This document shows, one piece after another, positions 1-41,528 of a DNA stretch of 41,528 nt. The translations under genes were made by a program, and so were the position numbers. The stretch comes from Oligosphaeraceae bacterium (lineage in GTDB: Bacteria; Verrucomicrobiota; Lentisphaeria; Oligosphaerales; Oligosphaeraceae): NCBI GenBank assembly GCA_012799725.1, contig JAAZKR010000009.1, positions 1-41,528 of the forward strand. The letters run 5' to 3'. Each line of letters opens with the position of its first letter. Within the stretch, counting starts at the first letter, position 1. The notes under the pieces were generated by a model. That model saw only the letters and a program-made list of their open reading frames with translations. It had not been told where the DNA came from and did no database searches.

Positions 1-175
1 GAGCCCTGACAAGGGCTGCACCATGCATAACCTGGGTGACCGAACCCAGAGGCCGAAAGGCGACTGAGCCCTGACAAGGGCTGCACCATGCATAACCTCA
101 GGTGACCGCAGCCCTGGAAGGGCAAGGGAACCCGAGGCAGGATCACCCCCCTAAAATCAGCGCCTGGAAGGCGCC
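1..175. repeat. Array of short hairpins with a 65-bp direct repeat
   Basis: A 33-base unit at 1-33 recurs identically at 66-98. The stretch is a chain of small perfect hairpins with 3-6 base loops: AGCCCT/AGGGCT (2-17, repeated at 67-82), CTGGGT/ACCCAG (32-49), GCC/GGC (52-61), GCCCT/AGGGC (111-123) and GCGCCT/AGGCGC (160-174). No reading frame explains it. Such GC-rich palindrome chains resemble REP/RAYT-type intergenic repeats, or the end of an insertion element lying to the left of the window. That assignment is inference. The array is cut by the window edge. Confidence 0.75.
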
Positions 176-482
176 ACTTCATGATGAATTTGCCGTATCG
201 GCCAGCGAGGAAGCCGAGTGAAGCCACCTCGAAAGAGCTTGTATAACAACGAGTTAAAGAAAAGTTGCCAGCAAATCTTTCATAACGAGAAGAAATCGAG
301 CAATAGCCGCACGGAAAACACCCTGTCACCAACAGGGTGAACAGCACAAGTCTTGCAACTATCTGAGAATAAAGCCATTAGGACTAAACCTCAGCTTTGA
401 CTGCTTTTTTTAGGATGAAAGGCTGTTATCCTGGAAACGTCTCAAAGGTATTCGAAGTCGCAATAGAGGAGATTGGGAGAAA
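176..482. other. Gene-free leader upstream of the peptidase-acetyltransferase gene
   Basis: No convincing gene is seen here. There is one perfect 8-bp hairpin with a 5-base loop (CACCCTGT/ACAGGGTG, 319-339) and a T-rich stretch near 402-412. An AGGAG and a GGGAG lie just before the ATG at 483 and serve as ribosome-binding sequence. I could not assign a convincing promoter. The 273-codon minus-strand ORF that enters this region is a shadow of the plus-strand gene. Confidence 0.5.
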
Positions 483-2915
483 ATGAAAAAACTGTATGCA
501 GATTTCCTGCAAAAAATCGATGCGGGCAACCTGAAACGCTGCACGGAAGAGTTGGCTGCCATTGAAATGGGGCAGACATTCAGGCACTACCGGATGGCGG
601 CGGAATATGTCCTGAAGCTGATGCAAAAAAACGGATTTTCCAATGCGGAAATCATCGATTTCCCAGCCGACGGGAGGACGGTTTTCCAGGATAAAAAAAT
701 GCCGTTGGCCTGGGATGCGAGCATAGGCAGGCTGACTCTGCTCGATGCCCCCGAAGAAGAGGTAGTTGCCGACTATAGCGTACATCCCTTTCATCTGATC
801 AAGGGTTCCGTGGCAACTCCGCCGGAAGGCCTCGTAACCAGAATCATTACCGAACAGCAGTTCCTGGCCGGAGAGGATCCGCGTGGGGCGCTGATAATGC
901 TGGAACCAATGACCTGGCCGCGAGCGAATGTTTTGGTGCCCATACTGGACCAGGGCGGTCTGGGCATCATTTCTGATTTTGTGATGGGAAGGTATAAATC
1001 CCCGGACTCCTTGCAGTGGGTCAACGCTTGTACAGAGGGAACAGACTGGCATGTGACCGAAGAAGACCGCCCGTTCATTGGATTCACTGTCTCCGCAAAA
1101 GTCGGCAACAGAATCCGCCAGCAGGCCAACTCCGGAGCACTCAAAGTCCGCGTCGAATGCGATGGACGGCGATACAGTGGCAAACTCCCCTTGATTACCG
1201 CCATGCTGCCGGGGAAAAGGAAGCAGGAACTGTGGATCATCGCCCATATGTATGAACCCTTGCTGAATGATGATTCCAATGGAGTCATTGCAGGGATCGA
1301 AGCCGCCAGGCAGATCATGCTAAAGGGGACGCCGGAATATTCATTGCGCCTGGTGTTCGCCATGGAACTGTATGGCTATGCCGCATATACCGCATCCCGA
1401 GGAAGCAACCTGAAAAATGAAGTAATCGGGGGATGCAATCTGGATGGACTAGGTTGTGTCAGTAATGAAACCATGGATCTATATGCCGCTGGACCCGCAG
1501 TGCCGTTTTTCGGCAATGACCTGCTGAAAGACGCAGAAAAAGAACTCAAGGATGTCCTGAACCTCAAATATAAGGGAACTGCATATTTTGACGATATGTT
1601 CATCGGAGACCCAACCGTTGGAGTCCCGACGGTTGGGCTGCATGGCCGAAATGGCGGATTCTGGCATAACTCGATGCAATGCTCGACGGATTTCATTGAC
1701 TGGAAACTTTTTCATAAAAATACAGCAATGGCTGCGGCTTATTTATATAAAGTGGCAAATTACACAGGGAAGGCAAGCAAAAAAATACCCGTGACAATAG
1801 AGCCGATCCAGTCGCCTTGGAGGGATTATGCCCGGCAAATGAGGATTGCCCGGAAAGAAGCTGGATTTCCGCATAGTTTGGCCAAAGTCCCGCAAAAGGA
1901 GCGGATCAGCCTGCCGGGAGGGGTAATGTATGACGCTTTCGCAAATGTCCTGTGCAATATGGACGGGGAGAAAGACCTGGCGCAGATCATCCGCGAGGCG
2001 GAAACCGAAACCGGGAAAATAAAAACCGAAGCGGAAGTGAAAAAATATATCGACTCGGTGAATTTCCTGGTAGATTACGGTTACTTGGAAGCCATCGAAA
2101 GGCCGGTCATCAAGGCACCTGAGATTCTCGAAGCACTGCAAGAACTGGGTGTCGCCCGTGCCGATGTCCTTTTGGTTCATGCCTCGGTTTCCAAATGCGG
2201 CTACATCGATGGTGGTGCGGAAACAGTGATCAAATCAATCGCGGCGGCGGCCGAGACCGTCCTGTTCCCCACCTTCACCAGGCCTTACATCTACCTTGGC
2301 GGACTGAATAAAGGGTATAACTACCGCCCCTATGATCCGGCGGATTATGATGCAATCTGGACGGGAAGCATCGGAAAGACCCTGCTGCGAAAATTTCCCG
2401 AGGCTATCAGGAGCAGCCATGTTACCCATTCATGGGCTGGGCTGGGCTGCCGGGCGGCGGCCTGTCTCGATTCGCACGAAGCCTGCGACAGCCCCACTGG
2501 CCGGAACTCCCCCATGGGAAAGGCGCTGGACATGGATGGGAAAATTCTGTATTTTGGCACCGGGGTAGCACCAACGACTTTCCTGCATTACCTCGAGGAC
2601 ATCTGCAATGTGCCGTATCTCGAGGCGGCCGTGTGTCGCGTCAAGAATCCTGATTCATCCTTGCAAACGGTGCTGATCGAAAAGCATTTGCCCGGACACC
2701 GGGATTTCTATCGGAAGGATGCGGAAAACTGCAAGTTTTTCCGCCGTGCGGTTGCTGATGGTCTGGAAATCCACAGTATTCAGCTTGGCATGGGGAAGCT
2801 ACAATTGATTGACCTCAGGCGACTTTACGAAATCGGCATGCATTTGCTCAGCGAAGATCCTTGCATCCTCCTGTGCGATGATCCGAATTGCCTTTACTGC
2901 AGAAAATATCATTAG
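483..2915 (+). CDS. M28-like (DUF4910-type) peptidase fused to an AAC(3)-family acetyltransferase
   Basis: This is an 810-residue, apparently cytosolic protein with no signal peptide. The N-terminal ~460 residues look like the DUF4910/M28-like aminopeptidase family. An IIAHMYEP...DDSNG block would supply the His and Asp ligands, VFAMELYG the Glu, and LDGLG and a late HNS the remaining ligands. A short winged-helix-like linker follows (about 470-540, 'DGEKDLAQII ... DYGYLEA'). From about residue 545 an AAC(3)-fold domain begins, with VLLVHASVSKCG, RSSHVTHSWAGLG and SPMGKALDMDGK...TFLHYLE, the usual family landmarks. The extreme C-terminus carries a C-x4-C-x4-C-x2-C cluster. AAC(3)-fold enzymes use acetyl-CoA to acetylate amino groups, but the natural substrate is unknown and drug resistance should not be assumed. 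The ATG is preceded by GAGGAG. A paralogue with the same architecture lies at 31212-33947. The domain order is clear; the physiological role is not. Confidence 0.9.
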   Translation: MKKLYADFLQKIDAGNLKRCTEELAAIEMGQTFRHYRMAAEYVLKLMQKNGFSNAEIIDFPADGRTVFQDKKMPLAWDASIGRLTLLDAPEEEVVADYSVHPFHLIKGSVATPPEGLVTRIITEQQFLAGEDPRGALIMLEPMTWPRANVLVPILDQGGLGIISDFVMGRYKSPDSLQWVNACTEGTDWHVTEEDRPFIGFTVSAKVGNRIRQQANSGALKVRVECDGRRYSGKLPLITAMLPGKRKQELWIIAHMYEPLLNDDSNGVIAGIEAARQIMLKGTPEYSLRLVFAMELYGYAAYTASRGSNLKNEVIGGCNLDGLGCVSNETMDLYAAGPAVPFFGNDLLKDAEKELKDVLNLKYKGTAYFDDMFIGDPTVGVPTVGLHGRNGGFWHNSMQCSTDFIDWKLFHKNTAMAAAYLYKVANYTGKASKKIPVTIEPIQSPWRDYARQMRIARKEAGFPHSLAKVPQKERISLPGGVMYDAFANVLCNMDGEKDLAQIIREAETETGKIKTEAEVKKYIDSVNFLVDYGYLEAIERPVIKAPEILEALQELGVARADVLLVHASVSKCGYIDGGAETVIKSIAAAAETVLFPTFTRPYIYLGGLNKGYNYRPYDPADYDAIWTGSIGKTLLRKFPEAIRSSHVTHSWAGLGCRAAACLDSHEACDSPTGRNSPMGKALDMDGKILYFGTGVAPTTFLHYLEDICNVPYLEAAVCRVKNPDSSLQTVLIEKHLPGHRDFYRKDAENCKFFRRAVADGLEIHSIQLGMGKLQLIDLRRLYEIGMHLLSEDPCILLCDDPNCLYCRKYH

Positions 2916-3139
2916 GCAACTTGAAAAATGAAAAAGCAACAACCCCTATAAAAATTTAGGTGTCTTCTCGGTTAAGCCGGTTATGCCAGCGTGTTCTATG
3001 CTGTTGAGAGGTACTGCACATGTTAATTGTTCATTCAACATGTAGTTGCGCCCCTGCGTGTGGCGTTTCCACAGCAAAAGGGGGTTCCGCTTGAGCAGAA
3101 TATGCTCCCTTGCGGAAGAACCGGCAGGAATGGTTTTGA
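2916..3139. other. Gene-free stretch between the fusion gene and a decayed gene tail
   Basis: Nothing here reads as a gene. Short overlapping ORFs on both strands share no recognisable motif. A 7-bp inverted repeat ACATGTT/AACATGT lies at 3018-3043 with a 12-base loop. The stretch may be the body of a decayed gene whose tail is annotated next. Confidence 0.4.
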
Positions 3140-3307
3140 ACCCGGAATGCCGGAGAAACTCGCTCTTTTGCACTGGGAACTGGGCTGCGCAAGACCAAGC
3201 GGGGCTTTTTTAGGCAGTCGAAGCTGGGCAAGGCGCGGAAAAGTACGGTGCTGATCGACAAAAAATCTTTTGATGCTTGGCTTGATGGCCAAGCGAATGA
3301 TGATTGA
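3140..3307 (+). pseudogene. Remnant of a small gene, possibly excisionase or helix-turn-helix type
   Basis: A reading frame opens after a TGA at 3137-3139 and closes at a TGA at 3305-3307. It has no ATG, GTG or TTG start. Its last residues (FFRQSKLGKARK ... STVLIDKKSFDAWLDG) have the shape of the C-terminal part of small excisionase or MerR-like DNA-binding proteins, where a Lys/Arg-rich strand is followed by an acidic 'AWL' helix. The frame ends four bases before a strong terminator hairpin, which suggests a once-functional 3' end. The likely reading is the tail of a decayed mobile-element gene beside a tRNA. The family assignment is weak. Confidence 0.35.
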
Positions 3308-3310
3308 TTG

Positions 3311-3344
3311 ATCCCCTGATGGCATTGCTTTCAGGGGATTTTTT
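3311..3344 (+). terminator. Rho-independent terminator
   Basis: A 9-bp perfect stem ATCCCCTGA/TCAGGGGAT is followed directly by a run of T on the plus strand. It sits four bases after the stop codon of the gene remnant ending at 3307. Confidence 0.8.
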
Positions 3345-3351
3345 GACAAAT

Positions 3352-3466
3352 TTTTTACAAACTGCCATTAAAAAAGGTGGTTTTTAGTTCAAAATATTTT
3401 TCATTTGCCTTTTTCTGCGGGAAAATGGCCAAAATCATTTAAAAAAGTTTGTAAAAAGTTTGTAAA
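3352..3466. repeat. Repeated AGTTTGTAAA motifs in an AT-rich spacer
   Basis: TTTTTACAAACT at 3352-3363 is the exact reverse complement of AGTTTGTAAAAA at 3446-3457, and AGTTTGTAAA occurs again directly after it at 3457-3466. The spacer is AT-rich and lies between a possible excisionase remnant and tRNA-Ala. Repeated short motifs in both orientations could be integrase or excisionase arm sites. No duplicated tRNA 3' end was seen in the window, so an attachment site is not established. Confidence 0.4.
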
Positions 3467-3522
3467 TCCACTTCCATTTTGGCTTGTTTTCAGGTATATT
3501 TGAGTATATTGGAGGGGAAATG

Positions 3523-3557
3523 AAAAAACCGCTTAAACTGTTTGAATTTAAGCGGTT
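3523..3557 (-). terminator. Terminator of tRNA-Ala
   Basis: On the minus strand, a perfect 11-bp stem (AACCGCTTAAA/TTTAAGCGGTT) is followed by TTTTTT. It starts three bases after the encoded CCA of the tRNA. Confidence 0.9.
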
Positions 3558-3560
3558 AAC

Positions 3561-3637
3561 TGGTGGAGCCAATGGGATTCGAACCCACGACCTATACGTT
3601 GCGAACGTATCGCTCTAGCCAACTGAGCTATAGCCCC
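3561..3637 (-). tRNA. tRNA-Ala (anticodon CGC)
   Basis: The 77 bases on the minus strand fold as a cloverleaf. The acceptor stem is GGGGCTA/TGGCTCC and contains the G3:U70 pair that is the alanine identity element. The D-arm begins TAGCTCAGTTGG. The anticodon stem is ATACG/CGTAT with loop TTCGCAA, giving anticodon CGC (codon GCG). The T-loop is TTCGAAT. The discriminator base is A and CCA is encoded. A promoter and terminator are visible on either side, so the gene appears to be a single-gene transcription unit. Confidence 0.97.
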
Positions 3638-3653
3638 ATATTGACAATGTCAT

Positions 3654-3681
3654 AAGATAATGCAAGTAACGCTTAAAGCAA
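3654..3681 (-). promoter_or_regulatory. Predicted promoter of tRNA-Ala
   Basis: On the minus strand, TTGCTT (3681-3676) and TATCTT (3659-3654) are separated by 16 bases and end 16 bases before the first tRNA base. The spacing matches the other sigma70-like promoters proposed in this window. The -10 box is imperfect. Confidence 0.5.
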
Positions 3682-3728
3682 GTAAAAGCAGTGATAAAGT
3701 CGTTTTTCAGCTTTGCTTTAGAAATGGG

Positions 3729-4020
3729 TCAGTCTTCTGTAGTGCAACGTGTGGAAACCAGGAAATTGCATAGGGCGCATGAGACCAATATTCCTTGCTT
3801 AAGAATTTTTTTCAACCACGGAAAATGCGGGAAACGCGGAAAGTTTGTAGGTATGCAGTTCTGGCGGATGGAATGGCAGGTGGGATTTCGGTCTGGTTTG
3901 TTGTTTCCTCCAATTGCTTGGCGTTCTCGGCGTTCTTGGCGGTTAAAAGAAGAGTGTTGGCTCCATAGGTCCCATGTATTGCCGTTAAACCAATGCTTCA
4001 GAAATGCTACAGAAGACTGA
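3729..4020. mobile_element. MITE-like element with 14-bp terminal inverted repeats
   Basis: TCAGTCTTCTGTAG at 3729-3742 is the exact reverse complement of the 14 bases at 4007-4020, which delimit a 292-bp element without a convincing gene. Inside are phrases of the type ACCACGGAAAATGCGG and GGCGTTCTCGGCGTTC, low-complexity motifs I associate with intergenic repeats in PVC-group genomes. A 19-base imperfect direct repeat (3714-3732 and 3994-4012, 15/19 identical) overlaps both ends. No clear target-site duplication is visible. The two ~100-codon ORFs inside lie on opposite strands of each other and show no protein motif. Confidence 0.6.
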
Positions 4021-4067
4021 GGCATCATTTACTTTATGGAGCGTTATGATTTTATGGTGGGTCTCGG

Positions 4068-5012
4068 TCAGTTTTCCAGTCTGGCTTCTAGTTCAGTCAT
4101 GATGGTTTTTAGAGAGCTGTAGCGTGGTGTGTAGCCTAACTCGGCGGCCTTGTGAAATTGCGAGCAGTAGACCGAGCTGATGTTATTGGGGCTCTGATGT
4201 GGGGTTTGTTCCAGCTGAAATTGTAGCGCGAAACGTTGTTGCAATGCGTCCAGCAGGCTAAATTTGTCTATGGCGGCGGCGCTGTATACATCCAAGGCGC
4301 AATTGATCTGCTCTTGTTGTACGGCTAAGTCTATGAGTTGGCATAAGTCTTGAGGATGCACATAGTCGCGCAGCATATTGCCGGGCTGTACTCGCAGGAC
4401 TTGTTTTTGTAACAACGCGGCTAATACGTCACTGAGGAAATATCCGTCTGTCGGATCGCTGTAGCGGCTAAAGAAAGAGAATATTCTTAGGTCTACGATA
4501 CGCAATTTTCGTCGGCTGCGATGTCTGGCTTCGCTATTGAGGCGCATCAGGGCATAATAGTCGCCGGGAAGCAGATTATTGACCGCAAAGCAGCTGCGCT
4601 CTTCGCCGTTGCAAGGTCGGGTTAGACTGCTTCCGTAGACTGCGCCACTGGAAAAATTCACGTACAGAGCCTTTGGTGCGCTCTCTGCAAGTGCGTCTAA
4701 GGCAAGACGATCAAATTTTTCAGTGATATCATGCCAGAGTTGATAGTTATCTTGCAGCCGTGTCGGCGTTCCTGCGCCTATGCAGTTGATCAGAAGATCG
4801 TAGTGTAGCAGTTTCAGGCTTTCGTAATCCGATATTGTTTTGATCTCGGCTTTGACCGGGTTCAGTGCTTTTAGGTTTTTTGCCAGCAATTCCGCTCTGT
4901 GTGTAAATAGGGTGATATTGTTTTTTTCGTGTTGCGCATAGTAGTGTAATAGGCTTCTGGCTATTTGGGCATTGGCACCAAGGATAACCATGTTGAACTT
5001 TGTTTTATTCAT
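4068..5012 (-). CDS. NAD(P)-dependent epimerase/dehydratase or reductase (extended SDR)
   Basis: This 314-residue protein has an extended-SDR layout. It has an N-terminal Rossmann start (VILGANAQIARSL, a variant of GxxGxxG), a mid-domain SSGAVYGSS serine region, and RDYVHPQDLCQLIDLAV near residue 230, typical of sugar-nucleotide epimerases and reductases. The catalytic Y-x3-K appears as YALMR, with Arg in place of Lys. It is the last gene of the minus-strand sugar cluster, 178 bp after the C-methyltransferase. By position and fold it could be the reductase that finishes a branched deoxysugar, a role like YerF, but the sequence does not fix the substrate. No clear Shine-Dalgarno sequence precedes the ATG. 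Confidence 0.8.
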   Translation of the reverse strand: MNKTKFNMVILGANAQIARSLLHYYAQHEKNNITLFTHRAELLAKNLKALNPVKAEIKTISDYESLKLLHYDLLINCIGAGTPTRLQDNYQLWHDITEKFDRLALDALAESAPKALYVNFSSGAVYGSSLTRPCNGEERSCFAVNNLLPGDYYALMRLNSEARHRSRRKLRIVDLRIFSFFSRYSDPTDGYFLSDVLAALLQKQVLRVQPGNMLRDYVHPQDLCQLIDLAVQQEQINCALDVYSAAAIDKFSLLDALQQRFALQFQLEQTPHQSPNNISSVYCSQFHKAAELGYTPRYSSLKTIMTELEARLEN

Positions 5013-5128
5013 AAATGAAAGCCGTGGTCATGATTAGGGGTTGTTCAAAAAGTAGGCAATGAACGAAATCTTATGATATGAAGTTGAGAGCTAAAGTTTT
5101 GGTGGCGCGTGGCTAGTCGCCTGCGAGT

Positions 5129-5156
5129 AGTGCCTTTACAAAGGCACTGTATTTTT
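5129..5156 (+). other. Strong hairpin in the gap between two sugar-cluster genes
   Basis: AGTGCCTT/AAGGCACT forms a perfect 8-bp stem with a 4-base loop. On the plus strand it is followed by TATTTTT and so looks like a terminator, but no plus-strand gene ends here. On the minus strand, where the cluster is transcribed, it lacks a T-run. It may reduce read-through or stabilise RNA between the C-methyltransferase and SDR genes. Confidence 0.4.
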
Positions 5157-5190
5157 AGTGGGATTTCTTCTCCAATTTTTGCATGATTCC

Positions 5191-6312
5191 TTATAGTTGC
5201 ACCAGCTCATTGCCTTCAATACAAGCCAAGCGGAGAGCATAACCATATTTCTGTCGGACGGAAGCAATGATTTCCTTATTGTAGCTGCCGGCGATAATAA
5301 GCAGTGCATCCGGCATTAGCTTGGTGAGGGTTTCCGGCGCAACGATGGGCAGATTACTGCCGGGGCTATAGCGGTTTTGCTTGAAGTCAGCTGCATCTAT
5401 AATGCAGGCCACCTTATCTTTTTTCCTGCTTGCTGCCAGTAGTGACAAAGCCTGATGGCTAGCACCCCATATCGGTATGGGGATTTTCTGTTGTTCGAGA
5501 AAATCGTCAAGTTGTTGCAGCAGACGCGTCTGAGCCTGTGAAAATGCGCTTGCGTCGAAGGACCGGTGCATTCTTACTTCAGCGGAAATGATATAATCGT
5601 GCCAGATGTTGCGGATACGCAGCACTTCAAAACCTAGGCTTGCCAAGGTATTTTGCAAGGTTTGTCTAGTGAAGTAGAAAAGATGGTCTATAATGAATTC
5701 GGAGACCAGGTTGCGGCGGCAGATCATTTCGAAATCAGGCACTTCAATAAGACCTACGGCGTCGTGGTCAAGGCAGCAGCGGATATTTTGCAACACTTGT
5801 CGGATATCGGGCAGATGTTCCAGCCAGCTATGCATGCTGAAGCCTTGGTAAGGTCTGTCGGACGGCAGGGTCTCGCCTATATATCCCTGTATGATTTGCA
5901 GTCCCTTACTGCGTGCCAATCGGCAATTTTCCGCAGAAAATTCCATGCCTACGGCTTGCAGGCTTTTCCAACATTGCAGATATTCTCCTTGACCACAGCC
6001 GAATTCAATAAGTTTTTTCCCTTCCAGCTGATATTTACGTCGGAAATTGGCAAATTGCCGTTGCCTAAATTTTTGCATGGTTGGGGATATGCCTGCGGCT
6101 CGGATCACTTCGCGATAATAGCTTACCGGTTCATTGTCCAATTGCACCACAGCACAGGCAGGGCATTGCTTTACTTTCAGGTCCAGCCTTTGTATCGCAT
6201 CTTGCTGTTCCGGGGCGGTTGAGAAACGTTGTGCTCGTGGCGGCTGCCTTTGTAACAACAGATCAGCTTTCTCAGGTAATTCAGCCAGACAGATGCGACA
6301 CTGTGAGACCAT
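5191..6312 (-). CDS. Sugar C-methyltransferase (class I SAM enzyme with zinc-binding N-terminus)
   Basis: The three-part layout of NDP-hexose C-methyltransferases (TylC3/NovU type) is visible. An N-terminal zinc site is made of CRIC and CPAC, followed by a Rossmann-type SAM domain with LIEFGCGQGEYL, and a C-terminal domain resembling Methyltransf_14 (IPIWGASHQALSLL). Such enzymes methylate a carbon next to a keto group of a nucleotide-activated sugar. I place the start at the internal ATG at 6312, not the ORF-track start at 6333, because GAGGGG lies eight bases upstream of it and the chosen start begins just after the stop of the upstream ThDP gene. The product is 373 residues. The protein is cytosolic and probably translated in coupling with the preceding gene. 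Confidence 0.88.
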   Translation of the reverse strand: MVSQCRICLAELPEKADLLLQRQPPRAQRFSTAPEQQDAIQRLDLKVKQCPACAVVQLDNEPVSYYREVIRAAGISPTMQKFRQRQFANFRRKYQLEGKKLIEFGCGQGEYLQCWKSLQAVGMEFSAENCRLARSKGLQIIQGYIGETLPSDRPYQGFSMHSWLEHLPDIRQVLQNIRCCLDHDAVGLIEVPDFEMICRRNLVSEFIIDHLFYFTRQTLQNTLASLGFEVLRIRNIWHDYIISAEVRMHRSFDASAFSQAQTRLLQQLDDFLEQQKIPIPIWGASHQALSLLAASRKKDKVACIIDAADFKQNRYSPGSNLPIVAPETLTKLMPDALLIIAGSYNKEIIASVRQKYGYALRLACIEGNELVQL

Positions 6313-6314
6313 GC

Positions 6315-8102
6315 TCAATCCCCCTCGAGGCAATTTTGCAACTCTTCAGCGCTTAAGAAAGGATAAACATTTTCCATGCGCTCGGTGATCATTTTGCCAT
6401 CACGCAGCATTTTAGAAGTCAATCGTGGCAGAGTCTCCTGTTCTGCGCAGAGCATCACTTCACAGAGCCTGGGACCATTCTCCGCCAACAGGACGGGCAG
6501 CTTGCTTTCCAAATCTTGTGTGTTGGCAATTTTCTCATAGGGCAGTCCGTAAGCTTGGCTCAGGGCTGCCAACGAGGGCAAGGTTAAGCCACTTTCCGGA
6601 TGACAGGCGACGAAGTTGCCTTGAAAGCGATTTTTCTGCATCTGATAAATAGAGCCATAGCCATTGTTGTTCAAGACGAAGAGACAGATAGGCAAGCGCA
6701 GTCTGATCCAGGTTTGCATTTCCTGCAAATTGTGTTGCAATCCTCCGTCACCGATAATACCGATAATACGGCGTTTACTGCCAGTAGCCACTGACACGCC
6801 GATGGCGGCGGCCAGGCCAAAGCCCATTGAGCCTAGACCGGGGCTATTCAAGAGGCGCTGACCGTCTTTGATCTTGAAGGCTTGCAAGGTGACTTCGGCA
6901 CATGCGCCGGAGCTGCCAGGCACGATTATGGCTTCCGGATCGGCATGTTTGGAAAGTTCTTCGATGAGATGATACAATGAAATCCCCGGACTGATAGGCC
7001 GGCGATATGATTCCTGAAAAACCGGATAACGTTGTTGCAGTTTTTTACAGTGTGCCAGCCAAGCTTGGCTGGCCGGGGCAGTTTTTTCGGCCAGGGTCAG
7101 CATTTCCTTTAATAAGGGTGCCAAATGCAGAGCATAACGTCCACTTAATGGCATTTCTAGCTTATTTAATTCTTTGTCATCGACATCGACAATGTACTTT
7201 TTAGCTTTTGGGGCGAAATTGTCATGTCTGAAGCCGGTTTGGCACAGGTCCAGTCTAGTGCCCAGTGCAATCAGGCAATCGGCGCTTTGCTGGATAATAT
7301 TGGCGGCGCGCTGTGGTATGATGCCGGGTCTGCCGACAAAGCATGGGTGGTCTTCTGGCAGGAAATCGGCAGCTTTCCAACTGGTCAGTACCGGCATGTG
7401 CAATTTTTCTGCCAGCATTCTGAATTCCGGTATGACTTTGGCTAGGCGTATGCCATTGCCCGCATAGAACACCGGTTTGTCGGCCTGGTTTATGGCCTTC
7501 ATAATTTGTTCAGCTGCTCTGCGGCAGTCTTGGGGCGCTTGCTGCGCCGGCTCATAGTCCGGCAGTTGTTCGGGGTCTATATTGGCTGCTTGCAGGTCCA
7601 AGGGCAGGTCAAGCCAGACCGGCCCAGGACGTCCACTGCGTGCCATATGCAGTGCCTTTTGCAATTCAAACTTAATTTGCTGCGGATCGGTGACGCACTT
7701 GGCATATTTGCAAACCGGGCTGACCAGGGCAACGGTATCCAGCTCTTGCACACCCATTTGGCGCACACCATGGCGATGGCGTAAATCGCTGGTTTTGACT
7801 TGTCCTGACAAGATAAGCAGGGGTGTAGAGTCTATCCATGCCGCTGCTACTCCGGTGACGGCATTACTTGCGCCTGGACCGGTGGTCAGCAGTGCGATTC
7901 CTATATCACCAGTGTATTGTGCATAGGCGTCTGCTGCTATAGCACAAGCTTGCTCATGCAGATTGACCACGTATTTGAAATGTTTATTTCGTCCCAGCGA
8001 GTCTAGCAGGTGCATACAGCCGCCACCGGGGAGCAGGAATATGTGTCTGCAATTACAATTACGCGCCAAAAAATCAAAGATATAATCAGAAAGTTTAATC
8101 AT
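6315..8102 (-). CDS. Thiamine-diphosphate enzyme, acetolactate synthase-like (YerE-like candidate)
   Basis: The full three-domain fold of acetolactate synthase-like ThDP enzymes is present. The N-terminal pyrimidine domain has the catalytic Glu (NLHEQACAIA, about residue 50) and TTGPGASNAVTG. A central domain follows, then a C-terminal pyrophosphate domain with GDGGLQ...NNNGYGSI for ThDP-Mg binding. In a cluster with CDP-glucose dehydratase and CDP-hexulose 3-dehydrase, the closest known analogue is YerE, which adds a two-carbon unit from pyruvate to C4 of CDP-4-keto-3,6-dideoxyhexose in yersiniose synthesis. That role is inference. The ATG at 8102 is preferred because MIKLSDYIFDFL is where the family normally begins. 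The longer ORF (to 8144) would overlap the upstream gene by 14 bases. Confidence 0.87.
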   Translation of the reverse strand: MIKLSDYIFDFLARNCNCRHIFLLPGGGCMHLLDSLGRNKHFKYVVNLHEQACAIAADAYAQYTGDIGIALLTTGPGASNAVTGVAAAWIDSTPLLILSGQVKTSDLRHRHGVRQMGVQELDTVALVSPVCKYAKCVTDPQQIKFELQKALHMARSGRPGPVWLDLPLDLQAANIDPEQLPDYEPAQQAPQDCRRAAEQIMKAINQADKPVFYAGNGIRLAKVIPEFRMLAEKLHMPVLTSWKAADFLPEDHPCFVGRPGIIPQRAANIIQQSADCLIALGTRLDLCQTGFRHDNFAPKAKKYIVDVDDKELNKLEMPLSGRYALHLAPLLKEMLTLAEKTAPASQAWLAHCKKLQQRYPVFQESYRRPISPGISLYHLIEELSKHADPEAIIVPGSSGACAEVTLQAFKIKDGQRLLNSPGLGSMGFGLAAAIGVSVATGSKRRIIGIIGDGGLQHNLQEMQTWIRLRLPICLFVLNNNGYGSIYQMQKNRFQGNFVACHPESGLTLPSLAALSQAYGLPYEKIANTQDLESKLPVLLAENGPRLCEVMLCAEQETLPRLTSKMLRDGKMITERMENVYPFLSAEELQNCLEGD

Positions 8103-8130
8103 GTGTTTGTCTTGGGTCAGTTTTGCATTG

Positions 8131-9660
8131 CTAACGCAGTTCACCTTCCAACCAATCGCTATAGAAGGTGAGATAGGTTTTACGACTATCGGTTTTGCCT
8201 ATGCGCTGATCGCTGTAGTAGGAGTCATTTTTGTAGTGTCGGGTGGAGATTTCCTCTAATATGGCGCCATTTTCGCTGCTAAAATCATGTTTCACTCCTC
8301 TTTCGACCAGAACTATATCGCCGGGTTGGCATTGTTGTTTTTTGCCATCCAAGCTCAAGCAGAGGTCGCCATATATCAAGTGAAAGCTTTCTTCTTTGCG
8401 CTGATGTGCGTGCTCCGGATTTTTCTGGCCAGGCAGCAGCATAATGATTTTCTTGCAGTATTCCCGATTTACCACAGTGATAATGCTGCAGCCGAATTGA
8501 TGAAAGTGCTCTAGGCCAAAGTGATGTGAAAGTTCCAAGTCTAATTTGTTTTGGATGTGCAGTCCGCTTTTCTTAAGCAGGGCGCAGAGTTTTTTCACGA
8601 TTTCCAGCACTTGAGACCTGGTATTTCGCATTTCCACATCCTCGCGCATTAGCGCTTCTTCGGCCTTGAGTTCACGTTTACTTTTGAGCAATAGATATTT
8701 TGACAGGTCGTTAGCCAGTAGTTGCCCGGGTTGATTTGGCATGGCGAAAAAGAAATCATCGTCACTCAGTATGGTGTTTGCGGGCAGGTCATGACGCAGG
8801 AAGACACCTCTTTGCAGTCCGCGCAATTCTGCGGTCTCAGCAGCAGAAATATCACGTCGTTTATCACGGCAGTTGCCGCAGAGCAGCTTAGCTTGTCTCA
8901 GCGCTTCCAGCCAAACCCTGATTTGTTGTGGGGTGGAAGAATATGCGTTAAGCGAGTGATTTTCATCTGCTACACCTACATGTCTTTCCAATACTTGTGC
9001 TCCTTTGGCCAGAGCCAGCATCCCCGGATATATAGCATCAGGGTTTTCGTGTGTAGAGAAGCCTATGGGCAGTCCGGGATATCGTTCTTGGAAGAAGTCT
9101 ATTTGGTCTAGGCAGAGTTCTGCATCCTTGGTGGGGTAACGTCCCACGCAATGCATCAGACAGAACTGCTTGTCACGATGTTGCATAAAGGTGACGACGC
9201 GGTCAATATCGTCCAGGCTGGCTCCGGCGGTTGAGAGGATCATAGGTAATGGGCATTGCACCGCTTTTTCTAGCAGTGGCCAATCCGTAAAGGAGCAGCT
9301 TGCCACTTTCAGGAAATCATAGCCATGTTCCTGTATTTTCAGAACGGAGTTTTCATCGAAAGCTGTGCACACGGTCAAGAATCCCTGTGCTTGTGCTGCC
9401 TCTTTGAGAGTCAGGAAATCTTTTTCAGAGAGCCGGGTATCTTGGAAGCGCCGGATATATTTGAGTTGGCTATTTTGCTGGTGTTCGGGGTGTATAAAGC
9501 TGTCCAGGTCTCTGTATTGGAATTTGACAGCAAAGCGAAAAGGGAAATCTTTGCTTACAGCGGCCATTTTATTAATAATACGCAGGCCATGTTGTAGCTC
9601 TCCGGAGTGGTTGTTGGCCATCTCGAAAATAATTAAATCGGCAAAAGAAATGACAGACAT
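8131..9660 (-). CDS. NeuB-family synthase with SAF domain and C-terminal cupin
   Basis: This is a 509-residue three-domain protein. Residues ~1-270 form a NeuB-like TIM barrel that condenses PEP with an aldose: EMANNHSG, AVKFQ, LMHCVGRYPT and LERHVG...LNAYSS match the family's conserved blocks. Residues ~280-345 are a SAF/antifreeze-like domain (RGVFLRHDLPANTILS). Residues ~380-500 form a cupin with a metal motif, HAHQRKEESF...G...H. Ordinary sialic acid synthases have the first two parts and are about 350 residues long; the cupin is an addition. PEP condensation normally yields nonulosonic-type acids, yet no NeuA, NeuC or PseB-type partner is nearby. The true substrate may be the unusual sugar made by this cluster. 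The stop lies 28 bp before the chosen ThDP start. Confidence 0.88.
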   Translation of the reverse strand: MSVISFADLIIFEMANNHSGELQHGLRIINKMAAVSKDFPFRFAVKFQYRDLDSFIHPEHQQNSQLKYIRRFQDTRLSEKDFLTLKEAAQAQGFLTVCTAFDENSVLKIQEHGYDFLKVASCSFTDWPLLEKAVQCPLPMILSTAGASLDDIDRVVTFMQHRDKQFCLMHCVGRYPTKDAELCLDQIDFFQERYPGLPIGFSTHENPDAIYPGMLALAKGAQVLERHVGVADENHSLNAYSSTPQQIRVWLEALRQAKLLCGNCRDKRRDISAAETAELRGLQRGVFLRHDLPANTILSDDDFFFAMPNQPGQLLANDLSKYLLLKSKRELKAEEALMREDVEMRNTRSQVLEIVKKLCALLKKSGLHIQNKLDLELSHHFGLEHFHQFGCSIITVVNREYCKKIIMLLPGQKNPEHAHQRKEESFHLIYGDLCLSLDGKKQQCQPGDIVLVERGVKHDFSSENGAILEEISTRHYKNDSYYSDQRIGKTDSRKTYLTFYSDWLEGELR

Positions 9661-9856
9661 GGTAGGCCTCTTTGTGTTAAGCCGGAGTTAAGAAGTTAGC
9701 TGTTGGTTGTCAGTGATCGGTTTTGGTGCAACAGTTTTACTGTAAAAGTATTTACGCTTACTGCGCTTTTTGCGGCATTTAACGAGAAAATCCTACTGTT
9801 CGACTGATGAAGCACGCGCAAATCTCCTTTGACGAGATTTGATCAGCCTTGACGTC
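9661..9856. other. Spacer inside the sugar cluster
   Basis: This 196-bp spacer between the rfbH-like and NeuB-like genes has no gene. It contains a perfect 8-bp hairpin CAAATCTC/GAGATTTG at 9819-9841 without a T-run. Its length allows an internal promoter for the four downstream genes, but I could not pick a convincing one. Confidence 0.4.
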
Positions 9857-11179
9857 TTAGTACAATTCCTTGACTTTAGTTGCCATGAAAAGCAGTTCCG
9901 CTTCGCTCATTCCCGGATAAAGCCCTGTCCACAAGGCATTGTTCATCAGAAAATCAGTGTTTGTCAGGCTTGAGGCGACACGGTAATGTTTGTTTTCCTG
10001 CAAGGTTTCGAAACAAGGTTGTCGTATCAAGTTGCCAGCGAAGAGATTGCGAGTTTGTATCCGGTTTTTTTCCAGATGTCGGGCCAGTTCATTGCGCTTG
10101 AACGGGGCTTCTTCTTGAACCATCATCAGAAAGCCGAACCAGCTCGGTTCACTTTCAGTGCCGGCAGTGCAAATCTGCAAGCCGGGTAAATCACGGAGCA
10201 GATCGGAAAGCAAGCGATAATTTTCTTGGCGTTTGGCGATGAAAGCGGGCAGTTTTTTGAGTTGAGCGCAGCCGATGGCGGCTTGCATATCAGTAGCGTG
10301 CAGATTATAGCCGAAATGACTGTAGACATATTTGTGGTCATAACCAAAGGGCAGGCTGCCGAACTGTCCTTTGAAACGCCGGCCACAGGCATTGTCCTGT
10401 CCTGAGGCACAACAACAGTCTCTACCCCAATCGCGTAGCGAAAGCGCGATCTTCTTGAGCATCGGGTTGGAGGTATATAGTGCGCCGCCTTCACCCATGG
10501 TTATGTGATGCGATGGATAAAAGCTGGAGGTGCCCAGGTCGCCCCAAGTACCGGTGAGTTGTCCGGCATACTTTGCCCCCAGAGCATCGCAGTTGTCTTC
10601 AATGAGCCAGAGACCGTGTTTGTCGCAAAACTGCTTGACTGCACGGACATTGAAGGGATTGCCCAAGGTGTGAGCCAACATGACTGCCTTGCTTTTGGGC
10701 GAAACAGCCTGCTTAAGCAAGTGTACATCGACGTTGGCGCTGTCGGTCTCCACGTCAATAAAGACTGGGAGTGCACCATATTGCAGGATGGGTGCCACAG
10801 TGGTGGGGAAGGCTGCGGCCACGGTGATGACCTCATCCCCACGCTTAATGCGCCGTTCTCCAAGCAGTGGTGAGGTCAGGGTCATGAACGCCAGCAGATT
10901 CGCTGAGGAGCCGGAGTTGACCAGCAATGCATGTTCCAGCCCCATGAAATCGGCGAGCTGCTGCTCGAATCTTTGGGTGTATGGCCCGGCGCTAAGCCAG
11001 AAGTCCAGCATGGCTTCACTCAACATGCACATTTCCTCGGCGTCAAAGACGCGCCCGGCATAGTTGACTTTAGATATACCGGGTTGAAATTCGGGCAGTT
11101 GGGCGTGTTCCAGCTCATAATACCGGCGCACCTTATCCAAGATATCCTGACGCAATTTTTTTTCACTTACAGCGTCCAT
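9857..11179 (-). CDS. rfbH: CDP-4-keto-6-deoxy-D-glucose 3-dehydrase (E1, RfbH/DdhC type)
   Basis: This 440-residue DegT/DnrJ/EryC1-fold enzyme removes the C3 hydroxyl of CDP-4-keto-6-deoxyglucose on the way to 3,6-dideoxyhexoses. The identification is specific. The position that holds the PLP-binding lysine in aminotransferases is a His in SFYPSHHITMGEGG, the hallmark of the pyridoxamine-phosphate E1 dehydrase. The cysteines that carry its [2Fe-2S] centre are in IEDNCDALG and GRDCCCASGQDNACGRRF. E1 needs an iron-sulfur flavin reductase partner (DdhD/AscD, E3), which is not in this window. The ATG lies inside the end of the upstream dehydratase gene (13-base overlap), so the two are translationally coupled. 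Confidence 0.95.
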   Translation of the reverse strand: MDAVSEKKLRQDILDKVRRYYELEHAQLPEFQPGISKVNYAGRVFDAEEMCMLSEAMLDFWLSAGPYTQRFEQQLADFMGLEHALLVNSGSSANLLAFMTLTSPLLGERRIKRGDEVITVAAAFPTTVAPILQYGALPVFIDVETDSANVDVHLLKQAVSPKSKAVMLAHTLGNPFNVRAVKQFCDKHGLWLIEDNCDALGAKYAGQLTGTWGDLGTSSFYPSHHITMGEGGALYTSNPMLKKIALSLRDWGRDCCCASGQDNACGRRFKGQFGSLPFGYDHKYVYSHFGYNLHATDMQAAIGCAQLKKLPAFIAKRQENYRLLSDLLRDLPGLQICTAGTESEPSWFGFLMMVQEEAPFKRNELARHLEKNRIQTRNLFAGNLIRQPCFETLQENKHYRVASSLTNTDFLMNNALWTGLYPGMSEAELLFMATKVKELY

Positions 11180-12249
11180 GCCAACCCCTTTTGTTTGGCT
11201 TGCCGGCAGTATTCTTGCAGATCATCCGCCGTACTCAGCTCTCCTTTTTCGTAGTAGTGTCTATACCAGTTGGCACAGCGTGCGAAAGTTTGCTCCGCAT
11301 CCCATACCGGGTGCCATTGCAGCAGCAACCTGGCCTTGCTGCTATCCAAACGCAGAATGTGTGCTTCGTGTGGTGCGTCCGGTTCAGGCTGGCAGGTAAA
11401 ATTAATCTTGGGCCAGTGTTTTTGCAGGCTTTCAGCCATTTTCAATACAGAGATCGGCTGATTGTCATCTGGCCCGAAGTTCCAGGCTTGAGCTACTGTG
11501 CCGTCCCCCTCCAGCATTTTTTGCCCCAGCAGCAGGTATGCGCTCAAAGCCTCGAGCACATGCTGCCAAGGTCGCAGCGCTTTTGGCGAACGCAGGTTGA
11601 CGCTTTCGTTTCCAATGGCGCTTCCTATCAGGCTCGGAACTATGCGGTCTTCTGCCCAATCTCCGCCTCCTATGACATTACCGGCGCGGGCGCTGGCCAG
11701 CAATGGCGGCTTTTGCATGGTGCCCGGGTTGAAGAAACTGTCGCGCCAGCAGTTGACCAGCAGCTCGGTGCAGGCTTTTGAGGTGCTGTAGGGGTCGTGG
11801 CCGCCAAGCGCTTCATTTTCCCTATAACCCCAAGGCCATTCTTGGTTTTGGTAGCATTTGTCGCTGCTTACGATTACAAGACCTTTCAGGGCAGGGCAGG
11901 CTCTAGCAGCTTGCAGCAGATTGGCGCTGCCCATCACATTGCTTTGCAGGGTTAAGAGCGGTTCGCGATAAGAACGGCGCACCAGCGATTGAGCTGCCAA
12001 ATGAAAGACCAGCTCCGGTTGGAATGAGCACATCAGGTCTTGTACAGTCTGGAAATCGGCCAGGTCAATATGAGCTCCGGGCATGTTCGGTATAAGCAAC
12101 TCGAAGTGATTTGGCCGGGTTGATATGGGCAGTGAGAGTCCATAAATATCGGCACCCAGTTCTTGCAGCCAATAACTCAGCCAAGAACCCTTAAAGCCAT
12201 TATGACCCGTTATCAGTATGCGACGTCCTGCGTAGAGCCCTTTAAACAT
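11167..12249 (-). CDS. rfbG: CDP-glucose 4,6-dehydratase
   Basis: This extended SDR converts CDP-glucose to CDP-4-keto-6-deoxyglucose. The family start ILITGHNGFKGSWL is visible, as are VIVSSDKCYQNQEW and the catalytic YSTSK (Tyr-x3-Lys). I use the internal ATG at 12249 (MFKGLYAGRR), which puts about ten residues before the glycine motif as in known RfbG proteins. The ORF-track start at 12294 would add 15 residues and lies next to a possible -10 box (12300-12305, TAGATT on the minus strand). It is the first gene of the minus-strand cluster and divergent from the envelope operon. The cytidylyltransferase RfbF that makes CDP-glucose is not in the window. Confidence 0.93.
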   Translation of the reverse strand: MFKGLYAGRRILITGHNGFKGSWLSYWLQELGADIYGLSLPISTRPNHFELLIPNMPGAHIDLADFQTVQDLMCSFQPELVFHLAAQSLVRRSYREPLLTLQSNVMGSANLLQAARACPALKGLVIVSSDKCYQNQEWPWGYRENEALGGHDPYSTSKACTELLVNCWRDSFFNPGTMQKPPLLASARAGNVIGGGDWAEDRIVPSLIGSAIGNESVNLRSPKALRPWQHVLEALSAYLLLGQKMLEGDGTVAQAWNFGPDDNQPISVLKMAESLQKHWPKINFTCQPEPDAPHEAHILRLDSSKARLLLQWHPVWDAEQTFARCANWYRHYYEKGELSTADDLQEYCRQAKQKGLAWTL

Positions 12250-12473
12250 GCGAAATGCCCATGAAATTACGTTTGGTGAACTATGCTTGCACATACTTTA
12301 ATCTAAAAGAGTGCTTTTGCCAGCAAAGCAGCGATTTGATGGTGCAAGACGGATATGGAAGGCGGAGCGGACTTTGTTTTGCATTTGTTGTATCTTTTAG
12401 TCAACCTCGGTGTCTAAAAAGCTAATAAGTTGTCGGATTAAGCCCTGTTAGCAAAGAAAAAACATTTTTCGGG

Positions 12474-12501
12474 TTGCAAATTGTCAGTTTAAAATTATAC
12501 T
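12474..12501 (+). promoter_or_regulatory. Predicted sigma70-type promoter of the envelope operon
   Basis: TTGCAA (12474-12479) and TATACT (12496-12501) are 16 bases apart, about 60 bases before the GTG of the permease gene. The same TTGCAA-N16-TATAnT arrangement is seen before sbcD. Confidence 0.6.
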
Positions 12502-12561
12502 AATCTATTCTACCGACTAAACTAGCCATGGATTTCACTTTTTCTGAATAGGACTCTGCTT

Positions 12562-13974
12562 GTGAAGGCTTTTTCCGCAATTATGATCCAGACCGTGCGC
12601 TCTGCCACGCGTTCGAGGGTTTTTCACGTATTGTTCACATTGATCATCCTTGCGGTCTTTCTGTTGCCCATGACGGTGTCTGGCGACGGCACGGCTCAAG
12701 GACTGGTACAGATATCGCTAACTTATTCGCTCAATGTGGTTGTTGCTTTAATTTCCACAACCACTTTATGGCTTGCCTGCTCGTTATTATCCCGCGAGAT
12801 TGAGGCCTATAACATGCATATGGTTCTGAGCAAGCCCTGTCCGCGCTGGCTGGTCTGGCTGGGCAAATGGGCTGGTGTTTTCGTCATGCATCTGTTCATT
12901 CTGATTGTTTCCGCCCTGATCATTTATGCTTTAATCATTTGGCGTGTGAACCGCGGTAATTTTTCTGAACAGGAGCGTCAGCGTCTGGAAATGGAGACTT
13001 TGGTGGGGCGGCGCAGATTCCATCCTGAGCCGATAAGGTTAGCCCAGAGTGTGGAGGCCGAATATCAGCGGCGTATCAGCAGCGGTGTGGTGGATCAGCA
13101 GCATGATCCGCAGGCCGTGAAAAACGAAATTATGCGCAGCCTGATAGCACAGGAGGGTGAAGTAAAGCCGGGCGAGCAAAAAACTTGGCTCTTCAAAAAT
13201 GTGAAGACTAAAAGCGACGACGATATACTTTATCTGCGCTACCGCATGTATTCCGGTGACAGTTCTGACACCAACCAGTTGCTTATCCCCTGTCTTTGGG
13301 GCTTCCTTTTGCCGGATCAGATTGGTCAGACCAGCGAACCTTTTGCAATGATCAACCAAAAAGTCGCCGGTGGCAGTTTTCAAGAATTCCCGGTGCCTGC
13401 GGCCAGGGTGGTGGACAAGGAAAGGCAAAACCAGGTACTGGTACGCTTTATCAATTTACCAGCCGAGTTCTGGGGTGAGGGGCAAGCTGCTTCTGCCATC
13501 TTCCAGGCCAAGGATCGCCCCGTCATCTTGTGCAAGGTCACTGGATTTTTCAATAATTACATGCGTTCCTTAGTACTGGCTGCTTTCCAGATTGCCTTTT
13601 TAGCAGCTTTGGGGTGTACAGTAGGGGCTGCTTTCTCCACGCCGGTGGCTGCATTTACAGCTATCTCGTACTTAGTTATCGGCCTTAGTGTGCAGGCAGC
13701 GGTCTCAGCTCCGTTGCAGAATGAGGATGGCAGCTATCAATACAAGGGACTGACTGAAAAAGCAGTGCATCGCTTCGCCCAGTTTGTCAGTGTGGTGGTC
13801 GTCTCTGTGGACGATTTGGATGCGACTTCAGACCTGATCAAGGGTAACTTAGTCGAATATCGGCGTTTAGGTGCTGCCTTTTTCAATCTGATCCTGATTC
13901 GCAGCGGCCTGATTTCGGCTTTGGGCATTTGGATTTTGACGCGTCGCGAATTAGGCACGGTTATTAAGCGTTAA
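12562..13974 (+). CDS. ABC-2 type transporter permease with large extracytoplasmic domain
   Basis: This 470-residue membrane protein has two hydrophobic helices at the N-terminus, another pair by residue ~135, a hydrophilic stretch of roughly 200 residues, and further membrane helices near 330-380 and at the C-terminus. The second helix region contains LLSREIEAYNMHMVLSKP, the 'REIE...sKP.R..' segment typical of ABC-2 permeases that contact the ATPase. The start is GTG with AGGA about 12 bases upstream. No ATP-binding subunit is adjacent; the neighbour on the left is divergent and unrelated, so the ATPase must be encoded elsewhere. It is the first gene of a five-gene run with a helical-repeat protein and ExbB, ExbD and TonB-like proteins, which suggests an envelope transport complex. 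Confidence 0.82.
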   Translation: MKAFSAIMIQTVRSATRSRVFHVLFTLIILAVFLLPMTVSGDGTAQGLVQISLTYSLNVVVALISTTTLWLACSLLSREIEAYNMHMVLSKPCPRWLVWLGKWAGVFVMHLFILIVSALIIYALIIWRVNRGNFSEQERQRLEMETLVGRRRFHPEPIRLAQSVEAEYQRRISSGVVDQQHDPQAVKNEIMRSLIAQEGEVKPGEQKTWLFKNVKTKSDDDILYLRYRMYSGDSSDTNQLLIPCLWGFLLPDQIGQTSEPFAMINQKVAGGSFQEFPVPAARVVDKERQNQVLVRFINLPAEFWGEGQAASAIFQAKDRPVILCKVTGFFNNYMRSLVLAAFQIAFLAALGCTVGAAFSTPVAAFTAISYLVIGLSVQAAVSAPLQNEDGSYQYKGLTEKAVHRFAQFVSVVVVSVDDLDATSDLIKGNLVEYRRLGAAFFNLILIRSGLISALGIWILTRRELGTVIKR

Positions 13975-13988
13975 ACGGAGCTACAGTA

Positions 13989-15596
13989 ATGAGACAAAAC
14001 AAGCTCAATCTGATTTATATACTCCTGGCGATCGTACTATCGCTGTCATTGCTCTCCTTTTTACAGGGCAGGATGAATGCCATACGTGTGGAGCACCATC
14101 TTACAGATGTAGACCCGCTGGAAAACGCGCCGCCGCTGGTAGCTTTCACCAGCGTGGCTCTGGGGGGCTTCCGCGGTTTGGTTGGCGACTGGTTGTGGCT
14201 GCGTTCCAGCAAGATGCAGGACGAGGGCAAGTATTTCGAGATGGTGCAGCTGGCGAAATGGATTGTCAAGCTGCAACCACGTTTCACTGGTTCACATGCC
14301 TTCCTGGCATGGAATATGGCCTACAATGTCTCGGTGACATTCACTAGTTTTGAAGATCGTTGGCGCTGGGTGAAAAGAGGTATAGAACTGATCCGCGACG
14401 AGGCCTTGGAGTTTAATCCAGGCGATCCAGAATTATTTCGACAATTGGGCTGGATATATCAGCACAAGATGGGCAAGGATCTGGATGACGCCAACCGATA
14501 CTACAAAACTGAATTTGCTAAAGAGATGATCAGGCTTTTTGGCGATTACTACGGACAGTGGGAAAAATTGCAGAAGGCGCCGTTGGAAGAGAGCAAGCTG
14601 CGGGCTGTTCTTGAAAATAAGCCGGACTTTTGGAATTTGTTAGCCGCGCATGGCTATAAAAATTTTCAGGAGTTTGAGCAAGAGTTCCGCACATTGGCCG
14701 TTATTCCGGAAAAAATTGCTGCTGATCTAGAGAAGCTGGGCATCAAGGAGGCGGTGGAGCTATGCTTGCGTCGTCGCTGGATGACTAAGAAGTACCGGCT
14801 TGAACCGAGCTGGCTCATGTTGCTTAATCAGCGCTACGGCAACTTGGAATGGCGATTGCCGGAGGCGCATGCTATCTATTGGGCTGAACGCGGCAAGGAA
14901 AAATGGTACTTGGAGACCGATACGTTCAAGCGACTGAGCTGTGACCGCATGATTTTTCAATCGCTCAACGCTGCCTTTCAAATGGGCAGGCTGGTATATC
15001 TCAAAGACATCGAGCACTTGGAGATGACACCGAATATTAGTATCGTCGACGCCGTTAATAAAAGTTATACCGATGCTATGAAATTCTATGAGCAAAGCAG
15101 TGTTAAAGGCGGCTATACTAACTTTCTAGTGGATGCCATAGTCACGCTTTACAAATTCGGCGAGAAAACCAAAGCCGCAGAGTATATACAGATGGCTCGT
15201 AAAATCAATCCGGAACGCTTTAAGGCGAATCTGGATGATTTTGTCCTCGAGGAATTAGCCGAGGATATGCAGGCGGCTTCTTACCAGCAGGCTCAGGGAA
15301 CGGTGCAAAGCTATCTAATGCAGGCATATTATCAGCTTGCCATAGATGAGCATGAGACGGCAGAGAGCTATGTGATCATCGCAAAGCAGCTTTACGATCA
15401 TTATCAGAAATTTGTCGAGGGTACTGAAAGACGACGCGGTTTGCCTCCTTGGGAACAGATGAAAAGAACCAGCTTGGCCACTACCAAGTCGATTTTTCCG
15501 CCGGTTCTGGCGCAGAGGCTAGAGGAAATACTGCCACGTTCGGACGAAAAATTCATTCCTGTGGCCGGTGAGATCGAGGCTCCGACTGTGCATTAG
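13989..15596 (+). CDS. Membrane-anchored protein with helical (TPR-like) repeats, function unknown
   Basis: This is a 535-residue protein. An N-terminal hydrophobic helix (about residues 8-25) is not followed by an obvious cleavage site, so it is probably an inner-membrane anchor with the rest in the periplasm. The body is helical and rich in paired aromatic and leucine residues, with TPR-like segments such as the one around PELFRQLGWIYQHKMG near residue 155. GGFRGLVGDWLWLRSSKMQDEGKYFEM near residue 60 looks like the best-conserved block. I do not recognise a named family. It starts 14 bp after the permease with GGAG before the ATG, and is followed by exbB. It may be a periplasmic partner or scaffold of the ABC permease. 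Confidence 0.75.
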   Translation: MRQNKLNLIYILLAIVLSLSLLSFLQGRMNAIRVEHHLTDVDPLENAPPLVAFTSVALGGFRGLVGDWLWLRSSKMQDEGKYFEMVQLAKWIVKLQPRFTGSHAFLAWNMAYNVSVTFTSFEDRWRWVKRGIELIRDEALEFNPGDPELFRQLGWIYQHKMGKDLDDANRYYKTEFAKEMIRLFGDYYGQWEKLQKAPLEESKLRAVLENKPDFWNLLAAHGYKNFQEFEQEFRTLAVIPEKIAADLEKLGIKEAVELCLRRRWMTKKYRLEPSWLMLLNQRYGNLEWRLPEAHAIYWAERGKEKWYLETDTFKRLSCDRMIFQSLNAAFQMGRLVYLKDIEHLEMTPNISIVDAVNKSYTDAMKFYEQSSVKGGYTNFLVDAIVTLYKFGEKTKAAEYIQMARKINPERFKANLDDFVLEELAEDMQAASYQQAQGTVQSYLMQAYYQLAIDEHETAESYVIIAKQLYDHYQKFVEGTERRRGLPPWEQMKRTSLATTKSIFPPVLAQRLEEILPRSDEKFIPVAGEIEAPTVH

Positions 15597-15646
15597 GATT
15601 CGAGCCTTTTCTTGAGGACATTTTTATTTTTTTGGAGTTCAGATCA

Positions 15647-16303
15647 ATGAGTTTTCTACCAAAGCTACTTCATGATGGTGGCCCATTGGTATATGTAATA
15701 CTAGCCTTTGGTGCCTTGGCTTTCCTGCTATTTTTGGAGCGTTCGCTATATTTTCTGCGTGCCAAGGTGGACACACAGGAGCTTTTCCATGGTCTGATGA
15801 ATCATTTGCGTAACAATAACTTGAAAGAGGCCATAGCCAATTGCGATAACAAGACCGGCATGGTGGGCGAAGTGTTTCGCAGCGCTATTGTGCGCTGGGA
15901 GGATGGGCCGGAGGCTATACATAAGTCGGCTGAGGAGAGCATACGCCTGAATATACCCAAGCTGGAAAACAATATGAAGTTACTGGCCAGTATCAGCAAT
16001 ATTGCACCAGTAATAGGGCTGTTGGGAACCCTGTTTTGGATGATTAAGATATTCGAGAAGCTGGGGCATCCTGGTGGGCAGTTCGTTGCGACTGTGGCAC
16101 TGGCCGGCGAAATGAAGGGAGCGCTGGTATGTACTGCTGCCGGCCTGATCGTTGCCTTGGCTGCACAACTCTTTTATTTTTTGCTGCTCGAGCAAATCGA
16201 CCGTATAGTCTTGGAGATGAACAAGGCAGCTTCAGAAATATGTTACTTTTTATGTAGCAATCCGGCTAGAAAAGATGAAGCGGGAGAAAAACAAGCTGAA
16301 TAG
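15647..16303 (+). CDS. exbB: MotA/TolQ/ExbB-type proton-channel protein
   Basis: This inner-membrane protein of about 218 residues has the three-helix ExbB/TolQ layout: TM1 near residues 10-30, a cytoplasmic region, then TM2 with APVIGLLGTLFWM and TM3 with TAAGLIVALAAQLFYF. The threonine of GLLGT and that of the TM3 CTAAGL are kept. The acidic residue expected five positions before the TM3 threonine (Glu176 in E. coli ExbB, in AEALLAT) is Gly here (KGALVCT), and the usual TM3 proline is Ala. I start at the ATG at 15647, which has GGAG nine bases upstream; the ORF-track TTG at 15632 overlaps that site. The gene precedes exbD by 18 bases. Confidence 0.88.
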   Translation: MSFLPKLLHDGGPLVYVILAFGALAFLLFLERSLYFLRAKVDTQELFHGLMNHLRNNNLKEAIANCDNKTGMVGEVFRSAIVRWEDGPEAIHKSAEESIRLNIPKLENNMKLLASISNIAPVIGLLGTLFWMIKIFEKLGHPGGQFVATVALAGEMKGALVCTAAGLIVALAAQLFYFLLLEQIDRIVLEMNKAASEICYFLCSNPARKDEAGEKQAE

Positions 16304-16321
16304 GATACATTTTATCGGAAT

Positions 16322-16834
16322 ATGCAGACGCAAACGCACAGCCTGAAGAAAAGTCCCGAGATTTTTCCTAGTTTGGTGGGGCTGATCAGCCTTTTTTTCA
16401 TCCTTATTCTAATGGTGATGATCAGCAATAGCGTAGTGTTCTGGACCGGTACTGCGGTGGAGACCAGTCTTGCGCTGCCGGTCATGCATTCAGCCAAGTT
16501 AAATACGGCAGATAAAATGATCGTTACTATCACGCGTTCCGGCAAGATTTTTTTCAATGACTTGAGTTTGGACTGGCATGGGCTGGAACGCGAGCTGGGC
16601 AATCATGTTCATGACAGTCTGGGCGCTCAAGCCAAGCGCGAAGGAAGCACGATTGAACAGTCCGAGCAAAATCCACCCATGGTTATTGTACGTGCTGATC
16701 GCAATAACAGCTATGAGACCATTGCCAAGGTGATGGACTTGGCGCGTTCGCTGGGGATCAATGTATATCTTGCTGCCGAACCGCCCGGTAACAATAGTCA
16801 GGGCAGCTATGTGCCGGATGCCGCGAACCGATGA
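16322..16834 (+). CDS. exbD: ExbD/TolR-type protein lacking the transmembrane aspartate
   Basis: This 170-residue protein has one N-terminal membrane helix and a periplasmic domain with the ExbD/TolR signature: VETSLALPV after the helix, VTITRSGKIFFND, then VIVRADRNNSYETIAKVMDLARSLG. In the family the helix begins with P-x-I-D, whose Asp carries protons (Asp25 in E. coli ExbD). Here the corresponding stretch is FPSLVGLISLFFIL, with no acidic residue anywhere in the helix. The protein would pair with the ExbB just upstream. Either the coupling residue has moved or the complex does not use the usual proton path. Confidence 0.85.
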   Translation: MQTQTHSLKKSPEIFPSLVGLISLFFILILMVMISNSVVFWTGTAVETSLALPVMHSAKLNTADKMIVTITRSGKIFFNDLSLDWHGLERELGNHVHDSLGAQAKREGSTIEQSEQNPPMVIVRADRNNSYETIAKVMDLARSLGINVYLAAEPPGNNSQGSYVPDAANR

Positions 16835-16843
16835 GGAGCAAGC

Positions 16844-17653
16844 TTGTTTAATGTGCTGACATTGCTGGAAAATGAAAGGTGGCGGCATGTTCTTGCGGTC
16901 CTGATCTTGATATTGCTGCATTTGCCTCTTGCTCTATTGAAAGTAGACAGCGTAAAAAAAACGGTTGCGGAACTCGATATGCATTTGCCTGAGGTGGTGA
17001 GTTTGCCACATGGCGACAGTGTGGGTTTGCCGCAGTTTATAAATGATCTCTATGATTGGAGCGAGATTGCCGATCCGGCCAGGATGTTGCAGGTTGACAT
17101 GGAAAGTGGCTTTTCGCGTTATGCCAATCCAACTATAAGCTATGTGCAGCCGACATTGCCGCAGTGGAGTGTGCCGGAGTTTCATTTGACGCCATCCGAG
17201 GTTCAGGAGAGTCAGCTGCCGGTGAAATCGGTCAGCCTTGCCGAAATGCTGCAAGCTAATTGGCAGGAAAGCAACGAGTTCTTCCTGCCGCCATTACCCC
17301 GAGAAGAAATTCCAAAAGGCGGTTTCTGGCGTCTTGCAGGACGTCGCGGCGTTATTCAAAACATAGAGATGCCGGCGGAATATGAAGCGCTGTTGCAAGA
17401 TCCTGAGGAGCTGGCCAAATTGAATGACAGCAGTCTGCTTGAGCTTAGCCGACTGCCCGGCGTAGGGCTATTTCGTGTGCGACTCAGGCGCAGTTCTGGA
17501 AACAGCAAACTGGATCAGATTGCTGCACAGGCATTGCGCTTGCATCTGTTTAAAAAACAGGCTCAGGCACGGGCGGAATCTATGTCCGACTTTGAAATGC
17601 GCCGCAGCTTGATACTGGAAGTAGATTGGAGACCTGCCCCGGTGACGCCATGA
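16844..17653 (+). CDS. TonB-like single-span envelope protein
   Basis: This 269-residue protein has one N-terminal membrane helix (VLAVLILILLHLPLALL) and a long extracytoplasmic part. The C-terminal ~60 residues (FRVRLRRSSGNSKLDQIAAQALRLHLF ... LILEVDW) follow the pattern of TonB C-terminal domains, in which a strand, 'SSGnpxLDxaAlxAL' and a final strand recur. The Pro-Glu/Pro-Lys spacer of classical TonB is replaced by a mildly proline-containing linker. The start is TTG with a strong GAGGAG six bases upstream, and the gene begins nine bases after the exbD stop. Position and fold make it the third member of an ExbB-ExbD-TonB-like module. Confidence 0.7.
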   Translation: MFNVLTLLENERWRHVLAVLILILLHLPLALLKVDSVKKTVAELDMHLPEVVSLPHGDSVGLPQFINDLYDWSEIADPARMLQVDMESGFSRYANPTISYVQPTLPQWSVPEFHLTPSEVQESQLPVKSVSLAEMLQANWQESNEFFLPPLPREEIPKGGFWRLAGRRGVIQNIEMPAEYEALLQDPEELAKLNDSSLLELSRLPGVGLFRVRLRRSSGNSKLDQIAAQALRLHLFKKQAQARAESMSDFEMRRSLILEVDWRPAPVTP

Positions 17654-17654
17654 A

Positions 17655-17884
17655 TCAACAGCAAAGAATCTTTTTATCTTCTGCACTGGCGTTAGAATGC
17701 CCATAATTTTTCCGCAGATTGCACAGATTACCGCCATGGTCGCGCCAATTATGACGCTTGTCTGTTCATTCCTCCTTAAAGAATCTGCATCTATCTACGT
17801 AATCTGCGGATTTCGGAGACAGAAAACAGAAAAACATCTTTGGCATATTAGGCACGACTCGAAGACATAATTCTTTGTTGTTGA
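17655..17884. mobile_element. MITE-like element with CAACAACAAAGAAT ends and internal CCGCAGATT arms
   Basis: TCAACAGCAAAGAAT (17655-17669) and its near-perfect inverse (17870-17884, 14/15) bound a 230-bp segment without a gene. Inside it, TCCGCAGATTGCACAGATT at about 17711-17729 faces an inverted relative at 17782-17812 (on the minus strand AATCCGCAGATTACGTAGAT). The same 14-base end recurs at 27046-27059, and the CCGCAGATT motif recurs at four intergenic places in the window. It looks like a non-coding mobile repeat inserted just after the TonB-like gene. Confidence 0.6.
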
Positions 17885-17886
17885 CC

Positions 17887-18153
17887 ATGAATATTAATTT
17901 GCACATAGAAGAATGCCTGTTGCTTTACACCATCGTGTTGCTGGCTTTTGTCGCCGCCAGCTATATTTTGTTTAGACTGAGACGCAAAGCCGACAATTGG
18001 GAGCCATCCAGGGCCAGGCTGATGTCCTGTCGCAAGTGTGAAAAGGTTTTTCTCATGAAGCGTCAACAAATAGACCGTCGCTGCCCTGCCTGCGGTGAGA
18101 TTTCGCATGAATTTCGTCCGCCGCATTCGGTGTTATTCACCAAGCTGAGATAA
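17887..18153 (+). CDS. Small membrane protein with a C-terminal zinc ribbon
   Basis: The 88-residue product has a hydrophobic helix at residues ~10-32 and then a cytosolic tail with C-x2-C (CRKC) and C-x2-C (CPAC) separated by 17 residues, a zinc-ribbon layout. I take the ATG at 17887; the ORF-track TTG at 17875 lies inside the repeat end that abuts the gene. No clear ribosome-binding sequence is seen. The function is unknown; a regulatory or assembly role at the membrane is possible. Confidence 0.6.
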   Translation: MNINLHIEECLLLYTIVLLAFVAASYILFRLRRKADNWEPSRARLMSCRKCEKVFLMKRQQIDRRCPACGEISHEFRPPHSVLFTKLR

Positions 18154-18309
18154 GCAAATACCGACTGGGTTTGCCGCTGACTGCTGACTGCCGAGCAGCA
18201 AGCACGGCCAGCAACAAATAACAATGGGCAAATGGTAAAATGCTTTGGCCTGAAGTTAGTAATCGTTCATCATAGAACTTCGTACATTAACTATTTATTA
18301 TTCAACCGC

Positions 18310-20571
18310 ATGTCAACTTGGTTTAGCTACGCACTGTTGTTTTTATTGCTGGCTGCTTCTTCCGGTTTTGCCCAGGCATTAGACCTAGCCAAGGCGGCGG
18401 CAACCTGCATTCCCAGCGCAGCGGCATCTGCGGCCAATTTGCGCAGCTTTTCCGCTAATCAAGCTGCCCTTGAGCTCGAGGCGCGTTTTTCTTTGCAGGG
18501 GAACAATCGTGCCTGCTGGGATTTTCCGCTGCAGGCCGACCTTTCACAAATGTCGGCTTTACGTTTGCGTTATCGCAGTTTTAATACACCCGTAGTCAGC
18601 CAGTTCAATGTCTACTTGCGTATGGGCGGCAATTGGTATGCTGCAAGCTTTGCGCCGGAAGGCAATGGTGCTTGGGAAGAGTGCATCATTCCCAAAACCA
18701 GTTTTTTACCGGAGAGTGGCAGCAATTCTTGGCGTCAGGCTAATATGCTGCGTATTGCAGCTTGGCGCGGCGGTACCGGCGAGCTGCTGCTGCAATTTGT
18801 TGCACTCGAGCTACTCGCGCCCAATTGCAGTATTGCTTTATTGCGCAGCGGCGGCAATAGTGAGCAACAAAAAGAGGCCTACAAATACGCCAGGCATCTA
18901 GGTGACAACCTTTTTCAGGGTGGACTCTATCCTGCGGTTCTGGAGGGGGATGATTGTAGCGCCAGCTTGTTATATCCTTATCAGCTTGTATTGCTCCCAT
19001 TTGCCGAAGCAGCTTCGCCAGCACAATTGTCGGCGATCAATTTATATATACAAAATCGCGGCAAAGTCGGTGTTTTCCACGCTTTGCCACCACTGTTAGC
19101 GGCGCGTCTACAATTTCCAGCAGGGCGTTTTACGCTAGCTAAGTCTCTGCCTGCGCCTTTGGCGATGGTGGAGCCGGTGGCACAGCGCTTAACTGGCTCT
19201 AAGTCCTTCCGACAACAATCCGGTGCGTTTATTGCTTTGGCACCCTCTGAGGTTTACAGTGTCAATGCCTGGTGGGTGGATAGCAAGGGCAAGAACAGCG
19301 GTTATCCGGCCATCATTGAAAACCGCTCCGGATTCTGGATGACGCATGTATTTTTGAATCAGGATTCTGAACCGGCTTTTTTAACTTTACTATCTCAGAT
19401 GCAACGTTTTTTGCCCGGCCTGGAGCAAGCTGCCGCTGCTGCAAGCCTGAATCGTGCACGCTTTGCGGTGGCTAATGCTGGCGAGAACAAGCGTCGCCAA
19501 GCGGCAGCGGAGTTGGCCAGGGCCAATCAGGCCTTTCAAAATCGTCAATACGAGCAAAGCAGGCTGTATGCCATCAATAGCTTAAATCAGCTGCGAAATG
19601 CAGGGATTATGCAGATGCCTGCCAGACCCAACGAGTTCAGGGCAATGTGGTGCAGAAGTCCTTTGGGACTGCCGGGGCACAATTGGGATGAAAGTATCAG
19701 CTTGTTGAAAAAGGCTTCTTTCAGTGCAATTTTTCCCAATATGTCACATGCTTTTGCATCAACACATGCTAATGCCAGGCAGATAGAGGAATGCCTGCAA
19801 GCTTGCAGGCGACACGGTCTTGCCATGCATCTATGGCTGAGCTGCCTGGGTGCGCAGGATTTCTCGGAAGTCGAACTGCGCCGATTGGCTGCACAGGGGC
19901 GCTTGCAGTGCAAAGCCAATGGAGCAGTGCTGCCTTGGTTATGTCCAAATCAAAGCCGCAACCGCAAACAAATAATCGAAAGCGCTGCCGAATTGTGTAG
20001 ACGTTATGCTCTGGACGGGTTGCATTTGGACCTGATACGCTATCCGGGCAGTCAGGCATGCTTCTGTGATGCTTGCAGGGAGGCCTTTGCCGCTTATCTA
20101 CAAAAACCGATCCCATCTTGGCCGGACACTGCACAATATCAGGCACGGCAGGAATGGGAGGAGTTTCGTCGGCTCAGCATTAGTAACTTGGTCAAGGACA
20201 TACGTTTGGCGGCAAAGGCGCAGCGTCCGCAAATCCTTTTGTCTGCTGCGGTTTACACGGACTGGCAGAGTGCCAGAAGCACGGTAGGTCAGGATTGGGT
20301 TAACTGGCAAAGAGGGCGTCTGCTGGACTTTGTCTGTCCCATGAACTATCGTGCCAGTGCGACTCTTTTCGCCAATGATTTGCGGCGTCAAAAACAGCAA
20401 CTCGGCGGTTTGGAAGCGGTGTTGCCGGGCATAGGAGTGAGCAGCGAGAACATGTCAGCACAGGAGTTAATCCGGCAGGTTCAGGCCTGTAGACAAGCCG
20501 GAGCAGTTGGCTTTATACTCTTTGAATATACGCCACGATTAGCTTTTGATTTGCTGCCGCAATTGCAATAG
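18310..20571 (+). CDS. Secreted glycoside hydrolase-like protein (GHL10/DUF187 type)
   Basis: The product is 753 residues from the ATG at 18310. That start gives a clean signal peptide (STWFSYALLFLLLAA ... GFAQA), while the ORF-track start at 18232 would add 26 residues before it. The N-terminal ~170 residues look like a beta-sandwich of carbohydrate-binding type, then come a domain of unknown role and an alanine-rich helical segment. The last ~320 residues form a GHL10-type TIM barrel: RAMWCRSPLG, RRHGLAMHLWLSCLGA, DGLHLDLIRYPG, VCPMNYR and GFILFEY are its strand landmarks, with the acidic pair of DGLHLDLIRYPG at the presumed active site. It likely acts on polysaccharide or peptidoglycan outside the cytoplasm. 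The substrate cannot be told from sequence. Confidence 0.87.
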   Translation: MSTWFSYALLFLLLAASSGFAQALDLAKAAATCIPSAAASAANLRSFSANQAALELEARFSLQGNNRACWDFPLQADLSQMSALRLRYRSFNTPVVSQFNVYLRMGGNWYAASFAPEGNGAWEECIIPKTSFLPESGSNSWRQANMLRIAAWRGGTGELLLQFVALELLAPNCSIALLRSGGNSEQQKEAYKYARHLGDNLFQGGLYPAVLEGDDCSASLLYPYQLVLLPFAEAASPAQLSAINLYIQNRGKVGVFHALPPLLAARLQFPAGRFTLAKSLPAPLAMVEPVAQRLTGSKSFRQQSGAFIALAPSEVYSVNAWWVDSKGKNSGYPAIIENRSGFWMTHVFLNQDSEPAFLTLLSQMQRFLPGLEQAAAAASLNRARFAVANAGENKRRQAAAELARANQAFQNRQYEQSRLYAINSLNQLRNAGIMQMPARPNEFRAMWCRSPLGLPGHNWDESISLLKKASFSAIFPNMSHAFASTHANARQIEECLQACRRHGLAMHLWLSCLGAQDFSEVELRRLAAQGRLQCKANGAVLPWLCPNQSRNRKQIIESAAELCRRYALDGLHLDLIRYPGSQACFCDACREAFAAYLQKPIPSWPDTAQYQARQEWEEFRRLSISNLVKDIRLAAKAQRPQILLSAAVYTDWQSARSTVGQDWVNWQRGRLLDFVCPMNYRASATLFANDLRRQKQQLGGLEAVLPGIGVSSENMSAQELIRQVQACRQAGAVGFILFEYTPRLAFDLLPQLQ

Positions 20572-20618
20572 GCCGGTTTTTCCCTGTCTTCTTGTGTTCC
20601 GCTGCTATGAGTCGGCGA

Positions 20619-21386
20619 CTATTCCCAGATAAATTTGCTATCTGTCAGTTTTCTGATAGCCAATTCCGGGGTATGCAAGAATATGGGCAGCAGGCGTTCG
20701 CGCATTTTGGCGGCATCTACCAGCCTGGAAATACTTTTGCCCAGCACGCCATATTTCAGGGCTCCGGCCTTTTCGACTACTTGTTCCATGTCCACATAAT
20801 TATCTTTTTTGGGGGCATGCCAGTGATGTTCCAGTTCATGCCATTGGTTGTTGTAGTCGCAAACATATAGGGTGCTGCTTTCTTCTGTGTGCAGGCCTGG
20901 CACTCTGGCTTCGATCTCCAAGGCATGCATGCAGGTATTGGCGGTGAAATTTGTGGCCATGAAGAGGATATGGCCGCCGTTACGCATGAGCTTGCCGTAG
21001 GGGCTGTCCGCTGACCAAGGGGTACGCGCCTGCAAATGCCCTTCACAGAAGAATTTCGCTTTGGCACCGAGCGCCGCAATGGAATGTACCGGGTGCAGAC
21101 TGCGCAAAGCTCCGGGACGTTTGCGGAATACATTTGAGAGCGCACCCACTGTGCCGGGGGTATGTTCCACATGAAAGACCGGCTGCTCGCGGTTGACATT
21201 GCCGGAGACAGTTGACATCATCAAGGTGCCTTCCGGGCCGAGTATTTCCAACAGACCATCGATAACGCTGTCTGCGCCACCTTCTATTGGTCCCAGCTTA
21301 CGCAGTGAAGAGTGTACCAGCAGCTGCATGCCGGGTTTGACTCCCAGCAGCTCCAGTTGTCTGATAAATAAAGCTTTGTCTAACAA
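20619..21386 (-). CDS. AAC(3)-family N-acetyltransferase, stand-alone
   Basis: This 255-residue single-domain protein is of the usual family length. The family landmarks are LLVHSSLRKLG, GADSVIDGL, GTLMMST, RSLHPVHSIAALG and SPYGKLM...NTCMHALEIE. The fold transfers acetyl from acetyl-CoA to an amino group. Many chromosomal members have no tested activity on aminoglycosides, so a resistance call would be premature. The start is TTG at 21386, two bases after the cutC stop, so the pair is translated together. It is related in fold to the C-terminal domains of the two large fusions in this window. Confidence 0.9.
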   Translation of the reverse strand: MLDKALFIRQLELLGVKPGMQLLVHSSLRKLGPIEGGADSVIDGLLEILGPEGTLMMSTVSGNVNREQPVFHVEHTPGTVGALSNVFRKRPGALRSLHPVHSIAALGAKAKFFCEGHLQARTPWSADSPYGKLMRNGGHILFMATNFTANTCMHALEIEARVPGLHTEESSTLYVCDYNNQWHELEHHWHAPKKDNYVDMEQVVEKAGALKYGVLGKSISRLVDAAKMRERLLPIFLHTPELAIRKLTDSKFIWE

Positions 21387-21388
21387 TG

Positions 21389-22174
21389 TTATTTTTTCCT
21401 TTTGTGTGTATCCATGATGCGGCGTATTTCGCGCACCGCTTCTTCTTCCAGGTACTCAACAGCATCCATGCCTTTCTGCAAATGATCGTCCGCAGCTGCT
21501 TCCATGTCGGGGCGATATTTCATGCCGGAGGCTCTGCATCTGTAGCCGTTGACGATATGGTATTCTTGGAATGGCGTATTATTCAGGAAATCAGGCAGAT
21601 TTTCTGTTTTGAATGCGGAGCCGAGGGCAATGACCATCTTAATTCTGCCGGCGGCCAGTTCAAACAGGTCAGGCAGCATTTTACGATCCCAAGTGCCGCT
21701 CTGCGCCAATCCGCCGCAGAGCACATATTCTACTCCTAGGTCTATGGCTTGTCGCATGGTTTCGAAAGGATCACGCACAGCGTCAAAAGCGCGATGCAAT
21801 GTAACCAGCTTACCCTCGTTATGCTTGATCAGCTCGCGCATGCGTGGCAGATCAAGTTCGCCCTCGGGAGTTAAAATGCCGAACATAAGACCATCTATGC
21901 CTTGTTGTAGCAGCAGCTCTTGGTCATGGCGCATCGTGGTGAATTCTGTTTTGCTGTAAAGCATATCACCGGCTCTGGGTCTGAGCATGGCAAAAAGCCC
22001 TATGTTTATGGCTGCTTTTTTGCGTGCCTCAACGCAGGCCTTGACCAAACCAGCGCTGGGAGTCAAAGCACCTTCATTGGGGCTGACGTAGAGTTCTACG
22101 CGGTCGGCACCACCTCGATGAGCTGCGAAAACATCCTCGATGCTGCGTGCGCCGACCTCAAGCTGATAAGACAT
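21389..22174 (-). CDS. cutC: CutC family protein
   Basis: This 261-residue TIM-barrel protein carries the CutC signature LEVGARSIEDVFAAHRGGADRVELYVSPNEGALTPS at the N-terminus, followed by MLRPRAGDMLYS, LVTLHRAFDA and VLCGGLAQS. CutC was first linked to copper tolerance in E. coli, but its biochemical role is unsettled. It is 261 residues against about 250 in the family. It is co-transcribed with the AAC(3)-family gene and divergent from sbcDC, with a 226-bp shared upstream region. Confidence 0.92.
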   Translation of the reverse strand: MSYQLEVGARSIEDVFAAHRGGADRVELYVSPNEGALTPSAGLVKACVEARKKAAINIGLFAMLRPRAGDMLYSKTEFTTMRHDQELLLQQGIDGLMFGILTPEGELDLPRMRELIKHNEGKLVTLHRAFDAVRDPFETMRQAIDLGVEYVLCGGLAQSGTWDRKMLPDLFELAAGRIKMVIALGSAFKTENLPDFLNNTPFQEYHIVNGYRCRASGMKYRPDMEAAADDHLQKGMDAVEYLEEEAVREIRRIMDTHKRKK

Positions 22175-22236
22175 TATGAATGATTCCCTACATTAAGTTT
22201 AATTCATTTGCCGACTAAAATTGTGGCGGCATACTC

Positions 22237-22265
22237 TTTGCAATGCATGCAGTGCAAACTATAAT
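22237..22265 (+). promoter_or_regulatory. Predicted sbcDC promoter with an overlapping palindrome
   Basis: TTGCAA (22238-22243) and TATAAT (22260-22265) are 16 bases apart. The spacer is filled by a near-perfect 22-bp palindrome (22237-22258): TTTGCA and TGCAAA arms around a TGCATGCA core, 20 of 22 positions symmetric. A bound dimeric repressor would cover the -35 box and spacer. The regulator is not identified. Confidence 0.6.
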
Positions 22266-22400
22266 ATATACTGTCCGGAAAGGATTTAAGCTGAGACAAC
22301 CCTGAGAAGTCACGCTGTTGATGCTTGCGAACGAAGCTCAGGCTTCACGGGGCGGGGCAGGGATATATTCGTATGAAATAGACATTTACTGGAGTAAACC

Positions 22401-23630
22401 ATGCGGGTAATGCACAGCTCTGACTGGCACTTGGGACGACGTCTGTACGGACAGTCGCGTGACGATGAGTTTGAGGCGTTTTTAACCTGGCTGTTGGAGG
22501 AAATCCAGCGTCAGGCTGTGGATGTATTGCTATTGGCCGGCGATATCTTCGATATCAATGTGCCCAGCAACCGAGCGCAACAGCTATACTATCAATTTCT
22601 GCGCCGAATAGGGCAGACCCAATGTCGGCATGTGGTTGTTATTGCCGGCAATCATGATTCGCCCAGTTTTCTGGATGCGCCACAAGAACTGCTCAAGGCA
22701 TTAAATATCCATGTGGTCGGCAGCAAAAGAGACGATATTGCCGATGAACTTGTCTGCATTTATGATGATGCCGGGCAGCTGGAGTTACTGGTTGCGGCCG
22801 TGCCTTATTTGCGCGACCGCGATGTGCGCAGCAGCTCTGCCGGTGAAAGTTACAGCGAAGCGGCAGAAAAGCTCAAGGATGGGGTCGCACAGCACTATCA
22901 GGAGATTGCCGCTCTGGCCGCCCTTAAACGGCAAGAATCCGGTCGTCAAGTGCCGATCATAGGCATGGGGCATCTTTTTACGGAAGGCGGGTTGACGGTA
23001 GAGGGTGACGGCGTGCGCGAGCTTCACGTCGGCACTTTGGCGCAGATCGAGTCGAGGCTTATCAGCCAAGGCTTTGACTATTTGGCGCTGGGGCATCTGC
23101 ATGTGCCGCAAATCGTTGCCGGTAACGAGATGATCGCTTATTGCGGCTCACCTCTGGCCATGGGCTTTAATGAGGCCGGACAACAAAAAAGCTTGCGCAT
23201 CATTGAATTCCAGGAAAATGCAAAACCTGGCATTGAAGTACTGCCCATTCCGGTATGGCAGAAGCTGGAACCTGTACAGGGTGACTGGCCAGCAATTGCC
23301 GAAAAATTGCTTGAACTTAAAAATGCGGATGTGGATGCCTGGCTGGAAATTGTTTATGAAAGTGATGAGCTTTGCGTTGATTTGCGCGAAAAAGTCCATG
23401 CATTGCTTGAAGGCACTCGGCTATTGCCTTTGCGCATCATAAATAAGCAAGTCACTGATACAATCTTGCAGGCGGAAGCCGAAATCGATTGCCTGCAAGA
23501 TATGGATCATGAGCAGGTTTTTCAGCGACGGCTTGAAATCGAGCAACTGCCGGCAGAGCAGCAGGAGCAACTTTTTATGCTGTATCAAAACCTGCTGAGG
23601 GACCTGCTGGAAGAAGATCAGAATAAATGA
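22401..23630 (+). CDS. sbcD: Nuclease SbcCD subunit D
   Basis: This 409-residue Mre11-like phosphoesterase has all the metal-site motifs in order: SSDWHLGRRLYG, LLLAGDIFD, VVIAGNHDSP, GMGHLF and LGHLHVPQ. With SbcC it forms the nuclease that cleaves hairpins and processes DNA ends. The length agrees with E. coli SbcD (400). TGGAG lies six bases before the ATG. It is 52 bp upstream of sbcC in the same operon. Confidence 0.97.
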   Translation: MRVMHSSDWHLGRRLYGQSRDDEFEAFLTWLLEEIQRQAVDVLLLAGDIFDINVPSNRAQQLYYQFLRRIGQTQCRHVVVIAGNHDSPSFLDAPQELLKALNIHVVGSKRDDIADELVCIYDDAGQLELLVAAVPYLRDRDVRSSSAGESYSEAAEKLKDGVAQHYQEIAALAALKRQESGRQVPIIGMGHLFTEGGLTVEGDGVRELHVGTLAQIESRLISQGFDYLALGHLHVPQIVAGNEMIAYCGSPLAMGFNEAGQQKSLRIIEFQENAKPGIEVLPIPVWQKLEPVQGDWPAIAEKLLELKNADVDAWLEIVYESDELCVDLREKVHALLEGTRLLPLRIINKQVTDTILQAEAEIDCLQDMDHEQVFQRRLEIEQLPAEQQEQLFMLYQNLLRDLLEEDQNK

Positions 23631-23682
23631 GCAACTGATGATAAGACGAGGAGTTTGGGGCAATCTCCAGGCTTGAAATATC

Positions 23683-26600
23683 ATGAAAATAGAAAAAATT
23701 TCTTTGAGCAATCTTAATTCGCTTTATGGTAACTGGGAGATAGACCTGACTCATCCCGACTACGAAGCCAGTGGTATTTTTGCTATTGTCGGTTCTACCG
23801 GAGCTGGGAAAAGCAGCATATTGGATGCCATCTGCCTGGCCTTGTATGGGCAAACTCCGCGTTTGGGCAAGATCACCCAAAGCAGCAATGAGATCATGAG
23901 CCGGCATTGTGGTTATTGCCGGGCGGAAGTGCATTTTATGGCTGAAGGCAAGCGCTATCGGGCTACCTGGATGCAACAACGCGCGCGTAAAAAAACCGAC
24001 GGGCCATTACAGGCGGCAAACCATATCCTGGCAGAGGCCGACAGCAACCGTATAATCAAAGACAAAGTCTCGGAGGTTCCCGCTGAAATAGAACAGATAA
24101 GCGGCATGGACTTCAAGCGTTTTACGCGTTCCATGCTTCTGGCGCAAGGTGATTTCGCCGCTTTCTTGCTGGCTAACGACAATGAGCGTGCTGAAATACT
24201 GGAAAAAATCACCGGCACTGATCTCTACCGCAAGGTTTCCATAGCGGCATTCAAGCGCCATAGTGATGAAAAGAATAACCTGGAGCTGCTTGAGGCGGAA
24301 ATAAAAGGCATAAAGCTGCTTGAGCAGGAAGAAAAACATCTGCTGCAACAAGAGCTTGACGGCTTGAACAAGGAATTGGGCGGTATCGAGGCCGAACTGA
24401 AGACGACACAGGCTTCTTGCGATTGGTATATAATGCGCAAGAAGCTGGAGACGGAACAACGGCAAATAAGCGCTGGCTTGCAGGAATTACAACAGGACTT
24501 GCAGGGATTCGTGTCCTCACAGCTGAAGTTGGAGGCAGCGCAGCGGGCAGCCGATCTGGCTGCCGACTATGCAGACCTGCAAAATCTACGCCGACAAAAA
24601 ACTGAGAATGCAAAAGAATGGCAGGCATGCCAGGAGTCTTTACCGAAATTGCAAGAAGGATTGACAAAAGTCAACACTGAAAAGATACGAGTTGAACAAG
24701 GCATGGAAGAGCTAAAAAAACAGTCTGAGAATTTGCGGCCAGTGTTGCGTGCTGTGCAAAAGCTCGATAACCAGATACAGTTAGAGCAAAGGCAAGTTGA
24801 CGCGGAGGCAAAAAAAACAAAGCAGGTTGAACTGGACTTGCAAGCTGAAATAAAGAACAAAAATGGCTTGAAGCTGGATAAAGAAAAGCTGGAGAGCAAG
24901 CAGCAAAGCAATACGCAGGCCTTATTGGATACTCAGGCAGACCAGGCTTTGGAAAATGGCGGCTTGGAACGTATAGCTGAGCTGTTTGCCAACCTGCAAA
25001 AGAATGAAAGCAGGTTAAAACAGGCTGAGACTGCCTCGCGCAGTGCCGCGCAGGAACATGAAAAAGCCACAAAAGCGCTGAGTGACGTAGAGAAGATGCA
25101 AGAGGCCGATAATAAAAAGGCTGCCCAGCATCAAGAGGAGTTAAAGCAGGTTGAAGCTGAAGTTTCCAAGTTGCTGGCAGATACTCCGCTTGCTGCTCAC
25201 AAAACCGAACTGGAACATCTGCGCGAAAAAGCCGAGTTGCAGCGTTTGTTGCTCAGCATGGAGGAACAGCGTTCGAAGCTGGTAGACGGCGAGCCTTGTC
25301 CACTCTGCGGCGCAATAGAACACCCCTATGCACGTGGAAATATGCCCGCGTTAGACGAAATCGAAGAGCAATTGCAAGTTAAAAGAAAGTTGATCGCAGA
25401 CATTGAACGCAGCCAGGAAAAACAAGAGGAAATAAGAAAAAAGCATGATGCGGTGGCAACCAGCGTGCAGAAAACTCAACAGAAGGTGCATGAGGCCAAG
25501 TTATTGTGCAGTAAAACAGAAAATGCCTTGGAAAATGCTAAAAAAGATGCGGCAAGTGGGCAGGAGGCCTGTGGCGAGGCGAAAAAAAATATCGTCCACG
25601 CTCTTCTGCCTTTGGGAATAGGCGACAAGATAAACCTGCAAGCTGATGAGCTGCTGAAACAGCTGGGCAAACGTCTGGAAAACCGCCGACAATTGCTTAA
25701 AGATCAAGAGGACCTGGGAAAAAAGATCAACGAGCAGGCTGGGAAGATAGAGACCAGCGAAAAACTCAGTCAGGTAAAAGACAAGGCTTTGCAAGAGGCT
25801 AAATCAGCACTAAAAGAACGGGAAACAGAGCTGCAACAGTTGAAAAAAGAAAGAGCAGATATGTTTGGCAGCAAAGACCCAGGCAAGGAAGAGCAGAAGC
25901 TGCTTGATGAAACCCGTGAAAAAGAAAAATCGCAAAAAAAACTGGAACAAGACCTGAAGAAAATAGAGGATAAAAAACTTGTCTGTGAAGAAAAAATCAA
26001 ACAGCTGCATTTGAAGAGTGAAGACATTGAGGCTAAGCTGGCTCAGGCTATACCCGCCTTTAACAGCGCTTTGCAGGATAAGGGCTTTGCCGATGAAGAT
26101 CAATTTGTCCAAAGCATTTTGCCACAGGAAGAAAGAGAGCGCTTGAACAATGCGGCAGAGGCGTTGAAAGTCCGCAAGATTACTTTGCAGAATAGGAAGC
26201 AAAGCAACGAAGACAGCTTAACTGAGCATATGTCAACTCCGCCTGCGGATCAGGATGAGCCTGCTGCAATTGCCCGGCTTGCAGAAGTCAAGGAAAAGCA
26301 GAGTAAGATTAATCAGCGTTTGGGCGGCATAAAAGAACGCCTGGAGCAAGATCAAATTGCACAGAGTGGCGTGCAGGACAAGCACAAATTAAGGGATCGT
26401 CAATATGCAATCGTACAGGACTGGCAGATGCTTTCCGAACTGATCGGTTCTGCTGATGGCAAAAAATATACGCGTTTTGCCCAAGGACTCACCTTTGATG
26501 TGCTCATCAGGCAGGCTAATCAAAAGTTGCGCTTGCTGAACAACCGCTATCTTTTGAAGCGGGTGCCGGGACAGCTTGCTCTTGATGTCATAGATACCTA

Positions 26601-26943
26601 TCAGGCCGGAGAGCTGCGCACCACCAAAAATCTCTCCGGAGGCGAAAGCTTTATCGTCAGTCTGGCATTGGCACTGGGATTGGCCGAAATGGTCAGCGAA
26701 AAAGTGCAAGTGGATTCCTTGTTTTTGGACGAAGGCTTTGGTACTTTGGACGAGGAGGCCCTCGAGACGGCGCTTAGCACCTTGTCGGCTTTACGACAGG
26801 ATAATAAGCTTATCGGGGTCATATCTCATGTGCAGGGCATAAAAGACAGCATAAGCTGCCAAATACAAGTGATCAAACAAGCCGGCGGCCGCAGCATTCT
26901 GAAAGGCCCCGGCTGTCAGCAAGGCAGTGATAATAAAGACTAG
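23683..26943 (+). CDS. sbcC: Nuclease SbcCD subunit C (Rad50-like ATPase)
   Basis: This is a 1086-residue SMC-like ATPase. The N-terminal lobe has Walker A GSTGAGKSS (about residue 37). Two long Lys/Glu/Gln-rich coiled coils flank the zinc-hook CPLC in DGEPCPLCGAIEHPYA at about residue 540. The C-terminal lobe has the signature LSGGESFIVSLALALGLA and Walker B SLFLDEGFGTLDEE. It clamps DNA and drives SbcD. The length is close to the E. coli protein (1048). The codons of the coiled coil are A-rich, as expected from its composition. Confidence 0.97.
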   Translation: MKIEKISLSNLNSLYGNWEIDLTHPDYEASGIFAIVGSTGAGKSSILDAICLALYGQTPRLGKITQSSNEIMSRHCGYCRAEVHFMAEGKRYRATWMQQRARKKTDGPLQAANHILAEADSNRIIKDKVSEVPAEIEQISGMDFKRFTRSMLLAQGDFAAFLLANDNERAEILEKITGTDLYRKVSIAAFKRHSDEKNNLELLEAEIKGIKLLEQEEKHLLQQELDGLNKELGGIEAELKTTQASCDWYIMRKKLETEQRQISAGLQELQQDLQGFVSSQLKLEAAQRAADLAADYADLQNLRRQKTENAKEWQACQESLPKLQEGLTKVNTEKIRVEQGMEELKKQSENLRPVLRAVQKLDNQIQLEQRQVDAEAKKTKQVELDLQAEIKNKNGLKLDKEKLESKQQSNTQALLDTQADQALENGGLERIAELFANLQKNESRLKQAETASRSAAQEHEKATKALSDVEKMQEADNKKAAQHQEELKQVEAEVSKLLADTPLAAHKTELEHLREKAELQRLLLSMEEQRSKLVDGEPCPLCGAIEHPYARGNMPALDEIEEQLQVKRKLIADIERSQEKQEEIRKKHDAVATSVQKTQQKVHEAKLLCSKTENALENAKKDAASGQEACGEAKKNIVHALLPLGIGDKINLQADELLKQLGKRLENRRQLLKDQEDLGKKINEQAGKIETSEKLSQVKDKALQEAKSALKERETELQQLKKERADMFGSKDPGKEEQKLLDETREKEKSQKKLEQDLKKIEDKKLVCEEKIKQLHLKSEDIEAKLAQAIPAFNSALQDKGFADEDQFVQSILPQEERERLNNAAEALKVRKITLQNRKQSNEDSLTEHMSTPPADQDEPAAIARLAEVKEKQSKINQRLGGIKERLEQDQIAQSGVQDKHKLRDRQYAIVQDWQMLSELIGSADGKKYTRFAQGLTFDVLIRQANQKLRLLNNRYLLKRVPGQLALDVIDTYQAGELRTTKNLSGGESFIVSLALALGLAEMVSEKVQVDSLFLDEGFGTLDEEALETALSTLSALRQDNKLIGVISHVQGIKDSISCQIQVIKQAGGRSILKGPGCQQGSDNKD

Positions 26944-26986
26944 CCGGGTTTTCAGATAAGAAGGCAGATGAGGCTTCGATTCACAA

Positions 26987-27059
26987 TTTTTCTTGCAGAT
27001 TGCATAGATAAATGCAGATTAGGGGGCATAAAACTTAAGAATATGATTCTTTGTTGTTG
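26987..27059. repeat. Partial copy of the intergenic repeat family
   Basis: A degenerate GCAGATTGCATAGATAAATG block (26995-27014) is followed by ATTCTTTGTTGTTG (27046-27059), the same 14 bases that end the element at 17655-17884. Only one end is present; the opposite end would fall in sbcC and is absent. Confidence 0.5.
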
Positions 27060-27099
27060 CCTATTGCCGTACAACCTGCTTTTTCAATCAGTAAATGGA

Positions 27100-27127
27100 T
27101 TGTTTTTAGCGTAAAGCGCATTAGATT
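27100..27127 (+). promoter_or_regulatory. Predicted promoter of tRNA-Leu
   Basis: TTGTTT (27100-27105) and TAGATT (27122-27127) are 16 bases apart and end 12 bases before the first tRNA base. Confidence 0.5.
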
Positions 27128-27139
27128 ATGTCTTCGGCT

Positions 27140-27225
27140 GCCCGGGTGGTGGAATGGCAGACACTGGAGACTTAAAATCTCCTGACCGGAAGGTCGTGCG
27201 GGTTCGAGTCCCGCCTCGGGCACCA
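27140..27225 (+). tRNA. tRNA-Leu (anticodon UAA)
   Basis: The 86 bases include an encoded CCA. The acceptor stem is GCCCGGG/CTCGGGC, the D-arm region is TGGTGGAATGGCAGAC, and the anticodon stem GGAGA/TCTCC has loop CTTAAAA giving anticodon TAA (codon UUA). A long class II variable arm (GACC/GGTC) and T-arm GCGGGTTCGAGTCCCGC complete it. The minus-strand ORF over it is a shadow. Confidence 0.97.
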
Positions 27226-27369
27226 TGCATATTTTATTGAGCGGCCAGCAAACCTCGGCAATTTGATATGCAGCCGGGTTGGGCGTGCCGGTTCATTGCC
27301 TAAGTTCTGCATGATTGCCGAATAACATGCCGTATCGATGCCTGTTATCCATTGAAAAGGAATTTCAAG

Positions 27370-28542
27370 ATGTCAGATGATTTGCGTATTGGCGTAATTG
27401 GTTGTAGTGGTCGTGGTAAACTTGCCTATCATGCCCATAAGCCGGGGAAAGGCTCCCGTCTTGTTGCCGGTTGTGACATTTTACAGACAGCATTGGATGA
27501 ATTCCGCGAGAACCACGGCGAAGATGTGTTCTTATGCAAAGATTATCGTGAGCTTATCGCAAGAGACGACATTGATGCGGTGTTTGTCACTACTCCTGAC
27601 TATTGGCATGAGGAGCACGCTCTGGCGTCCCTGAATGCTGGCAAGCACGTCTATTTGGAAAAGCCCATGGCCATTACAGTTGAGGGTTGTGACCGTATCA
27701 TGAGTTTGGCTCGCGAAAAGGGCTTGAAGCTCTATGTTGGTCATAATATGCGCCATATGTCTTTCGTGCAAAAGATGAAAGAGCTTATTGACAGTGGACG
27801 CATCGGTGAGGTGAAGGCAGGTTGGTGCCGTCACTTTGTCGCTTACGGCGGCGATGCCTACTTCAAAGATTGGCATGCCGAACGCAGCAAAGGCACCAGC
27901 TTGCTGCTGCAAAAAGGTGCACATGACATTGATGTGCTACATTGGCTCTGTAAAGGCTACACCAAGCGCGTCAGCGGCTTTGGCAATCTCAGTGTTTACA
28001 ATCAGATCACTGATCGTCACGATCCCAGTGAACGCGGCGACGCATCGTGGGACGTGAATACTTGGCCGCCACTTAGTCAGAAGGGCATGAACCCGATTAT
28101 CGATGTGGAGGACTTGAGCATGATCAACATGCTGCTGGACAACGAGGTCATCTGCTCTTATCAGCAGTGCCACTACAGCCCGGATGGCTGGCGCAACTAT
28201 ACTATTATTGGCACAGAAGGAAGAATAGAGAACTTTGGCGACAATCCCGGCAGATGTGTTGTTAGACTCTGGAACCGGCGCTGTGACTATAATCCTTATG
28301 GTGACGAGCAATACTTCATTCCCGCTGTAGAGGGTGGACATGGTGGGGCAGACCCGGCTATCGTTGATGAGTTTATTCGTTTTGTGCGTGAAGGCGGCAA
28401 GACCACCACTTCAGCCATTGCGGCGCGCAACAGCGTAGCAACCGGTTACTATGGTGCCGAGTCCCTGCGGCAGGGCGGCAAGCCCTTTGATATCCCGGCC
28501 GTAGACCCGGCAAATCTGAAATACTTCCAAGCCTGGCTCTGA
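27370..28542 (+). CDS. Gfo/Idh/MocA family oxidoreductase
   Basis: This 390-residue NAD(P)-dependent enzyme has the Rossmann start IGVIGCSGRGKLAYHAH, VFVTTPDYWHEEHALASL and the catalytic YLEKPMAI (Glu-Lys-Pro). HMRHMSFV and the later KGAHDIDVLHWL are typical of the large PVC and Bacteroidetes subgroup acting on sugars and inositols. The ORF-track TTG start is replaced by the ATG at 27370, which has AAGGAA nine bases upstream. There is no secretion signal, so it is probably cytosolic. It stands alone between tRNA-Leu and a nested inverted repeat. The substrate is unknown. Confidence 0.92.
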   Translation: MSDDLRIGVIGCSGRGKLAYHAHKPGKGSRLVAGCDILQTALDEFRENHGEDVFLCKDYRELIARDDIDAVFVTTPDYWHEEHALASLNAGKHVYLEKPMAITVEGCDRIMSLAREKGLKLYVGHNMRHMSFVQKMKELIDSGRIGEVKAGWCRHFVAYGGDAYFKDWHAERSKGTSLLLQKGAHDIDVLHWLCKGYTKRVSGFGNLSVYNQITDRHDPSERGDASWDVNTWPPLSQKGMNPIIDVEDLSMINMLLDNEVICSYQQCHYSPDGWRNYTIIGTEGRIENFGDNPGRCVVRLWNRRCDYNPYGDEQYFIPAVEGGHGGADPAIVDEFIRFVREGGKTTTSAIAARNSVATGYYGAESLRQGGKPFDIPAVDPANLKYFQAWL

Positions 28543-28596
28543 TGCTTCCAAAGACCTATTGCGGATATCTAAACGAATATCAAGGGGAGCAGGCTC

Positions 28597-28675
28597 ATTT
28601 TATCCGCAGATTGCACAGATTAAAGTAGAGCAGCTCCGGGTAGCCCGGGGCTGCTCTACCATCTGCGGATAAAAT
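28597..28675. repeat. Nested inverted repeat with CCGCAGAT ends
   Basis: ATTTTATCCGCAGAT (28597-28611) and its exact reverse complement (28661-28675) enclose a second 16-bp hairpin (28625-28640 with 28644-28659, one G:U pair, 3-base loop). The outer arms belong to the CCGCAGATT family seen elsewhere. The inner GC-rich hairpin could help terminate the oxidoreductase transcript, but no T-run follows it. Confidence 0.75.
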
Positions 28676-28902
28676 ACGTCCGATAAATGTAATCTCTTAT
28701 CACGGCTTTTCTCTTTGCGGTAGAATTTTTCACTTGACATAAACATGATTTTTGTAATGTGTCGTTGAAGCTGGATATCGTTGCTTTTCTTCTGCCGCTC
28801 TTCCAGAGTTTGTATTTTGATGAGATGCCTGTCCGGGGCTTATTACTACTTGCTGCCCCAGTTGCACTTCACTCACAATTTGAGTGTAAAAAAATCAAGA
28901 AG
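28676..28902. other. Gene-free spacer with a possible weak promoter
   Basis: TTGACA at 28734-28739 followed after 15 bases by TAATGT could be a plus-strand promoter, but the only ORF beyond it (28759-29133) runs antisense into the 407-residue gene and shows no protein features. A small hairpin CACTCA/TGAGTG lies near 28868-28886. I see no other structure. Confidence 0.35.
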
Positions 28903-30126
28903 TTAACAATCTTCTTTGGCATCAGGAGTAGTAGTCGGCTGGGAGGAATTATTACCATGCAAATCCGGCGAAGTGATTTGCGTGTTTCCATCGGCTTGAG
29001 CAAGTGTTTTTTTGCCGCAAAGATTTTTGATTGCTGCAAGAAACGAGAGGCAAGCAGTGATCAGGGCCAGAATTGTACAGGCTCGGAATGCTTGCCGCAA
29101 ACCGGGATATTGCTTGGCAAGTTCTGCTGTTAGTCGCTGTAGTCTGCCCAGTCTGTAATTCTTTAGGAGGCGTGCGCCGAAGCGGACACGGACAACATGC
29201 TTATGTCCACTTCCTCCACGCTTGAGCCATTGTATGCCGGCTGGTCCTTTCTTTGCGGCCGTAGCCAGCTGTGCAACGGCTGTATCTGAATTTTTCAGGC
29301 GTTTGATAATATCCAATCCATCGGCACCCCCATTTTTGATGGTAAAATATGCTGCATCTGCATTTTTCTGTGCTACTTTTGCTATTGTTGCAAGATCAGC
29401 CGGATCATCTATATGCTTGAATATGGTTGAGGTGCGCGAAAGTCCTAACTTATCTGTGAGACGTTTCAAGTTGCCAAAAGCCGCTTTAAGAGCACCGTCC
29501 ATCTTTTGTCCTTTGACCGATTTTTTGGCTGCTTTCATCACAAATGCAGCAAATTCATCGGAGAGCGCCCCTACCTTGCGAAAGCCCTTGAGTACAGCCG
29601 GAGCCCAATCTACAGCATCGGCAGCTTCGGTCGCCAGTCCTATACCTGAAAGCGCCACAATTAGCGGGTCGGTTTCTTTACCTGAAATCTTATAGTAGCC
29701 TTGCTTGACTAGGTCTCGAATATCCCCATAGATAATCATATCAGAAGTTATTCCGCCTGCAAGCTCTTCAATGGAATCGCCGCTTCCTGTGACAAAACCC
29801 TTCACGGCTCGTTTTACCCGCCCCGCAACGGATTTTATTTCTTTTTCAAGCTCTTGCTCCAGTTCCTTGGCTTCGCTTTGTCCGGGCATATCCGGATGTT
29901 GTAGCACAAAACGCGTCATCTCAATCGCTTCATTAAGTTTACCGGCTTGTTTCAGACGCCTAATTTCGGGGATGTAATTATAATTCGGCAACGATGCGAG
30001 AGTTTTTTCAATCTTGCGCTCTGCATTCAGCTCGTACAGTGATGTATGTAAAAAGAAAGCAATAAACAAGAAAATGAAGCCGAGTACTGCTTGTTTCAGG
30101 CTTCGATAAAGCTTACTGATCTTCAT
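28903..30126 (-). CDS. Unknown protein with two membrane segments
   Basis: This 407-residue protein has a hydrophobic segment at residues ~14-29 (VLGFIFLFIAFFLHTSLY) and a second near 345-365 (AFRACTILALITACLSFLAA). The ~300 residues between are helical and charged, probably periplasmic. They include an amphipathic ELEQELEKEI stretch and a glycine-rich IVALSGIGLATEAADAVDW block that might insert into or lie on the membrane. The C-terminus is polar and low in complexity. AAGGAAAGG lies before the ATG. I do not recognise a family. It is 246 bp from the next minus-strand gene and may be a separate unit. Confidence 0.7.
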   Translation of the reverse strand: MKISKLYRSLKQAVLGFIFLFIAFFLHTSLYELNAERKIEKTLASLPNYNYIPEIRRLKQAGKLNEAIEMTRFVLQHPDMPGQSEAKELEQELEKEIKSVAGRVKRAVKGFVTGSGDSIEELAGGITSDMIIYGDIRDLVKQGYYKISGKETDPLIVALSGIGLATEAADAVDWAPAVLKGFRKVGALSDEFAAFVMKAAKKSVKGQKMDGALKAAFGNLKRLTDKLGLSRTSTIFKHIDDPADLATIAKVAQKNADAAYFTIKNGGADGLDIIKRLKNSDTAVAQLATAAKKGPAGIQWLKRGGSGHKHVVRVRFGARLLKNYRLGRLQRLTAELAKQYPGLRQAFRACTILALITACLSFLAAIKNLCGKKTLAQADGNTQITSPDLHGNNSSQPTTTPDAKEDC

Positions 30127-30296
30127 AGTGCCTTTCCTTTATTGTCGTACAGTTTGTCATAGCGGTTAATGTAGCAAAGGAAAAACAAATATCCAAAAAC
30201 AAGCTGCAAAGGTGGACAAAATACACAGCCGTCCCATCGACTACGGAGCATGGTTCCCAAAAATAGCTAACTCCGTCCCAAAGTATTCAAGCAGCA

Positions 30297-30336
30297 TTTT
30301 ATCCGCAGATGTACACAGATGTACGCAGATTTTCGG
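30297..30336. repeat. Intergenic repeat: tandem decamers of the CCGCAGAT family
   Basis: ATTTTATCCGCAGAT at 30297-30311 equals the outer arm at 28597-28611. From there CGCAGATGTA, CACAGATGTA and CGCAGATTTT follow with a 10-base period. The block is flanked by AGCAGC and GCTGCT, an inverted pair. Confidence 0.6.
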
Positions 30337-30372
30337 CTGCTCACCTTCAGCTATGCTACAGCTTTCAAAAAA

Positions 30373-31170
30373 TCAGCGAAAAATGATTGGTGCAAAATAC
30401 TCATAAGCCTCGAATTTTGTTACAGGCATCATAGGAAAACAACTTAATTGCCGATATGATTGGTTAAAATCAAAATTGTAACGTGCGACAAAAATTTTCC
30501 ATTGATTTTCATTATTGACAGGGATCCCGTTTAATGATTGTAGCATGGCGAAAGGCATGGCTACCTCCATGGTATATCCACGGTCGGTATCATGATAGTT
30601 ATTCAGAGTGCCATCCAAATGAACGCCAATCTGAAATTCATCCCGGAAATCTGCCAGGATATCATGGCAATACCCACGTGCGATATGGCGTATCGTTGTA
30701 CGGTGCCCAGAGGGCGTGCCATAGCATTCCCAAAAACTGGGTGCCAAATCGGATTTGACCATAATTTCCAGCAAATCTCCGCTGTTGAAATGCCTTTGCT
30801 GGTCTTTCTGGTTATACTGCACAATATCGGAGTCTTCGACGCTAATCGCCAGATACAGAGTATCTGATGTGTAGGCGAGACGCACCGCGCCTCTCTGAAA
30901 AATTTTCCATTCCATGCTGAATTTGCTGTCGATCTTCCGTTTTGGCGGCGCCTGTGGGCGCACAAATAAATACACCGGTGCATTTTTCCACACTTCCTCG
31001 TCCAATTTTCCGTCCAGAAAGATTGGTTTTTCCGTCCGGACTGCGATCATTTCCGGCACCGGCGCATTTGTGCCGTAAGCCTTTTCATAGGCGCGAACTT
31101 CCCACCAATATGCGCAAGATGAACAGAGCAACAGGACCACAGCAATTACAAGTACTGTACAATACCGCAT
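30373..31170 (-). CDS. CBM9-like domain lipoprotein
   Basis: This 265-residue protein has a short hydrophobic leader ending in LLLCSSC, a plausible lipobox with Cys at about residue 19, so it is probably lipid-anchored. The rest resembles the carbohydrate-binding family 9-like fold common in PVC and Bacteroidetes proteins: PIFLDGKLDEEVWKNA at the start of the domain, VRLAYTSDTLYLAISVED, FNSGDLLEIMV and a late YTMEVAMPF. Such domains bind sugars or sit in surface enzyme complexes. AAGGAAAATA precedes the ATG. It is the last gene of the right-hand minus-strand run, 41 bp after the peptidase-acetyltransferase fusion. Confidence 0.8.
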   Translation of the reverse strand: MRYCTVLVIAVVLLLCSSCAYWWEVRAYEKAYGTNAPVPEMIAVRTEKPIFLDGKLDEEVWKNAPVYLFVRPQAPPKRKIDSKFSMEWKIFQRGAVRLAYTSDTLYLAISVEDSDIVQYNQKDQQRHFNSGDLLEIMVKSDLAPSFWECYGTPSGHRTTIRHIARGYCHDILADFRDEFQIGVHLDGTLNNYHDTDRGYTMEVAMPFAMLQSLNGIPVNNENQWKIFVARYNFDFNQSYRQLSCFPMMPVTKFEAYEYFAPIIFR

Positions 31171-31211
31171 TTTATTTTCCTTATTTTATACTCCCTGCTA
31201 ATTGTGAGCAG

Positions 31212-33947
31212 TCAAAGATATTTTGAGAAATCGACATCACCTACAAAGGCGCTGGTTTCCGTTTTTAGGCAATCCCTCTCGAGATCCCAGTCGCCTGGTA
31301 TCGAAAACGCATTTTTTCTCGGTTTGACAGTGCACCCTCGGCATCCTTCTTTACCATGAAGCAGACGCTCGTAAGCTCTGCGGTAATCTGCCAGCTTAAA
31401 CAAGCGCAGATGTGCATTGCCAACCATAATCTCAGTCATCTTGTGATGTTTTTTTAGCCAACCATAAATTTCCTGGTGCCGAAGCGCCCGGCATTTTCCA
31501 TCACGCCAGGCCCAGGCGCGCAGTTTTGCCTTTGTCCCGTCCGGTAGGATGGCATCATATTCTTCTGAACGTTGTCCACAGCACAGTGCTCCATTGGAAG
31601 TTTCCACAATGTGCATAAACGTCACAGCAGTATAACAGGCAACCATCAAACAGTATCCATCGGCTTGCTCCAGCAGACCAATCGGGCTGTTCTGATGCAT
31701 TGTCGGAAGCTGATGGTGATGCTGGACAAAATGGATTTTATCTTTTCCCCAGACTGCCAGTGAATGAGTGGGGTCCAAAGAACGAATGACCCCAGGCATC
31801 TTCCGGAAACATTCTGCCGCCATGCCGACTTTTGAGGTTGTGTTTCGCCAGTCGAACACTCCGTTGGTATCCGTCATATCATACTGGTTAAAGGCCGGCA
31901 TCATCAGAGTGCCGCTAGTGCCGACGGCTTTCTGCAATTCCCGGCAAAACCTCTTCGCGCCGCCTTCAAAATGTCCAAAGGCCGCCATGCTGCTGTGGAC
32001 GATCAGACGCATGCCCTTGCGGACTCCCAGTTCGCTCAAAGCGGAGGAAAACTCCCTTGCCCGCGTCTTTCGGGGATAATGGATTTTCACATAGCCATAT
32101 TTTGCCAGATATTCGAAAAAATCTATATACCCCTTTAGTTCCTCTTTCATGAATGGCTTGACTGGGATATTCTCGGTGTAGCGTTGCATTCGTAAAGCTT
32201 CCAGCAGTGAACGATGCCCGTCTGACAGCGGTAGCAGCAAACGATTGGTCGCTTGCGGCCAGAATTTGCGTTCTTCGAGCGGTACGCGGCTCAAAGAGAA
32301 CGGCATGCAGGCCCATTGGCGACGCTGCAGAACCATATTGTCAGCGCGTGCCTCCATGGGACTCAAATCCGGCATGGGTGCGGCTGGCGGCGTCCATTCA
32401 GCAGCCACTGGTGTTACGGCTGTCTGGATATACGATTCTCTGACCAAGTCTTTCTGCAATTTGTTAAAAGAGCGCAAACGTCCTTCCGCAAAATGACGCG
32501 CCAGGTATAAGCGATATCCTGCCTCCCGGGCGTCAATCACCCCTTGGCAAAAAGCCTTACGTACTTCCTGAACCCGTTCCCTGTAGAAATCCAAAATATA
32601 AGGTGTAACCTTTTTCCGTAATTCAGCCACATCGAGAGAAAGCATCTCTGCCGTATAAGTGGCAAGCAGGGCAAGCAGAGGTGGTGCCAACTCCTCGTCA
32701 ATCTCATTGAATGCTTCGCTGGTGGTATGGTGATAGATTCCCGTTCCCCCCTCAATCCAAAGAGTGGGGATGTCCAGATGAGGGTCCCCACCCAGAGAGT
32801 CATCGTGTAAAACCGAATGACGCTGGATATACTTCAGGTCCGGCAACAATGTATCTAACAGCTTTTTTTGTAGGACATCACCGAAAAACGGGTTGCATAC
32901 CGGACTCATGAAAAAGTTCAGTGGCATCCTGCCAATACGATAGGTCTTCGAGCAAAAAGCATCCAAATTTTGGGCTGCAAAGATGTTTGCAGTTCTCTTT
33001 CGGTTGGAGAAAAAGGCATACAGCCCATATCGCTCCATGGTAAACACAACTCGCAAAGAACGTTTCAGACGAAGCTTTCCTTCATCGGAAAGCTGTTTCA
33101 GGAGCCGTCCGATTTCGACGCAGCCAGCAAAGCCTACTGCGTCATCTGCCACAAAGGGCTCGTAAATATGAGCGATCAGCAGCAATTCCTCAGGAGATTC
33201 TCCAGGAATGCGTCCTGTCACCGTACGGATTGTTCCGTCATAGATCCGTGTGTTCATCACTCCGCATACTGTAACCGGCCCCTTTTTTAGCAGGCTCATA
33301 AGAAATTCCGCCCGGCGAGGAGTCAAGACGAAAATGGGAATTCTTTTGTCATCCCGGGAATAATACCAGCCATAATGTCCGGCTCCATTCATCCAGCAGA
33401 GCTCATCCGGAGCTACATCCTTGGCTTCCATTTTGCTGCAAATCAACCCCAATGCACCTGCATGACTCCAAGCCCGCAGGCGTTTATTTTTCGGTGGCTC
33501 ACTGGAATAGACGAATTTTCCGGCAACCGCTGTGGAGTTTTCGTCTAATTCGTCGCCATTGACAATCTCGCCTGTCAAACCTTCCGGCGGTGTTGAAGGA
33601 CTCCAGATGCCAGCTTCCAGCGGATGGCGGTCTGAATCACACAGCAGACGCTTTTCATCTGGGATTCCAGGCGAAATAATTTTCAGTGTACATCGCCCGC
33701 TTCGATCCCAAGCCTGCGGCATAGTATGATCCATCGCTGAACGCACACCGTCACAGACATGTGCAATACTGCGTACATCTGAAAAGCCGGCCTTCTTCAG
33801 TGCCTGGGTGCAGAATTTTGCTGATGCTTCAAAATCACGGTAGCAAGAGTTTTTTTCCCAGGAATTCAACATGAAAGCATTCTGGAAGAAACTTTCTGTC
33901 TGGAGATTTTTTTGCAGTAACTCGAACAAAGATTGATGATTCAACAT
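31212..33947 (-). CDS. M28-like (DUF4910-type) peptidase fused to an AAC(3)-family acetyltransferase, second copy
   Basis: This 911-residue protein has the same architecture as the one at 483-2915. The peptidase part has LLIAHIYEP...ADDAVG, VVFTMERYGLY, AAQNLDAF and GIYHHTTSE as likely metal and catalytic positions. A winged-helix-like linker (LLLPLSDGHRSLLEAL ... LAKYGYVKI) follows at ~570-630. The AAC(3) domain begins at ~635 with MRLIVHSSMAAFG and has RSLDPTHSLAVWG and SPIGLLEQADGYC...TFMHIVE. There is no signal peptide. It lies 27 bp after a secreted DUF6259 protein and 41 bp before the CBM9-like lipoprotein. The DUF4910/M28-like assignment of the N-terminal part is less certain than that of the AAC(3) part. 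Confidence 0.88.
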   Translation of the reverse strand: MLNHQSLFELLQKNLQTESFFQNAFMLNSWEKNSCYRDFEASAKFCTQALKKAGFSDVRSIAHVCDGVRSAMDHTMPQAWDRSGRCTLKIISPGIPDEKRLLCDSDRHPLEAGIWSPSTPPEGLTGEIVNGDELDENSTAVAGKFVYSSEPPKNKRLRAWSHAGALGLICSKMEAKDVAPDELCWMNGAGHYGWYYSRDDKRIPIFVLTPRRAEFLMSLLKKGPVTVCGVMNTRIYDGTIRTVTGRIPGESPEELLLIAHIYEPFVADDAVGFAGCVEIGRLLKQLSDEGKLRLKRSLRVVFTMERYGLYAFFSNRKRTANIFAAQNLDAFCSKTYRIGRMPLNFFMSPVCNPFFGDVLQKKLLDTLLPDLKYIQRHSVLHDDSLGGDPHLDIPTLWIEGGTGIYHHTTSEAFNEIDEELAPPLLALLATYTAEMLSLDVAELRKKVTPYILDFYRERVQEVRKAFCQGVIDAREAGYRLYLARHFAEGRLRSFNKLQKDLVRESYIQTAVTPVAAEWTPPAAPMPDLSPMEARADNMVLQRRQWACMPFSLSRVPLEERKFWPQATNRLLLPLSDGHRSLLEALRMQRYTENIPVKPFMKEELKGYIDFFEYLAKYGYVKIHYPRKTRAREFSSALSELGVRKGMRLIVHSSMAAFGHFEGGAKRFCRELQKAVGTSGTLMMPAFNQYDMTDTNGVFDWRNTTSKVGMAAECFRKMPGVIRSLDPTHSLAVWGKDKIHFVQHHHQLPTMHQNSPIGLLEQADGYCLMVACYTAVTFMHIVETSNGALCCGQRSEEYDAILPDGTKAKLRAWAWRDGKCRALRHQEIYGWLKKHHKMTEIMVGNAHLRLFKLADYRRAYERLLHGKEGCRGCTVKPRKNAFSIPGDWDLERDCLKTETSAFVGDVDFSKYL

Positions 33948-33974
33948 GGCTCAACCTTTACGATGCAGAACAGC

Positions 33975-36251
33975 TCATTTTTGCGGAACAACCAGGAATG
34001 CGGCAATTTCATCCTCTTGCAAAGCCAGAGGGATTTTCCGGATCATTTCGAGAGTTCCCAGAAGAATTCGTTCCCCTTTCTGTGTCATCTGGAACAGCTG
34101 ACTATCCGGTGAGACATTCCATTCCTTTCCGTCCGGCATAAGAAGTGCATTGCGTCCCGCTTCCCGTCCAAAGTAGAACACATAGATTGCGATGGAATCA
34201 TCTTTGCAAGAATGGAAGACCGCATTTTGCCACTGGGCGATATCAGAGGTATTTCCCATTTCCAGAATGGCCATCACATCAGTCGGCGTCTCGAATGGAA
34301 TTGTCCTAAGCATCTGGCCGCAGCGCAGATATTCATATCCTTGATCCGTGAAATCTATGCAGGCCTGCAAGACTTTCCGTCTATGGGGGTCTTCGGGAGG
34401 TGCATTATAGAAACGTCCCGGAATCATGCCATTCAAAAAATCCAGGCCAAGGAATTTCGTATAGTCTTTATCGGCATCGGCAATGGTGCGTCCTCGTGCC
34501 AGGAAATAATCGCCATAGAGCGTGCGTTCCAGAGGGATTTGTCCCGGGTCCGTATGTGTGGCATTTTCCTTTACGTCCAAAATATCCATAAAGGATTCGG
34601 TACAGGCTTCGCCATGGAGGAAGAATTCCGCATTTCGGGTTTTTGCCATTTCTCGAATCATTTTTCCAAAGGAGCGCTGACTCAGGATATCGGTATTTCC
34701 CCCGCCAGCCGGATGTCCGTGTTCGGCATTACAGCATTCAAAGTCGATTTTGCTTTTTCCGAAAGTATCCAGGTAGATGCCTGTAAATCCCATGTCCATT
34801 AAATGTTCCCAAATTTCTTTGCTGCGCTGCTGCCAGATGGGCGACATTCTGCAGACATAGTTTCGTTCGTTCAAATAAAGCCGGGGAATGCCGTTGGCAT
34901 CAACCTTATATGCAGGAACCAGCGAGGCATTTTCCGGAGCGAATTGGTTAATGATCTCGCTTTGATAAAAGACACTGCAACGGATGCCCATCGCAGCGAT
35001 GTTCTTCAACACTTCCGGCAATCCCGGATAAGGACGTGCTTTGTAACCATAGTATTCACAGACGGGATACTTGCTCGCAAAATCCGGTTCCTTGAAGTCG
35101 GTATAGTGGAACAGCTCGGCTGGAATTTTCCGTCCTGGAAGGAATTCCACCCATTTCCGGCACATCGTCTCAACTTGGTCAGGAGTGAGGTTTTTACTGG
35201 CGCGAAGATAGAAGCGAAGCCATAATGGTGCGTGTTTGATAAATTCAGGCACCTCCGGATTGGAATAAAGCGGACCGTTTTTAGCCCAGGGCTGCTGCAA
35301 TACCCACTTGCGATAAATTTGTGCCGCATCATACCAGTCGCCGTCAAAAACCGTCACAACGCTGGAGAAACTCTCTTGCAGTGTATTGCCGAATCTGGCA
35401 CGGTTCAACGGGAAACGTGTCAAGGTAAAAAAGCTCAATTGGTAATCCGGAAAATAAGATTGCTGAAATATCTTTTCCCAACATTGATTGTCTAATGTGG
35501 AAAAATAGATGCCTTTCCGGTTCTTGCTATCATAAAATGCCGTCATTTGGAAACGGGCATTGGATCCAGGATATTCCTTGATACGGGGTGAGATCAATTC
35601 TGGCATCTGGCTTAACCGTCCTCTGCGATCCGGCAATACTACGATGTTGCTTTCCGGATTTCCTCTGGGATGCCAGGCGAGCATCGGATAATCCACCTGA
35701 TCCAAGCGGTATTCTGTTTGGACATCGATGACACGGATATCAAATTTTACAAAACCTTCCGGGGTTGTTCCGATGACAGACACGACTGTAGCTTCTGGCA
35801 ATTTCCAGCGCAATTCCAGACCCGCAGGATTGTTCAGTATCCGGCAATCCGGTTTCCGGCCATAATTCCCTGTCGAGTGTCGTTTGCCGTCCCTGCCGAT
35901 CAGATAGACCTCAAAAAATGGATAGGCGCTTGCGTAATTTGCCAGAAGATTTTCACTGCCTTGAAGTGAAAGCCAAACCGGATAACCGAAAGATTTTTCA
36001 ACCGCAAAGACTACACCGTTTTCTGAAAAACCGGCAAGGTTATCCTGTTTCGTTTCCGGATCATATTCGGGCGAGACTCGCAGTGGTCGTTTAGCAGAAA
36101 ACCATTGCCGCAGTTCCTGGCGGCGTTTCGCAGTAGTCATCATCCTGGCATGTTCCTGATACTGCAATGCCGTGTTTTCCTCAAACGAATAACTCCAAGC
36201 GCTTCCTATGCCAAGCACAAACAGATAAAGCAAAAAACATTTTGTGCTCAT
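33975..36251 (-). CDS. Secreted DUF6259-type protein, putative glycoside hydrolase
   Basis: This 758-residue protein has an N-terminal signal peptide (KCFLLYLFVLGIGSAWS). The N-terminal ~300 residues are beta-rich and sandwich-like. DGDWYDAAQIYRKWV near residue 315 and the barrel that follows match what I know of DUF6259, a family thought to be related to GH101-type hydrolases. GIYLDTFGKSK (Asp at about 492) and LHGEACTE (Glu at about 547) are conserved in the paralogue at 38489-40756 and are good candidates for catalytic residues. It begins two bases after the stop of the metallophosphoesterase gene, so they are coupled. The substrate is unknown, and the family call is from memory of motifs. 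Confidence 0.75.
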   Translation of the reverse strand: MSTKCFLLYLFVLGIGSAWSYSFEENTALQYQEHARMMTTAKRRQELRQWFSAKRPLRVSPEYDPETKQDNLAGFSENGVVFAVEKSFGYPVWLSLQGSENLLANYASAYPFFEVYLIGRDGKRHSTGNYGRKPDCRILNNPAGLELRWKLPEATVVSVIGTTPEGFVKFDIRVIDVQTEYRLDQVDYPMLAWHPRGNPESNIVVLPDRRGRLSQMPELISPRIKEYPGSNARFQMTAFYDSKNRKGIYFSTLDNQCWEKIFQQSYFPDYQLSFFTLTRFPLNRARFGNTLQESFSSVVTVFDGDWYDAAQIYRKWVLQQPWAKNGPLYSNPEVPEFIKHAPLWLRFYLRASKNLTPDQVETMCRKWVEFLPGRKIPAELFHYTDFKEPDFASKYPVCEYYGYKARPYPGLPEVLKNIAAMGIRCSVFYQSEIINQFAPENASLVPAYKVDANGIPRLYLNERNYVCRMSPIWQQRSKEIWEHLMDMGFTGIYLDTFGKSKIDFECCNAEHGHPAGGGNTDILSQRSFGKMIREMAKTRNAEFFLHGEACTESFMDILDVKENATHTDPGQIPLERTLYGDYFLARGRTIADADKDYTKFLGLDFLNGMIPGRFYNAPPEDPHRRKVLQACIDFTDQGYEYLRCGQMLRTIPFETPTDVMAILEMGNTSDIAQWQNAVFHSCKDDSIAIYVFYFGREAGRNALLMPDGKEWNVSPDSQLFQMTQKGERILLGTLEMIRKIPLALQEDEIAAFLVVPQK

Positions 36252-36253
36252 CG

Positions 36254-36976
36254 TTATTTCTCTGTCAAATCCGTTATCGTACGGATGGAGTGATCTTCCA
36301 GTCGCAATTCCCGCACATAAGTCGTGCGTTCATAATCTTTCTCAAAAGCAAAACGCGCACCTATCAACGCTGTCAGGTTGCCACGAACCAACGGTGGGTC
36401 ATCATTCCAGTGAAAGTGACCACCGGCCCAAAATACAGGACTGGAATGGTTTTCCAAAAGGCGTTGGATATCTTCCGGAATTTCAAGATAAATCCCAGGT
36501 GCATTCGGACGCGTGCAGCTTCCTGGATACGGCACGTGACTTCCAATAAGAACCGTTTTTCCATCCGTCATGGCCAACTCTTTACGGAACCAATTCCACT
36601 GTCTCGAGGAAAATTCATGGTCATTTTTGTCGTCAGGAGCCAAGGTAAAAATAGACAATCCAGGAATGCCATTCCAGACAGAATCCGCCTTCTGTCCAAA
36701 AACAGATTCGAAAAACGGGCGTTCACGATATATGGAACATTCGCGAAACGGGATTTTCAAGGCATCTCGCCATTTCCGGTACTTGGTAAATTCTGCAAGC
36801 ATTTCTGTCCCATTTCGCAGAAATTCCTTGCGTGACACGGTATCGCCAAGGTTTAGGACTGCCTGAAATTGTTTTGTGCGGATGAATTTTGCCAAATCAT
36901 CCAGCAGTTTTTCCTCGTGAGCAAGCGAATTCCGTTTGTCACCCAGATGTAAATCACTGATAATCAACACACTCAT
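36254..36976 (-). CDS. Metallophosphoesterase (calcineurin-like) with an altered GNH motif
   Basis: This 240-residue protein has a calcineurin-like fold: IISDLHLGDKR at the N-terminus, VLNLGDT, a late LIGSHVPYPG, and AGGHFHWND for the last metal ligands. The third motif, normally GNH[DE], should fall before RPFFESVFG but reads SIYRE there, so the bridging Asn and catalytic His appear to be missing. The gene lies three bases after the histidine phosphatase and two bases before the DUF6259 gene, and all are surely co-transcribed. It could be inactive, or active with altered chemistry. Confidence 0.8.
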   Translation of the reverse strand: MSVLIISDLHLGDKRNSLAHEEKLLDDLAKFIRTKQFQAVLNLGDTVSRKEFLRNGTEMLAEFTKYRKWRDALKIPFRECSIYRERPFFESVFGQKADSVWNGIPGLSIFTLAPDDKNDHEFSSRQWNWFRKELAMTDGKTVLIGSHVPYPGSCTRPNAPGIYLEIPEDIQRLLENHSSPVFWAGGHFHWNDDPPLVRGNLTALIGARFAFEKDYERTTYVRELRLEDHSIRTITDLTEK

Positions 36977-36979
36977 CGT

Positions 36980-37657
36980 TCATACACACTCCGGGTCCCC
37001 GAAAGGCCGTCGGTTGCTGGTAATGATATGCTGCGGCATAAAATCATACCGTGCCAGTTCTATCATGGTAATGCCCTCATGTGTTATATCAAAACGTGAA
37101 ATCGAGCAATTCCAGTTGTGGCGGTCTGATCCCTCATAACCACAGCGAGCGAAGAAATTCCATTTGAGAGATTGAATCGAGGCACCATGCCCTACTAGTA
37201 GAATATCATCTGCTGGGGGATTTGCCAAAATTTCCTCCACAAAACGGTCTATCCTGGCACGTACCGCTTCGAGTTCTTCTTTGCCTCCCGGTGTCAGCCA
37301 TGGCCAGGCAAGCGCAGCATCCGGTGCAATCCGGGGATAATTGGCACGAAGTTCCTCCAATGTCATTCCAGGGCACGGCGGCTCCGGGTAGAAGCGCATT
37401 TCCTGGAGGCGGGGTTCCGGATAAAATTGCAAGCCGCACTCTCCCGCCACAGTATTCGCTGTTTCAGCGGTACGTGCATAGGGAGAAGTCAGGATAAGTC
37501 CCTGAAATCCCTCTGCTTTCAAATAGCGCCCAAGATAACGTGCCTGCTCCAGGCCCAGGCAAGAAAGAGGATAGTCCCCCGGCGGGAGTTCGTGGTTGGC
37601 GCCAGCAGGCATCCCTTCCAAAGCCGGTTGACCATGGCGGGCAAATCGCAGAATCAT
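36980..37657 (-). CDS. Histidine phosphatase family protein (phosphoglycerate mutase-like)
   Basis: The product is 225 residues from the ATG at 37657. That start places the catalytic RHG (LRFARHGQPALEG) near the N-terminus as in the family, while the ORF-track start at 37702 adds 15 residues that overlap the upstream gene. Other landmarks are LTSPYARTAETA and the second catalytic His in LLVGHGASI. The ATG overlaps the TGA of the preceding PHP gene (ATGA), and AGGAG lies ten bases upstream. Proteins of this fold remove phosphate from sugar phosphates or other small molecules. The substrate is not evident. Confidence 0.88.
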   Translation of the reverse strand: MILRFARHGQPALEGMPAGANHELPPGDYPLSCLGLEQARYLGRYLKAEGFQGLILTSPYARTAETANTVAGECGLQFYPEPRLQEMRFYPEPPCPGMTLEELRANYPRIAPDAALAWPWLTPGGKEELEAVRARIDRFVEEILANPPADDILLVGHGASIQSLKWNFFARCGYEGSDRHNWNCSISRFDITHEGITMIELARYDFMPQHIITSNRRPFGDPECV

Positions 37658-38433
37658 GATTCTTTGTCTCCTGAAATTCCTTTCAAAATTGCCGGTTTCC
37701 AATGGTGTTCCTCGGAAAAACCCAGCGATTCAGCCCAACGTGTGCGGATTGCGGCGTCCGGACAGCCTTCTATGCTGTGGGCATCGGAACCAATCGAAAA
37801 CAGGTTTTTTGAACGGCAGAGGTCTTTCAAAAAGGCAACATATACTTCATCAGACGGATCATTGCGATTGATTTCCAAGGCGACGCGATACCGTTTTGCC
37901 AGAACGGCTATTTCCTTCAGGTATTCGGGTGGAACCAGGTGAAATCCCCAACTCGGGACAATGCCGGCTTTCTGATAGCGGTACCCTTCTCCAAAAGGGT
38001 GTCCGATAATATCCACATTGCGGTTTGTTAGCAGGGTGTTCCGGATACGAAGATACTCGGTGCGAATATATGTCTCCACATCAGGGATAATCTTTGGGGA
38101 AAGATGTACCGAGCCAATGACATAATGCAAGCCAAGTTTGGCACGCCCCTCGATACCGCAAACATCAGTGCCATCGTCATTCAGGTCGGCTTCCACGCCA
38201 AGAAATGTATCACTCCTGTCAAAATGAGGCGTATAATATTCGGCAGAAAGCTCTTCAAGGCAATGAAAAGGGTGATGTTTTGCGTGATTGCAATGTTCCA
38301 GAATCCCAATATAATGGTTTCCTGCCGCTCGAGCAGCAGCCTGCTGTTCGGCAGCTGTCGGTCCCGGGTCTGCATCCGCAGCTTTTATCCGATAAAATGA
38401 AGCGTGAATGTGATAGTCGCTTTGCAGAATCAT
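37654..38433 (-). CDS. PHP-domain phosphoesterase (histidinol-phosphatase-like)
   Basis: This 259-residue protein has the PHP metal motifs in order: QSDYHIHASF, GILEHCNH, FLGVEADLND, IGSVHLSP, IIGHPFGEG, VALEINRND and FSIGSDAHS. These bind a trinuclear metal centre. The family hydrolyses phosphomonoesters such as histidinol phosphate, but no histidine genes are nearby and the context is a secreted-protein cluster. The stop overlaps the next start by ATGA, and the gene follows the first DUF6259 gene by 55 bp. No strong ribosome-binding sequence is seen before the ATG. Confidence 0.88.
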   Translation of the reverse strand: MILQSDYHIHASFYRIKAADADPGPTAAEQQAAARAAGNHYIGILEHCNHAKHHPFHCLEELSAEYYTPHFDRSDTFLGVEADLNDDGTDVCGIEGRAKLGLHYVIGSVHLSPKIIPDVETYIRTEYLRIRNTLLTNRNVDIIGHPFGEGYRYQKAGIVPSWGFHLVPPEYLKEIAVLAKRYRVALEINRNDPSDEVYVAFLKDLCRSKNLFSIGSDAHSIEGCPDAAIRTRWAESLGFSEEHHWKPAILKGISGDKES

Positions 38434-38488
38434 AATGCAGGTGAGTCAATGATTTAAATTGAAGCTAGTCGTAATGATAAGATATCCG

Positions 38489-40756
38489 CTACTGTATGAT
38501 AAAAAAATCGAAGCCGTTGCCTGGCAAGGCCAGAAATATTTCTTTTATCGTTTCCATGCTTCCTAGCTTTAGGCGTTTCCCATCCGGCATCAGTCGCCAG
38601 ATCATACTCTGTTTGGGTACTTCCAGAGCATCAGCAGACGGGAGAATCAGGCTGTTTTCGTCCTGTCCTTCTCCAAAACGGAATACTGCAATGCCGACAG
38701 AACCATCTTTGTAGGAGCGATATACCGTATTTCGCCATTCTTCCGTTTTCATTTTCTGCGGTTTCATTAATTCCATCATCGCCACTGGCTTTGCAAATTC
38801 CATTGGGCGAAGCATACGACCGGCCCGCAGATAATCATAGGCTGCTTCGGTAAGTCCTGCAATATCTTTCAGGTACTGGCGGGATGCTTCGTCTTTTGGT
38901 GGCAGACCAAAGAAGCGCCCCGGTATCGCCCCTTCGAGGAAATCAAATCCAATCTGCCGAAAATCTGATGCGGTATACTCTTCGCTGACTACTCTTCCAT
39001 GGCTGAGGATATAATCTCCGTACAGTGCGCGTTCCAAAGGAATATGTCCCGGATATGTTGAAACAGCGTTCAGCTTGTAGTCCAACAAATCTACATAGCA
39101 TTCACAAGATGCTTCTCCTCCCAGGTAGAATTCCGGATTTACCGCCTTGGTCTGCTTACGGGATGCTTTACCGTAAGAGCGCTGTGCGCGATAATCGGTG
39201 TTCGCGCCTCCAGCGTCATGCCCATGGCGAATATCGAAGCATTCGCTTGCCGGTTTGCTCTTTCCAAAAGTGTCCTGGTAGAATCCGGTAAAGCCTATTT
39301 TCATCAGATGCGCCCGCATCTCTTCTGAACGCTTTTGCCATACCGAAGACATCCTGCAACAAATTCCACGTTCGTTTAAATAGAGCAGGGCGGTTCCATC
39401 TGATGTCAATTTCCGCCCTGGCGCCAAATCCATGTTTTCCGGAGCATCCTGGTTATAGATCTCACTTTGCAGATATACACTGCAACGAAGACCTCGGGAA
39501 GTGCAATCCTGCAAGATTTCTGGAAGTCCGGGAAAAGGCGCGGCACAAAATCCATAATACTCACAAACGGGATAATTGGGTTTGTTCTCCGGCTCCTGGA
39601 ATTTGGCATAATGATACAGGGTGGCGGGAATTTTCCGGTTAGGAAATAACTCAGACCACTGATTGAAACTATCCAAAACACTTTCTGGAAAAAGTCCTTT
39701 GCTATCCCGTAGATAGAATCTCAACCATACGGGAGAACGCTTCAGGAATTCCGGCGTATCGTTGCAGTAAAGCGGGCCACGGGAAACCCAGCTCTGTTGC
39801 AAATACCATTGCCTATAAATCTGTCCGGCGTCATACCAATCACCATCAAAAGCTCCCAGAAGACAGGTGAAGGAACTCTTTACATTATTGCCTGGCCGTC
39901 CTCGATCCGCTGGATAGCAGCGGAGATTTTTAATAAACATTCCATAGGCAGGAATATAAGTCTGCAAAAATTCCTTTTCATGTCCTTCGGCGTCCTCCGA
40001 GGCAAAATAAATGCCTTTCTTTTTTTCAGCATCATACAATGCCGTCATTTGGAATCGCGCAGAGGAACAAGGGTACTCTTCATGCTGGCAGTTCTGAAAC
40101 TCATCAATGGAGCGTAATCTTCCGCGACGCCAGGGGAGGACACATTTGTTGGACGCCACAGTTCCTCGTGGCAGCAATGCCAGCCTTGGGAATTCCAAAC
40201 GGTCAAAACGCAGACCTTCTCCGCAATTATCCACCGTGATTCCAAATCGTACAAAAGTGCCGGCTGCTTTTTGGATAGTCACTTTTGCAACTGCTTCTGC
40301 ACGAGTGTAGGTAATCTCCAGTCCTAGAGGAGAGTCCAATTCCCGGCACTCTACCTTGCTGTCATGGGACCCGATAAACCGTACCTGTCCTGCCGCGTCA
40401 ATCAGACGAAGCTCCCACAGCGGGCAGAGGCAGGCGTGGTTAGCCAGGAGGTTCTCAGCTCCATCAAAGGAAAGCCATTGGAGAAGTCCGCTCTTTTTGT
40501 CTACTGCCAGAATCATTCCCTCACCAACCACAATCCGAGAAAGCTCTGTTTCTCTGCTTTTTTCTTCCTGGGAAAAATCCACTAAAGCAGCCAGGGGACG
40601 TTTTTCGCCCATCCATTTCTGAAGGCGTGCCTTGCGGGAAGAGGAGACTTCCGCCCTTTCCAAAGTACGAAAATGTTCTGCCATTTCCCAGGCAGGACTG
40701 CCCGCAAATGCTGCCAGACCAAGAAAAATCACAAGCAAAAACAGTCGCAATCTCAT
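38489..40756 (-). CDS. Secreted DUF6259-type protein, paralogue
   Basis: This 755-residue protein has a signal peptide (RLRLFLLVIFLGLAAFAGSPA) and is collinear with the protein at 33975-36251: FDGDWYDAGQIYRQWYL, RSPVWLRFYLRDSK, GFYQDTFGKSK (Asp near 492) and YLGGEASCE (Glu near 547). Two paralogues of nearly equal length in one transcription unit suggest duplication followed by specialisation on related substrates. It begins 12 bp after the pseudopilin stop and is followed after 55 bp by the PHP gene. Confidence 0.75.
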   Translation of the reverse strand: MRLRLFLLVIFLGLAAFAGSPAWEMAEHFRTLERAEVSSSRKARLQKWMGEKRPLAALVDFSQEEKSRETELSRIVVGEGMILAVDKKSGLLQWLSFDGAENLLANHACLCPLWELRLIDAAGQVRFIGSHDSKVECRELDSPLGLEITYTRAEAVAKVTIQKAAGTFVRFGITVDNCGEGLRFDRLEFPRLALLPRGTVASNKCVLPWRRGRLRSIDEFQNCQHEEYPCSSARFQMTALYDAEKKKGIYFASEDAEGHEKEFLQTYIPAYGMFIKNLRCYPADRGRPGNNVKSSFTCLLGAFDGDWYDAGQIYRQWYLQQSWVSRGPLYCNDTPEFLKRSPVWLRFYLRDSKGLFPESVLDSFNQWSELFPNRKIPATLYHYAKFQEPENKPNYPVCEYYGFCAAPFPGLPEILQDCTSRGLRCSVYLQSEIYNQDAPENMDLAPGRKLTSDGTALLYLNERGICCRMSSVWQKRSEEMRAHLMKIGFTGFYQDTFGKSKPASECFDIRHGHDAGGANTDYRAQRSYGKASRKQTKAVNPEFYLGGEASCECYVDLLDYKLNAVSTYPGHIPLERALYGDYILSHGRVVSEEYTASDFRQIGFDFLEGAIPGRFFGLPPKDEASRQYLKDIAGLTEAAYDYLRAGRMLRPMEFAKPVAMMELMKPQKMKTEEWRNTVYRSYKDGSVGIAVFRFGEGQDENSLILPSADALEVPKQSMIWRLMPDGKRLKLGSMETIKEIFLALPGNGFDFFIIQ

Positions 40757-40768
40757 ATTACTTCACCT

Positions 40769-41528
40769 TTAGTATGTGATGACCGAATTGTCCGGGCGCC
40801 AGAAGCGGAAATTATTTCCGGCACCTACAGTGTTGTGACTCTTGACCGCCGTGCTATTGGAGGCGATTGTCGCAACATGGCCATCTACATAAGCCACGTT
40901 GACTTGTGCGGTGCCATGCCGTCCTGACCAAGCGTCCACATGTGCTTTTACAGCAATTTTACTCAGCAGGGCAGCATTCGAGGTAAAGCCTGGCAGATAA
41001 TTGTAATTTTTGATTGAGGCATTGTTGAGATTCGCGTAATTCCAAATCATGCGATGGGTTCCGCCATCCATTACTGACATGAGCAAAGACGGCGTTTTTG
41101 CGATCGAGTACATGCGACCCTTGGAAGCATCCGCCGCGCTGGAATAGCGGGCGTGAATATCCTGATTCACACCGTAATTCATCGTTAGAACTCCGTCTGC
41201 CGTTTTCTTTTTGTCCCCCGCACGAACCCCCGGACAAAGAAGAACGGAATTCGAATCGACCTTGGTGTTGAAACCAAGATAGACGTAGAGCAAATCACAC
41301 CAGTACCACTTTTCAGAAATTAAGAAAGTTCCTGTCGGCGGAAGAGTTGTTATATTGTCGATCTGAGACAATTCAAAATAATCATTGTTGTCCTGCAGAT
41401 ACATCTGTTCCGCCATGGCGATACTCTTCAGGTTCGAAGTGCAAGATATGGTTTTTGCTTTGTCGCGAGCCTTTCCCAAGGCCGGCAACAACATAGAAGC
41501 CAGTATTGCGATGATCGCTATCACGACC
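40769..41528 (-). CDS. Type II secretion-like pseudopilin, N-terminus cut by the window edge
   Basis: The open frame runs off the right edge; the visible part begins within VVIAIIAILASMLLPALGKARDKA, the hydrophobic helix that follows the prepilin cleavage site FTLIE in this family, so the true start lies outside. The ISCTSNLKSIAMAEQMYL segment is typical of the H-X9-DG pseudopilins abundant in Lentisphaerota and Planctomycetota. Near the C-terminus RHGTAQVNVAYVDGHV has His and Asp-Gly ten residues apart, one more than the usual nine. The GTG in the ORF track is not a start. It leads the minus-strand run with the DUF6259 gene 12 bp behind it, so it may be exported with, or hold, the secreted proteins. 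Confidence 0.9.
   Translation of the reverse strand, partial: VVIAIIAILASMLLPALGKARDKAKTISCTSNLKSIAMAEQMYLQDNNDYFELSQIDNITTLPPTGTFLISEKWYWCDLLYVYLGFNTKVDSNSVLLCPGVRAGDKKKTADGVLTMNYGVNQDIHARYSSAADASKGRMYSIAKTPSLLMSVMDGGTHRMIWNYANLNNASIKNYNYLPGFTSNAALLSKIAVKAHVDAWSGRHGTAQVNVAYVDGHVATIASNSTAVKSHNTVGAGNNFRFWRPDNSVITY

Follow-up and report, generated by a model that had tools for sequence, protein, structure and literature searches.

The window analysed here, a stretch of 41,528 nucleotides from the genome of an Oligosphaeraceae bacterium, carries six genes on one strand between positions 12562 and 18153, which encode, in order, a permease, a TPR-like protein, an ExbB, an ExbD, a single-helix membrane protein of 269 residues, and a zinc-ribbon protein (Table 1). 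The last four form a conserved block of exbB, exbD, a TonB-like gene and the zinc-ribbon gene that extends across the class Lentisphaerae, as judged from the 149 genomes examined, and is found in other classes of the phylum as well; when the window ExbD was searched against 198 genomes of the class, 157 matched. On the nearest contig in GTDB, labelled Lentisphaerae bacterium, the ExbB is 94% identical to that of the window. The surroundings of the block vary by lineage, with yebC and nnr upstream in several families and gyrB, recA and a TPR gene in others, and with guaA or rsmD downstream in some lineages (these names were assigned by reading the sequences). The zinc-ribbon gene is taken to start at its first ATG, and its place downstream of the TonB-like gene is kept across the class. 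Downstream of the operon lies a gene for a glycosyl hydrolase-like 10 (GHL10) protein (18310-20571). The permease and the TPR-like protein at the upstream end are a class-universal pair, and the TPR protein is 58-92% identical within the family.

Table 1. Features of the exbB-exbD locus in the window and the evidence for each.
Feature	Positions	Strand	Evidence
Gene resembling ABC-2 type permeases, at the head of the transcription unit in the window's clade	12562..13974	+	Weak PF12679 match, 23.4 bits (cut-off 27.2)
Membrane-anchored protein with weak TPR similarity	13989..15596	+	PF13431, under its cut-off
exbB/tolQ-like gene; Gly158 at Glu176, Thr128 at Thr148, Thr163 at Thr181 of E. coli ExbB	15647..16303	+	PF01618, 83.1 bits (curated cut-off 22.9); alignment
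exbD/tolR-like gene; Ser23 at Asp25 of E. coli ExbD	16322..16834	+	PF02472, 46.1 bits (curated cut-off 25.4); alignment
Ser23 codon AGC, at the position of E. coli ExbD Asp25	16388..16390	+	Alignment
TonB-like transducer, 269 residues, one N-terminal transmembrane helix and a long periplasmic part	16844..17653	+	Orthologue profile; AlphaFold2 topology
Fourth gene of the cluster, for a small single-helix membrane protein with zinc-ribbon cysteines (CxxC...CxxC)	17890..18153	+	Sequence; conserved position

Both members of the ExbB/ExbD pair score over the curated Pfam cut-offs of their families, and both fall under the cut-offs of the NCBIfam equivalogs for the Ton system (TIGR02797, TIGR02805, TIGR02803 and TIGR02804): the ExbB reaches 34.2 of 206.2 bits for exbB and 46.2 of 135.35 bits for exbB2, and the ExbD reaches 16.8 of 123.45 bits for ExbD_2 and 13.6 of 152.95 bits for ExbD_1. 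The tolQ and tolR equivalogs (TIGR02796 and TIGR02801) are the best NCBIfam models for the pair, which is nevertheless far under their cut-offs (66.8 of 221 bits for tolQ and 33.7 of 127.3 bits for tolR). The system resembles Tol-Pal further in that the solved structure closest to the window ExbB is that of TolQ (E 1e-8) and that several families of the class have a TPR gene upstream of exbB, but no TolB or Pal gene was recognised adjoining the pair, and the Asp of TolR is missing. The likeness to the Ton system of E. coli (ExbB-ExbD-TonB) lies in the Pfam families, the order of exbB, exbD and transducer gene, the ring of Thr148 and Thr181 in ExbB, the ExbD helix followed by a periplasmic domain, and a transducer whose single helix has a membrane His and whose C-terminal signature may be TonB-like; unlike that system, the window complex lacks Asp25, its ExbB group lacks Trp38, its transducer is under Pfam TonB detection, and its genome has no match to a receptor plug or TonB_C. 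Two more distant relatives also bear comparison. GldL-GldM, the type IX secretion motor, is a 5:2 motor with an essential acid away from the MotB/ExbD site, but that acid, Glu49 in the ring helix of GldL, has no counterpart that could be found in the window ExbB. The MotA-MotB and PomA-PomB stators belong to the same superfamily, and MotB bears the equivalent Asp, but the stators are flagellar, require the Asp, and share only weak sequence similarity with the window pair.

The third protein of the block is named TonB-like solely on its N-terminal His helix, its C-terminal signature and a profile match. The C-terminal domain carries the group signature SCGxxxLDxxAxxxL...VxWR, and a profile of 75 orthologues matched TonB C-terminal domains in the PDB at E values of 0.004 and 0.007. 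Pfam TonB_2 matches two of these 75 members, and the window protein has no Pfam match; hhalign of the TonB-like protein against the E. coli TonB domain gave no confident confirmation, and Foldseek with the model of the protein returned no significant match, weak matches to TonB and TolA domains ranking under unrelated ones. The membrane-helix His (His26 in the window; compare the SHLS motif of TonB and TolA) is present in 45 of the 75 aligned members, that is, in 24 of 43 with an Asp-bearing ExbD and 21 of 32 with an Asp-less one; in the window transducer, a Leu lies four residues ahead of it. The window genome, in an assembly that is about 93% complete, has no TonB-dependent receptor plug (PF07715) and no TonB_C match, and the complex is therefore unlikely to serve nutrient receptors there. 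A raw trend tying Asp loss to the absence of TonB-dependent receptors among these genomes vanished once relatedness was considered.

The first-pass annotation of this DNA had observed that the membrane helix of the window ExbD has no equivalent of Asp25 of E. coli ExbD, and this was borne out by the alignment, in which the Asp25 column is occupied by Ser23. The core of the helix contains no other acid; Glu13 sits at the cytoplasmic edge. The window ExbD accordingly lacks the membrane-helix Asp by which a proton-carrying axle is recognised (Asp25 of ExbD, Asp23 of TolR). The ExbD loss, taken alone, is genuine and not a matter of chance: the Asp-less state is common to the whole clade of 11 genomes that contains the window, and it recurs elsewhere.

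Across the class, the Asp25 site is about evenly divided, with Asp in 76 of 149 orthologues and another residue in 73 (Ser 25, Asn 21, Cys 13, Gly 10, Ala 3, Thr 1), and among 11 orthologues from other classes Asp is present in 5 and replaced in 6 (Asn 4, Thr 2). One further orthologue from another class has an ExbD frame that aligns poorly around the site (AIGHCDTSAPFFFLLGSSFV), possibly through a frameshift or assembly error, and was omitted from these counts. In a tree of ExbB and ExbD built without the Asp25 column (160 rows), the state at this site must change at least 20 times, and at least 15 of these changes are forced by well-supported branches; a smaller tree set gave 15 changes, 13 of them forced in the same way. 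The counts themselves give no direction, but Asp is present in the paralogues that serve as outgroup, which makes loss the natural interpretation and suggests that most of the changes are losses. Family f23 is Asp-less in all 30 of its tree rows, and one genus holds both states, two of its genomes (G036 and G038) having Asp and a third (G037) Asn. The replacements are all small, and Glu, Val, Tyr and His never occur, though each is one base from an Asp codon. Two ExbD helices are tightly packed inside the ExbB pore (PMC6778125), and a constraint to small residues fits this arrangement; the substitution pattern indicates that packing at the site is kept and the carboxylate is not.

It was also claimed initially that the ExbB has Gly in place of Glu176, within KGALVCT, and that paired losses in ExbB and ExbD would be unlikely by chance. 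The residue is as described (Gly158, codon GGA, 16118-16120), but the argument built on it falls, because Glu176 is not conserved in the group. Glu is found at this position in 18 of 123 orthologues, 9 of the 57 with an Asp-bearing ExbD and 9 of the 66 with an Asp-less one, and in the window genome the residues at this position in the other three ExbBs, whose partners are Asp-bearing ExbDs, are Gly, Gln and Thr. Position 176 varies independently of the Asp25 state, which makes the coincidence uninformative, and Glu176 was dismissed as a meaningful loss. The polar ring is another matter. Thr148 and Thr181, which contact Asp25 in the cryo-EM structure (PMC6778125), both have equivalents in the window ExbB; among the 123 orthologues, 122 keep Thr148 (65 of the 66 that are Asp-less) and 111 keep Thr181 (56 of 66 Asp-less versus 55 of 57 Asp-bearing members). 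A coupling of Thr181 loss to Asp loss was considered and rejected, as it is represented by two to three independent pairs, never in the reverse direction, and is not significant. Trp38 is missing from ExbB across the whole group, and Pro190 is kept in 41 of 66 Asp-less and 35 of 57 Asp-bearing members. Both residues belong to a proposed network for signalling from TonB (PMC12215075), and since Trp38 is absent and Pro190 often absent, the ExbB group had diverged already before Asp was lost.

The main rival to a complex that works without proton carriage is a heteromeric motor, in which the operon ExbB pentamer would hold one Asp-less and one Asp-bearing ExbD and a single carboxylate would carry the protons. 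Other ExbD paralogues keep Asp in 33 of 33 cases, drawn from 14 genomes of which 13 have an Asp-less operon copy, so a possible partner is present in 13 of 13 Asp-less genomes examined; because all 33 retain the residue, the loss is specific to the operon copy. The window genome itself has three further ExbB and four further ExbD genes (genome G000, contigs C36, C25 and C83), and all of these ExbDs have Asp. Retention of Thr148 and Thr181 would suit such a motor, and paired heterologous TolR-like genes are known from the PVC group (PMC12204202). However, the operon has a single exbD, the Asp-bearing exbD genes of the genome adjoin exbB genes of their own, and a mixed dimer leaves unexplained why only the operon copy repeatedly loses Asp. 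We consider this explanation unlikely.

A second possibility is that protons or another ion take a different path, through water, the Thr148/Thr181 ring and whichever of Ser, Asn, Cys or Thr occupies the Asp site, or by way of acids at the mouth of the pore (ExbB 154, ExbD 19). There is precedent for a relocated carboxylate in the GldLM motor, whose essential acid is in the ring subunit (PMC8986121), and the Thr ring is retained. At ExbB 154 (Asn154 in E. coli), where TM2 ends on the periplasmic side, an acid occurs in 35 of 66 Asp-less versus 13 of 57 Asp-bearing members, but the trend is not significant once relatedness is considered, and the window has Lys. Acids at ExbD 19, at the cytoplasmic edge, are found among Asp-bearing members too, and Gly and Ala, as well as the polar residues, occupy the Asp site. 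The membrane-core columns of ExbB in the 66 Asp-less members hold no acid except at position 176 (9 of 66), the ExbD helix core of Asp-less members holds none, and when every column of both proteins was scanned with the tree taken into account, none gave a convincing replacement. The shifted, pore-facing acid that could have accounted for the missing Asp was thus sought in the sequences of both proteins and not found, and we regard an alternative path as improbable.

It is more doubtful still that ATP drives the complex. Such a drive would come from the ABC-2 permease/TPR pair, which in the window's clade shares a transcription unit with exbB and would power the complex there. The pair lies directly upstream of exbB only in that Asp-less clade of family f1, and in two genomes (L270 and L271) an ABC ATPase gene directly precedes homologues of the pair. 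In other Asp-less lineages, however, the linkage is missing, the pair forming a locus of its own throughout the class, and within the window no ATPase gene adjoins it. Of 119 class genomes, 113 have the TPR-like protein, usually away from exbB, and the permease and TPR-like protein were rejected as a general part of the ExbB/ExbD system, since most of the class carries them at a different locus. An ATP drive is accordingly given very little credence.

Purifying selection on ExbB and ExbD is as strong in Asp-less as in Asp-bearing members. Pairwise dN/dS between close relatives, estimated by the method of Nei and Gojobori with one pair that showed almost no synonymous change set aside, has a median among Asp-less pairs of about 0.03 (ExbB) and 0.04 (ExbD), the same as among Asp-bearing pairs, and the window compared with a congener gives 0.017 for ExbB and 0.041 for ExbD. 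These low ratios mean that the Asp-less exbB and exbD are working genes. Decay of a dispensable operon, with Asp drifting toward loss, might be read from the repeated disappearance of a residue held to be essential and from some genomes with no detected copy, but the low ExbB ratio together with intact reading frames contradicts it, and ExbD Asp107 is kept in 66 of 66 Asp-less members and an old family that is Asp-less in every row retains the operon, leaving this explanation as improbable as an ATP drive.

For MotB, ExbD, TolR and PomB, a review from 2026 describes the Asp as "absolutely required for activity" (PMC12905483). A search of the open-access literature, subscription papers being outside it, for characterised active homologues without this Asp found none, and no ExbD or TolR homologue that naturally lacks it was described there. 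The repeated loss of such a residue from a constrained operon implies that the selected function needs no proton carriage by the residue at position 25, and the complex probably works without being a proton motor. The first-pass annotation had proposed an uncoupled, differently powered or structural complex; the part of that proposal drawn from ExbD holds, given about 20 state changes, no compensating acid and purifying selection, and the part drawn from ExbB Glu176 does not.

On balance, we favour a retained Ton/Tol-like trans-envelope complex with a structural or tethering role, whose selected function would no longer need proton carriage. The basis for this in the sequences is the loss of Asp, its repetition, the conservation of the rest, purifying selection and the lack of a replacement acid. 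In such a complex, an ExbB pentamer would surround an ExbD dimer, a presumed 5:2 assembly, and the TonB-like protein would span the periplasm; ExbD would grip peptidoglycan, the TonB-like protein would touch a partner in the envelope, and the ExbB ring would join the two. The whole may then act as an envelope tether or scaffold without proton-driven rotation, descended from proton-coupled ancestors and keeping the packing of small residues at the Asp site. Two observations run against this reading. Thr148 and Thr181 are kept in Asp-less members beyond any obvious scaffold need, and the Asp-bearing ExbD paralogues present in every Asp-less genome examined could supply the acid.

It is about an even question whether a whole branch of the ExbB/ExbD superfamily, found in two or more classes of a single phylum, functions without the Asp, as an envelope machine independent of the proton motive force or one powered in an undescribed way. 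Some 20 natural changes at an Asp held to be absolutely required, in an operon under constraint, would amount to a replicated experiment in uncoupling the complex from the proton gradient, and would separate the structural from the motor roles of the assembly of ring, axle and transducer. Close natural pairs with and without Asp, such as G036 and G038 versus G037, are suited to direct tests of this. The pattern is also a warning that not every ExbB/ExbD pair should be annotated as a proton channel.
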